A DNA stretch of 64,000 nt. It comes from Melieria omissa (Eukaryota; Arthropoda; Insecta; Diptera; Ulidiidae). The DNA lies in assembly GCA_963971225.1 (NCBI GenBank), contig OZ020269.1:44971264-45035263 (forward strand). Direction: 5' to 3'. This document shows, piece after piece, positions 1 to 64,000 of the stretch. Position numbers and translations under genes: made by a program. Positions within the stretch are counted from its first letter, which is position 1. Every line of letters begins with the position of its first letter. Below the pieces are notes generated by a model. The model was not told where the DNA came from and did not search any database. It worked only from the letters and a program-made list of their open reading frames with translations.

Positions 1-1470
1 ATAACTTTTCTTCAGTTGGAAGGTCATACAGGTGAAAGTCTAGCGAATCAAACTTTAAAGTTTCTTACTGAAGACTGTGGGTTAGATATTCAAAATTGTA
101 GAGGACAATCATATGACAACGCATTAAACATGTCCGGAAAGTATAATGGTGTGCAAGCAAGAATATTGAGTTTGAATGAGAATGCGATCTATGTTCCCTG
201 TTCCGCGCATTCCCTTAATTTGGTTGGAGAGCATGCTGTGAAGTGCTGTTTTTATGCAGTCGATTTTTTCGCCATTATGCAGACATTATATAATTTTTTT
301 TCCGCTTCCACCTATCGTTGGGCGTATTAAAAAATAAAATAAACAATGAGAAAACTTTGAAGACATTGTCAACTACACGCTGGGAAGCACATTCGAATGC
401 GACGAATGCAGTTTACGATTCATTTGATATCATATTAGAGGCTCTAGAAATCATTGCTGATGATGAATCACAAAATACTGATACTCGTTATGAGGCGACG
501 TGTATCGCGAATAAAATGCAAAAATTCGAATTTGGTTTCATGTTGATTTTATGGATCTCTATTTTGACTGCTATGCGTTCAGTGAGTAAGTCATTGCAAA
601 GTGAAAAAGCAGATTTGCAAACGTGTGCTTTTTTGTACGGATCGTTAGAAGAGAGTTTAGTTTCATTCCGTGAAAAGTTCAATGATTTCGAGGAAAAAAC
701 AAAACAATTATTACCTGGTGTAGGTTATACAGAAATCGTAAAACGTACTCGTCGTAGAAAAATTTTCGAAAGAATTTTTGCTTTCCTCGAAATCATCGAC
801 AATCTTCACAGTGAAATCAAACGACGTGCGAAAGTGTATATGGAAGTTTCAGAGAGATTTGCATTTATCATCAACTTTTCTCTAAGTGATGGAGACCTCC
901 ACGAAGCTATAAATAACTTAGTTCGTTTTTATTCTAGAGATTTGGAAGAATTTTTCATTGAAATGAAACAATTCCAAAGTTACGTGAACTCCAGATACAC
1001 TGATGCACAAAAAACTCATAGTCATTTGTATAAGATTCTAATGGAAGATCAATTAGCCGATGTATTTCCTAACACAGAAATAGCTCTTCGGATTTTTTTA
1101 ACATTAATGATCACAAATTGTTCTGCCGAACGATCCTTCTAACAATAAATAAGAATCAAAGCTGCTGAAAGAGCTACAACGCGACAAGAGCGACTCGAGA
1201 TGTTAGGTATACTTTGCATTGAGTCAGATTTATTGAACAAAATCGATATTGATGATATAATTTATTACTTTGCCGAAAACAAATGTGGAAAACGACATGT
1301 TTAAAATGTAGATAGTAATTTTATTGATATTATTACATTGTGACAATAAAATTGTTATGCAATATATAAGTTTGTATTTTTTAATCGAAAAAAGAAGGGA
1401 ACGGACGTGAAAAAAAGGGCCCCCAAATTGATGGTTGCCTAGGGCCCCGTTGAGGGTTAATCCGGCCCTG
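1..1470 (+). mobile_element. hAT transposon (ZMYM1-like), right end
   Basis: The segment holds the C-terminal half of a hAT transposase and then a terminal sequence ending GGATTAACCC-rich and ..TCCGGCCCTG at 1470. Read from the other strand the terminus starts CAGGGCCGGATTAA, followed by GGGGCCC-rich sequence, a form I associate with ZMYM1-type hAT elements. The left end lies outside the window. The 8 bp after 1470 (GTTGCAAG) would be the target duplication but cannot be confirmed without the other end. Confidence 0.75.
16..1304 (+). pseudogene. hAT transposase, DUF4371/dimerisation region, broken
   Basis: Two overlapping frames (16-330 and 318-1142) plus a third stretch to a stop at 1302-1304 encode one decayed hAT transposase of the ZMYM1-like class. 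The first part has the GQSYDNALNMSG and PCSAHSLNLV motifs of the RNase H-like core, including a catalytic-type Asp in the former. The second part ends with the hAT dimerisation motif (NCSAERSF), after which a stop at 1140 interrupts, then TRQERLEMLG and a lysine-rich tail. There is a frameshift near 320 and a nonsense change at 1140, so the copy is inactive. The N-terminus lies beyond the window edge. Confidence 0.8.
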
Positions 1471-2033
1471 GTTGCAAGGTTAGGGCGAACTAAGCAGGAG
1501 CAGCTGAAATTTTGTCTGCAGTTTTTGAGGGACCATTCCGAGCTGCAAGCTGGGAAAAACCGCCCCAATGCACCGCGCATTGTCAAAAATTAATGTGAGC
1601 AGATGGCGGGCCACTTCAACGCTATGAGGGGGGGCGAGATATAAGAAAGGATAACTTTTGAGTGTGAGCCATTCACAACGGTTTTGAAAAACGGGAATTT
1701 TTTACAAAAATGCTTTCCTGCATAGCAAACGGGTCGCTTTCGTCTTCCAAAGGCCTCAAGAGCCTTCTCCTTTTCTTTTTTTAGCCCGAGCGACCGCACA
1801 CGCTAATAATAGCTGCTCTTCTATTTGCAGAAAATGAAATTAGCTGAAATGTTTAGACATTTTGAATATCAATTGCTTCCTTACAACTATTTTTGCGCTT
1901 ATCAGCTCCTCCTGCGTGCGTGACAACTTCTCTAACAAGTGTAAAATTAGGAGCTTTTAAAAAATTATGAGAATACGAAAAACTAATAACACAGAGCAAC
2001 AAAATCGACATTATTTTTTTTTTCTGAAATCAA
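1471..2033. other. unassigned AT-rich DNA
   Basis: I see no recognisable coding sequence, TIR pair or RNA gene here. Short open frames on the minus strand have no motif I recognise. Confidence 0.4.
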
Positions 2034-3290
2034 ACCATACTTTTCTAAAGGATTTTTGGACGCTGATCACAACTGCGTACTTAGTTTTTTGATTGTTTAA
2101 GCGGCTTAAGAAATATTGATGGTTGTCCTCGGAGGGCGTTTTCCATGTTTTTTGACCATTATACGTATGCAGCTCCTACAAACCTGAAGTCTAAAATGTC
2201 ATTTTTTTAACATAGATTAACAATACTCTAATTATGTATTTCAAATTTAAAACATTAAAATCGGTTCAAATTTGCAAGAGTTATTCATTTGCAAAGTCAA
2301 ATTTTCAGTTACTTTGCAAGATTGCGAATACACAAAAGAATTTTTCTTACAAAAAATATATATTGTCATATAGTGAAAGAAGAATGTTGGGGCTTTCAAT
2401 TAAAAAAGAAATTTTTGAAATACGATGTTTGTAATAGAGCATGTGTACAAATATGTAAGTTCTCCATTGATAAATTCAGCAACAACAGCAAGGATTTACT
2501 TTTGAGCTATAATATCGGAGCACACTTTTAGGCAGCGGTATGAAAATGCTCACATTCATCAAATGCCCGTGATTCATAAAATTTTCAGCTTTGATTTTGA
2601 TTTTTTTTGCGCCTTAAAAATATGTCGCAGTGAAATATGGAAAAACAGCAAGTAGTTTGCTAAGTGTGTGTGGTTGAAATTTTTGCTTGTGTGATGCAAC
2701 TCTTTTAAGAATAGCTCCTACAGTAATGAACCAATTCAAATTTTGTTAATGCCCTTCAAAAGACAAATATTGACGCTTGCGAAAATATTTAAGCTACTTT
2801 CGTCAATGACGCGAAAAGCATTAGGGGATTTCAATACAAACACGTGTTCAGAAGATGAAGTCGCATTTACACTCTAACGAGCATAGGCCGAGAATGGCAC
2901 ATACAATAAAAAAATCTGTTCTATAAGTTTAAGTTACAACCTTACACTATACATTGCACACTAATTCCTAGTTGAAAATTGCAACACCGATTTTAAATGA
3001 ATTTTTATGAAAAATTCGCGAAAATTGAACTTTGAAGGGCCATAGCCATGTTAACCCTTGACCAATCGAAATCGACTATGGTCAGAATTATAGCTTGAGG
3101 ATTCGTTATTGTGTCATTAAAAAATTATCGTGTTTTTCAACATATTACAAATGCAATAAAAATTCAAAGATGAAAAAACGTGGAAAACACCTCCTAGCAA
3201 AAACCACCAATAACTTACAAACCGCTCAAACAATCAAAAAACTAAGTACGCAGTTGTGATCAGCGTGCAAAAATCCTTTAGAAAAGGTTT
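2034..3290. mobile_element. non-autonomous element with ~120-bp inverted repeats
   Basis: The sequence at about 2034-2160 reappears inverted at about 3172-3290. Both arms share the run from CTTTTCTAAAGGATTTTT through a GATCACAACTGCGTACTTAG block to a GTTTTCCA..TTTTTT block. The arms enclose roughly 1 kb of AT-rich DNA with only short, motif-free frames. This is the architecture of a foldback or long-TIR non-autonomous DNA transposon. The superfamily is unknown because no target duplication stands out. Confidence 0.6.
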
Positions 3291-3399
3291 ACTAGAACTC
3301 GGAAAAATTTTGGCTGTTTCTCAGTGTAATTGATAGAATCCATTCAATTGTCAGCATGGTGAGTTTTGTTATGTTTGCCAGAATAGGGCGGTAAATTTC

Positions 3400-3705
3400 T
3401 GTAAACTACATAGTGCGAATACTGTTGTGATGAGAGTTCGCCACGTTCAAGCGTTCGCACAACCTTGACAGTGAAGTAAGCCGATACGGCGTTATTCGCA
3501 TACGGCGGCCTTCGCTCGGACTCTCATTTCCTAACTCCGCGCACCTAGTGTGTATTCTGCTTGCGTCGGCACTTTCCCACGCTAGCGGACTTATGCACTT
3601 AGTGCACAGGTAGTTTAGCATTAAGCAATGCCAATGTTGGGCAGAATAAAGAATAAAGACGGACGCGCTTCATGGTTAATGGTTAGTAAAATAAAATATA
3701 CTACA
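3400..3705 (+). repeat. probable 5' LTR of the mdg1/412-like element
   Basis: The end is set by the primer-binding site that follows (TGGCGATCCTGCCAG); the LTR then ends ..ATACTACA. A TGTAAACTACATAG start at 3400 gives TG..CA ends and about 306 bp. Tandem polyadenylation-type signals (AATAAAGAATAAAG) lie near 3645. The 3' partner LTR is missing, so the left boundary is a guess. Confidence 0.5.
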
Positions 3706-3723
3706 TGGCGATCCTGCCAGTTG
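3706..3723 (+). promoter_or_regulatory. tRNA primer-binding site
   Basis: The sequence TGGCGATCCTGCCAG begins directly after the LTR end. It has the TGG expected from pairing with a tRNA 3' CCA and resembles the TGGCGACC-type sites of 412-like elements. The tRNA species was not determined. Confidence 0.55.
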
Positions 3724-4406
3724 TGTGAGTTGTAACAAGTATTACAATATGTCTGAAAATATACACAAACATAAGAAGGAAACGAGAAACACTGCAACAA
3801 AAAAAAAATAAACATAACCAAATGGCAAAGAAATTCGACTGCAAAAGCAAATTCAACTCAAATGAATAACTTAAAATTAAAGCATGCGCAAGTGAACAGA
3901 AAACACAAATTTCAACAATATGTGAAACCAAAATCCAAATATTGATGAGTGAATGAATGAATAAAAGCAAAATGTAAAAGTAACAACAAAAAATAAAAAT
4001 AGAAACAGCACCAAAACTTCAAATTGAGCAATCATGGCGCCTTTCGGCATGTTTAAAAGAGACTAGCCAATTAAACGAAAAACCGAGCAATTGAAACGCA
4101 TTGTCTGTGTAATACAATATCAACAATCAACAGTCCAGTTACCGGAATCAACAATATCAACAATCAACAATATAACATATTTTATACTTTTTTTTCATAA
4201 CATAAGTGCAAATATTTGAAATATATAATAACAAAACACATTTTTTTCTATATGTACCGTATAGATATATACGCATTAAATAATAATGTAGTAATAAAAT
4301 ATTACTGTCCTTTTCATACAAAATAAAATATTATAAACTTATGAAACATGAATTGAGATATATACGAAAAGAAACACATACAAAGACTGTACACTAAAGA
4401 CTAACC

Positions 4407-5360
4407 ATGGGTGGACAACAAACAAAACTCAACAAACCCACAGCAAACGTAATAAATGAAGTCAACGAAACTATAACAACCAGTTCGGATTTGAAAGCCC
4501 CGCTATGGATCATCGCAATAGTGATGTTAATCCTCGTCATACTCAAAATTTACAAAATTCACACTCGGGGCTTAAGGGGGTCTCCTCATCAGTCAGTTTC
4601 AAAAAATCGATTATTTTTTTTTTGTTTCAATCGTTAGAACTTTTATCTGAGAATATTCTTGCAAAGTTTGAGAGTTCAACTCAAACTAGTTTAGGAGTTA
4701 CAGGTTCGGGGAGAGTCTCGCGCGGGGCAAGCGCGAGCCAAGTGAAAACTTTACAGCCCACGTTCTGAAAACCATTTTTTTTTTAATTCCGTGCACGATT
4801 TAAAATAAACCATAAAAGCTATGTATACAAGTAAGATACTGTTTTTTAGATTATTTAATTGTGCATAGACTGAACTAAAAAAATTTTCTAAAAGATTTTT
4901 ATTTTACAATGTAGTTAACGCGCTTACTTAAATACAAGGCCGAAAAATCGAGTACTTTTTTAAAGAATGACAAAAATATTTAAATGACATCTTTTAAGCA
5001 CCATAATAGTCTATACTATGCAGGAAAGCCTTCTGAATAAAAGAGTATTTCAATTTCTTGTTCCAGGTAAAAATTACGGGCTGAGTCTTGCACGGAGTTT
5101 GAGTTGTCCGCGTCGAGCTGCTGCGCAAGATTGTTCATAAATCGGCCATTTTTATTTATTTTGAAATTACATAAACTTTTTTTTGTTGAATAAACGTATG
5201 TTAAAAAATATGCAAAAGATCATTTGTTTCTCTTGTTGTTCTCATGTTCAAAAAAAATCCTGAAAAACTACCTTTTTTCCAAGCTACTGATGAGGAGACC
5301 CCCTTAAAAAAGAAAGCCGTTCGGACTTTCTCCATTGCTAACAACCTCGATAAGGTTTAA
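4407..5360 (+). pseudogene. small leader ORF: N-myristoylation-type start plus one membrane segment
   Basis: The product begins MGGQQTK, a plausible N-myristoylation signal. After about 30 polar residues comes a single hydrophobic stretch (WIIAIVMLILVILKI) and then a basic tail. A 728-bp TTAA element interrupts the frame after codon 56. Beyond the insertion the same frame continues at 5308 and reaches a TAA stop at 5358-5360, which overlaps the TTAA target of a second MITE. The ancestral product would be about 75 residues. I recall comparable small upstream ORFs in some 412/mdg1-group elements but cannot verify it; the function is unknown. Confidence 0.55.
4576..5303. mobile_element. piggyBac-type MITE, TTAA target
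   Basis: The 728-bp insertion is bounded by perfect 18-bp inverted repeats GGGGGTCTCCTCATCAGT and by TTAA on both sides (4572-4575, 5304-5307). No coding capacity is seen. A TTAA duplication is the hallmark of piggyBac-superfamily transposition. Confidence 0.8.
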
Positions 5361-5605
5361 CCCTTATTCTCATACCCAAACTTACTAACGTCGTTTGGCA
5401 CCCGGGGAACCCGGGTACCCATTTCATGAAATTTTTAAGTTTTCAATATTTTGTTACTTAAAAAGTGTTTATAAAATTTTGATATGATTTGTTCGCTTTT
5501 CACCTAAATAACAAGGATCCGGAAGGTAAAAAAAAAATTTTCATTATTTGTCAGTTTTTTTCACGAAAATACATCGCAGTGGGCACCCGGGTATGAGAAT
5601 AAGGG
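5361..5605. mobile_element. piggyBac-type MITE, TTAA target
   Basis: The 245-bp element has inverted ends CCCTTATTCTCATACCC and TTAA on each side (5357-5360, 5606-5609). The terminal CCC and the TTAA duplication fit piggyBac. It sits exactly at the stop codon of the small leader ORF and leaves that stop intact. Confidence 0.8.
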
Positions 5606-5670
5606 TTAAGCACTTTATTTTCCCATATTTAAAACATTTTGTTTACTCTCGCCACAAATGACGCTATGAA

Positions 5671-6894
5671 ATGGGAGGAAATTACGACGAAATAGACAAA
5701 TACAGAACAGAATTTAGGCAGTCATATAAATGCCTCAACGTCAATCGGAACATTAGACCTGAGACGGTAGAAAAACATACTAAAATTTTAATTTGTAATT
5801 TCACTAATATTCGAGAAATATTAAATACAAATTTTAAAAAATTTACCGAAAGCCACAAAAGGGAAGCCCAAAAAATATTCTGGACAGAGAGGGATAAATT
5901 AGTTAAAGTATTTTCCCACCTAAAGATCAAAATCAAAATACCTCAAAGGCTAGAGGACGAGTTAAACGCTAACATTAAAGAAGACACTGACAGCAATTCA
6001 GACATAGACCCTCTAGAGGAGGACACGGAATACGACACTGATACAGAAAACTCCGATCAAAACGTAAAAGAAAATATCACAATGCCACAAACAGCCGTAG
6101 AATTCCTTAATACAGCAGCAAAGCTGATACCAGATTTTGATGGCAAGGCAGAAAACTTAACCAGCTTTCTAGATGCCTTAAATATCCTAGAAGCAATAAA
6201 AGAAAATCATGACGCACTTGCAGTCAGCATAGTAAAAACCAAACTAAAAGGGGCAACAAGAAACCTCATTACTACAGAAACAACCCTACAAGAAGTGATA
6301 GCTAAATTAAAAACGTCAGTTAAAGGCGAATCAGCCAAAGTAATCACTGCCAAAATTATGAATATCAGGCAAAACAATAAAAGCGCCAATGTTTACGTCA
6401 CAGAAATTGAGGAGCTTACAAAAGCCCTCCAAAACGCATATATGTCTGACGGTGTACCACCAACTGTAGCAACGCAATACTCAACCGAAGTGGCAGTAAA
6501 AGCAATTACAAAAAATGCAACCAATGAAAAAGTAAAAATAATCATGGAATCCGGCCAGTTCAGCGACATGAACGAAGTCGTGGAGAAATTCGTAAGCAGC
6601 TGCACCGAGGCTAATAGCCAACCAAATACGGTACTATTTTATAATAACTTATCTAGAGGTGGTACCCAAAACCAACGCTTTGGTAGAGGCCAATCACAAC
6701 GGCGTGGGCGCGGGTTTTCAAACCGCGGCTACAACCGCCAAAGTTACAACAGCAATAATTACAGTAACAATAATAACAACAATCGAAACAATTATAACAG
6801 AGGCCGCGGTCGTGGCCATGACAATAGATCCGTAAAGGTCATTACCAACAACGCATCGGGAAACGACCAAGCGCCCCTGAATCAAGAAACTTAA
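5671..6894 (+). CDS. gag polyprotein of the mdg1/412-like element
   Basis: The open frame encodes 407 residues. The N-terminal ~100 residues are basic and mixed. An acidic Asp/Glu-rich segment follows (about residues 108-135), then a helical retrotransposon-gag domain with AKLIPDFDGKAENL at about residue 150, and finally an Arg/Gly/Asn/Tyr-rich tail (RGRG repeats, long Asn runs). There is no CCHC knuckle; 412/mdg1-group Gag likewise uses a basic Arg/Gly tail in place of one. The product would form the particle and bind RNA. Pol begins in the -1 frame just past the gag stop, which suggests ribosomal frameshifting, though I did not identify a clear slippery heptamer. The frame is intact although pol is broken. 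Confidence 0.8.
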   Translation: MGGNYDEIDKYRTEFRQSYKCLNVNRNIRPETVEKHTKILICNFTNIREILNTNFKKFTESHKREAQKIFWTERDKLVKVFSHLKIKIKIPQRLEDELNANIKEDTDSNSDIDPLEEDTEYDTDTENSDQNVKENITMPQTAVEFLNTAAKLIPDFDGKAENLTSFLDALNILEAIKENHDALAVSIVKTKLKGATRNLITTETTLQEVIAKLKTSVKGESAKVITAKIMNIRQNNKSANVYVTEIEELTKALQNAYMSDGVPPTVATQYSTEVAVKAITKNATNEKVKIIMESGQFSDMNEVVEKFVSSCTEANSQPNTVLFYNNLSRGGTQNQRFGRGQSQRRGRGFSNRGYNRQSYNSNNYSNNNNNNRNNYNRGRGRGHDNRSVKVITNNASGNDQAPLNQET

Positions 6895-7137
6895 AAACAA
6901 GAACCATACTCCATCTAAATCTAAATCTCTACTCTTATCTAACAACAAAAACATCCCTTTGTGATGAGAAATTAACATTATTAATAGATACTGGTGCTGA
7001 TGTATCCGTAATCAAAATAGGGAACATTTTAAATGAAGAAATAGACACAAAAAATATAACACATCTTAGTGGCGTAGGTCAAGGCTTAACGCCAACCCTC
7101 GGAAAAGCCGTAGCAGACATAGAAATTGATAACATAC

Positions 7138-8128
7138 TGTTACGAAAATTACTTCACAGGTTCGTTTGGATTGGTTTTGAAAATAAAACAACTTCAGTTA
7201 TCCAGCGCAACGTAGTCAAAACTAACAATCGCTTTATTTACAAATTTGCACTTGTTCTACTTTACACTACTACTATTGCATGTTTCCCCATTGCTTGCAC
7301 AACACAGACTCGACCCCTTGCGCTGCCACTGCTGCTTTTATACCAGTTTTCTTATCGCGCCGAAGTTTCTTGCAACTTCTAATTGGAACGCGCTCGACCG
7401 TTCTCGCACAGCCCATTTCTTCGAGAACCATCCTTGCCATATCGGACTATACCAAGCGAATTTATAACAGTTTTGCTGTACACCTAAGTCTGTTTTTACA
7501 CGGTAGATTGGTTCCAGAAGAAGCCGTGTAAAAAAAAACCGTGTAAAAAAAGACATTGATCGTATACAAAAATGGGTGATTTGTTCCTAATCTCTAAAAC
7601 CTATTAAAATTTCTTTACCAAACACGTCTTATTGCATTGACAGTTCACAAAATATTAACACGTTTCAATTGCTCTGACCAGTAAACTTTATTGTATGCAC
7701 ATAAAGGGAATTCCCCTAAATTAGTGCTATTCACATTTGCTTTGACCAGTAAAAATTGCTTGTACGCGCTAAAAGGGAATTCACTTAAATCTTTAAGCTA
7801 GTGTTCGCAAACTATCGATATCACTATCGATACTATCGATGGTTTCAGACTTTTTTCTTTCATAAATACTTTTTTGTGATATGAACATACTTCGCAAAAA
7901 TTAAATTTGACAAAAAAAATTTAAGTACATAAAATTTCAAATCATGCTAAATGGAATAAAATCGTGTAAAAAAATTAAAAATATTCAATTTTCAAACCGT
8001 GTTATATCAAAACCGTGTAAAAACAGACTTAGGTGTACTTCACAGTGCATGCCTAAAAGTATGCTTGGAAAACATTCGTGCGGAGAAAAGCATTCCTGTA
8101 CAGTGCGGCACAGAATTTCTCATCGTAT
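7138..8128 (-). repeat. solo LTR of family X, itself split by two insertions
   Basis: The LTR occupies 7138-7480, 8036-8128 and the last six bases at 14005-14010 (about 442 bp in total). It begins TGTTACGAAA and ends GTATCA. It is flanked by the 4-bp duplication ATAC (7134-7137, 14011-14014). A TA MITE (7481-8035) and a complete copy of family X (8129-14004) are inserted in it. It matches the solo LTR at 45182-45615 along its length. Confidence 0.85.
7481..8035. mobile_element. Tc1/mariner-type MITE (TA target) inside the solo LTR
   Basis: The 555-bp insertion has inverted ends CACCTAAGTCTGTTTTTACA and CCGTGTAAAAACAGACTTAGGTG, with TA on both sides (7479-7480, 8036-8037). Inner copies of the CCGTGTAAAAA motif occur near both ends. 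It is AT-rich with no coding capacity. Confidence 0.8.
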
Positions 8129-8545
8129 TGTTACGAAATTCCCCAGTTCGTTATCGACGGTTCGTTTTGATTGTATTTGAAAATAAAACAACTTTAATTA
8201 CTCAGCAAAGATCAACAATAACTTTATTTCGCAGATTTACGCTTCGCTTGTATCTACACTTGTTACCACTTTGCTTGCTTAACACAGACTCGACTCCTTG
8301 CGCTGCCACTGCTGCTTTTATACCACTTTCCTTACCGAAGTTTCTTGCAACTTCTAATTGGAAAGCGCTCGACCATTCTCGCACAGCCCATTTCGAGAAC
8401 CATCCTTGCCATATCGGACTATACCAAGCGAATTTATAACAGTTTTGCTGTACTTCACAGTGCATGCCTAAAAGTATGCTTGGAAAACATTCGTGCGGAG
8501 AAAGGCATTCCTGTACAGTGCGGCACAGAATCTCTCATCGTATCA
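8129..8545 (-). repeat. 3' LTR of family X copy
   Basis: The 417-bp repeat starts TGTTACGAAATTCC and ends ATCGTATCA on the plus strand (TG..CA). It is identical to 13588-14004 except near its start. Related sequences occur at 7138-8128, 24978-25368, 45182-45615 and 45620-46037. On the coding strand it carries a TATAAAA box and an AATAAA signal. Confidence 0.93.
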
Positions 8546-8556
8546 CTGCCCATCAC

Positions 8557-11500
8557 TTAGACTTGTTCGTCCCGAACAAGTACCGAGGCCCCGCCGGAGT
8601 AAGACGCCAGGCGCTCCAAATGGACTACTTTCAGCCTGGCGTTTCCGCTGCAGCAGCGTTGAACCCTGTACACCACGTCATTAATCCTGGTCACGACCTT
8701 GTACGGTCCTTCCCATGACGTTTGAAGCTTTGGAGACAAACCTTTCCTCCGCTGCGGGTTGTAAAGCATTACCAGATCGCCTTCTTGGAACTCCGCTGTG
8801 TTAGCTCGTAGATCATATCTGGCTTTCATCTTATCGCTGACCAGTTGGATACGGTCCCTTATAAACTGGTGGATTTCTTCCAGCTCCGATCGCTTATTAA
8901 CTGCGTAATCCGTCTTAGCGCCTTCCGTCGTGCTGACCACTCCGAACTTCAAGTCAGCAGGCAACCTCAGCTCCGTGCCGAACACTGCTCGTGCTGGAGT
9001 GAGTGATGTCGTATCGTGCGGGGCTGACCTATATGCCATCAAGAACAGCGGAATATGCGTGTCCCAATCCTTTTGATTCCTGCCTACTACTTTCCGCAGA
9101 TATTCCTCCAGTGTTCGATTGAATCGTTCCACCATGCCGTCGGACTGGGGATGCAAAGGACAGGTGCGAGTTTTCCTTATTCCTAGTAGCTCACACACTT
9201 CCTTTAATACCAGAGACTCGAAATTCCTGCCTTGATCCGAGTGCAACTTCATTGGAACTCCAAATCTGGCCACCCAGTTGTTTACCAGCATTTCCGCGAC
9301 CGTGGCGGCCTCCTGGTTAGGAACAGGATACACTTCGGGCCATTTGCTGAAATAGTCCATTACCACCAGCACATATTTGTTGCCCTGAGTGCTGAGTGGG
9401 AATGGCCCGGCGACGTCCATGGCAATTCGCTCAAAGGGCGCTCCCATGTTGTACTGCTGCATGCGGCCCCGAGATCTTCTTGTTGCCCCTTTCGCAGCCG
9501 AACATCGATCACAGCTCTTAATCCAATCGGCGACAGACTCCTGGCATCCTACCCAGTAGAATCGCCTCTTTATTTTGGCGACAGTTTTTGTAATGCCTAG
9601 GTGCCCTCCGCTAGAGTCGTTATGGTATGCCTCGATCACCTCGTTGATCCTGCATTTCGGGACTAAAATTAGAGAATTGCTGGTCCGGCCATCCTCACTC
9701 TCCCACTCGCGGTATAGGCAACCATCAGACAGCCGCAGACTTTGCCACTGCGCCCAGTAAGCCTTCGCGATCGGGCTCTCACCGGCCATCTCCTGCCAGT
9801 CTGGACGTGCGCCCTGCTCCTTGCCTTCAATGATTTTTTTAAGATCCGTATCCTCGCGCTGGTCCTTTTGTATCCTCTCCGCAGACCACTCTTCCTCTGG
9901 CATAACGCTGACCAATCGTACGTCCACTATCTGCTCTTTGCTTTCGGCTCGCGAACAATGCCTGCATTCGGTTTTGCACGGACGGCGTGACAAGGCATCG
10001 GCATTTCCATGGCTGCTACCCTTGCGATGCTCTACCGTGTAGTCGTAGCTCTGCAGCCGTTCGATCCACCGCGCCAATTGGCCTTCCGGATCTTTAAAGT
10101 TCAGTAGCCATTTCGATGCCGCATGATCTGTACGCAGGCGAAACTTTTGCCCATACAGGTATTTGTGGAAGTGTTTCACGCATTCCAATACTGCGAGCAA
10201 CTCCCTTCGTGTCACACAGTAGTTGCGTTCGGGCTTTGACAAGATTTTGCTGTAGTAGGCTATCACTTGTTCTTGGCCATCTATTATCTGTGATAGCACA
10301 CCACCAATACTATGCCCACTTGCATCTGTATCCAGCACAAACATCTCTCCAGGCACGGGGAAGGCCAGAATTGGAGCAGTGCACAATTTTTCCTTCAACC
10401 GTGCAAAAGCCTGCTCCTGTTCTTCACCCCACGCGAAGGCTTGATTCTTTTTCGTCAGTTTGTGCAAGCTGCCAGCTATGTTCGCAAATCCTGGAACGAA
10501 TCTTCGGTAGTATGTGCACAAGCCCAGGAAACTGCGGAGTTCGTGTAGATTGCGTGGTCGGGGCCACTCCCTCACTGCCGTGATCTTGCCTTCGTCCGTA
10601 TGTACTCCGCGAGCGGAAACCGTGTGGCCCAGATACTTGACCTCTTTTTGGAACAACGAGCACTTCTTTGGGTTGAGTTTAAGGCCGGCGTTTTGTATAC
10701 GCCCAAATACCTCCTTCAGCTTTTCCAGGTGGTCGTCGAAGCTTTTGCCCATCACGATTATGTCGTCGAGGTATACCAGACACGTCCGCCAATGCAGCCC
10801 TTTCAGCACACGCTCCATTAGCCGCTCGAATGTTGCTGGTGCGTTGCAGAGTCCAAACGGCATGACGGTGAACTGCCACAAACCGTCGCCAACACTAAAA
10901 GCTGTTTTCTCCTCGTCCTGGTCTGCAAGCTCCACCTGCCAATAGCCGCTGCGTAAGTCGAGTGTGGAAAACCACTGTGTGCCTGACATTGTGTCCAGGG
11001 TGTCATCGATCCGAGGTAGTGGATAGCTGTCCTTCTTGGTCACGTCATTGAGCTTTCGATAGTCGACACAAAATCGGGTACTGCCATCCTTTTTCTTGAC
11101 TAGCACGACCGGCGAGCACCAAGGACCTGACGAAGGCTCTATGACCTTTTCTTTATGCATGTTTTCAATCAAATTTGTGACCTCTTCCCTCTTGGCCAGA
11201 GGAACTCGTCCTGGCGGTTGGCGGATTGGTTTTGCACTTCCGGTATCGATGTTGTGTTTCACTATGGCTGTTCTTCCGCCCGCCTCCGTTGCAAATATGG
11301 ACCCACAGTGCTGCAGGAGTGACCGTGCCTTCTGTTTCTGCTCGGCTGTCAATTCGCTGCTCCACTGGTTCTGCGGTATGGCGTCCATGTTAGAACTGCT
11401 TTTCTTACTTCCTCCGGGTGGACTGCTTTCGCAATTGACAACTGCTTCAGCCTCTCTACACTCGCCAATGACCGCATCTTTTTCGATATATCTGGGTGTG

Positions 11501-11685
11501 TTCAATGGGTTGAGTATCCTTACTGGTATTTTGCCATTTTTGGGTTCCACTAACGTCCGATTATTATGTTGTCGTATCCTTGTTTTGGCGCTTCTACAAC
11601 CCACAGCCGGCTTGTCCCATCGTGCTCGTCCACTTTCGCCCACACGATCGCCTCGGAATTCGCTGGTATCTTCTGATGTTGACAC
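8557..11685 (-). CDS. pol of family X: reverse transcriptase, RNase H, integrase
   Basis: The open frame is 1042 residues. Reverse transcriptase spans about residues 150-350 with VVLVKKKDGS, RIDDTLD and the catalytic YLDD (LVYLDDIIVMG). RNase H follows with DTDASGHSIGG and RTDHAASKWL. Integrase has the HHCC finger (GGHLGITK..CDRCSAAK), a D,D,E core (AMDVAGPFPL, HSDQGRNFES, GMVERFNRT) and a C-terminal GPY motif (SWEGPYKVV). The stop is 11 bp from the 3' LTR, so there is no room for env. The protease lies in another frame that overlaps by 136 nt. The natural join falls near 11550, where one base seems missing, so this copy may be defective despite its youth. Confidence 0.92.
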   Translation of the reverse strand: MSTSEDTSEFRGDRVGESGRARWDKPAVGCRSAKTRIRQHNNRTLVEPKNGKIPVRILNPLNTPRYIEKDAVIGECREAEAVVNCESSPPGGSKKSSSNMDAIPQNQWSSELTAEQKQKARSLLQHCGSIFATEAGGRTAIVKHNIDTGSAKPIRQPPGRVPLAKREEVTNLIENMHKEKVIEPSSGPWCSPVVLVKKKDGSTRFCVDYRKLNDVTKKDSYPLPRIDDTLDTMSGTQWFSTLDLRSGYWQVELADQDEEKTAFSVGDGLWQFTVMPFGLCNAPATFERLMERVLKGLHWRTCLVYLDDIIVMGKSFDDHLEKLKEVFGRIQNAGLKLNPKKCSLFQKEVKYLGHTVSARGVHTDEGKITAVREWPRPRNLHELRSFLGLCTYYRRFVPGFANIAGSLHKLTKKNQAFAWGEEQEQAFARLKEKLCTAPILAFPVPGEMFVLDTDASGHSIGGVLSQIIDGQEQVIAYYSKILSKPERNYCVTRRELLAVLECVKHFHKYLYGQKFRLRTDHAASKWLLNFKDPEGQLARWIERLQSYDYTVEHRKGSSHGNADALSRRPCKTECRHCSRAESKEQIVDVRLVSVMPEEEWSAERIQKDQREDTDLKKIIEGKEQGARPDWQEMAGESPIAKAYWAQWQSLRLSDGCLYREWESEDGRTSNSLILVPKCRINEVIEAYHNDSSGGHLGITKTVAKIKRRFYWVGCQESVADWIKSCDRCSAAKGATRRSRGRMQQYNMGAPFERIAMDVAGPFPLSTQGNKYVLVVMDYFSKWPEVYPVPNQEAATVAEMLVNNWVARFGVPMKLHSDQGRNFESLVLKEVCELLGIRKTRTCPLHPQSDGMVERFNRTLEEYLRKVVGRNQKDWDTHIPLFLMAYRSAPHDTTSLTPARAVFGTELRLPADLKFGVVSTTEGAKTDYAVNKRSELEEIHQFIRDRIQLVSDKMKARYDLRANTAEFQEGDLVMLYNPQRRKGLSPKLQTSWEGPYKVVTRINDVVYRVQRCCSGNARLKVVHLERLASYSGGASVLVRDEQV

Positions 11686-12077
11686 GAGACAACTCTCCTT
11701 ACCGCCACGCTTCGCTCATAGCCAGTGCGCAGGGGGAATACAACGTTGGCATACTTCAGCACATTTTCTTTCAGGTCCAGCGTAAAACCATGCCTAATCA
11801 TGAAATCGACGCCGATAATCACGTCGTCCATTATGTCCGCGACGATGAACTCATGCTCCAGGCTGCTGGTGCCGATAGCAATTGTTTTTGTTACTTTCCC
11901 TCTTACCGGCGCACGCTCGCCAGTCGCAGTTCTCAGCTGTATGCCATGCAGTGGTTCCCAGTACTTCAGAAGCTTCCTTTTTATGATCGAATATGACGCT
12001 CCAGTATCCAGTGTCAACACGAACAACTTTCCATCTATCTTTCCTTCAATCGTCAAGCTGCTGGGTTGTCGTTTCAA
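11550..12077 (-). CDS. protease frame of family X
   Basis: The 175-residue frame has the aspartic protease motif LTLDTGASYSII near residue 27 and the second conserved element IIGVDFMI near residue 87. It cleaves Gag-Pol during particle maturation. It runs into the RT frame through a -1/+2 shift near 11550. The downstream frame has continuous homology-like sequence across the shift, so I read it as a single-base loss rather than programmed frameshifting. Gag ends just upstream (about 12146). Confidence 0.8.
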   Translation of the reverse strand: MKRQPSSLTIEGKIDGKLFVLTLDTGASYSIIKRKLLKYWEPLHGIQLRTATGERAPVRGKVTKTIAIGTSSLEHEFIVADIMDDVIIGVDFMIRHGFTLDLKENVLKYANVVFPLRTGYERSVAVRRVVSCQHQKIPANSEAIVWAKVDEHDGTSRLWVVEAPKQGYDNIIIGR

Positions 12078-12145
12078 CTGTGAGACAAGGACGGTAGGGC
12101 AGCAGGTTGTGGGGATCAGCTCACGCCCCTTTGGGCTGACCCGTT

Positions 12146-13519
12146 TTAGTTTAACGACTCGTCGTCCTCAGCCCTGCGCTTGTTGGCTGGGCCTCTACTG
12201 TCAGTATTACTCGCTTCAGGCGATTGCGAACGAGAACGGGTACGCCTCTTTCGTTGGCGGCAGTCTCGTGCTATGTGACCCTGCTTGCCACATGTCCAGC
12301 AAACAACTTTAGAGGAGACAACCCGTGGCCTGCCCGGTGTCTCAGAGCTTATGGCCTGGAACGAAATTTCGCTGTCTGGCTGGATTTGGCGTATCCTTGC
12401 AGGTGCATACCGAGCGCCTCAAATCCATGTCGCCTCATATGTCATCGCGCTGGTCACCGTTTCCTTGTATGTCGCCTTGCCCATCATCAACGCACTGCGA
12501 CGTGTCTCGGGGTCATGAAGACCTTCAATGAACGACTCAATCTTCATCCTCTCGAGATCATCAGCCCCGAATTTTGGGTAGCACAACTGTACGAGCCGCT
12601 CAATGTCTGCTGCATATGTCTGCAGCGCTTCGCTGGCTCTCTGCCTGCGGTTCTTCAGCTCACAGTAGTACAGCGTATGGTTGTGCTCGTTGCTGTACTT
12701 CACTGCCAACGCTCTCATGACGGCCTCGTAATCACTTCTCGAACATTCCGGAACTGATTTCATTACCTCAGCCGCAGGACCTTTCAGCGCCAGAGCCAAT
12801 CTCCGACCCTTCCTGATATCGGTCCACTGATTTTCCAAAGCAGCTAAGTCGAATTGCAGTTTAAATGTATCGAACGGCGTAGCACCATCATAAGTAGGCA
12901 CTTCTGTTCGGGTGGCGAAACTTTCCGGAACCGGCGGCAAACATTCTGGGGGCTGTACTTCTCTAAGCCGCTCGTCGAATTTTCTGTTTACCGAATCCTC
13001 CAGACTGTCAACTCGTTTGCATAAATGTTCTACTCGCGTCTCCAGGTGCTCAACTTTCACATTAATCCTGTTCGAAATCTCTTCCACTTTCTGCTCCAAG
13101 CGCGCAGAATTTTCCTGAAGCTTGGTTTCCATTCGCTCTGCTACTTCTCGGTTCGTAGTTTCGATTTTTGCGGAAATTTCCTGATTCGTAGTTTCCATTT
13201 TGGCTGCCATTTCACGGTTGGAAGTCTCAAACATGCCTTTAAGTGCAACCATAAGCTGGCTCATGTCCATTGCTTGTAGTGGCGCAGCCGCTGCAGTCGT
13301 ACTTTGCAATGACGCAGCACCAACAGGCGATTCCTCCACCTTGGCCGACGCCTCTTGTTCCTGCGTTCCGAACTCATGTGCAGCCCAATCGATGCCTCGT
13401 GACTCACACGCCTCTCGCAAGCGCAGCTGCAACTCCACCTTACCGCCAGCAGTCGGCAAATTCCAGGCAGCCAGCTCCTTCTTCAGCTGGTCCACCTTCA
13501 GCAGCTCGAGTTTAACCAT
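12146..13519 (-). pseudogene. gag of family X with SAP-like N-terminus and zinc knuckle, in-frame stop
   Basis: The frame opens at 13519 with MVKLELLKVDQLKKEL, a SAP-like helix-extended-helix typical of DNA/RNA binding. A Gln/Ala-rich region and a long coiled coil of METTNQEIS-type repeats follow (about residues 90-185), then the gag domain. A TGA at 12419-12421 stops the 366-residue frame. The same frame continues past the stop to a CCHC knuckle (CWTCGKQGHIARDC near 12280) and ends at 12146. Another frame just after the stop also reads plausibly, so a pair of small indels is as likely as a single nonsense change. Recoding cannot be excluded. Confidence 0.75.
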
Positions 13520-13567
13520 GTCTGTGTTTTTATAATTTTATTTATTATTTATCTTCAGTAATACAAT

Positions 13568-13585
13568 CCTGACTTTCTGACACCA
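13568..13585 (-). promoter_or_regulatory. primer-binding site of family X
   Basis: On the minus strand the LTR is followed by TT and then TGGTGTCAGAA, consistent with priming by a tRNA ending TCTGACACCA (tRNA-Leu type). The same site is seen at 63854 in the partial copy at the window end. Confidence 0.7.
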
Positions 13586-13587
13586 AA

Positions 13588-14004
13588 TGTTATGAAATTC
13601 CCCAGTTCGTTATCGACGGTTCGTTTTGATTGTATTTGAAAATAAAACAACTTTAATTACTCAGCAAAGATCAACAATAACTTTATTTCGCAGATTTACG
13701 CTTCGCTTGTATCTACACTTGTTACCACTTTGCTTGCTTAACACAGACTCGACTCCTTGCGCTGCCACTGCTGCTTTTATACCACTTTCCTTACCGAAGT
13801 TTCTTGCAACTTCTAATTGGAAAGCGCTCGACCATTCTCGCACAGCCCATTTCGAGAACCATCCTTGCCATATCGGACTATACCAAGCGAATTTATAACA
13901 GTTTTGCTGTACTTCACAGTGCATGCCTAAAAGTATGCTTGGAAAACATTCGTGCGGAGAAAGGCATTCCTGTACAGTGCGGCACAGAATCTCTCATCGT
14001 ATCA
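13588..14004 (-). repeat. 5' LTR of family X copy
   Basis: The 417-bp LTR matches 8129-8545 almost perfectly. It starts TGTTATGAAATTCC here, a C-to-T change relative to the other LTR. The GTAT duplication follows at 14005-14008. Confidence 0.93.
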
Positions 14005-17000
14005 GTATCAATACTAATACCGCATAAATTTCACGCAGTTAACAATGATTTCCCAATACCTTCAGACGGAATCATTGGCATGGATTTCATTAAAAAATAC
14101 AATTGTATTATCGAATACACCCAAGAACGAGATTGGCTTATTTTAAGACCAAACAATTTCCATGAAGATATATGTATTGAATTGAGTAACGCACCCTCCA
14201 TAAATTGCATATCAATACCTGCGAGATCCGAAGTCATACGCACTATAAAAATACACACTAATGAAGATGAAGTACTAATACCGCAGCAAATAGTTCAAAA
14301 CGGTATTTACATTGCAAACACTATAACATCAAAAACAAACCCTTTCATTAAAATTATCAACACTACTAACAACAACGTTTTAATAAACAAACTTCAAATA
14401 AAAACAGAAAGTCTAAACGACTATGAAATTTTTTCCAGTACAGATAATAATAATAATAATAATGAAAAATATAATAAACTAAAGAAAAATTTTCCAAAAT
14501 TCGCCGAAAAAGAACTTCAAAAGCTTTGCTCCCAATACCTTGATGTGTTCGCACTGAAAACAGAACCAATCTCTACTAATAACTTTTATAAACAAAAACT
14601 CCGCTTGAAAGATACTCAACCCGTATACATTAAAAATTATAGAATACCACACAGTCATAAAGAAGAAGTAAATAGACAAGTCGATAAATTACTGAAAGAT
14701 GATATAATAGAACCATCAGCGTCTGAGTACAACAGCCCAATATTACTAGTACCAAAAAAATCATTACCAGGAACTACACAAAAAAGATGGAGGCTCGTAG
14801 TTGACTATAGAGGTATAAATAAAAAACTCATAGCAGACAAATTCCCCCTACCAAGAATAGACGACATTTTAGATCAGTTAGGAAGAGCTAAATTTTTTTC
14901 TTGCTTAGATTTAGTATCCGGGTTTCATCAAATAGAACTAGAAGAAAATTCAAGAGACATAACCTCATTTTCAACTGAAAAAGGTTCATTTCGCTTCAAC
15001 CGATTACCATATGGAATAAAAATAGCTCCAAACTCATTCCAACGAATGATGTCACTCGCCTTCTCTTAGGGGCTTAGTCCAGCCCAAGCACATGGACGAT
15101 TTAGTCGTCATTGGTTGCTCAGTAAAGCACATGATAAAAAACTTAACCGACGTTTTTGAAACTTATAGAAAGCCAAACTTAAAATTACACCCAGATAAAT
15201 GCACATTCTTTCGCCAGGAAGTAACATTCTTAGGTCACAAATGCACAGACGAAGGCATATTGCCTGATGAAAGCAAATTCGCAATAATTAAAAGCTACCC
15301 AACGCCTAAAAACGGTGATGAAGCTAAACGCTTCGTAGCCTTTTGCAACTATTATAGAAGGTTCATACCCCACTTCGCTGAATCATCAAGGCATCTAACA
15401 AGATTAAGTAGAAAAAATGTTCAATTTGAATGGACCGAACAGTGCCAAAAGTCTTTCGAATACCTCAAGAATCAATTATTAAGCCCAAAAATCTTACAAT
15501 ATCCAGACTTTAGTAAAGAATTTTGCATAACAACCGATGCAAGTAAATATGCATGTGGCGCAGTTTTAAGCCAAGAACACAATGGCTTCCAAATGCCTAT
15601 TGCATATGCATCGAGATCCTTTACAAAAGGAGAAAGTAACAAATCAACTATAGAACAAGAACTCGCTGCAATCCACTGGGCAATACAGTATTTCAGGGCA
15701 TACATCTTTTGAAAAAAATGTCTTATCAGAAGCGACCACAGACCATTAACGTACTTGTTCTCGATGAAAAACCCATCATCAAAACTTACCAGAATGAGAT
15801 TAGATTTAGAGGAATATGATTTTAGCGTCGAGTATATCAGGGGCAAGGAAAATTACGCTGCCAACGCCCTTTCAAGAATTGAATTCGCTGACATTAAAAC
15901 TTTAACGAAACACAACAACCTTTTTAAAGTAATGACTAGACAACAAACGAAAACACTAAATAGCGAATCAAAACCAAATAAAGCGCAATACAATGAACCA
16001 ACTGACATAAACGTGTACGAGGCTATAAATAGCCACGAATATAAAAAAAAGCAAAATTGCATTTCAGCAATGGAAAATTTACGATTATAAAGAATAAAAT
16101 AAAGTATAAAAGCACTACTAATGAAAATGTTGACTTAGGTCATTTATTCTCAAAGCTTGAAAAAATAGCTAGTAGTCTCGATATTAATACATTAATAACA
16201 TCAAATAACGATATATTATTCAGACACGTGTCCATAACCGATTTCAAGAAATTCGGTAATGAAAAATTAAAAACCCTAAAGATTATAATCGTACCAGAGT
16301 TAACTCGTGTTTTAAAAGATGAAGAAAAACAGAGAATCATTAAACTATATCATGATAATCCAACCTTGGGTGGCCACCCTGGAATCACCAGATTAGTAAA
16401 AAAAATTCAATTGAAATATTATTGGAAAAACATGACGAGAGATATATCTCGTTATGTAAAGGCATGTGAAAAATGTCAAAAATCAAAGATAATAAAACAT
16501 AACAAACCACCTGCGATTCTAACCCCAACACCAGCGACAGCATTTGATTTTGTTCTAGTGGATACCATAGGACCACTACCGAGAACAGAAAATGGCAACG
16601 AATACGCTGTTACAATAATTTGCGACCTAACAAAATACCTAGTTGCAATACCAATTCCAAACAAAAACGCAAAAACGGTTGCTAAAGCAATTGTTGATTC
16701 CTTTATTTTGACTTACGGACCGATAAATACATTGATTTCAGATATGGGAACGGCATACCAAAATCAACTTCTGACCGAAATTTGCGAATTATTAAAAATT
16801 ACAAAACTAACCTCAACAGCACACCATCACCAAACTCTAGGAACAATAGAACGTAACCATCGCACATTAAACGAATATTTGAGATCATACATCTCAATCG
16901 ACAAAGATGATTGGGATGAATGGCTAAAATATTTCGCTTATTGTTACAACACTACCCCTACGGCAGTACATGACTACTGTCCTTTTGAACTGGTTTTTGG

Positions 17001-17455
17001 AAAAATAGCAAAAGAATTGGAAAATAACGACAAAATAGACCCACTATACAATGTTGACAATTACGCAAAAGAACTGAAATTCAAATTACAGGTAGCTCAC
17101 AAGAGAGCAAAACAAATGTTAGAGAAAAAAATGGTTATCTCAAAACAATACACAGACAGAAATATATCTGCAATAAAAATAAAAATAGGAGATAAAGTTT
17201 TAATAAGCAATAAAACAGGACACAAATTAGACGGTAAATATTCCGGACCCTATACTGTGCTACAAACAGACGACAACAATAACTGTTTACTTGTCGACGA
17301 CTCAAACAAACAATTCCAAGTCCACAAGGACAGATTAAAAACATATCGGACAGGATAAATATAAAATAGGTATAAGACAGATTAAAAATATATCCTTGCG
17401 CGAGGACACAACACATAATACAAAATTAAGTTGTATTAACTTTTAATTTTGAACA

Positions 17456-19540
17456 TATTACTGGATCGTAATCGATTACAGACGATCGTACTGATGTGTT
17501 GAATACTAAGCGAGACAAGAATTCTAGTGCGCCCGGGGTTTAGAGTGGGCCATAGTTGTTTTGTGATTGAGCAAGTGCTCTCCTCCTGCCATCGCTTGTT
17601 GGCTATGTTGAGGAAAGAAGAGCGAATTTTGAGTTTACATGTAGCGAGAGGGATGCCTACTGTAATATCAACGTTGTCATCTGGAAGGGTGGTGCGACGT
17701 CTAGCGAGCTCATCGGCTATGCAGTTTTCCCTAATATCTCTGTGGACCGGTACCCAAGTCAGAGTGATGTTGTACCCACACCCTAGCTCATTGAGCAGGG
17801 ATCGGCAGAGAGAGACCACTTTAGATGTGGTAAAGGCCTTCTTGAGGGCCTTAATTGCTGCCTGACTGTCCGTGAAGATCCTAACAGTATCACCAGGTAG
17901 GTTGTGCTGTTTTAGCAGAGACAGGGCTTTAAAGATTGCTAGTACTTCCGCTTGGAAGATACTGCAGAAGTTTGGAAGTCGAAAACAGTCTTCCATGGGA
18001 GGGTCAACACACAAAACACCACCCCCCACCCTACCATCCAACTTGGAGCCGTCTGTGTAGAAACATACTCCAGTTCTAGACACCGTATCTTGTACCCACT
18101 CCACTCTTTGGGGTATGTGGGTTGAGAATTTGGAGTCAAAGAGGTATGACGGTAGGGAGTGATCAATGTTGTTGGGAAGGTCGGTTACTTTACCTAGGAT
18201 ACGGCAATGACCGAAATCAGTGCGCGCCCATCCCAGATAGTGTTCAATCTTACTGCGGAGAGGGTTGCAGCTTGTTTTCCATAAAGATCAACGGGGAGAA
18301 GGTGGAGCAGGGTATAGAGCCCCTTGGATGGTGTTGATCGCACGGCGCCAGTTATAATGAGCGCCGCCGACCTTTGAACCGAATCCAAAGGCTTCTGATA
18401 GACCCCCTTATCTAGGGCCGTCCACCAGACTACCACTCCATAGAAGAGAATAGGCCTGATCACTGAAATAAAGATCCAGTACATTATTCGTGGTTGCAGG
18501 CCCCATTATTTACCAACTGCTCTTTTGCAGGAGTACAATGCTACTGTAGCCTTGTGAACCCTACCCAGTATGTTCGCTTTCCAGCTGAGTTTTCTATCCA
18601 GCAATATACCAAGGTACTTGGCCTGCGATTTTGCGCTTAAGGCTGTACCACTAAGAATAGGTGGACTAAAAGTAGGAATAGCGTGTTTCCTTGTAAAGAG
18701 AACCAGATCGGTTTTGGAAGGATTAACGCCCAGACCGTTCTGATTACACCAGGATACAAGTTGATTGAGGGCACCCTGGAGAAGATCGACCAGTGTCGGA
18801 AGATTCTTTCCTGATACCGAAATCGCTAGATCGTCCGCGTATGCAACCACATTACACCCTGTTTTGTTTAGGTGCAAAAGTAGTTCATTTAGTGCCAAGT
18901 TCCAAAGGAGGGGGGAGAGGACACCTCCTTGTGGGGTGCTCCTGCTTACCCACCTTTTTACAGAAGAATTGATAACCCTATTGGTTAAGAGTTTGTAGAC
19001 TACGTCAACCAGTGGTCTCCGTAGCTCCATGTTAACTAGAGCCTGTAATGGCCGACGGAATTATGTTGTTGAAAGCTCCCTCAATATCAAGGAAGGTCAC
19101 CAGAGTGAATTCCTTTCCAAGAGCCATGGTACCACCAGACTTGATGTGTTTTGCAGATCAGCGGGGATAATACCATCAGGGCCTGGAGATTTAAAGGGCA
19201 GAAAGCTTTCTATTGCCCAGTGTAGTTTTTCACTACTAACTATGTCCTGTCCGCTGGTATTGTGTGGTAAACAGGGAAAGTTAACTGTGCTCTGAGCCCC
19301 AGCGTCAAAGGAGCTGTTGTCCGGAAAATGAGTGTCTATTAGGAGCTCAATGGTTTCCTGACTAGACGATGTCCAGCTACCGTCTTCCCTTAGTAGGAAG
19401 CCAGGAACTGACGGACAGGAAGCGAGGATCTTACGCAGGCGACTAGCCTCTGAGTTGCTGCCTATATAAATATGCTGGGTACCGGGCCTCAGCCTGCATA
19501 ACAAGATGCTAATTTTTAAAGTAATTTTTCGGGCAATCAT
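17456..19540 (-). pseudogene. non-LTR retrotransposon fragment with RT and RNase H (LOA/I/R1-like)
   Basis: Read right to left: an RT N-terminal part with FKSPGPDGIIPA (19097-19540), the RT core with STPQGGVLSPLLW and the catalytic YADD (VVAYADDLAIS) at 18506-19030, the thumb at 18194-18484, and an RNase H domain at 17436-18104 (FYTDGSK, FQAEVLAI, IFTDSQAAIKAL, IADELAR). An RNase H after RT is typical of LOA, I and R1 clades. At least three frame breaks are present. Both ends are truncated: no endonuclease and no 3' tail. The left edge abuts the mdg1/412-like element. Confidence 0.8.
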
Positions 19541-21973
19541 GTTTTATGCTTGTCCTGTTTGATCAAAGTGCGCCAAATGTCATATACATCAAATACAGAT
19601 TTGCCAAAACAAAGTTCTGAAACTTATTTACAATCTGCCTTGGCACTTTTCAACAATTCGATTAACCTCACTGGCAGGCATAAAATCAGTTGCTGATAAT
19701 CTAGAGAAGTTGTCAATTATGTTTGAAATAAGGTGTCGGAACTCCGATTTTGAACACATTAATGAGCTAGTCACATCATAGTTTAGATAGTTAGGTCATG
19801 AGTTAGGTTAAGTGCTAATTTTAAGTTTTACCTAAAGTTCACTGAGGTTTTTCCACAAGTTTTCCCTCAATCAATTCTTATATTAAATGTTTATTCTCAA
19901 ATTCATATGTAATAACATACTTAGTTGAAAAAGACATAATTCCTAAAACAACTTATCATAAAATTATGTACATATGCTATGTAAATTGTTATATTGAAAT
20001 AACGCACTTTTATTCATTCATTCATTCATCATCACTGTTATCGGATGAATCATTTATTAATTAGTCATTACTAGTTATGAGTGACAGAACCATAAAAACA
20101 AGATACATCAGGGGTACCAATTGGTTCAACACTAGTAACCATTGTAGGAGATTTTAGTACCAATTTTGATTAAGTATGAAATAAACACTTAAACACATTT
20201 TCAGTTTTGGCTTAATTCTGGCGTTCAGGTTAATATCTGAGCTTTGATGTATTCAGAGACCCATAGTCGAATTTTATGGCGAATATTTTCGTGGTACCTT
20301 TTGTCCTTAAAAAGTCCTGTTTTACAGGACATTTTTGGCATTTTAGAAAAAAAGGGTCAAATTGACCATACAAATAGGAGTTACAGGGTTAAAATGCTCC
20401 ACAAAAATGTTCTTCGTAGTATTTTACATCAAATTGCTGAACACATCACATACCTAAAATGTGAGGTTACATGGTTTTCGTATGCCGAATCACCATAAGA
20501 ATGAGCAAAAAGGGAAAAACTTTGACCCCCCTAAAAAAAAATTCAGACGTAAACTTTCAAAACGCCGATACACGTATATTTTTTTTTGGTCCCCTCTACC
20601 AGAATCCGTTGTCAGAACCTTGTTACTTTAAAAAAAGTTTGATTTTGTTGTGCAGTGTAATATGCCTTCGTTGAGCGAAGACGAATTCATGAAGAATTTG
20701 CGGCTGACTCGATCCTTGTGGCATCGATTAATTCGGCTTTCTTTGCCCATATGCGTTCTGGCGGCATTGCATTTTTTACTTTTTGACAATTTGACAACTA
20801 TCGCATATTCACCTTTTGATAAATTAAATGAGCTTTTTACTTTATCAATGTTGCATCAGAATGCCAAAAAAGCTTTTGCTTGAAAAAAATTTTCAAGAAT
20901 ACACAGAATCAGGTTGTAACTTTGGGCCGTTGAACACGAAACTGAAGATCAAAAAAATTTTGTGAGAAGCATTTTCAAATCTTCGAAAAACCAGTTTTTA
21001 CCCTGTTGTTTCAGTTATAAGCACATATCTCGTAAACGAACCATCCGATTAACACAAGATGTCCGTCGGTCAGAAGATAATACCTTATCTTTTGCAGAGA
21101 TAACCTGATTGTCCAAATCAGATAAGATTTGGAGAAATTACTGACGATAAAAGTTATAAAAAAGTAAATTTTTCGACCATTTTCAAAAATCATAAATTTC
21201 TGAATGTTTTTTGATAGACAAAATAAATTATTTCCTTTGTTTTCAAAACCTAGGATGAAAAATATATTATTTGTGCAAACATTAAGCCTACCATCAATGG
21301 AATCGAAAGAAAAATGACAGAGTTATGACGCACTGAGTGAAAACACCAACTTTACATTTATTACGCCGTGACCCATCCAAATGTTGATATAGGCGTGAAA
21401 CTAGAGGTAATTTATAGTATCCTGGCATAGTCAGTTTTTGATTTTCTGACCCAAAGTGATTTTTAAAGGGCTTTAAAATTTTAAGGACATACACATTTCA
21501 AATATTTTTTTTTTATATTTGCGGTTGAGCAATAATGAAGATATGGGTATCAAATAAAAGAGAAAAATTGTCTCCTTTTAAATAAATTTTCTATTTTGAA
21601 CTTTTAGGACCAAAATATGTCAGGTAGGGGAAACAAACATGTTTTAGATCTCAGCCTGTAGATTCATACATCTAAATTTTATTCTATTTCAAAGTTCTCC
21701 AAAAAGTTATACATAACCCCCCCCCCGGGACTAAAATCCTGCGTGCGCCACTGGTCTCGGATCTCTCTTTGGATTTACTTCACATATAAAGCACTTTTGA
21801 GAAGAAGACATTTCGATCAAAGCATTACTATTACCTACATCATCCCGCAATTGTAAGGGAACGAATGACAATTTATCAGTGTCATCACTGATAAAATGTG
21901 TTCCATTATCTCTTCGTTTCTTGTTTCATTTGAGTGTTCCTCCCAAATTTCAAAAAAACTTAAATTGTATTAT
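19541..21973. other. unassigned AT-rich DNA with one possible hAT terminus
   Basis: No confident gene. A plus-strand frame at 20650-20883 has weak transposase-like character (SEDEFMKNLRLTRSLWHRL) but no catalytic motif. At 21722-21753 the sequence, read on the minus strand, begins CAGTGGCGCACGCAGGATTT, which looks like a hAT terminus; I found no partner end. A homopolymer of C precedes it. Confidence 0.35.
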
Positions 21974-22243
21974 GCAACCACCCGTGTTGTGCGTGTGAAT
22001 TTTGTATGCGGGTGGAAGGGACCTACAGCTTTATGCCGGTTCCGAACGGCAGGTTGGGAGCTTTTTCATAGGCAATTTTTACTCTCAGAGGTTTGCCATT
22101 TCCAGCTGAGAGGACAGCCACCGAAAGAGAAAACGAGTTTCCCGTTATTTTTTTTAGGTGTTAGTACATGCAGTATTCGATCTTGCGTCGCTCTGCATGC
22201 GACTCGTTGGACCGCGCACTAACCAACTGAGCCACGGCGGCTG
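21974..22243 (-). repeat. tRNA-derived SINE, copy 1 (3'-truncated)
   Basis: On the minus strand it begins CAGCCGCCGTGGCTCAGTTGG (A-box-like) with a B-box-like GATCGAATACTG about 50 bp on. The body contains the CTGCCGTTCGGAACCGGC block shared by the copies at 41233 and 59582. It stops at the CGGGTGGTTGC stretch and lacks the tail found in the other copies. I see no target duplication. Confidence 0.8.
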
Positions 22244-22526
22244 TCATGCTGACTGTTATGCTTGTATACATATCATAAAAAAATAAAATAAAATAGGTGT
22301 GCAAAAAATTCGCAATGGTTTTTTGTTCCATCTATTAGTAGGCACTTATGAGCAGAATATATATAAAAATTGCAGAAGTGACATTGGGAGACATCTTATT
22401 TTTTCACCTTTGAAAATAAAATGTTGGAGGAAACATCGCTTTCTTTCTTAATCATGGCACGTTACAAATAATTAACATAGCGTATTGGCAAATACAAAAT
22501 GATGTAAAAATACTTCCCACCCTTAA

Positions 22527-23021
22527 CCCATTAAAACCTGACCCCAGAAGGGCTTGTGCGATTTCCATAAAATTTTACACAATCTTAGTAATTGACCTAA
22601 TCAAGAAAAAAATGAAGCAAATAATTCATACCCCCACCCCCTGAACCAGGAGGGTACGTTGCGCAAACGCAATTTGGGCCTTAGTCACATACAAAACATA
22701 AAATTAAAAAAAAAAAAATTTTTTTAAACTTATTTGTAAATAGTTTAGCATTACAAAATGCAGCCCACAAAGGGATTTTGATAGGTTTGAAGAATAAGTA
22801 TTTTTAATTGAATTTCAAAAATTCCCCAAAAAAAACCTTTGACTTTGTATCGAAAAAAAGATATGAATATTTAAAAAATTATGAAATTTGAGTATGGCAG
22901 AATCTAAAACGATCAATTCGAATCCAATTCTACCCATTTTCATGTCTTATATCTTTATGAATTACTTAATGTAGCGAAATTCCCAAACGTTGCGCAAACG
23001 CAACGCTCAGGGCTTAATGGG
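22527..23021. mobile_element. piggyBac-type MITE, TTAA target
   Basis: The 495-bp element starts CCCATTAAAACCTGA, ends TCAGGGCTTAATGGG, and is flanked by TTAA (22523-22526, 23022-23025). A TTGCGCAAACGCAA motif occurs near both ends of the right half (22650, 22990). No coding sequence. Confidence 0.75.
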
Positions 23022-23160
23022 TTAAGCTCAAATTCCATAATAAAAAAAATTCCACCGACTTTTGATAGGAACTTATTTATAAAAAAACACTTCAGGCCAA
23101 TTATGCAAACGAATTATTAAAATTTTCGGTTATCCGATATATTCGTCTATATTACTCAAT

Positions 23161-24194
23161 CACCCCTATTATGGTTGTCGTCGTCGACGTCGTTGTCAAT
23201 TCTATCTCAACATCACTTCAAGTCGACATCAACACCACGTCAATGCTAAATCTGTATCTACTAAGGATGTTGTGTTGACGTCGACATGTTATCGATAATT
23301 TATATTTTTAAATTTTTTGCGTCAGCTGTGTCATTTTGTTTACAATTTGTGCCGGAAAATGTTTTTTTTGTTTCGGATTCAAGCGAAATGGCAAGCGATG
23401 AAGAAAGTAAACAAAATCTGCGGCTTCAAAGAAAAATTATGAGGCAAAGTTGGGAAATCTTTGATTTACCGGATGGTAAGTACAAGAATCTGACATTTTG
23501 GTGGCTAATATGGATTTTTATAAGCTCATGTGTATTGTATTGCTTTGTTACCGATTTGTTGATTATTTTCGCCTCAGTAAATCGTAAAAAAAGTCTAAAA
23601 CTTGTGTTGGAGAAAATAGCGCCATCGATGAAGCATTGAGTACGATCTACGTTCATTCCAAACACAATAAAGCTAGCGACAACGTTACGGTTTTTGGCAC
23701 AAGGCTCGTACCAGCTAAGTATTGGGAATGATTTCAACCTATGATTATCATAGCCCACTGTTTCTGCAATATTGGCAGAAACACGCGACGCTTTAGAAGC
23801 TGTGATATGCCCACATTTCATATAATTTGAAATGAGTGAAGAAGAGAAAGCTCAAGCTAAATTGGAGTCTTATGAGAAGACAGGATTTCCTGGCGTTATT
23901 GGCTGTGTGGACGGAACCAATGTGGCGAATTGAACACTATTCGTTATTTTAATCTTTTCCTAAAATTTTGTATTGATTAAAATTTATTCGAACAAAAAAG
24001 TCCAAATTTACTTACAAAAATTTCCAAAAATTGTATCAACTCAAAACTTGTCGTTTCCACTCAACGTCAATATTATTTAGTCGATACCAAAGATGTGTCA
24101 ATAGTTGTCAATTGTTATCGATATTGACACCAGTGATACCAATTCGTCGCTGTCAATATTATTTGTGTCGCCGACGACAACCATAATAGGTGTG
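23161..24194 (+). mobile_element. PIF/Harbinger-like element, ~1 kb
   Basis: Inverted ends are CACCCCTATTATGGTTGTCGTCG (23161) and CGACGACAACCATAATAGGTGTG (to 24194). A 3-bp AAT follows and precedes (23158-23160, 24195-24197), fitting the 3-bp duplication of PIF/Harbinger. The interior carries HARBI1-like transposase remnants. Confidence 0.75.
23391..23935 (+). pseudogene. HARBI1-like transposase remnant
   Basis: Two pieces of a Harbinger nuclease survive. Near 23420-23480 the frame reads LRLQRKIMRQSWEIFDLPD, close to the HARBI1 N-terminus, and runs into GGTAAGTA, a good splice donor. Near 23885-23930 the frame reads GFPGVIGCVDGTNV, the first catalytic Asp block. A stop follows at once and the rest of the DDE domain is missing. 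The element is a deletion derivative. Confidence 0.7.
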
Positions 24195-24309
24195 AATATA
24201 TAAGGGGTGCCGATGTGCTATTTTAACACAGATCCTAATGCATGAATGTTTCTATTCACTATCTAATAAAAAAATCAGAAAATAAAAATGACGTTTTTAT
24301 CCAGCTAGC

Positions 24310-25368
24310 TTGTTCTAGGCGATTTTTCTGTTCGCCGGATCCTCCAGACTGTCAAGTCGTTTGTCCAAATGCTCTACTCGCGTCTCCAGGTGCTCGACTT
24401 TCCCATTAATCCTGTCTGAAATTTCCTCCACGTTCTGCTCAAAGCGTGCAGAATTTTCTTGAAGCAACTCCCGATTTGCATTTTCAATTTTCGTTTCCAT
24501 TTGCGAAATTTCCTGATTCGTAGTTTTCAGTCTTGCTGCCATTTCTCGATTCGCCGTTTCGACTTTTGCCGAAATTTCCTGATTTGTAGTTTCTAGTGTC
24601 GCTGCCATTTCCGCCGACATTACGCATTTTCGCTGTTGAAATTTTCGAGCATGCCTTTCATTGCAACCATTAGCTGGCCCATGTCTAATGCTTGTAATGG
24701 CGCAGCCGCTGCAGCCGTACTTTGGAGCGCAGCACCAGCAGGCGATTCCTCCACCTTGGCCGACGCCTCTAGCTCCTGCGTCCCGAACTCGTGTGCAGTC
24801 CAATCGATGCCACGTGATTCACATGCCGCAACTCTATCTTTCCGCCAGCAGTCGGGAAATTCCAGGCAACAAGCTGCTTTTTCAGTTGGTCCACCTTCAG
24901 TTGCTCGAGTTTAACCTGGTCTGCGTTTTACAATTTTAATTTATTTCCAGTAGCACAATCCCACTTCTGACACCAAATGTTACGAAAATTAGCTCTCTAA
25001 GTTCGTGTTTTGATTGTGCTTGAAAATAAAACCACTTCAATAACTCAGCGCAAAACGCAGTGAGAAACCAACAATCAATTTATTTACAGATTTACACTTC
25101 GCTTGTATTTACACTTACTACTTTGCTTGTTCAAATAAGACTGTCCCCTTGCGCTGCACCTGGCTGCCTTTCATATTTGTCTGCTTATCGCGCCGATTGT
25201 TCTCACACATTCCAGTTGGACTCTCTTTCGATCGTTCTCGCACAGCCCATTACCATCGCGAACCAACATTGCCAATTATAACAAGCCGGTCGTACTCCAA
25301 AGTGCATGCCTACAAGTATGCCCGTAAAAGCATTCATGCATAGCACAGCAGAGTGCCTCATCGTTACA
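24310..25368 (-). mobile_element. family X fragment: 5' LTR and start of gag
   Basis: The 5' LTR occupies 24978-25368 (TGTTACGAAAATT.. to ..CGTTACA) and is diverged from the young copy. On the minus strand the TGGTGTCAGAA primer site follows, then the gag N-terminus to about 24310. The gag start codon is lost (CAG in place of ATG), and the SAP-like and coiled-coil segments contain indels. The element is cut off near 24303. The four bases outside the LTR are ATAC, matching the target preference of the family. Confidence 0.8.
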
Positions 25369-26546
25369 ATACTCATATCATACCTTTCTATTAATGTAAA
25401 ACATTACATACATAGTATGTACCAAGTTTTAGAAAACAAATTTCGTTTGATACCCATATCATGTAAACCAGTTGAAGATTAATTGAGTTTTTTTAAAACT
25501 TTGAACTTTGACCACGAGGCACTTCTTTTATGGGCGTTTCTCAGGCATAATTTCTAGTTTTTTAGATTCACAAAAATAAGCTCTATATGATCAAATTTTC
25601 AGTTTTTTTTTCATGAGAGTTCGCTGTACTGTATTGGTTCCAAAAAATGTTTGATTGTTTGATTGTGTTTTGTTTGAATCGTCAGTAACAATTCGATAAG
25701 TTCAGGTAGAAGGTGTATAAGCTTTCGTTGTTGCATGCGTCTTCTTAAATATTTTGAGGTAAAAAGGGGATCAGAAGTATCAGCAACTCTATTAAATACA
25801 TCCAGAAGATTATTAGTGCGGTTGTTTTAAAGAATGTGATGCAATCTGTCGGGTTTATTAAATTTATGTCGCGATTCAGCAGCAGATAGCGGCAGTAGAT
25901 GTCATCAGCAACCAAGGATATAACTTTTTAATAAGCTGTTTGAAAGCAGAACGTTTGAAATTTACTTGAAGTTAATAGGCACGATAAACAAATCAACACT
26001 AAAATGTGGTCAACGCCAGTGATATCAACAAAGATTACATGCTTAGTTAAAGCTCGGCGCGTAGTATTTCCGTCATTTGTGCTACCAAAGCCCACTTTAG
26101 ACATATCAACACGAAGATCTAGACAGTACTAAGTCATGCGTAGTTTTCAGTTCGAAATTGGAAATTGAAATTTTATGCCAAGTTCTTGCAGAAAAGTATT
26201 AATTTTGCTTCTATAATTTTCCTGCAATCATCGGAAATTCCTTTGAACGTTCCTTGAGCCAATTTCAAATAATTCGATTTTTGTATAGCGTACTATCCTG
26301 AAAAATTGGTATTACTAGTAACACAACTTGAAATAAAATTAAATGAACTTATAATATCGTAATTTATTATTTCCTTTTTACTTTTAGCTTGCCAAATGTT
26401 GCAGAAACTTTAAAAGTTTGCATAAAGTTAAAATTTGCAGTCAACCGCAAGAGCTTTCAGGTCATGTTAAAAAAAACTTTGCCATCAATACTGATTCAGC
26501 AAATAAATTTTCAATGACTTCTCAATAAAGTGACTTTGGCTGAGTA
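25369..26546. other. unassigned; one coding-like stretch on the minus strand
   Basis: Between about 25700 and 25900 the minus strand reads coherently with one stop (KFNKPDRLHHIL, then NNRTNNLLDVFNRVADTSD). I do not recognise it. Nothing else in this stretch resembles a gene or a TIR pair. Confidence 0.3.
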
Positions 26547-26843
26547 AGGTAAATGCGCCTAATTCCGTGCTAGTCCCTAATTCCGTACCATCCTGACGAG
26601 CAAAGTTTAACGCGAAAAAATAAGATATTGGTAGCACTTTCTAAGAAAATTTGATTCCACGAATTCATCATAATATTTTGAATTTCATGTCAAGAACTGT
26701 ATATTCATGATTTCAATTAAATTCTGCTTCCTCATCTCATTTATCTTAAAAGTGGTGTTGAAAGCGCACGTGTGAAGTTTTGTTCAGTGAAAACATTTAA
26801 GGCCGGTGCAAAGATTTTGTAAGAGTGTAAGAGTGTTTGTTGG

Positions 26844-27574
26844 TACCCTGCCGGCAACTCAACTAACTTTTAACGCACTTTAATCTAACTAATTCTCAAC
26901 TAGTTGTGGTTGATAGTTGGATTATTTTCAATGGAGCGAACTGACTATTTTAACATGCCGATGGCCTAGGCAGTAGTCAATTGTCCAACTCTGCATGACT
27001 TTTCAACTAACTTAAAGTTAGTTGCTTAAAAGTTAGTTAAAAGTGATATGAATATTTATGTGATTTTTTTGTAAGTTTTAAATTTAATATTTAATAATAA
27101 TACACTAATATTTTCAATATAAATTCCGTTTTGACTCTGCACATTAGCAGAGGAACAGGTGGCTTCTGATTTAGTAACATTACATGAATTTAATTTATTT
27201 GAATACGAATCCCTTCCCTTTTTCAAAAGCCGGACTGCGACCGCACGCACGAGACTAAGCACTGATTATGATTTCATAATGCAGGAAAGAAAATGACAAA
27301 TACATATGTAAAATAAAATTCCAAAGAGCAAAAAAAAGAAACAACAATTAACTGTTTTTTTAATTTCTATGCCATAAACGCATGCATTAATTTGGGTGGA
27401 TTCTGCATTACTGTGTAGTTAGCTTATAGTTAGGGACATAAAATCGCATAAGAACAAATAGCAGTGATTTTGGGGAAGCTCTGCATTACTTTGTAGTTAG
27501 CTTATAGTTAGGTCATGAAAGTTAACCAGAAGTGAGTTACTTTTGTAGTCGACTACCGAATTGCTTGCAGGGTA
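26844..27574. mobile_element. nested MITE in the pogo 5' region
   Basis: Ends are TACCCTGCCGGCAA and TTGCTTGCAGGGTA, inverted. Just inside the right end a ~38-bp unit (CTGCATTACTTTGTAGTTAGC...) occurs twice, at about 27400 and 27480. There is no coding capacity. The superfamily is uncertain because the target duplication is unclear. Confidence 0.55.
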
Positions 27575-28202
27575 AGTACAAATATACTTTTTTATAAACA
27601 AATTGGTGAATTATGTCTTTTATTTTAATTCTATTGAATAACAAATCGTTAAAATCGCGATTCATTGATAGCACGGAATTAGGATCACTGGATATCTCAG
27701 GTGTTTTTTTTTTTTTTTAATTCCGTGCGTAGAACGGAATAAGGAAAATATGGAATACTTTTTTTTTACATTTTTCTTGCCACATACAATTAATTTAGGC
27801 AAAATTGCAACATTCAGTCAATAGAAAATATTACAAATATACAGGGAATCTAATTCCGGCGTATGATTTTACTTAAAAATAAGTAAATTTAATCAAATGG
27901 AAATTTGAATAATAATGCTAAAACAGGGCCAAAGGGCTGAAAACATAATATTTTAAAATGTATTAAATTTGGTAATATAACGAAGGTTTGGAGATGCAAC
28001 TGCATTATTAACATACTATAAGTATACAATTCTATTTCACATAAACAATTTAAATTTTTTGCGGTCGGTTAACAAAGAAACGCATAGCACGAAATTGGGC
28101 ACATATTTTTCTTCTATGTTCCTTATTATAGATGACTTAATACTTATTTTTACAATAGGTTTCCTAACGCGTGTGTCTTCATCAAAATAAAATTCTTTCG
28201 AC

Positions 28203-30266
28203 ATGCCAAAATATTCGCAAGAAACATTGCAACTAGCGATAAATGCAGGTAAATCTAACCAAATTACATGCTATAAAGCATCAAAATTATTCAGTAGTCC
28301 ACGACAAACATTGACGGATAAGATATTGAAAAATCTCTCTCACAACTCTTACAAAGGAGGAGGAAAACCTTGTTGTAAAATGGGTTTTTGAACTAGCAGC
28401 AATAGGATTTCCAGTGTCAAAAGAGCAGCTTATATGTAGCGTGACAAAGCTAGTTAAAGAGCTAAACCGCCCAAACTCTTTCAAAAATGATGTTCCAGGT
28501 GTAAAATGGTACAACGCTTTTTTAAAAATACATCCCACTGTACGCCAACGAGTTGCTCAGTGCCTGACCATTACAGAACCAATAATAAGGACGTGGTTTA
28601 AACAAGTTCACAAATATATGGAGGATAATAACTACCTTGAAATTTTAGAAGATCCATCAAAAATAGTCAATTGTGATGAATCTGCATTTTTCCTTTGCCC
28701 TAAGGGTCAAACTGTGTTTTCAAAACGGGGATCCAAACAAGTTTACTTCAGGTCAGGAAATGATGACAAAGAATGTCTAACACTATCTATGGGTGTCTCC
28801 GCAGATGGAAAAATAATGCCTACGTTTGCTCTTTTTCCTTACAAACGAATTCCATTCAATATACTTGAAAAATATCCCAAGAATTGGGCTATTGGCAGAT
28901 CAGATTCAGGCTGGATGACCTGTGCGATTTTTTTTTAATACATTGCAAATGTGTTTTACCCTTTCCTGCTAAAAGAAAATCTAAAGCTATCAGTAGCATT
29001 GTTTTTGGATGGGCACACATCGCATTTATCTCTACCTCAATGCGAATTTTGCAAGAAAAACGGAATTATTCTAATAGCCCTTCCTCCTAACTCTACGCAC
29101 TTGTTAGAGCCTATGGATGTAGCAGTTTTTCATTCCATAAAAAGTGCATGGAGAAAACAACTTCACAATTGGAGAATGGAAAATAATGCGAAGCGAATGA
29201 AACGAGACGATTTTGGCCCTATAATCGAGAAATGCATAGAATCAGCGATTAATTCCGATACTATAAAGAATGGCTTTAGGGCTTGTGGTATTTATCCATT
29301 TAATGTAAATGCTGTTGCATTTGATACGATTCTAAATGATTCTAAGTGATTTTCTTAATACAAGTTCAACACCAAATGTCGAAATTGCGATCAATAACGA
29401 ACCGCAAGGATCCCATAAAGAGGATATACAAGGACTTATTATGCTTTTTGAAGAGAGAATACCTAAGGAAAAATTAAATTTATTTTCTAAGTGCAACGGA
29501 ATATGGACAGGGGACGTTAAAGATGAAAGTTTATACTACTTTTGGAAGGATTTAAAAAATGAAGCGATTGGCGTTAACATTACAATTGTTTCAACTGACA
29601 ATAGTGGTTTATTTAATATTGATGACATGTGCGTTGAGTTTCTTGATGAATGTTGTGGAACAATAGTTGAGATACCAGCGACTACTTTTTCTCTGGAAAG
29701 TTCAACCCCAACATGCAGCGCAACTAATCGAACAGCTAGTATAACTTGCGAAGCGATTGCAAGCACAGCACCAAAAGACAGTGCTGCAGCTGCTGACAAT
29801 ACAGAAACGCAAACCACAAAGTCAGAATTCCCACAACCCTTTCAAGATTCATTTTTCTGGCCAGAAGCTCCATCAAACGATTCAAAAAAACAAAAACTTA
29901 AGAGAAAGCTGACGCCAACTGTAGCAGTAGCGTCAGAATACATTGAATGTAAAAAGCGCTTGAATGAGGAAAAACAGTTGAAAATTGAAAAAGCTGCTTT
30001 ACGAAAGAAAAATAAACAAGAAAAGGTACTTACAAATTTCAAACTAAAGAAAAAGGCTCACTCAAACAAAGGCTTACTCAATCCGAAGAAGAAAAATTTC
30101 CAGGAAAAGTGTTAAAAGTCATTCCTGGCGATCCTTTAAAATATCAAATTAAAACTATGACTATGAGCGGACCCAATAGGCGTTGGCCTCAAAAGGACGA
30201 TATAAAAAAATTGATCCTCCAACGCCTTCCGGTAAAAGAGGAGTTTTCGGAGGAGGATTCGCTGTA
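28203..30266 (+). pseudogene. pogo/Tigger-type transposase, DDxD, with a long C-terminal domain
   Basis: The N-terminus (28203) has a psq-type helix-turn-helix (MPKYSQETLQLAINAG..YKASKLF). A frameshift near 28345 leads to a CENP-B-type second binding domain (FELAAIGFPVSKEQL), then the catalytic core: VNCDESAFFL, FLDGHTSHLSL and LEPMDVAVF give three Asp residues, the last two with 35 residues between them. Breaks near 28938 and 29340 follow. The last ~260 residues are Lys/Glu-rich with a coiled-coil stretch, and the frame shifts again near 30110 to end ..EEDSL at 30266. The changes are few, so it decayed recently. Confidence 0.82.
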
Positions 30267-31227
30267 AAAGACTTCAATTACATTTATGAACATCTTTTAA
30301 AATAATAATTTTAATTTCCATTTGCCTTTCTTGAATATTTATTCTAATAGTTATGTTAATTTGAACACATGTCAAAACATAGAAGATAATCTTTTGTGAA
30401 ATAAATACGTTTTTTGTGTATAATTTTTTTACACTTTCAATTTAACCTGGCTTTAATAACAAAAAAGCTGAAAAATAAAATAGCACGGAATTAGGTATAT
30501 ATCAGCACGGAATTAGGAACATAACAAAGTTTTGGTACGCATTCAGGAATAATTACTGATTTTAGAAAAGTTTTAATAATAAGAAAGTCTAATGTAACAA
30601 AATCATAGTTTATAATTTTAAAAGAAGGAAAAATAGTCAATTAATGCACAACACTGAAAATGAAAGTGTAACACCCTTTGACTGAGCTACAATAATTCAT
30701 TGTTTTCCGATGTGCCTTAACATGCCGGAATAGGGCGCATTTACCTTACTGTCAAAAGGTACTTTATGTTTTAAAAAAACAAAATAGTCTTTTCGGTGCT
30801 TTGACCTAATGTGCAATGGGTCAAAAATGTGTGCCAAGTCAGACGTCACTGTCCTTTTCATTATTTTCAATAATTCATCCCATTTCAATAGCCAAATAAA
30901 ACCAAAGATTTTCACCGGAAAATGGAAAATGAGCAATATTGGTCGGTGATTCGCAAAATTGGTCGCATTAGGCTACGAACAGCTGCCCCATCCACCGTAT
31001 TCTCCAGATTTTGCCCCGTGTGACTTCTTTTTGTTTCCAAACTTGAAAAAGTCACTCGCCGGGCAGAAATTTGAGTCAAATGAGGAGGTTATCGCCGCCA
31101 CGGAGGCCTCCAGAAAACGTATTTTTCACAGGGACCGTACCGGTTATGGTTTTTATCAAAAAAGTCAGATTTTAACTGCTATCTCTTAACTTTTATTTTT
31201 ACCGACAAAAATAAAAGTTATTTTGTA

Positions 31228-32203
31228 AGGGAGAGGGCTGGGTTGTGAACCAGGCTGTGGTGTGAACCATTGCCGTTTTTTCTTTCCCTAATTGACATAT
31301 CGCCAATCTTTCAACTGTCAATTTTGTCTTATGATATGACTCTGCTTTTGTGGTTACACCGAAGTACAAACACGTATTGCTTGTGGCAGCAATCGAGTTT
31401 GAAAGACATCGTGTTTGAAAATCGACTGCGAAAATTTGTTGGCTTTTTTTTAAAGTGCTATCTTAGTGACTGAGCTTATTGCAAAAAGTCTGTGTAATAC
31501 ATGTTTATTTAGTGTTTCGATTCTATTTTACGATGCAATATTTGTTTATGTCGAATTATGATTGGAAGTGTCGTTTATTTTAAAGTTTCCAAAATGGCAT
31601 CGTGGTTGGGCTGTGAACCACTGAGGTGGCTGGGTTATGAACCACCTGTTTTTCGTACTACATTTGTTCTAACACTGTCAAATATGGACGGATATATAAA
31701 AATAAAGTCATTTTATATAATTTCACTCGATTTCGTTGTGTTCACTTGAAGTGAGCCAATACGAGAACACGTTCGTATTTCACATGCAAACATTCCGACA
31801 CAGATTAGGATGAAAATTAAAAAAATTGAGCAGTTTCATTCATTGCGACTTTTTGGCCTAAGAGGCGTCATTATAACTTTTTTTCACCTCTTGAGGCTTC
31901 CTGATTAAATAAATTCTCAATGTACTTAGAAATTATGGGTGTTTTCTTCGTATTTTCCGACTTTAATAGGGATTTTCCAGATGGTTCACAACCCAGCCAC
32001 TTTTTTGAAAAAGCGAAAAATCACGTTCTTAGAAAATTGGACGTAGAGAGTTAAATTTCAATCAAAACGGTAATCTGTCTTCATAACAAAGTTGCGTTAT
32101 ATATTCACCTTTCCAACGGTATCTTCGATTTTTCGATATCCTTATTTTGTGAAAAGTTAGAGCCAAAAAACAAAACCCCTGTTCACAACCCAGCCCTCTC
32201 CCT
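31228..32203. mobile_element. TA-target MITE with recurring terminal motif
   Basis: The 976-bp element has inverted ends AGGGAGAGGGCTGGGTTGTGAACC and TTCACAACCCAGCCCTCTCCCT, flanked by TA (31226-31227, 32204-32205). The core GGCTGGGTTGTGAACCA recurs inside near 31608, 31628 and, inverted, 31981. No transposase. Confidence 0.8.
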
Positions 32204-32237
32204 TACCTTTTATCATATCAGGCAAAAATAACTGTTA

Positions 32238-32568
32238 CCGTAGGAACACATTTGGAGCGTATGGGCGCACGGCGTACGGCGTAAATACGCTGTCGAAATA
32301 TGTTCAGACGTTGCCTTGCTCACAATTCCAGCGTGAGCAGCAACGTATAAAATAGTCAAAATACGTTTTTCAATTGTCGAAAAATGAATAATACGCCCAT
32401 ACGCGGCGTAAAAAATAGAAATAGATCTAAGTGAGCGTACGACGTTTTTACGTTCATACGCTTGCGTCGTCAATTGTGTGCGCTTTCATAGAAATATATG
32501 AAATTTAATTTGACAACGCAATACGTCGAACGTAAATACGCTCATACGCTTCAATTGTGTTCCTACGG
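32238..32568. mobile_element. PIF/Harbinger-type MITE
   Basis: The 331-bp element has inverted ends CCGTAGGAACACATTTGGAG and CTTCAATTGTGTTCCTACGG with the 3-bp duplication TTA (32235-32237, 32569-32571). The interior is rich in ATACGC/GCGTAT motifs in both orientations. Confidence 0.8.
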
Positions 32569-33234
32569 TTACTTTTGACTTTTATTTTATCGGTCAAAAA
32601 TAACAGTTATTTTGTGACTTTTATTTTTTCGGTCAAATATACCAGGCAATTTGAATTTTTTCAAAGGCCGTTTGACCGACTAAAAAACTGTTGATACCAT
32701 TTTTTTTCGTCTCAGCAGGCCGCAAATTCTGAACTATAAGACTTAATCGACGAAAAAAAATGGTATCAATCGTTTTTTGCTCGGTCAAACGGCCTTTGAA
32801 AAAATTCAAATTGCCTGATATATTGACTGAAAAAATAAAAGTCACAAAATAACTGTTATTTTTGACCGATAAAAAAAAGTCAAAAGTAACAGTTATTTTT
32901 GCCTGAAATAATAAAAGGCACAAAATAACAGTTAATTTTAACTTTTATAGTAAAAGACTAAAATTTAAAAGGCGTTTAATATTCCATTACCATTATGGTC
33001 ATAATGGTATATTTGAAAAAGTCCACCGACCATTTTTTCGTTATGCCTTTTTGATTTGAAAATTGTAAAATAACAGTTATTTTCGGTCCCTGATTTTTCA
33101 GACGGGTTAAAGAAGTTGGAGCATCGCTGGGTCAAGTGTATCGAGTTGAAAGAAGACTACGTTGAGAAATAAATCACCACTTTTCCAAAATTTTCGTTTT
33201 TCTTTTGTAGGCTAAGTACTTATCGGACCACCCA

Positions 33235-34130
33235 CGAATATGTTTCGTTGCTAATATTTAGGTCTACATCTTGATCCTCCGGAGGTATGCTGTGAAGTAG
33301 TTTTGTATAATTTCCGCACCACTTTCGCGGCTTGAAACCAGCTGTCGCTAACATTTTGATGAATTTATCTTCTGCTGCTTTTGGTTTAACCAGGCTGTCT
33401 GACCCACTCAGACCGTCATCGACGTAGAAGTCCTTAATTAGGAGCAGCTGCCCCGAGTAGGAACTCCACTGCATCATTTTTTGCCAAAGTCTGCTGACAT
33501 TTGGTTGCTAGGTTGGGTGCTGCTCATGTTCGATCCGTTACTGGTTTTAGTTTGTAATAGCACAACTTGTCCTGCACTGATGATGATTTGGAATCGTTGG
33601 TCTCTTGGACCAATCAATATTTGACGATACATCTTCTCGATGTCCGTTGTGAAGTCGAACCGTGGCCTTCTAAAGCGCAATAAGATCGATGTTAATTCGC
33701 TTTGTACGACTGGCCCATGTTTTAAGCGCTGTCTAACTAATTATAGGAGTCAATATAGCGCTGCAATCGATTCGTTCGAGATCTTCGTTTTCCCGCATGA
33801 AATCAATGTACATTTCTCTCATCACTGGGTTTTTCAACAGGCGATGTTCGAGGTTGAAGAAGCAATTGGTCGCTATCTACATAGAATTGCCGAGAACTGC
33901 TGAGTCTTCTATAAATGGGACTTTCACGACAAATCGCCCTTTCTGATTGCATTTAGCTTATTGTGCAAAAGATTATTCGCATTTTCTTTCCGCATCTGTA
34001 AGCTGGTCATTGTTCTTTGGGAAATCAGCCAGCTGCCTGAATTTAGTAAGTATGTTCGCGTCGCTTTCGCTGCGTACGTTGCAAGTAAGAGCTTCCTGAT
34101 TGGCACCACTAATTTTGCCATTTTAATTTG
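33235..34130 (-). pseudogene. BEL/Pao-type pol fragment
   Basis: Minus-strand pieces read LEHRLLKNPVMREMYIDFM (33640-33905), TDIEKMYRQILI (33474-33680) and FYVDDGLSGSDSL (33220-33477). These are the pre-RT, RT palm and YVDD catalytic motifs of BEL/Pao elements. The reading frame is broken several times and no LTR is visible. The left side ends at the mariner terminus, which probably inserted into it. Confidence 0.75.
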
Positions 34131-34289
34131 ATCTATTCACAGAAGGCTTTGATATAATTCTGCCTCAATAAGTCAACGTTATTTGGCTTACAAAAGTTTG
34201 GATCACCTAAGTTAATATTCCGTGGAACTGGTCAATCAGATTTTTTCAGACGCTGTGTTGGTTAGGCTGAAATGATCAGAGGACGAAAG

Positions 34290-37070
34290 CACGTAGGGCC
34301 ACGTTAAGTTATTGATGCGGGACTGGATTTTCGTAGTAACGATATGTCTTGCGTCGCTCGTAAATTTCTGTAGCCCATACTGCACGTCCTTTGCGGTTTG
34401 TGCCGTAATTTTCAGATGATTTTTTCCTTGTTCACTCCTCTTTGAAGCATAGGGCCTTCTTCCATCTTACACGATTCTGGACTGTTGTTTTCGCGCCGTC
34501 CCATGCGGTGTTGATAGCAGCTACTTCGCGTAAGGTCGACCTTCTCCAGATGTCTTTCGGTCGACTGGGACTTCTGCTCCTTTGCGGGTCCCAGTCAAGC
34601 GCCTTTCTCGTGATGCTGTCGGGTGGTTTTCTCAGTGTATGACTTATACATTTCCATTTGCTGTGCTTTATTCGCCTCAGAATGGGTTCATCATTGGTGA
34701 TCTTCCACGCGTCGTTACTAATTGTGTTGGGCCAGAAGATCCTGCAGATGATTTAAGCATTTGTTGACGAAATTTTGCAGCCTCTGAGTGATGGCATTCG
34801 AGATTGGCCATGCTTCGAGCGGCTGACGATTTGCGAGCTTGCCCATATTAAATGCAGCCGTTCGAACGCTGCCCTGGCTTTACTCAGTCTGCAGTTGACA
34901 TCATCTTACGCTCCGCCGTCCGCGTCAATCATTATAAGGTTAGTGCTGCTGTGAGTGCAGGGAGTTTGTGCGAGAGGAGGCAGATGTCACCGGCGAAGTC
35001 CAAATCCTCGAGATGCCTGGTGAAGTTCCATACGATGCCTCGTTGGTGTAGAGTGAGTTTGCTCATGACGTCATCTAGTACGATGGCGAAGAGGAGAGGT
35101 GACAGGGGCAGAGGCAGCCTTGCCTGACTCCTGCGTTGGCAGTGAAAGATGTTGCCGTTTTGTAGTACTGCCAGTTCAGAGTTCTCGTACAACGCTCTTA
35201 TGACGAATTAGTTTCTGGGAGAACCCCTTTGTACTCAATGCTAACCAAATTGCTATGATGCGGAGTGTGTTAGCTTGGTCAACACAGCTTCGATGAAAGC
35301 GAAAGCCAGCTTGCTCATCTCTTAGGGAGCTTTCGACACATTGCAGTCTACTTTGTATGACTGTGGCTATGATCTTGTAGATGGTGTTGACTTAGGGTTA
35401 TTCCTCTCCAGTTGCCGCAGTCCCGCAAGTCTCCCTTCTTCGGCAGCTTTACAATGATGCCTTTTGTCCATGACGGAACCAGCTTCTCCCTGTCCCAGGC
35501 AGTAGAAATGTGAGGATGGAGGATTTCAGCTGATATTTGGGGGTCGGCAAGCATTAGCTCTGGTTGTATGCTGTCTACACCCGCAGCTTTGTTTAGCTTC
35601 AGCTTCTTTAATGCATTCCTAATCTCCGCTATGCTAGGGCAGGTTGTTGCTATTTGGTTGTTGGTTTTTGTGCTGTCCACTTCGCAGGTGCCCTCATCGT
35701 TTGAGGCGATGTTGCTGACTTATTCGAAGTGTTCTTTCCATCTACGAACTTCGTCATCGTTGCAAGTTAGTAGAGCACCACTCAGAACCCTAATTGGCTG
35801 CTTTCTAGTACTTGGTTGGTTTGTTAGGCGCCCAACTAAGTGATACAGCTGTTTGCTCCTGCTGCCGCATCGGCTGATTTCTTGACTAGCTTTGCGGCTT
35901 CTCTGTAGGTTGGCCGTAACGAAACGTTATTGGTAAGTTGCCCTTTGATGTCATTTCTGCGCTGGGTGATACCCCAAGTAGTGTCTGAGATCCAAGGTTT
36001 GGAGCCAGTCAGCTTTACTGTGCAAAGTTTTTCTTGTGCGATTTGCCTGAACGTGGAATTTGTAGCTTCCCAATTGATGTTTCTCTGATTTGAGAAACTT
36101 CAGGCAAAAGCCGCTGGCTACTTCTTTTCTGGTGTCAGCATTGCGCAGTAGCTGTACATTAAAGCGCTTATATCTGCGTTGCGTGTCAGTTTTCTTTATA
36201 TCTTTCAGCTTGATCTTGATGTCACCGGTGATGATATCATTGTCGCTATCTATGTAAGCTCTCCGTCTGTTCCTGACATCATGTAGCAAACTATTCACCT
36301 CCGGCGCACGCAAATGTGATATTTTTGATTGCGTGTAGCGCCACTAGGGGAAGTCTAAGTGTATTTGTGGATTTCTCTGTAGGGGAAGATGGAGCCACCA
36401 ATACTAGCTGGAAAGACTGACACAACCCGATGAGCCTGTCACCATTGTTGTTTCGTGAGCCGCAGCCGTGAACCCCCATGATCTGCTTGAGACCGTAGTT
36501 GTTGTTCCCGATTTTCTCATTGAAGTCGCCCATCAGAAAGGTAATATCGCCTCTACGGATGATGCTGAGCGTTGTCGTTAACTGCGTGTAGAACTCATCT
36601 TTGGTAGCACAGGCAGCTTCTTCCGTTAGCGCACGATGATGAAGTGCCGGTGAACATTGATGCAGAAGAGGGCCAGGATTATGCGGTCTGAGATAGACTT
36701 CCAGGAATGCAAGGTGTTCTGCATGTCCTTGCAAATTATTAGGCCTACGCCGCTTTCCCCTCTGACTTCTTTTTCGCTGTGCAATACAATGTTGCCACAC
36801 GCTGACGTACTTTCTACACTGCCGTTCCATCTCATTACGCTCACGCCGAGAATGTCTATGTTATAGGCCGCACTTAGAGTTGAGCTTGTCTGAATGCTTC
36901 CCTGAGAGTTCTCACGTTCCACTGTGCGATTCTTTTCCGGGTACGTGTGCCAAATGTCAACTAGGGGGGTGGTTGTGTATCCGAGGGTTTGCCTTGTGCT
37001 GGTTTCGTTTATCGGTTGCGTTGTTCTGCCAGGGTAAGCGATTGGCCTAAGTGATGGGGCTGCCATCTAA
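34290..37070 (-). pseudogene. degraded non-LTR retrotransposon (AP endonuclease + RT + C-terminal GHxLRK region)
   Basis: In coding order from 37070: an AP endonuclease (DILGVSVMRWNG, ITFLMGDFNEKIGNNN with the catalytic DFN), then RT with KLKLNKAAGVDSIQPEL and VKLPKKGDLRDCGNWRG (35348-35680), the palm with LEDLDFAGDICLLSH (34932-35192; the usual second D of ADD is G), and a C-terminal region near 34430-34700 with HTLRKPPDS and ALDWDP. It resembles RTE-like or related families. Many stops and frameshifts make it old. Confidence 0.75.
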
Positions 37071-37683
37071 CGCCGCTGAAGAAACATTCGGGAGAGAAAA
37101 TAAATGGGTGTCGGTCTTAGATTTGACTCGTATGGGGCCAACCTGGCACCGGTGGGAGCCTATTTTACAAAACTGATAATTTTGTATGGCAGCCCCATTA
37201 AGGGTTGGAGATTAGGTATAAATATGTTTAAAAGAAATGTTCAGTAGATAAAACAAGTAAGGTGTTAGATACAGTCCCTGTTCATCGAATTATGACCGAT
37301 GAAAAAATTTCGAAATTTCTACTTCCATCATCGATAAAACAAAAACCAATCAAGTAAAAATAACAAATGAGGTATAAAATTACTCATTGGAAAGTTTTCT
37401 TTGAAATCCTACTAAAGGAAACTCATTATGGTATATGAAAACTCTGTCGATGCCGGTAAACTCGTGGCAACTAGGAAAAATCGTCAAAATTTCCAATTGT
37501 AGGTGTCATCATAACTTTGTTTTAAAAGGAAATTGTGACACAAAAAAAAGAAATAACAAACAAAAATTATTTATGAAATTACGTATTAAAGACTAAGAAT
37601 TAAGTAGGTAAAATATATCATCATTATGTTTGTTTAATACTATGTAAAATCCGTGTTGGATCTATTGAAGGCTTGTTAAACAA

Positions 37684-38675
37684 AATGATTAGAAAATGTG
37701 ACCTAACAGTGGAAAAAAAGATTCAAATTGTGGCTTTGGTGAAGGAGGGCAAGTACAGCTACTCTCAAATAGCCAAAAAACTGAAAGCTTCAAAGGCATC
37801 CGTGGTCAATCTTGCAAGAAAGAGCCGAAATACTGACGACTTGCCATCAGTTTGTAAAACTAATAGGAAGAATTCCGCGGTATTCGCAAAACTACACCAA
37901 GAACCGACCGTAGAATCGTGCAAAAAGCTTTGGAGAACCGAAATACTCCATGTAGGGTAATTTTAGAAGACCTAAAGGGTTATGGTGCCACAGTGTCGCT
38001 GATGACGGTACGTCGTCGCTTATACGAAAATAGGTTGATATGCAGGCGTCCAGCGAAAAAGCCAAAGTTAACCAAAGTAATGCGTCAGCGGCGGTTATAT
38101 TGGGCACAGTTGCATAAGGCATTCAGACAAAACTACTGGACCAAGGTAAATCCATTAAATTTGGTCTTTCCTGCGATTTTTAACAATAATTCCTATTAAC
38201 CACTTTTTTGCGAAATTCTTGTCATTTTTAGGTTATCTTTAGCGCTGTATATCGCTTGGAAGTGGTTACTGAAGAAAAGCAATTTGTGAGAAGGAGGCAG
38301 GGGGAACGATATTCGGACGAATGCATCGTTCCCTGCATTAAACATCCGCCAGTAGTAATTGTTTGGAGCTGCAATACATCGGAAGGTCCTTGTCCAATAC
38401 ATTTCGTTAAAGGAACAATGCGCTCTGCCCAATATATAAACGTACTTCAAGGTGTTCTAGCGCCGTATATCGATACCCTGCAGCAGCCCAGAGAGGAATA
38501 CATCTTCATGCAAGACGGTGCTCCTTGCCACATAGCGCGATCAAGCATAGCCGCTATTAATACATTAAATTTAAATGTGTTGGTGTGGCCTGGCAATTCT
38601 CCCGATCTTAATCCGATAGAGAAGTGCTGGGCATCCATACATCCAAAGTGTATAGTCGGGGAAACCCCACGGTAG
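37684..38675 (+). pseudogene. Tc1 transposase with an intron
   Basis: The N-terminal frame starts MIRKCDLTVEKKIQIV with a helix-turn-helix (YSQIAKKLKASKASVV). A frameshift near 37890 moves to the next frame (VSLMTVRRRLYENRL). After an 86-nt intron (38146-38231) the catalytic core continues: FMQDGAPCHIARS supplies the second Asp and GNSPDLNPIE the Glu. The first catalytic block reads VIFSAVYR where family members have FSDES, so the first Asp is lost. The C-terminus is frameshifted at about 38670. Inactive. Confidence 0.82.
38146..38231 (+). other. 86-nt spliceosomal intron in the Tc1 transposase
   Basis: The exon ends ACCAAG and the intron runs GTAAAT to a pyrimidine-rich CATTTTTAG. The next exon begins GTTATCTTTAGC. 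Removing it joins WTK to VIFS, exactly where Tc1 transposases read continuously. Intron-containing Tc1 transposases are uncommon. Confidence 0.75.
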
Positions 38676-39945
38676 CGATTCTTAAAGCAAATATTACAGA
38701 TATTTGGCAAAATAATATCCAATTGAGAACAATGATGTCCAATTGCATTGATAGCATGCCTCAACGAATAGAGGCAGTTCTAAAAGCTCAGGGTGGACAG
38801 ATAAAATATTATAAATTACAAACTATAATTTTCATATCTTGGTGCAAAACTTTCCAACGAATAAGTTGATACCTCATTTGTTATTTTTACTTGATTAGTT
38901 TTTGTTTTATCCATGATTAAAGTAGAAATTTTGAAAATTTTTTATCGGTCATAATTCCATGAACAGGGACTGTAAGTATTGTGAATTGTAATTTTTTTCT
39001 TGAAAGAACATTCGTTCTTAGTGGGCGAGTATGTTAGATAATAAGTATTGTGAATTGTATATATTTTCTTGAATAAACAAAAAGATCTTGCAATACTGAA
39101 TTAGTGTCAGACGAGCTTTTGGATTGCTTAACTGCAGCGTTTCAACTCTCTATAAATTGTTTCTATTAACCCTTTACGGCTCAAGATCACCAAACTTAAT
39201 GAAACCTGGTTGGATTGAAAGCTTTTTGTAAATAAAAAAACATTTGTTCCACGAGTTTTCAAATTTTTATTATAAGTGGATAAGTGGAGAAAAAATAGGT
39301 TTGTAACATTTATGTCACATTGAGCTATAACGAGTACAAAACTTCCGAAAAAGTGCATTTTTTTTTAGAAAACGGTTAAAGATACAACGCTGAAAATTTA
39401 GAGAATACAATTTTTCAAATTGAATGAATCAAAAAAAAGGGGAGGGGGCGTCCATCAGTGGCGGCATGTTGGCGAGGAGGTGTCCCGCTACCGGAAGTGA
39501 TTCCGTCATAACCCGTGATCTGAAACACAAAAATCGAACACATTCTTAATGTGTACCGTATTATCTATTGAATGAACCAAGATCATGAAAAAAAATCAAA
39601 ATTACAAAAGTTATGAGGTTTTGAAAAAAAATTACGATTTTGGCATTTTTTTGTTCACTTATTATTTTTTTTTAAATAAACAATTTTCAATATTTTTGGC
39701 TGATTGTGGTTCGTTTGTTAGAAAAAGCCCTAAGGAACATTTTAAAAAAATGGTGACGATTGGTTCATTCCAGCGCCTTCAATCACTTCCGTTAGGTCCC
39801 AAAAAATGTGGTTCTCAGAAAAACGCGTTTAAAGTTTAAAGCGCGCTCGGCCGGTGCTCCGCACTGCTCTTTGTAACGGCCTGTAACTTTTGTAATTTTT
39901 CAGATTTTGATCTGAAATTTCTGGAGCACATTTTTTAAACATATA

Positions 39946-41898
39946 CAGTGGCGGACAAAACTGTTCACAAAAAAATTAATTTTCACAAAATGTTAAATTC
40001 GCGGGTACTTGTTTGGAGTATAGCAATCGTAGTTTGCCACATTTTTACTTCAAGCTAGCATGTTATACCATGATAATTTTAACTGTTTATATTTTCTGCA
40101 AAATACCGTTTTCTAAAGAAATATTTGCAGGCACGTGTGAACAGTTTTGTCCGCGGTCGGTCAAAGCTACGTATTAGAGCATTTGTCTCGACAATCGCTA
40201 TTAGTTCTATTCGGAACCGCGTTGGTGTATTGAGAAGATAAATAATATATAACATTATGCTCCAAAAAACTTTTCAAAGTACATAACTTCTAAATAATTT
40301 TGCTGATTTGAAAAAGGTCGAAAATTGTTTGCAGAATTTAAAGAAAATTTTTGCAAAAGACTTTGAAAGTAGTTTCACCTATCGAAAATTTGCTGGAAAA
40401 CACAAAATATCAATAGGTGTAGCTAAAAACATTTAAGACTGCTATAATATAACACCCAGATTGAGCAAAAATGGTCGCAAGAAAAAGTAGTTTCCGGTGG
40501 TTCAGCGTGTTGTTCGCAGATTGATTTTAATTGTTGCCACTAACACTGCTGCAGACATCGCAAAAGTACTACAAGCTGATTAATGTATACAAGTCACCAC
40601 TAGAACCGTCCAAAAGACATTAAACGAAAGCGGATTTGTAGCCAAGATCAAAACATAAAAAAACATTGTTGACTGGTCGTCATCGCAAGGTCAGGTAGGT
40701 CGCAATGACTCCCGTTGATGACTAGCGGTGAGTAACTTGGTAGGATGAAACAAAAATTCATCGTTTGGGGTCTGACGGTAAACGTTACACTTGGGTAGAC
40801 AAGCAAATTGAAGTCCCAAACTGCAATATAGAACAAACTCTAGAGTTTGGAAGTTGTTTCACTTATAGCATGCGGTTGTTTCCGTGGAAGTGATGTCGGA
40901 ATTTTGCGCCGTATCAAAAGTAGAATGATGGTAAGCGACTTTATTACGATTTGAGAGGGCTCCTACCTACTACGTTTAGATATCTTTTATAAAAAGTCGG
41001 GTCACGAAAAAATTTTTGTGCAGGACAACGATCTAAAACATACAGCCAGAGCCACCAAAGAGTGGATAGCCGTAAACGGCATACACATTTTTGATTGGCC
41101 ACCCCAATTACCGGACTTAAAGCCCATAGAACATTAGTGGTTTGCCTTAAAGAGAAAAATTATGCCCAAAAAGACTTACCAAAGGATATGGACAGATTAT
41201 GGGAAAAAACTTCATCAGCGTGGTTGGAAATAATAATAATTAATAATTGATTGGCACGACAGCCCGCTTACGCGAGACTAAGGCCTAGCTTCCCGCAACC
41301 ACCCGTGTTGTGCGTGTGAATTTTGTACGCGGGTGGAAGGGACCTACAGTTTTATGCCGGTTCCGAACGGCAGGTTGGGAGCTTTTTCATAGGCAATTTT
41401 TACTCTCAGAGGTTTGCCATTTCCAGCTGAGAGGACAGCCACCGAAAGAGAAAACGAGTTTCCCGTTATTTTTTTTAGGTGTTACTACATGCAGTATTCG
41501 ATCTTGCGTCGCTCTGCATGCGACTCGCTGGACCGCGCACTAACCAACTGAGCCACGGCGGCTGGCGTGGTTGGAAATACCCTCACAAATACTACACAAT
41601 CTAGTACAAAGCATGCCGAATCATTATAAAGGCCCGCGGAGAACACCCAAAATGTTAAAGATAATATCAATCGATTTTTGCTTATATGCGTCAAAACTGC
41701 TCACACCACTTTTGTTAAATTTTATTGTTTCTTTATTTATTATTATATAATTATAATATTTGGTTTGTTGTTTTTCAGTAAACAAAATATTCAATTTTAA
41801 AACTATGTACTTAAATTTTTGTTTTTGTTGTTAAAAAGTAAAAAATTTGATCAACTTTCTAACTTACGAAAATTCGTGAACAGTTTTGTCCGCCACTG
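39946..41898 (+). mobile_element. Tc1-like transposon nested in piggyBac, degenerate
   Basis: Ends CAGTGGCGGACAAAACTGTT and AACAGTTTTGTCCGCCACTG are flanked by TA (39944-39945, 41899-41900). A decayed transposase lies at 40480-41200: FVQDNDLKHTARATKEW carries the second Asp block and LPDLKPIEH the Glu block, followed by a stop. It contains a SINE (41233-41564). Confidence 0.85.
41233..41564 (-). repeat. tRNA-derived SINE, copy 2
   Basis: The full-length 332-bp copy is flanked by a perfect 15-bp duplication GCGTGGTTGGAAATA (41218-41232, 41565-41579). On the minus strand: tRNA-like head with A box (GGCTCAGTTGG) and degenerate B box, conserved core, then a tail of TTA repeats. It interrupts the Tc1 transposase near its C-terminus. 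Confidence 0.9.
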
Positions 41899-42018
41899 TA
41901 TCTACACGATAAGGCAAAAAAAAATCGTTTTTTTCCACAAGGTGAGAACCTGCCTTAAAAGTTTTAATGTTTTATGAAGTGTGAAAAATTTTAAAGCAAT
42001 TATTTTGTTTGTTATAAC

Positions 42019-42200
42019 TAGGGATCGGAATTATATGCAAATGCATATTTTTTTGGAGCTTCCGATTTGAGCGGGACCAAGACAGAAACTATTTTTATTG
42101 AAAAATATTAAGAATGAGCTAACATATGCACTGTATATTTGCATATGTTTGCATATTTTTGAATTTATTGCATCGTTTTTGCATATAAATCCTATACCTA
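42019..42200. mobile_element. hAT MITE, 182 bp
   Basis: Ends TAGGGATCGGAATTATATGC and GCATATAAATCCTATACCTA are imperfect inverted repeats, flanked by the 8-bp GTTATAAC (42011-42018, 42201-42208). The interior repeats TGCATATTTT. A relative with the GGGACCAAGACAGAAACTATTTTTAT block lies at 48630-48736. Confidence 0.8.
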
Positions 42201-43731
42201 GTTATAACATAAGGCCACTCTACACTTTTCACATAAAGTTTGCGAGACTCCTACGCATCCACGGAGCTTGTACCGAATCCTTTTTTCTGCCCATACCGGC
42301 CAATGTCCGATTTGATCATGTCTTATCGCTATTGGTGGAGTACTCTGCCGCTGGCCCTTTATGTTTTTTAGCTTGGAGCTCGCGTTCAAGACTTTGTCAC
42401 TTTATGGGGCTAGTTGATATGATAGCTGAGCATCTTTTTGACCATTCACTTTTCGAACTCTCTTATACAAAATCCATGCATTAGACATCGTGAGGTCAAG
42501 GAAATGGTAGAACATCCTAACTTGCCATCGCTTACTTCTCAGCAATATTTTGTATCTACCCATAATGCTATCAATCAAATCGAGGCCTCCCATGTGGCGA
42601 TTGTATTCTTGAATTATATTCGGCCGTTCGATAGTGACGTATTTTTTGGGTTTCTTGTCATAACGTCGAACTTCGGATTTCGGTAGCTCTCCAACGAAAT
42701 TGGAAGACAGAATAACAGACTTATTATCTTTCCAAATAAACGGTAGAAAGATCTGTACCCTCTATATCGCCGACGTATTCAGTGTAATAGCCACGCTCTT
42801 TATTTGATTTAATTTGATTTTATTCGATATCCTGATCTGCAGGTAGCTTACAATCTACTATTCTATTTCTCCGAATTGTGCCGAGACTAAAAATTCCTTC
42901 CGTTGCCAAATACTTTATCAGCGGCAGAGACGTGAAATAGTTATCAAAATATACTCGATAGTTTTGATTTCTTGCTATACGCCCACAAGATTCATTCAGG
43001 TTATTTATTATTGGCCGAATTTTGTGAAGTCTGTCTGCATCAGGATGATCGCAAGGAAACATTTTCGAATTGTCGGCAAAATGAATGAATTGGCGCAATT
43101 CTTTACATTTATTCACTGGCATAGTTTCTTGTACTAAGTGAATACCAATCGAGCTATTCCAATGCTTTTTTACGTTTGAAAGATGTACCAGAGACATGAC
43201 AATGTTATTCCAATAAATTGCTGTATATCAATTTTGGAAGCACGGAATTTGTTTTCAGGATCCTTTTGAACTACATATAAACTAGTTTGTTCTGCAATGT
43301 TTGTTCAACTCTTCTGGAAAAACTTGTAGGAAAAATTGAAAGGGTGTCTCTAAATTCAAAATCTCAGGGTCCAAGGAATCATGGCCCTTAGAACGAAGGG
43401 TTTCTTCACTTAATTGAAGATTTTGCTTCTTCCATAAAATGGTTGGTTTGCTGATAGATCTTGAGTATCGCGCTTTCTTAGTCTGTGAAGTTGAAGGGAT
43501 GTTGTCGTCGCTTTCCAAGTCGTCGATAATATTCTCAATATTTACGCCATCTTCCTCATCATGTAAGGAGAACTCCATATCCTCAACTAAATCATTATCG
43601 TTTCCAGTTCCCAAATCAAGGTTTTCCAGTGCATCATCATCATCCTCATCTTCGAACCCGTCCTCACTTTCTTCATAACTTCTAAACACTGCTTCAATTA
43701 GTTCATCAATTTTTCTGTTGCGGTAAGCCAT
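42198..43731 (-). pseudogene. piggyBac transposase with C-terminal cysteine-rich domain
   Basis: From 43731: an acidic N-terminus (runs of Asp/Glu, about residues 18-70) and a basic patch. The DDE core follows, with FPCDHPDADRLHKIRP, VYFDNYFTSLPL (42820-43197) and MGGLDLIDSIMGRYKI (42402-42593). The C-terminus holds a Cys-rich zinc-binding segment (CVGVSQTLCEKCRVALC) at 42198-42389. Frame breaks occur near 43200-43280, 42690-42815 and 42400. All catalytic blocks are still readable, so decay is recent. Confidence 0.85.
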
Positions 43732-44090
43732 TGCGATAACTATAAACCATGAAAAATCACCACGAAGAAATTGAATGCAACATTCTTACATCTGCATTCA
43801 TTTGTTTTGTATTAATTTTTTCTGATCCTTATAACGGTTTGTAACAGAAATGTCACATTGCGCGGTACACAGCAAAATTTTATTTTTATGAATTCGAGCA
43901 CATTATTTAAAGAGAAAGTATTCACCTGTTATTTCGCACAAAAATAGTAATGAAAAATCACTTTGATTAATTTTTTTAAATAAATTAAAAATTCACGACA
44001 ATGCACTATTATAACACTCACGATTTCTGAACACTACATGAAAACTTTTACATTTTAACTTAACGGTTTCTATGTAGTACTTTTATATTA

Positions 44091-44589
44091 CAGTAGCGAC
44101 TCGGTAAAAGCAACCGATTAATGACAGGGGCAGTTGCAACTACCGAGTTTGTTGCAATTATCGAGTCTAAATTTTTGTATGAAAATTTACAAATTTCACA
44201 AAGTTTTATAAGGGTTTCATTAGAATTCATTATTATTTTATTCATATTTTGTTGTATTACAAAAAAAAAGAACTTAAACTAATCACATTCATTGTGTTTA
44301 AGAAAAATCAAACAGAAACAAGAACTTCAAACATTTCTTAAAAAGGCTTTAATTAACAAAACAGTTTGATAACAATTGAGTTTACTGATTTAAAGAAACT
44401 AGAGAGAGAAACGGGACATCAACTGACACTCTACTCCACAAAAAGAAAATAAGACGAAGAAAAAGTTGCGATTATTGAGTTTTTTTCGGCAGCAGTTGCT
44501 TTTACTGAGTCTATAATGTATAAAATTCGGTGGTTGCAATAATCGAGGAGTTGCGCAAATCGAGGGTTGCTTTTACCGAGACGCTACTG
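44091..44589. mobile_element. TA-target MITE with recurring terminal motif
   Basis: The 499-bp element has ends CAGTAGCGACTCGGTAAAAGC and GCTTTTACCGAGACGCTACTG with TA on both sides (44089-44090, 44590-44591). Variants of GTTGCAATTATCGAGT recur at least five times inside in one orientation. It sits in the 5' region of the piggyBac. Confidence 0.8.
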
Positions 44590-44714
44590 TACATGCACTA
44601 CCGTATATAAGCGGTAAAGAAAAAACAAAAACAGAGATTACTTGTGAACATTGCATTTTATTGCTATTTTAGTGGTTTGTTACAGATATGTCACATGGTG
44701 TCGTAAAGGGTTAA

Positions 44715-45181
44715 TGTTCCTTCAACATAAGGTCAGTCATAGATATTAACCCTCTAAGAACAACTGATGAGCAGCTATGGAGCAATTTGTCGAATTTCCA
44801 AGCTGTTTTGTGAACATTGACTTCGATGGGAGGCGATGCGACGCCCTCTCAAGACCCAAAATTTGTTGGCTTATGTACTTGTTCACCAAACTGCATAAAC
44901 TGAGAGGTTTTTCATCACCGAAATATCTTACACTAAATCATGTCGAATGTGCGTACAAATAGATCTCTTTTTTGAAAAAGCCAATTCAAAGTCATTTAAA
45001 ATATTTTAATAGACATTGATTTGTAGCAAACACCCAAGACCATAACCGGCTAGGTAGGGTAAAGTGGTCTTAGCCAATTTCGATTGTCATACATTTTTTA
45101 AAAAGAATTAGTAATAAGATTTGCGCACGATGAAACAAGTACACAAGTAAATTCAAATTTTTTCTGAACTAGTTAACATAT
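44715..45181. other. unassigned AT-rich DNA
   Basis: No gene or repeat boundary recognised. It may belong to the degenerate element whose transposase lies at 46100-47120, interrupted by the two solo LTRs. Confidence 0.3.
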
Positions 45182-45615
45182 TGTTACGAATTTCCTCAGT
45201 TCGTTATCGACGGTTCGTTTTGATTGTATTTGAAAATAAAACAACTTCAGTTATCCGGCGCAACGTAGTCAAAACTAACAATCGCTTTATTTACAGAATT
45301 CACACTTCGCTTGTATCTACACTTGTTACCACTTTGCTTGCTTAACACAGACTCGACCCCTTGCGCTGCCACTGCTGCTTTTATACCACTTTTCTTATCG
45401 CGCCGAAGTTTCTTGCACTTCTAATTGGAAAGCGCTCGACCATTCTCGCACAGCCCATTTCTTCGAGAACCATCCTTGCCATATCGGACTATACCAAGCG
45501 AATTTATAACAGTTTTGCTGTACTTCACAGTGCATGCCTAAAAGTATGCTTGGAAAACATTCGTGCGGAGAAAAGCATTTCTGTACAGTGCGGCACAGAA
45601 TTTCTCATTGTATCA
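45182..45615 (-). repeat. solo LTR of family X, minus orientation
   Basis: The 434-bp LTR runs TGTTACGAATTTCC to ATTGTATCA and is flanked by ATAT (45178-45181, 45616-45619). It closely matches the older solo LTR at 7138. No internal element sequence accompanies it. Confidence 0.88.
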
Positions 45616-45619
45616 ATAT

Positions 45620-46037
45620 TGAAACGAAAAGGCACTCTGTGCTGTGCATGAACGCTTTTGCAAGCATAGTTTTAGGCATGCACTGTGAAGTACGGCAAAC
45701 TGGTATAATTCGCTTGGTATAGTCCGATATAGCAAGGTTCGCGAGAAATGGGCTGTGCGAGAATGGTCGAGCATTTTCCAATTGGAAGTTGCAAGAAACT
45801 TCGGCGCGATAAGAACACTGGTATAAAAGCAGTAGTGTGCAGCGCAGTGAGTCGAGTCTGTGTTGAGCAAGCAATGGGGAAACGTGCAATAATAGTAGTG
45901 TAAAGTAGATACAAGCAAAGTGTAATTCTGTAAATAAAGTGATTGTTAGTTTTACTGCGTTTGCGCTGAATAATTGCAGTTGTTTTATTTTCAACACAAT
46001 CAAAACGAACCTTGGAAGACTTGGAATTTTCGTAACA
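45620..46037 (+). repeat. solo LTR of family X, plus orientation
   Basis: The 418-bp LTR runs TGAAACGAAAAGG to TTCGTAACA with ATAT on both sides (45616-45619, 46038-46041), sharing its left duplication with the neighbouring solo LTR. A TATAAAA box lies near 45820 and AATAAA at 45933. It belongs to a diverged subfamily, closer to 24978-25368. Confidence 0.88.
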
Positions 46038-46099
46038 ATATTAAAAAGAAAACAACAACAAAATATTTTTTTAATTAACTTTTGATAAAAATTGTGATT

Positions 46100-47120
46100 C
46101 TTTTCGAAATGCCTCGCATTAAGCTTTTTATAGTGTTTCAGAAATTTTTTTTACTTGATGACAGCCACTTTTTGGAAAAACTAGTAATGATTTCAGCAAT
46201 CTGTTTTGATCCTTTTATGGTCCTTTCTGCAAGAGCTCAATATCTTTTTATTGGTCTGACCTCTGGGCAGTTAGGTGGACTCGCATATCGGGGTAAAAGT
46301 GGTACATTATTATTTTCGTACCACTCAACTGCTGCTTCACTGTAGTGGCACGCAACAAAATCAGGCCAAAAGAAAGCAGAAACTGCGGGCTTCTTTATGA
46401 AAAGCAAGTCTTTTTTGCAGACACTCCCGGATATTTGTATACATCGGTGTAGATTGTCCCAGTTGTTAGAAATTAATTGTTTCGTCTACCGATTGCCTGC
46501 CATACCAAAAACTTCTTGTGGAATCAAGACTTCTTCTGGGTCTTATACTGCTCCTGTAAATTTCTTCTATGATCTGCAACATAAAAATCCACACCTGGAA
46601 GCTCTAAAAAGACACCCAGTACCCCATAATGCAGTAATCGAAAATCCGTATGAAATCACAGTACAGTATTTTGGGTCGCTCTTTTGTCTAGAAGAACACT
46701 ACGAATTTCTGTCTGAAACTTTTTAGACCTTATATGCCTTCAACCCTTCCACTTTCTTAACTTTTTTCACAAAAGTTTCACAGCAACTCGTTTTTCAGCC
46801 ACTTTTCTGCTTGAAGCATTAAGAGTTTTTTTTAAAGAGTTATAACTTTCTTTCACACAGCAGGGTTACTAAGCCCTTTCTTTTTGCCACTTCCTTAATT
46901 CCTAATAATAGTGAAGCGTTCATTGTATATTTTAATAACAGAGGACGGTATTTGGCGAAACCCGCACTTTTCGAGCAATGGCTATGAAAGCCAAATTTGG
47001 ATTTTCATTGCGTAGACTAAAAATTTGTTTAAGGAATTCTATTTCGCTGCACATTTTGTAGGCAAAAACTATCGAACATGAGAGCTTAGACTTGTTTAGC
47101 AAAGCTATTTGTATAAGAAA
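46100..47120 (-). pseudogene. Tc1/mariner-superfamily transposase, degenerate
   Basis: The N-terminus near 46930-47050 has a helix-turn-helix (NLAFIAIARKVRVSPNTV). The C-terminal catalytic block near 46180-46370 reads ACHYSEAAVEWYENNNVP and SPPNCPEVRPIKRY, where the usual Glu after RPI is Lys. The frame is broken repeatedly in between. I cannot assign a named family, and I found no terminal repeats with confidence. Confidence 0.6.
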
Positions 47121-47529
47121 CAATTATAAATTTAAACTAGGAGAACACTATAAATAAAACGTATGCACTAGTTTCATCATGCACAAACCTTAATATAAGT
47201 AACAATTCACCCGAGCACGAGCCCCTAATTAATAATTTCCACTTTGTTAGAATTAATTTAATAAACTTAGAAGTGAATATAACCTCAAAAAAAACATAGA
47301 GATTTATACATCTCAAATAGTTGAATAGTAATACTTTGTAGCCAAATTAAAAAAGTAATAAAAATAATATATAGCACCGAAAAGAGTTATAACGGTGATT
47401 TTTAAAGAGCCTTTGGATTTGATTAAAAAAAAACACATAAAATTTAGAGAAATGTATGAAATCTGTATTTGAGTCGATAGAAAGATCTATATAGTTCAAT
47501 GTTTACAGATAATTTCATGTAAATGTTGA
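47121..47529. other. unassigned AT-rich DNA
   Basis: No open frame or repeat of note. It is part of the intron downstream of the Ogt exon if that gene model holds. Confidence 0.3.
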
Positions 47530-48190
47530 CCGCGGCTGTGCCGCAATTGGTTCATACGATGAGTCTAATTTTAGCTTACTCTCTCCAAGATATCGGCCGG
47601 TATCTAACTCATAAATTCTTCAATATTGGATTCTAATTCGTTCGTTCGTGGGCTTGTCGCTATAGACATGAGCCTTAACATAGCTCCACAAAAAATAGTC
47701 TAAAGGCTTTAAATCGCACGATCTCGGCAGCCAATTGACCGGCCCTAAACGTGAAATAAACTGTTCACCGAACTCGCCTCTCAATTGGGCCATTGTTTCG
47801 CGTGCTGTGTGGCAATGCGGCATGTGTCTTGTTGTTTTTGTTGTGCACTCTACGTATACATGTTGGTAGTTTAATGTACAATAATGTTAATATGACACAA
47901 GATTCCGAAAAGCCGCCTCAGAAGTTCGCCCTAACCGACCATAAAATGGACTTTTAAAATGCACTTTCTTAACCGAGCATAAATTTTGATAATAAAATTC
48001 AATAATCTGCAAGCGTTGCTCGTTTGTAAGTCGATTCATGGTTAAATTATAGACTAAACTGAACATGTTTGACAGTAACATGTGACACGAAAACAGCTGA
48101 GCTACCAAAAACAGTGTTGCCAAAAAGAAAGTTGCTAAAAAATCACACTTCATGTCTTAATTCCAAAAACTTCCAAAAAACAAAAACAAT
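47530..48190 (-). mobile_element. mariner deletion derivative next to the Ogt exon
   Basis: The right half encodes a transposase N-terminus (MNRLTNEQRLQIIEFYYQN, from 48037). The left half encodes the C-terminal catalytic region (ETMAQLRGEFG, GPVNWLPRSCDLKPLDYFLW). The middle is deleted between about 47887 and 47823. It is the same transposase family as 55645-56264. Its right edge lies about 50 bp from the 5' splice site of the Ogt exon. Confidence 0.7.
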
Positions 48191-48239
48191 TAAGTTCACA
48201 TACGTTACCACCTTGCAAAGTCATTAGATATGTACTTAC

Positions 48240-48450
48240 CTGTAAGCTTCCGCCAGAAGAGGATTTTGTTTTATAGCAAGAGTAGAAAATTGAGCCGATT
48301 TATCTAACCGTCGACATTGGAAATGAATTGAAGAAAGCAATAACAAAACACCGGTATTTGTACTGTCTTGCCGCCACAATTGCATACAATGTTTTTCTGC
48401 ATTTTCGTAATCAACAGCTTGATATTCACGATGGGCCAACTCAAGTAATC
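48240..48450 (-). CDS. Ogt: internal exon of O-GlcNAc transferase (TPR region)
   Basis: This 211-nt exon encodes an N-terminal tetratricopeptide repeat segment of O-linked N-acetylglucosamine transferase, the nucleocytoplasmic enzyme that puts GlcNAc on Ser/Thr (super sex combs in Drosophila). Residues such as [37 protein letters not shown] and [13 protein letters not shown] match what I know of fly OGT nearly residue for residue. The acceptor (TTTTATTTACAG, 48451-48462 on the minus strand) and donor (CAG|GTAAGTAC, at 48239) are canonical. The exon carries 2 nt of its first codon and 2 nt of its last (completed by the next exon), so the lengths fit. No other exon of the gene is seen, so its flanking introns must exceed this window. 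Confidence 0.92.
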
Positions 48451-48508
48451 CTGTAAATAAAAGTTAATTTCAATAAAATCTATATGTTGGGCCATCCCAT
48501 AAGTAAAC

Positions 48509-50540
48509 GTGGTTGTTTTAAAGAGTTCGAAATTTATGTGTTTTTTTACTGTTAACAGTAAAAAAGTATTTTAAAGAGGAAAATGTATGAGGGAGATAAA
48601 AGAAAAATACTGAAAAAATCGTAATTATATGCACGTGAATTTTTTTTTTTTTGAGCTTCGGATTTGAACGGGACCAAGACAGAAACTATTTTTATGGAAA
48701 AATCTTAAGAATGAGCTAACATATACACTGCATATACAGCTGCGGTCAAAATAATAGTAGTACGCATACAACGAAAAGAAAATTAAGAAAAAATAATCTG
48801 CTTTTTTTTACAAATATTTATTTTGTATTTTTTTTAACAAGTTATATGTGTTAACAATGCAATCATAAAAGAAAACTTAAGAATTAAACTCAGTTTGGTT
48901 TGATTTAAATTAAATGCGTCAAAAGCTCCAAAATATGGACGGTCAAAAAAATAGTAGTTCGCTTTACTTTCATAAAAATGAAGCAAAAATTATGTTTCAT
49001 TTTAAAAGATTTAGTGGTTAAATAGTAATAACGTAATTTTTCTTCAAATTAATATTTAGTTGCGTGACTGTTGTTTGGCTATTACTGCAGCACAGAGCCG
49101 ATGCATTGAAATAACCAAATTTTCATATCTTTCTCTAGGGGCGTGGTCTACTGCTTCTCAAAGTTGATTATTATTTAAAAGATTATTGTGAGCAACTGCT
49201 CTCTTCACGTCACACCACAAATTTTTAATTATATTGAAGTCTGCATTTATTTATTGAGCATGTCTTACGTTTTATGGAGGTGGCGCTATTTATTTGATCA
49301 AGAAAACGATGGATCGATGTGTATGTGTACGAATCTTGCGGGAAAACGTGCTACCATATGTCCGTGAAAAAACGCCAATGCTTTGGATCTTCCAACAGGA
49401 TTATAACCTAAAGCATACAAGCAAGGTCGCATGAAAGGAGCTTCGCAAAAGCAGGATTAGGGTTATGGAATGGCTCGCACAATCACCAGACTTCAATATA
49501 ATTAAAAATTTGTGGTGTGTGGTGGTGTGGTTGTTTTAAAGAGTTCGAAATTTATGTGTTTTTTTACTGTTAACAGTAAAAAAGTATTTTAAAGAGGAAA
49601 ATGTATGAGGGAGATAAAAGAAAAATACTGAAAAAATCGTAATTATATGCACGTGAATTTTTTTTTTTTTGAGCTTCGGATTTGAACGGGACCAAGACAG
49701 AAACTATTTTTATGGAAAAATCTTAAGAATGAGCTAACATATACACTGCATATACAGCTGCGGTCAAAATAATAGTAGTACGCATACAACGAAAAGAAAA
49801 TTAAGAAAAAATAATCTGCTTTTTTTACAAATATTTATTTTGTATTTTTTTTAACAAGTTATATGTGTTAACAATGCAATCATAAAAGAAAACTTAAGAA
49901 TTAAACTCAGTTTGGTTTGATTTAAATTAAATGCGTCAAAAGCTCCAAAATATGGACGGTCAAAAAAATAGTAGTTCGCTTTACTTTCATAAAAATGAAG
50001 CAAAAATTATGTTTCATTTTAAAAGATTTAGTGGTTAAATAGTAATAACGTAATTTTTCTTCAAATTAATATTTAGTTGCGTGACTGTTGTTTGGCTATT
50101 ACTGCAGCACAGAGCCGATGCATTGAAATAACCAAATTTTCATATCTTTCTCTAGGGGCGTGGTCTACTGCTTCTCAAAGTTGATTATTATTTAAAAGAT
50201 TATTGTGAGCAACTGCTCTCTTCACGTCACACCACAAATTTTTAATTATATTGAAGTCTGCATTTATTTATTGAGCATGTCTTACGTTTTATGGAGGTGG
50301 CGCTATTTATTTGATCAAGAAAACGATGGATCGATGTGTATGTGTACGAATCTTGCGGGAAAACGTGCTACCGTATGTCCGTGAAAAAACGCCAATGCTT
50401 TGGATCTTCCAACAGGATTATAACCTAAAGCATACAAGCAAGGTCGCATGAAAGGAGCTTCGCAAAAGCAGGATTAGGGTTATGGAATGGCTCGCACAAT
50501 CACCAGACTTCAATATAATTAAAAATTTGTGGTGTGACGT
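48509..50540. repeat. 1018-bp near-identical tandem duplication
   Basis: The sequence from 48509 repeats from 49527 with an offset of 1018 bp. I see only a T-run length change (8 versus 7) and an A/G difference (CTACCATATG versus CTACCGTATG). The unit includes 228 bp of flanking DNA plus the left arm and centre of a Tc1 foldback. The junction (GTGGTGTGTGGTGGTG) carries short GTGG microhomology. Either a very recent duplication or an assembly artefact. Confidence 0.85.
48630..48736. mobile_element. hAT-like MITE remnant hosting the foldback
   Basis: The GGGACCAAGACAGAAACTATTTTTAT and AATGAGCTAACATATACACTGCATA blocks match the MITE at 42019-42200. The other half (TGCATATTTTTGG repeats) lies at 51013-51100 beyond the foldback, so the Tc1 element landed in it. 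A duplicate of this half is at 49648-49754. Confidence 0.6.
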
Positions 50541-51010
50541 GAAGAGAGCAGTTGCTCACAATAATCTTTTAAATAATAATCAACTTTGAGAAGCAGTAGA
50601 CCACGCCCCTAGAGAAAGATATGAAAATTTGGTTATTTCAATGCATCGGCTCTGTGCTGCAGTAATAGCCAAACAACAGTCACGCAACTAAATATTAATT
50701 TGAAGAAAAATTACGTGATTACTATTTAACCACTAAATCTTTTAAAATGAAACACAATTTTTGCTTCATTTTTATGAAAGTAAAGCGAACTACTATTTTT
50801 TTGACCGTCCATATTTTGGAGCTTGTGACGCATTTAATTTAAATCAAACCAAACTGAGTTTAATTCTTAAGTTTTCTTTTATGATTGCATTGTTAACACA
50901 TATAACTTGTTAAAAAAAATACAAAATAAATATTTGTAAAGAAAAGCAGATTATTTTTTCTTAATTTTCTTTTCGTTGTACGCGTACTACTATTATTTTG
51001 ACCGCAACTG
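48737..51010. mobile_element. Tc1-type foldback element (extended by the duplication)
   Basis: Outer ends are CAGCTGCGGTCAAAATAATAG and CTATTATTTTGACCGCAACTG, with TA at 48735-48736 and 51011-51012. The arms, each about 500 bp, both contain the 3' end of a Tc1 transposase gene in opposite orientation. The plus-strand copy reads FQQDYNLKHTSKV, WLAQSPDFNIIKNLWCDVKRA, with decayed catalytic residues. A second left arm starts at 49755 owing to the tandem duplication. Confidence 0.82.
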
Positions 51011-51012
51011 TA

Positions 51013-51439
51013 TTTTTGGCATATTATGCATATTTTTGGATATTTTCGACATTTTTTTTAGCATATTTAGGCATGTTTTTGCAGGTTTTTTTTCATGTTT
51101 TGGCGTATTTTGCGTAAGAATGTATATAAACATATTCATAAAGACTTATGTTCTTCTATGCAAACGAATAAAAATGAAGTTGATGTGCGCCTGTGTGTAA
51201 AGAGGTTGGGAGGAAGGTCAATTTGGACAAGCCCAGACTTTTGTTATTCTGAGAATGATGTTCTTACGATAATTATTGAGGGTGTTGCAGTTTGGCTCAC
51301 TAAGCTATTTTTTGCATACAACAACAGCATACAACAATAATGAACGTTTTCGGACTCCACGAGCTGGTGTACGGCATAGGCATGGCATATGCTGACCGTA
51401 GAAAACTTACAATGCATTTTAAGTTTTGTTGTCATTTGA
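51013..51439. other. MITE tail then unassigned DNA
   Basis: The first ~90 bp are TGCATATTTTTGG repeats of the hAT-like MITE. The rest has no motif I recognise. Confidence 0.35.
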
Positions 51440-51841
51440 GTTGAGGTCTTGTGTTGAGGACTTCAAATTAGGTTTTAGGTTCAGGTTTAGGTTTTATTAT
51501 TAATAGTCAAATAGATATAGATTCATACTGACTTGCAATTACAATAAGTTAAACAAAACACTTAAAATTAAATCAAAATTAATATATAATGAATTCAATA
51601 AACAAAAATGACTAAGGTGCCGAAAGAATCACATCATCGAAGCTGCCTTTTGAAGAATGATCTGGTAAGAGACAGATCCAAGAGTATTGAATTGGATAAC
51701 TTATTGAAGTCACGCATAGCCCGTGTTGTAGGTGCTGCAAGGAGGTAGTTAGTTTTGACAGTTTTTACATAAAAAGGCGGAGAGTAACGCAGTGATTTAC
51801 AGGACACATTGAAATGGATTTTCTCTACACCTTTTCAAGTT

Positions 51842-52165
51842 CGATTTCAGAAAGCGTAAAAGCAATTTCAGAAAGCGTAAATTCAATTTCAGAAAGCGTA
51901 AATTCAATTTCAGAAACAAAAATTCAATTTCAGAAAGCGTAAATTCAATTTCAGAAAGCGTAAATTCAATTTCGGAAAACGTAAATTCAATTTCAGAAAC
52001 ATAAATTCAATTTCAGAAAGCGTAAATTCAATTTCAGAAAGCGGAAATTCAATTTCAGAAATCGTAAATTCAATTTCAGAAAGCGTAAATTCAATTTCGG
52101 AAAGCGTAAATTCAATTTCGGAAAACGTAAATTCAATTTCAGAAAACGTAAATTCAATTTCAGAG
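51842..52165. repeat. left array of 21-bp repeats
   Basis: About sixteen copies of ATTTCAGAAAGCGTAAATTCA, with small variants (GAAAACG, GAAACATAAA, GCGGAAA), head to tail with no spacers. The inverse array lies at 53745-54070. They probably serve as transposase-binding sites; this is inference. Confidence 0.85.
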
Positions 52166-52303
52166 CAAATGTTGAATTTATTTTGGTTGCATTTACACAG
52201 ATTTGAAAAAGTAACATTTTTTATAATACGTTATAAAAGAAATATCTATATCTATCTATATCTATCTATATCTAAATATCTGCTGGCCAAGAAAAATAAA
52301 TGT

Positions 52304-53578
52304 TTATGTTCCCACAAGCATGTCCTTCTGCGCAAGAGCATCCCCATGAAACGTCGAACTGTGCTGGATTGCTCTTGCGCAGTCGCCTCCAGTTATAGTG
52401 CACTTTGCCTCGTCCACTATTTTTTCTAAATACTGGAGCCGCTGCTCCATAATGGCCGGTGATTGCACTTGTGGTACAGTCATATGCGACTTTACGTACG
52501 CCTTTACTTTCGACCAAATATTTTCGATCGGATTTAGCATCGGCGAATATGGACCCAAACGTAGCACTTCTGCAAGACCACCTGAGTGTGCTGCTACGGC
52601 TGTTTCGATCGTGGTATGGCATGGTGCATTGTCGCACACAATCACAAGGTCGTTAACGTTATTGCCATTTTCCTGCCATTTGGTAATTAAACCTTGTACC
52701 CATTCGGAGCAAGCTGCAGATGTAAATGAGCCCCTGCGACGCTCTAAAAGCAGCACACCTCCTGTGGTGATTGCACCAATCAAATGTACGTTTGGGCCCC
52801 TAGACGCGGGAAGTTGTTGGATAGCGCGTTGACCAACTTTGGAACGGCCTCGTGTAAAACGGCAAAATAAATTAAAATTTGTTTCGTCTATCCAAACGAT
52901 CTGCTTCCCGGCTTGTATCAACTGATTGAGTTGTGTGACGTAGCCAGCTCGCTTTAGTTTGTTTGCGCAGCTATTCATTGTCACCGGCTCCGTGTGGACT
53001 TTTTTCAGTGAATACAATTCACCATTTAGGTAGTTTCCTATCGTTGTTGTGGTGACGTCAACGTTAAAGCGTGATAGGATTCGTGACTTCATCGCTGTAA
53101 GGGTCATAGAGCAATCCTCTTCCAACCAAGTTATTATCTCTGCCACCTGGTCCGCTCCAAGCTTCCGGCTTTTTCCACCACCCTTACGAAGCATTTCGGC
53201 GCGCCCTGACGAAACCCAGCTATGTGCCGTCTTGTAGCAAATACCCAGAGAAGTCGCCATCGCTACCCAATCTTCGCCCCGGGCTGCTACCGACACGACT
53301 CGGTCCCTATCTTGGGCCGAATTCGCTTTGTACTGCTTTCTTACGCATTCTTCATTGCCTGCAAAGAGAAAAAAATTTTGAATACTTACAGGATATTTAG
53401 CAAAAAACGAATACTTACCAGTAATTTCACAACGGCAAATTGGGCAAGTTTGATTTGCATTTGCTAACAGCGGCTCAATGCACTCCATGTGAAATAAGTG
53501 CCCACAATTTAGAATTTTGCACACGCGACGCGTTCGCATATCCAAGAGGCATATTGCACAATTGTCTTTGTACTCCAT
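52304..53578 (-). CDS. RING-H2 finger fused to a DD35E transposase
   Basis: The 424-residue frame is intact. Residues 7-48 form a RING-H2 finger with Cys7, Cys10, Cys25, His27, His30, Cys33, Cys45 and Cys48. A helix-turn-helix lies around residues 103-126 (DWVAMATSLGICYKTAHSW). The RNase H-like core has Asp231 (WIDETNFNLF), Asp316 (VIVCDNAPCH) and Glu352 (PMLNPIENIW), with 35 residues between the last two. That places the catalytic part in the IS630/Tc1/mariner superfamily. RING fingers usually recruit E2 ubiquitin enzymes; a role here is inference. Residues 54-73 are encoded by a possible 60-nt intron. The start at 53578 is the first ATG and precedes the finger directly. Confidence 0.88.
   Translation of the reverse strand: MEYKDNCAICLLDMRTRRVCKILNCGHLFHMECIEPLLANANQTCPICRCEITGKYSFFAKYPVSIQNFFLFAGNEECVRKQYKANSAQDRDRVVSVAARGEDWVAMATSLGICYKTAHSWVSSGRAEMLRKGGGKSRKLGADQVAEIITWLEEDCSMTLTAMKSRILSRFNVDVTTTTIGNYLNGELYSLKKVHTEPVTMNSCANKLKRAGYVTQLNQLIQAGKQIVWIDETNFNLFCRFTRGRSKVGQRAIQQLPASRGPNVHLIGAITTGGVLLLERRRGSFTSAACSEWVQGLITKWQENGNNVNDLVIVCDNAPCHTTIETAVAAHSGGLAEVLRLGPYSPMLNPIENIWSKVKAYVKSHMTVPQVQSPAIMEQRLQYLEKIVDEAKCTITGGDCARAIQHSSTFHGDALAQKDMLVGT
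53359..53418 (-). other. possible 60-nt in-frame intron in the RING-transposase
   Basis: On the minus strand the donor reads ACTG|GTAAGTATTC and the acceptor TTTTTTCTCTTTGCAG|GCAATG. The interval is 60 nt, a multiple of three, and lacks stops, so spliced and unspliced forms both keep frame. It lies between the finger and the transposase. The encoded stretch is hydrophobic and unlike its surroundings, which favours a real intron. Confidence 0.65.
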
Positions 53579-53744
53579 TGGATTTCAGTTATACGCACAC
53601 AACAGTTGTACAGTTGAAATGAAATGAACTATTTTGTTTTATTTTACAATTACAAATATGTAGAAATGGCACACTTTGTTCCGTACGTAGATAAAAAATT
53701 TGGCAAAGTGCACTTTTCCAAAAACATTTTTTATACATTAAAGG

Positions 53745-54070
53745 TAGTTTCTGAAATTGAATTTACGTTTTCCGAAATTGAATTTACGCTTTCTGAAATT
53801 GAATTTACGCTTTCTGAAATTGAATTTACGCTTTCTGAAATTGAATTTGTGTTTCTGAAATTGAATTTACGCTTTCCGAAATTGAATTTACGCTTTCTGA
53901 AATGAATTTATGTTTCTGAAATTGAATTTACGCTTTCTGAAATTGAATTTATGTTTCTGAAATTGAATTTACGTTTTCCGAAATTGAATTTACGCTTTCT
54001 GAAATTGAATTTACGCTTTCTGAAATTGAATTTACGCTTTCTGAAATTGAATTTACGCTTTCTGAAATCG
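53745..54070. repeat. right array of 21-bp repeats
   Basis: About sixteen copies of TGAATTTACGCTTTCTGAAAT, the inverse of the left array, with TCCGAAAT and TATGTTTCTG variants. Together with the left array it makes an inverted pair of ~325 bp each. Confidence 0.85.
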
Positions 54071-55644
54071 AACTTGAAAAGGTGTAGAAGACAAGGGCAA
54101 TCAATGACATTGGAGACGAGATCAAAGACGAACATTACAAATTGGACGAATCTCCTAACCTCTAGAGACTGCAAATTAATCAACATTAGACAAGCACTAT
54201 ATGAAGGAAGTGGTTCAGAGAAATGCAGCGGCTGTAGGGCAAAACGAAGAAACCTACGCTGAATTTTTTCAAGCTGAGAAGAGTGTAAAGTAAACAGTGA
54301 GTTCCAGGTTACAGAGGCATATTCGAGTTTAGAACGAACGAGAGACGTGAACAGAAGCTTACGCGTATAAGGGTCCTTGAATTCTTGTCCATACCGCCGG
54401 ATAAACGATAAAAGTGAGTATGCTTTTGGAATAATGTAATTCACATTGCACGAATGTAAATTGAGTGTCAAAAATCACTACAAGGTCACGAAATTCGTCT
54501 GCAGTAGTTAGAAATCATGTAAAAGGAGGGGACAGGACTATGAGACTACAGAAACTAACATGAAATCTGTGACACCAGATTGCAAGATTACACTGTGCGA
54601 CAGCTTTTTCTAACCCGGAACCGACCAAGACTAATCGATAGTACTCTTATAGAGTAACAAAACCCTAGCTGGGTTTTGCAAAGTTAGTTGCCTTTTACAA
54701 GTTACAGCCGTGTAAAGTTTGTGTGTATTCGGGTTTTTTCAACCAGTTTTTTCTTTATAAGTCTTAAGATATTCAAAATTTTATATTACTGTCTTCAGCA
54801 AACTTCCTGCTAATTCTTAGATGAGCAAATTTTCTTAACACTGTGTAACAAAATTATTACACTTTTTTTGATTGTAATAAAAAAACCTGTTTTTTATTCT
54901 ATTAATATTAATGCAAAAACGCATTTGTATTGCCAAAAATAAAAAAAATATGCTAAGCCCTCTAATGTCACAAAGACATGTTTTTTTGCACAATAAAGTG
55001 AAGAAATGTTCACATCTAAATTTGAAATTTTATTGTTCACATATTTCAGTCTGTTTGAAAAGTTTTGTGCATCCAGTTTAAGCGTAGTTTTCTCCTAAAA
55101 ATCCTTCGTTACGTTTGCTGACTACACCAACAAATTTCCGCCAGTGGCTTCAGGAGATTTCTTTCCTTTGTATCTGAGCAAATTAATTCAAACGGAAGCG
55201 CGGTCTGATGATATCGCTCGCCTTGTTCGTCTGATTCTGGTGGTAATTGTTGGCTGAAGTAAAGCAGATGATGATGCAAGTAATGAATCTTTAGCAACAT
55301 GTGAACGCCTATATTTGCAAATGCATCCATAATTTTTTTTTTGAATCGAACAAACGCGCAGGGGATGGATGACCACTATTAATGCAATGCATTGGGTTGG
55401 TTCAGAAAAGATATAAAGGTTAGGAAATAGGATTTTGAGAGAAGTGGTTTTGGTGTAAATAATGCGGAGATCAGACGGAGTGAAATATTTTTTGCACCGC
55501 TTTAGGAAGCCGAGGCACTTGGCTGCTTCTTTCGACACGCCAAAAATATGACCGTTCCAACGAAGATCGTTCTTAATGGACATGCCCAGAACATCAAGAG
55601 CTGCCGATTCCGCAATACTCACACCACCCATAACCAGGGATGTA

Positions 55645-56264
55645 TGGGGTGTTTTTTTTAGAGGTTTGTTTTTCGAATAGAGATAAAACTGGCATTTTGT
55701 GGTCAAATCTGGCAACTCTAATGTGATTTATGTTCAGTTTGGTTTGCCATTTCATCATGAACAGGTCGACAAAAGAACAACGCTTGCAAATCGTGCAAAT
55801 TTATTTCGAAAATAATGGTTCAGTTCGCGAAGTTTACCGCAAGCTCCGTCCATTTTATGGTCGACATAATCGTCCATCAGAGCAAAATCGGTCCATCCAT
55901 CGGTTAACCATGGGTCGTTTTCGCACTACGTTTACTCTATGTGATAATACGCATCCGCAGAGACGTCGAACAGTGCGCACCGAAGAAACAATTGCCGCTG
56001 TAGAGCAAAATGTTGAAGAGGACCCGAATGAATCCATTCGCCACCGTGCACAGCAATTGGAGCTTTGTCCATCAACTTTAAAAATTGGACCTGTAGAATT
56101 GGCTTTATTCGAGCCAGCCGCGGCGGCCACATGCCCGAAATCATATTTAAACATTAATGGCATAAAATTATCCTTCCAATAAAGTCAAATTGATGGACAT
56201 TAAAACGATTTTCTTGTGTTTTATTTCAATTCGAAGTTCTATACCTCTAAAAAAAAACACCCTA
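55645..56264 (+). mobile_element. mariner deletion derivative, 620 bp
   Basis: Ends TGGGGTGTTTTTTTTAGAGG and CCTCTAAAAAAAAACACCCTA are flanked by TA (55643-55644, 56265-56266). It keeps the transposase N-terminus and the last few codons (GGHMPEIIF in another frame near 56130) with the middle deleted. Same family as 47530-48190. Confidence 0.78.
55757..56182 (+). CDS. truncated mariner transposase N-terminus, open
   Basis: From MNRSTKEQRLQIVQIYFEN at 55757 the frame encodes helix-turn-helix-type sequence (VREVYRKLRPFYG, IRHRAQQLELCPST) for about 115 residues. It then crosses the internal deletion and ends in an unrelated frame at 56182. No catalytic residues remain. It could encode a DNA-binding-only product; this is inference. 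Confidence 0.6.
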   Translation: MNRSTKEQRLQIVQIYFENNGSVREVYRKLRPFYGRHNRPSEQNRSIHRLTMGRFRTTFTLCDNTHPQRRRTVRTEETIAAVEQNVEEDPNESIRHRAQQLELCPSTLKIGPVELALFEPAAAATCPKSYLNINGIKLSFQ

Positions 56265-57248
56265 TATTAGGATCTGGGGAGACTCGTTTGTGGGATAACA
56301 GACAGCATTGGGTCTTGCGAGGATTAAAATCGACCCAGTTCGCTTGACCCCACTTGGAGATTGTTTGTAGGTCGCTATTAAGTGTGTGATTCATACGGCG
56401 CCGTTCTCTCTCAATCTCTTCATACGCTGTACTGAACTCTTATAGTTTTCAGAACGATATTTCCCCAAAAATCCAGTAATAACTTCTTTAATCGATTGCC
56501 ATGTTTTCAATTCGTCACCAACTAACACAAAATCAAATGTCTCTGTTTTGATTCATTTCTGTATATCTGGACCATTAATAAGTCCAGGTATAAAAGACAC
56601 TTACCACAAAACTTTTTAAACAGACTGAAATATGTGAACAATAAAATTTCTAATTCAGATGTGAACATTTCTTCACTTTATTTTGCAAAAAAACATGTCT
56701 TTGTGACATTAAAGGGCTTGGCATATTTTTTTTATTTTTGGCAATACAAATGCGTTTTTGCATTAATATTAATAGAATAAAAAACAGGTTTTTTTATTAC
56801 AATCAAAAAAAGTCGATTTTTTTAACATTGACCCCCCAAAATTTCGATAAGGTGTAATAATTTTGTTACACAGTGTTAAGAAAATTTGCTCATCTAAGAA
56901 TTAGCAGGAAGTTTGCTGAAGACAGTAATATAAAATTTTGAATATCTTAAGACTTATAAAGAAAAAACTGGTTGAAAAAACCCGAATACACACAATCTTT
57001 ACACGGCTGTAACTTGTAAAAGGCAACTAACTTTGCAAAACCCAGCTAGGGTTTTGTTACTCTATAAGAGTACTATCGATTAGTCTTGGTCGGTTCCGGG
57101 TTAGATTCCATGACCCCGAAATTGTCGCACAGTGTTATTAATGTCAGTTTGAAGCAAAGGAATGTCAGTGTGGTCACGTATACTACGAAATAGTTTTAAG
57201 TCGTCAGCGTATAACAGAAAATTGGAATGTTGAAAACAATCCCCAATA

Positions 57249-58189
57249 CAGGGGCGTAGCCAAGGGAGGGGGTTTGGGTGTCAGAACACCCCCAAGGCCT
57301 ATAATTATTTTAAATTTTCAATTACTATGCATGGTATACCATACACGTTCCCACAAAGAAGATCTTTTCACCTTTAAACATTTAAATGAATAGTAAAAAA
57401 TTTTTAGGGTGAAACCGATATGATTTTTTTAATAAGTTCCCTTCAGGCTCAGTACAGCTATTTGCATGATCTAAAGCATGTTTAAATCATCGGGTGGAAT
57501 GTCCTTCGAGCCTTTTGGATGGCTTCTACGTCCGCAAAATGCCTTCGCTTTTTTTTTTTTATAAGGTGTAAGTCAAACGATGCCGATCAGGTGCAAACGA
57601 GGAGTGGTTGATGGTTAAAATTCTACTTTTAGTCTCAAAAAACCAGTCACAATTGTCTATAGATTAGATGGCGTCTTTCGATAGCCAAAGTGTTTAAATG
57701 CGATAATGTTATGTTTTTGAGATGCTTAACTTTCGCCTTACTAAAGATTTTTGTAATCGTGATAGTCCGCTTTTCAAAAAAATGCCTTACTTTAAAGATT
57801 TATTTTGAAAAATTGTGGCGGAAGCGCCTGGGATCACCCGTGTAGGTGTTTGGTATACAAAATAACAAAAATAAAAAACACGAATAATATTTCCAAAACA
57901 ATTTTTTTGGTTATGTTATTGAAAACTATGTACTGTCGAATTTGTTTAGAAATTCGACATAATAACTACATTGGATAAATACTCTGGCAGATGTTGAACA
58001 TGAATCATGAAAAAGATCACCCGGGTGGGTATAATTAAAGCGAAGATTAAATCCAATTTTAAGGCGATTTTGGCTGATCCATATTGGTTTTTTTTTAAGG
58101 TGCAGTGTACTTTAAAAAATATGTAATACAAAATTGGGAACCAATTTTTTTAAAACCCCTCCCATGACCAAGTTCTGGCTACGCCCATG
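57249..58189. mobile_element. hAT MITE, 941 bp
   Basis: Ends CAGGGGCGTAGCCA and TGGCTACGCCCATG are flanked by the 8-bp duplication CCCCAATA (57241-57248, 58190-58197). The interior has no transposase. It splits the LINE between PQGS and YADD boxes. Confidence 0.88.
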
Positions 58190-59109
58190 CCCCAATATAA
58201 TTGATAAACAAGACAAACAAAATTTGGCCGAGGATACTGCCTTGCGGGACACCAGAAGAGGCAACATAATTGCGAGAATTAACCCTTTACACGGTACAGT
58301 TGTATATCTGCAACCAACCGTAAAATTGCCCGTCATTTCGGAAGTAACTATCAAAACGACTCGTTTTTGCGATTTTACAACTATGCAAGGTTCCTTGTTT
58401 GAAATACTGGCGTTAAAAGTGGGGAACAAGTAGCTAAATTTTACTTTACAGCACTTATTTGACCGTTTTTGCGAAAAGTTGCACGCATTTATTTTAGTGA
58501 AACAAAAGTGATTAAAACTTATTAATTGGTTATATACGTTTTCATGAGTCAAAAAATCGAAAAAATTCTATGATTTATTTCGAACAAACATACTTTCTAG
58601 AGCTTATGTTCAAAATTTCAAGTCAATCCGAGCAGTAGATCGTAAATAGCAACTCGATTTGTAGCGCGCTATCTGCCTTGCGATAGGCAAACTTTAAACG
58701 TGATTTTCTCCAAATGATGTTTTTTAAAAAATGCCTTTGCGGTGACCATATCTCAAAAACTACTTGACCAATTCATCTTTCGTTTTTTTGACTCCTGAAA
58801 ACGTATATAACCCCTTAATAAAAACACACACACACACTTTGCGAAAAATGCGGAGAAGGACTCTGCTACAACAAACGCATTTATTGCTTTAAAAATTTTC
58901 ATTTAAAACAAAACATATTAAAAAAAAACAAGTTTTAATGCTTTCTGTTTTTTTTTGTTTTTAATGTTTTTTTACAAAAAAACCTTACAAAATTAAAGTA
59001 TTGTAGTATGTACGGTGGCATCACCCGACCCGTGGCACTACTCGGTGCAGTGGAATCATTCGAGCCATGGCACTACTCGGCGCATGATCGCCGACGGTGG
59101 CGTAACATG

Positions 59110-59411
59110 CAGTGTTGCCGTTTTGGTCTAATTGGACCAAAATTGGTAGCTTCGTTTCGTAAATTAAATTGTAAACGCGGTTTTCTGAAAGCTTTAGTTT
59201 AAATTCCGCAGATTTTCGAAGATCGCGCGCTGTTATTCCTTCTGTGAAAAAGGAGCTGTGCAAGAAGACGACTCATGGACATGTAGTTTATTTGCAAAAG
59301 TTTTTATGAACTAAATATTAATTTTTATTAAATTTTAAATTTATTTTGGTAGGCTGAGATTGATTTTGGACCAATTATGGTAGGGGAAAAAAATTCTTAG
59401 TGGCAACACTG
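59110..59411. mobile_element. hAT MITE, 302 bp
   Basis: Ends CAGTGTTGCC and GGCAACACTG are flanked by the perfect 8-bp duplication GTAACATG (59102-59109, 59412-59419). A TTTTGGTCYAATTGGACCAA palindrome follows the left end. Confidence 0.88.
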
Positions 59412-59581
59412 GTAACATGCCGAAGTAGCGAGTAGCAAAACACCGCGCGAAAACGGGAGACGAGAAGCAAACAGTGAGCAGCGCAGTAGTGTTGGTGGCG
59501 TGTTGGCGAAAATTGCCCAATTTTATAATAAACACTGTACTTTTAAAATTCCGAAATAAAGCGTTCTAAAGTATATTAAAA

Positions 59582-59928
59582 GCAGCCGCCGTGGCTCAGT
59601 TGGTTAGTGCGCGGTCCAGCGAGTCGAATGCAGAGCGCCGCAAGTTCGAATACTGCATGTAGTAACACCTAAAAAAAAATAACGGGAAACTCGTTTTCTC
59701 TTTCGGTGGCTGTCCTCTCAGCTGGAAATGGCAAACCTCTGAGAGTAAAAATTGCCTATGAAAAAGCTCCCAACCTGCCGTTCGGAACCGGCATAAAACT
59801 GTAGGTCCTTTCCACCCGCGTACAAATTCACACGCACAACACGGGTGGCTGCGGGAAACTAGGCCTTAGTCTCGCGTAAGCGGGCTGTCGTGCCAATCAA
59901 TTATTATTATTAGTTATTAATTAATTAT
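59582..59928 (+). repeat. tRNA-derived SINE, copy 3 (full length)
   Basis: A 347-bp copy with a perfect 15-bp duplication TAAAGTATATTAAAA (59567-59581, 59929-59943). The head has A-box (TGGCTCAGTTGG) and B-box (AGTTCGAATACT) sequences for RNA polymerase III. The core and a TTATTA tail follow. It gives the cleanest reference for the family. Confidence 0.92.
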
Positions 59929-60324
59929 TAAAGTATATTAAAAAATAAAAAATACGTGTTTTTTTTAATTTAGGTTTATATCTAAAAAACAACATTTGAT
60001 GAAAAAATTCGCTGTTGCCGTGTAAAGGTTTAACATACATAACATAAACAACATACTCTGTTAGTGAGATATGATTTTAACCAATTAAAAAAGGTTGAGT
60101 GAAAGCCAAGTGGTGCAAGTTTTGAAACTAAAATAACATGCGAAACACTATCAAATGCCTTAGAAAGATCAGTATAAATGGTGTCCACTTGGTCACCAAT
60201 CTTAAAAGCCGACATACAAAATTCAGAAAAGACGGACAGATTCAACACAGTAGAGCGGCCTGGCATAAAACCATGTTGGTTCGGGCTTATTTGTTTCACG
60301 GCAAAAAACATTTTAGTTTTGACT

Positions 60325-61011
60325 TACTTACTTACTTAACTGGCCATAACAACCCGTTATCGGGTTACGGCCTGCCGCAAAACTTCTCTCCAGGCGCCTC
60401 TGCTTTGCGCGCGCCTTCTCCAGTTAGTAACACCAAGAGATGACAGGGCCTCTTCAACTTGGTCCTTCCACCGGAGACACGGCCTCCCTCTTCGCCGTCG
60501 ACCTCCAACCATCGCATCGAACACCTTTTTCGCCGGAGCTTCGTCGTCCATGCGGCAGACATGACCGAGCCAGCGTAGCCGCTGGATGTTTATTCGCTGC
60601 GCTACGTCCATGTCCTTATACAGCTCATACAGCTCGTTATTGGTTCGTATACGATAGTCGTCACCAACACGAACAGGGCCGAAGATTTTGCGAAGTACCT
60701 TCCTCTCGAACACTCCAAGGGCCGCTATGTCGTTTCGTGTCATTGTCCATGCTTCAGCGCCATAGAGGAGCACGGGCAAGATAAGCGTCCTATAGAGTGC
60801 AAGTTTTGTCGGTCGAGAGAGGTCTCTACTTCTCAATTGCCTACCGAGACCGTAGTAGCACCTGTTGGCAAGAGTTATCCTTCGCTTTATCTCCAGGCTG
60901 ACATCATTGCTGCTGTTGATGGCGGTGCCAAGGTAGACGAATTCCTTGACAACTTCAAAAGTATACCTGTCGGCCTCGACGTGAGACCCTAGCCGCTGCG
61001 AGTCCCTGCAG
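60325..61011 (-). pseudogene. RTE-like LINE 3' fragment
   Basis: The frame reads FVYLGTAINSSNDVSLEIKRR, LPVLLYGAEAWTM and RLRWLGHVCRMD, the C-terminal end of an RTE-like polyprotein. Its 3' end is a short ACTT tandem repeat (60318-60333), as in RTE elements. A 12-bp duplication TTAGTTTTGACT (60313-60324, 61012-61023) flanks it. It is strongly 5'-truncated. Confidence 0.82.
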
Positions 61012-62180
61012 TTAGTTTTGACTACCTTCTCGAAAATTTTAGAAATCGTTGATAATTTTGACATTGATCTATAATTTGAGATCTCATTTTTTCTTCTTTA
61101 AAGATTGGTGTAATATAGGCAACCTTCCATTTATCAATAAATACGCCATGTCGCAACGACAGATTGAAGATAATGCTTAAAGGAGCAGAGATAGCAGAAG
61201 CGCAACCATCACAGTCTTGTTTTGTTGAACAGGATAAGTCTTTAATCGCTACAAGAACATCTATAGCAGATACCAAAAGATTACCAAAGTTGACTATTGA
61301 GTTACCAGTATTAGTGGGCGAGGGAGAAAAACTACTATGGTCCTCTACAAAAGTTGAGCTAAAGAAATCAGCAAATAAAGTTGAGGTGTCCCGAAAATTA
61401 TGAGAGGTTTTGTCATTATATTTCATGCAGGAGGGAATACTAGAGCAACCTTTTTTAGAATTGACAAAGAACCAAAAAGATTTTGGATTGAACTTTAAAT
61501 CATTCTCAAACTTAGCGATGTACCTCTGATATAACAATTTATGGAGCATTAAACTCCTTCATGTAGCGTACATACTTAACGTAACAATCAACAGAGCCAG
61601 CGGATTTATAAAGTTTATGAAACTTATTCCTTTTATTTTTAATAGTTTTAAGATTTTTAGAATACCAGGGCAGCTTGTGCACTCTAGTTGGGAGAAGAGG
61701 TATGTAGTTTGAGAAAGCCTTAATAATGGCATCAATAAAAATGTCATAACAAACTTTAATGCACTTGCCGGAAAACAGCTCGTTCCAATTAGTGTCAAGG
61801 ATGGAATTGATTAACTTAAAATTAGCTAATTTCAGATTAAATGATTTACTCTCAACGATCGGAAGTTCTGGATCGTAGAAATCAATCAAGTAGTAAGGGC
61901 TTATGGTATTTGTCAGACACCGTAAAAGCGAAATCACAAACACACAACTTAGGGCAGACGTTATTGCTGACAAAAATAAGATCCAAGATTCTATTTATTA
62001 ATTTAGTTTGAAGTAGATCAAGACTCAAAAGGCAATCGAGGAAGTAAACTTCGTGCGAGTGGTGTACATCAGTGGGTGTTAAGACATGATCGTCAGCAAT
62101 ATTAGACCAAACTATGTTATTCAGATTAAAATCCCCAAGGGTACAAAAATTATCATTACAATTCTTATCAACTAAATGTA

Positions 62181-62683
62181 CACCCATACCTCACTTTGCG
62201 TCGTGGTTACGTTCCAAAAAAACACGACGCAAAGTGAATTATGATTTTGTATAGCAAACCATGTAAAGATCGAAGATAGGTTCCAGGGTTACGAAAATAC
62301 TGCTTCTTAAAAAGAAAATTGAACAAAGTACATACATACAAAAAACCAAAAAAAAACAAATTCAATTAAAACAAAATAAAATATTCAATTAATTTATAAG
62401 AACAAAATAAAAATTAATCACTGTCTGATGAGTCAGACAGTGGCTGTTGTCGTACGTCGGCTTTCTTTCACAAAAGTTAGAAAGGGAATCCCCGAGTTTT
62501 GATGGCATGGCGCAATTAGAAACAAAAGTGTCATCTTTTAGAAAAAAAGGAAAATTAAAACAAAAAAATTAAAGACTCGAACCCAAAACAACGCAACTTC
62601 GAAAATCTAACGACGCACAGTGAAAATTAGTACTAATTTAGCAGCGACGCAACTTCGCAACAACGCAAAGCGAGGTATGGGTG
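62181..62683. mobile_element. TA-target MITE with recurring terminal motif
   Basis: The 503-bp element has ends CACCCATACCTCACTTTGCG and CGCAAAGCGAGGTATGGGTG with TA on both sides (62179-62180, 62684-62685). CGACGCAAAGTGA-like motifs recur inside (62223, 62610, 62643). Its removal restores the LINE endonuclease frame. Confidence 0.82.
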
Positions 62684-63116
62684 TACAATATTATCTGCAT
62701 GTGAACAATATAAAGAATCTACACTATTAAGCGGGATGTATGAGACACAAATAAAGAGGCGCTCCTTCGAGCCAGTAATGCAAACACAAACTTGGTCAAG
62801 AAGGGTGTCAGATATTTCCAAATCCATCAAGGCGGAGCGCAAGGTGTTTCTGGGAGCAATCAAAACACCACCACCCCTAGTAAGACCAGTCTTTAATGGA
62901 TCTCTGTACTTCCTATACACACTATAGAGTTTAGGATCAAAGAATTCCCCATAAAAAAAATCTTGGTTGAGCCAGGTTTCCGAAACACTACTACATCAAA
63001 CTGAAACTGTGAAGCAGCAAAGATATCATTTGCCTTTGTTCTCATCCCTGACATGTTTTGGTAGTAGACCTTAAAGGTTCCAGATGAAGGCACAAGGTTT
63101 TGAGAGAAGCTTGTAA

Positions 63117-63840
63117 CTAAGCCATTGGCTCTGCACTTGGGGGCTTTTGAAGAAACTTAAACGACCGGACTTTAATATCAGTTGGCCAAAGAAAAGAGTT
63201 AAAACTAGTACTTAAAGCACTAGGTGTTACTCCCAACTTGAAATTGACACTCTTCAGCTTCCCAATGTCGTTAACTTTTTTGATTAATTTAAAACAAGCC
63301 AAGTGCTGTTTATCTAACTGAATGTGATTAGTGACATAAGAGATATCTTTTTAGGAGACTGAACTATTGAAGGAAGAGAGATGAACCAATTTTTTGCGCG
63401 CAACTACATCAAGTTCGGCAAATTCGTTGCTACCCACAACCGTAATCTCTTTTTTGGACTTCTTCTTACTGACTCTCACCCAACCGCCACCATTAGAAGC
63501 AACATCAGCGGCATCAGCAACCGAGACAGAATCATCATGGGTTCCAGTATCGGAGTCTCTAGGAGCAGCAGCAGCAGCACCAACATCAACAAGAGTAGCA
63601 GCAGCAGCAGTATCAGCAAAAGTAGCAGCAGAGCGCGAACTAGTACCACCCATAGCCCAAACAACAGCAGCATCTGCGAGCGAAGTGACTTTACCACTCT
63701 TAGCAGTTTTAGCAGGTTTAGAGAGCGACTCAGCTCCATCTATTACACCAATAGAAGCATTAACAAGCGGGGTGGCCTTAGCGAAAAGAGCGAAATCAAT
63801 TGAACTCCACCAGAGATACGTAACAGCCCACTAGAAGTAG
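63117..63840 (-). pseudogene. LINE ORF1 (gag-like), broken
   Basis: The frame at 63351-63653 encodes an Ala/Ser/Thr/Asp-rich low-complexity region, then a basic stretch (VSKKKSKKEI) and ARKKLVHLSSF. It passes by frameshift to 63117-63302 with LKSVNFKLGVTPSALS and FLWPTDIKVRSF. ORF1 proteins of this LINE group bind the element RNA. The N-terminus continues to about 63835 in another frame and is lost at the family X junction. Confidence 0.6.
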
Positions 63841-63842
63841 TA

Positions 63843-64000
63843 TTCGTTACATTTGGTGTCAGAAGTGGGATTGTGGAAAATTAAAAATAAACAAAAAAAT
63901 AAAAACAACAAACGAAATAAATAAAATTATAAAAGCACGGACATGGTTAAACTCGAGCTGCTGCAGGTAGACCAGCTGAAGAAGGAGCTGGCTGCCTGGA
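63843..64000 (+). mobile_element. family X fragment: leader and start of gag
   Basis: The last nine bases of an X LTR (TTCGTTACA, 63843-63851) are followed by TT, the TGGTGTCAGAA primer site (63854) and the leader. The rest of the LTR is missing; LINE sequence lies directly upstream, so the copy is 5'-truncated or recombined. Confidence 0.8.
63943..64000 (+). CDS. gag of family X, N-terminus, cut by window end
   Basis: The frame starts MVKLELLQVDQLKKELAAW, matching the SAP-like gag start at 13519 with one change. It runs open to the window edge. Confidence 0.85.
   Translation, partial: MVKLELLQVDQLKKELAAW

Follow-up and report, generated by a model that had tools for sequence, protein, structure and literature searches.

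A RING-H2 finger on an upstream exon of a complete IS630-like transposon in Melieria omissa

The element, its ends, and its predicted two-exon gene

The stretch of Melieria omissa DNA analyzed here (64,000 nucleotides, hereafter the window) contains a complete transposon whose minus strand carries a 424-aa open reading frame (ORF; 52304–53578) encoding a RING-H2 finger, a helix-turn-helix (HTH) region, and a DDE catalytic domain (Table 1). The plus-strand translation of the same interval is full of stops.

Table 1. Features of the transposon and its insertion site, in window coordinates
Feature	Coordinates	Strand	Details
Complete transposon	51828..54084		2,257 bp; host site, a non-LTR retrotransposon; termini match (CACCTTTTCAAG / CTTGAAAAGGTG), empty site in frame
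TA target site duplication, left	51826..51827		
TA target site duplication, right	54085..54086		
Left tandem array, inside terminal inverted repeat	51840..52164		21-bp unit, 15.6 copies
Right tandem array, inverted	53748..54072		15.7 copies; 21-bp unit common to the left array
Exon 1 (RING exon)	53419..53578	-	Residues 1–53 and first base of the next codon
RING-H2 finger, residues 5–49	53432..53566	-	Pfam zf-RING_2; block mean pLDDT 91–95
Intron, predicted	53359..53418	-	GT-AG, 60 nt, frame-preserving, stop-free; GTAAGTATT...TTTTCTCTTTGCAG
Exon 2 (transposase proper)	52304..53358	-	HTH and DDE domain
HTH region, approximately residues 88–184	53027..53317	-	HTH_32 weak match, 1.9e-4, below curated cut-off; helices in model
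DDE_3 catalytic domain, residues 226–368	52475..52903	-	D231, D316, E352
Non-LTR retrotransposon reading frame, part, split by insertion	54087..54471, continuing at 51628–51825	-	

The ends of the element are long inverted repeats, each filled with about 15 21-bp tandem repeats, and the terminal sequence CACCTTTTCAAG... occurs at 51828 and 54084 as an inverted pair. When the flanks are joined through a single TA, they yield a continuous reading frame that restores the interrupted retrotransposon ORF, so that the TA-flanked termini of the original prediction are borne out. We take this ORF, from its sequence, to be the end of a non-LTR retrotransposon reverse transcriptase ORF; a Pfam search with its 54087..54471 part gave no match. 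The element is an intact insect-type transposon that has probably been active recently, and its 21-bp repeats are putative sites at which the HTH region would bind many times over.

Finger and transposase had been described as one intact ORF. The 424-aa frame does exist, but it comprises two exons separated by the predicted 60-nt GT-AG intron; with no stop and a length that is a multiple of three, the intron gives the appearance of a single ORF. Residues 54–73 are the product of this intron: Residues 57–70 have pLDDT < 50 in the predicted structure, and the 20 intron-encoded columns are empty in 41/41 other full-RING rows of alignment A1. The genome also contains a second RING–transposase family, whose GT-AG intron (61 or 62 nt) lies at the identical site and in the identical phase, and across both families an intron occupies the shared site in all 11 distinct places read. 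In the second family, as read from the sequence, the frame of unspliced RNA meets a stop just inside the intron, and splicing is therefore needed to join finger and transposase. Two database proteins (P0011 and P0038) resemble, in their protein sequence, read-through of an intron before exon 2.

The transposase core matches the DDE_3 model (3.7e-20, 72.7 bits; cut-off 28.6), the NCBIfam IS630 model, and the Metnase/Mos1 fold. The DD35E triad D231/D316/E352 lies where the original prediction put it and is kept in 65/65 rows of A1. The IS630 model (NF033545, 299 positions, built for bacterial and archaeal annotation) scores 113.1 bits against a cut-off of 100 and matches the window protein from residue 91 onward only. 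Together with DDE_3, the catalytic triad and the TA duplication, the latter present also in a second copy, place the element in the IS630-Tc1-mariner group. Within the broader label Tc1/mariner/IS630, the element seems closer to IS630 than to classical Tc1/mariner: NF033545 is above its cut-off, and the HTH_Tnp_Tc3_2 model matches 7/65 rows of A1, with the window protein not among the matches listed. DDE spacing among relatives, readable in 95/121 proteins, ranges from 30 to 36. Traveler is likewise listed as DD35E (PMC7093834); membership there would be judged by phylogenetic position and not by spacing alone. Rows of the alignment VIA-align cover mostly residues 195–422.

Copies and relatives with and without the finger

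A genome search for the window protein gave at least 102 protein matches, and 99 of 682 candidates were scored. One further copy, on contig C16, is intact and near-identical: It has its own TA duplication and flanks unlike those in the window, and over 1,272 nt (intron included) the only differences from the window ORF are two amino acid replacements, synonymous changes being absent. The family has moved recently. Among 30 loci of the genome search, exon 1 is detectable in 12 distinct places (window included): All eight zinc ligands are kept in 10, and in the remaining two the finger is broken; three of the 12 form one cluster and are not independent. The second family (L063, L064, and L065) has 57% amino acid identity to the first and contains stops in the copies seen. 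It has termini in common with the window element, TACACCTTTTCAA, and its own 21-bp repeat array with the unit TCAAAATGAGAATACGTAAAT.

Thirteen places on contigs C1, C3, and C4 share an internal deletion that removes the finger, the HTH, and the first catalytic Asp, with breakpoints agreeing within a few bases in 10 of the 13 (query 594–596 to 1496–1506). Their longer piece is 78–90% identical to the window element. These derivatives form a non-autonomous subfamily, the pattern expected of older copies moved in trans. A more distant locus (L061, a 404-aa ORF with 33% identity) and the broken L062 contained no RING pattern in six frames of the fetched DNA. On C1 at 76.30–76.66 Mb (L003–L005, L008, L018, and L019), three clustered copies are split by other DNA, about 4 kb in two and 11 kb in one, and resemble one interrupted copy duplicated together with its surroundings.

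We compared 121 proteins, namely the window protein and 120 listed of 283 matches to it. Fragments included, 45 carry all eight ligands, 10 have a partial finger, and 66 have none. Hosts of finger-bearing relatives include, among the matches listed, Rhagoletis pomonella and Zophobas morio; the listed products of Lucilia cuprina, Callosobruchus (fragments), and the fluke Dicrocoelium are finger-less. A search of viral contigs found no relative. A midpoint-rooted tree was built from 111 of the 121 rows with the finger's columns left out; the 10 rows dropped as too short include the full-RING proteins P0062, P0104, and P0109. In four of the rows used (three full-RING, one partial) the finger stayed attached because the cutting pattern missed it, but the finger columns carry no weight because columns filled in <30% of rows were omitted.

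In the tree, a branch supported at 99% (SH-aLRT) has all finger-bearing rows to one side of it. This side holds 69 rows (42 full, 9 partial, 18 finger-less), and all 42 rows of the other side are finger-less. Many of the 18 may be partial gene models, since three (P0048, P0060, and P0067) keep the last Cys pair and some of the rest begin at the exon-2 boundary or close to it; real loss within the RING side is possible, for example in P0069, which adjoins the window protein in the tree. Four partial rows (P0033, P0039, P0065, and P0072) have lost a zinc ligand. On the finger-less side, no row of the 42 carries more than three Cys upstream. For 32 of them a start position was measurable: The median lies 14 residues before the HTH anchor, and 23/32 begin 20 residues or fewer before it. 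In the window element, exon 2 opens some 15 residues ahead of this anchor. Most of the measurable rows on the finger-less side thus start approximately where exon 2 does, and we infer that an older transposase acquired the finger exon at its upstream end.

These distributions bear on two accounts of where the finger came from. It could be a local accident, either a host finger captured in the window copy only or an artifact of intron read-through, and the window ORF does run through an intron; yet 10 of the 12 exon-1 places, in two families, keep all eight ligands (with the cluster of three among the 12), and relatives in other insects carry the finger as well, making an accident of this kind extremely improbable. 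Capture of a host gene, or capture in one copy, is ruled out by the finger-bearing relatives, the tree, the second family, and the shared intron site. Alternatively, the common ancestor of the whole group may already have had the finger, which the finger-less side then lost, as opposed to a single gain. Because the tree is midpoint-rooted it accommodates such an old finger, but the IS630 model reaches the window protein only past the finger and 23 of the 32 measurable starts on the finger-less side lie close to the exon-2 boundary, and we regard ancestry followed by loss as quite unlikely. The original prediction had assigned the finger to the element as a family trait, a claim that would have failed had other copies lacked it or had a host gene been captured here only; the second family and the relatives in R. 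pomonella and Z. morio speak for the claim. On these sequences, the RING–transposase fusion is a trait of a clade of related transposons and not a one-off accident.

Constraint on the finger and its possible activity

The finger is no chance pattern: It matches Pfam zf-RING_2 at 6.2e-11 (42.8 bits; cut-off 27.3), and its best sequence match among solved structures is RING finger protein 38 (RNF38; E 8.5e-9). Both the sequence and the alignment columns place the eight RING-H2 ligands (C7, C10, C25, H27, H30, C33, C45, and C48) as originally predicted, and all eight cross-brace ligands of a RING-type E3 ligase are present in the window protein. The finger also carries I9, P46, and R49, corresponding to E2-contact positions and the linchpin Arg, residues that have roles in RING E3 ligases. 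The 45 full-RING rows were picked by the eight-ligand pattern, so that conservation of the ligands within them is circular, whereas the flanking residues lie outside that criterion. Among these rows, the linchpin Arg directly follows the last Cys in 44/45, I, V, or L is the second residue within the first Cys pair in 45/45, and Pro lies within the last Cys pair in 43/45.

The finger is under constraint. Between family 1 and family 2, the RING exon has pN 0.33 and pS 0.90–0.96 in each of three comparisons, pS values so near 1 being saturated and giving no exact dN/dS. Mean identity is 0.47 for the RING, 0.49 for the HTH region, and 0.63 for the catalytic domain, placing the RING no higher than the HTH region and below the catalytic domain, which weighs against constraint. 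A search for a donor gene among RING-only proteins returned no candidate with enough shared words. Residue 14 of the finger is Met in 42/42 full rows of A1, and several partial rows start at or close to this Met.

Conservation of the linchpin Arg and the E2-contact positions makes E3 activity likelier, and on sequence grounds the finger is likely a working ligase. It may instead be a structural or protein-contact module without ligase activity, serving dimerization, targeting, or nuclear retention. A Trp between the Cys pairs of RNF38 matters for E2 binding, and the alignment gives Leu at this contact in the window finger. Cysteine-rich domains of the piggyBac group offer a precedent, being cross-brace zinc domains in transposases that the consulted portion of the source does not describe as ligases (PMC8086355). 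Conservation extending past the zinc ligands to the linchpin Arg and the E2-contact positions argues the other way, and we consider a purely structural finger doubtful. A ligase directed against a host restraint protein, such as a silencing or repair factor, and not against the transposase or its chromatin, would fit the finger's best solved-structure matches, E3 ligases with RNF38 among them. Apart from its HTH and DDE domains, however, the protein shows no substrate-binding part, DNA-bound targets in cis would be simpler, and such a role appears unlikely.

Known RING-bearing elements and a proposed mechanism

RING domains joined to DDE recombinases or transposases are already known from RAG1 and Chapaev, of the Transib/Chapaev lineage, and the RAG1 RING has ubiquitin ligase activity according to the part of the report consulted (PMC4411706). 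The window element differs from both in superfamily, in carrying a RING-H2 at the extreme N-terminus on its own exon, and in its TA target. By its DDE_3 and IS630 matches and Metnase/Mos1 fold, its core appears not to be of Transib or Chapaev type, and the domain search saw no Chapa domain in the window protein. IS630-like members of the IS630-Tc1-mariner group share with it DDE_3, DD35E, the TA duplication, and a score above the IS630 cut-off; the window element adds the RING exon, the intron, and the arrays of about 15 21-bp repeats per end.

Other mobile elements also carry a RING. In excerpts of the respective papers, the Mutator-like Ghost element has one in a separate ORF, its ends not having been found, and a C3HC4 ring finger is tabulated there for a single Phytophthora MULE (PMC6446971); Isis-like/Osvaldo and Pao LTR elements, which are retrotransposons, had been reported earlier to carry a RING finger (PMC3630058). 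Among the matches listed in the open-licence full-text literature, we found no account of an IS630/Tc1/mariner transposase fused with a RING, although an entry in Repbase only is possible. The whole word RING is absent from the main texts of PMC7325037 and PMC8533490, and the parts consulted of PMC12062965, PMC10799480, and PMC12910113 contain no such case. As far as searched, the IS630-Tc1-mariner case is unreported.

We favor, as fairly probable, an intact IS630-like element encoding a RING E3, with the finger gained once as an upstream exon and convergent with RAG1/Chapaev. Under this proposal, a single gain would have spliced the finger exon onto an older finger-less transposase. The HTH region of the spliced 404-aa protein would bind the 21-bp end repeats and the DDE domain would cut DNA, while the finger would recruit a host E2 and place ubiquitin on nearby proteins. 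The transposase would be the first target, and ubiquitin would keep its level in check or remove it from cut ends; chromatin at the element ends is an alternative target. More tentatively, a working RING ligase and a DDE transposase may have fused independently of RAG1/Chapaev for use in the transposition complex, setting transposase lifetime or changing chromatin; in the second family, unspliced RNA might then yield the finger by itself, as a peptide about 55 residues long, making splicing a possible switch between free finger and ligase-transposase.

RAG1 is evidence that joining a RING ligase with a transposase core can be of consequence, although it represents a single domesticated lineage. 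If another superfamily offers a second case, independent and recently mobile, it would show that the fusion benefits the transposons themselves, and the proposed history, if true, would be a transposon case of a regulatory domain gained as a spliced exon. As a small system, the element would also let single-residue changes test what a RING does in DNA transposition.

The layout of the ends has a parallel in Tetris, a foldback element of Drosophila virilis that has tandem repeats of about 220 bp inside its terminal inverted repeats and is apparently non-autonomous, as given in the section consulted (PMC4079207). Repeats within terminal inverted repeats are common to both; those of the window element are 21 bp, and it encodes its own transposase. 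Elsewhere in the window, the minus strand holds a long uninterrupted LTR retrotransposon pol ORF (8557–11685; reverse transcriptase, RNase H, and integrase), and near the element the plus strand holds an ORF with a DUF4817 helix-turn-helix (55730–56182).
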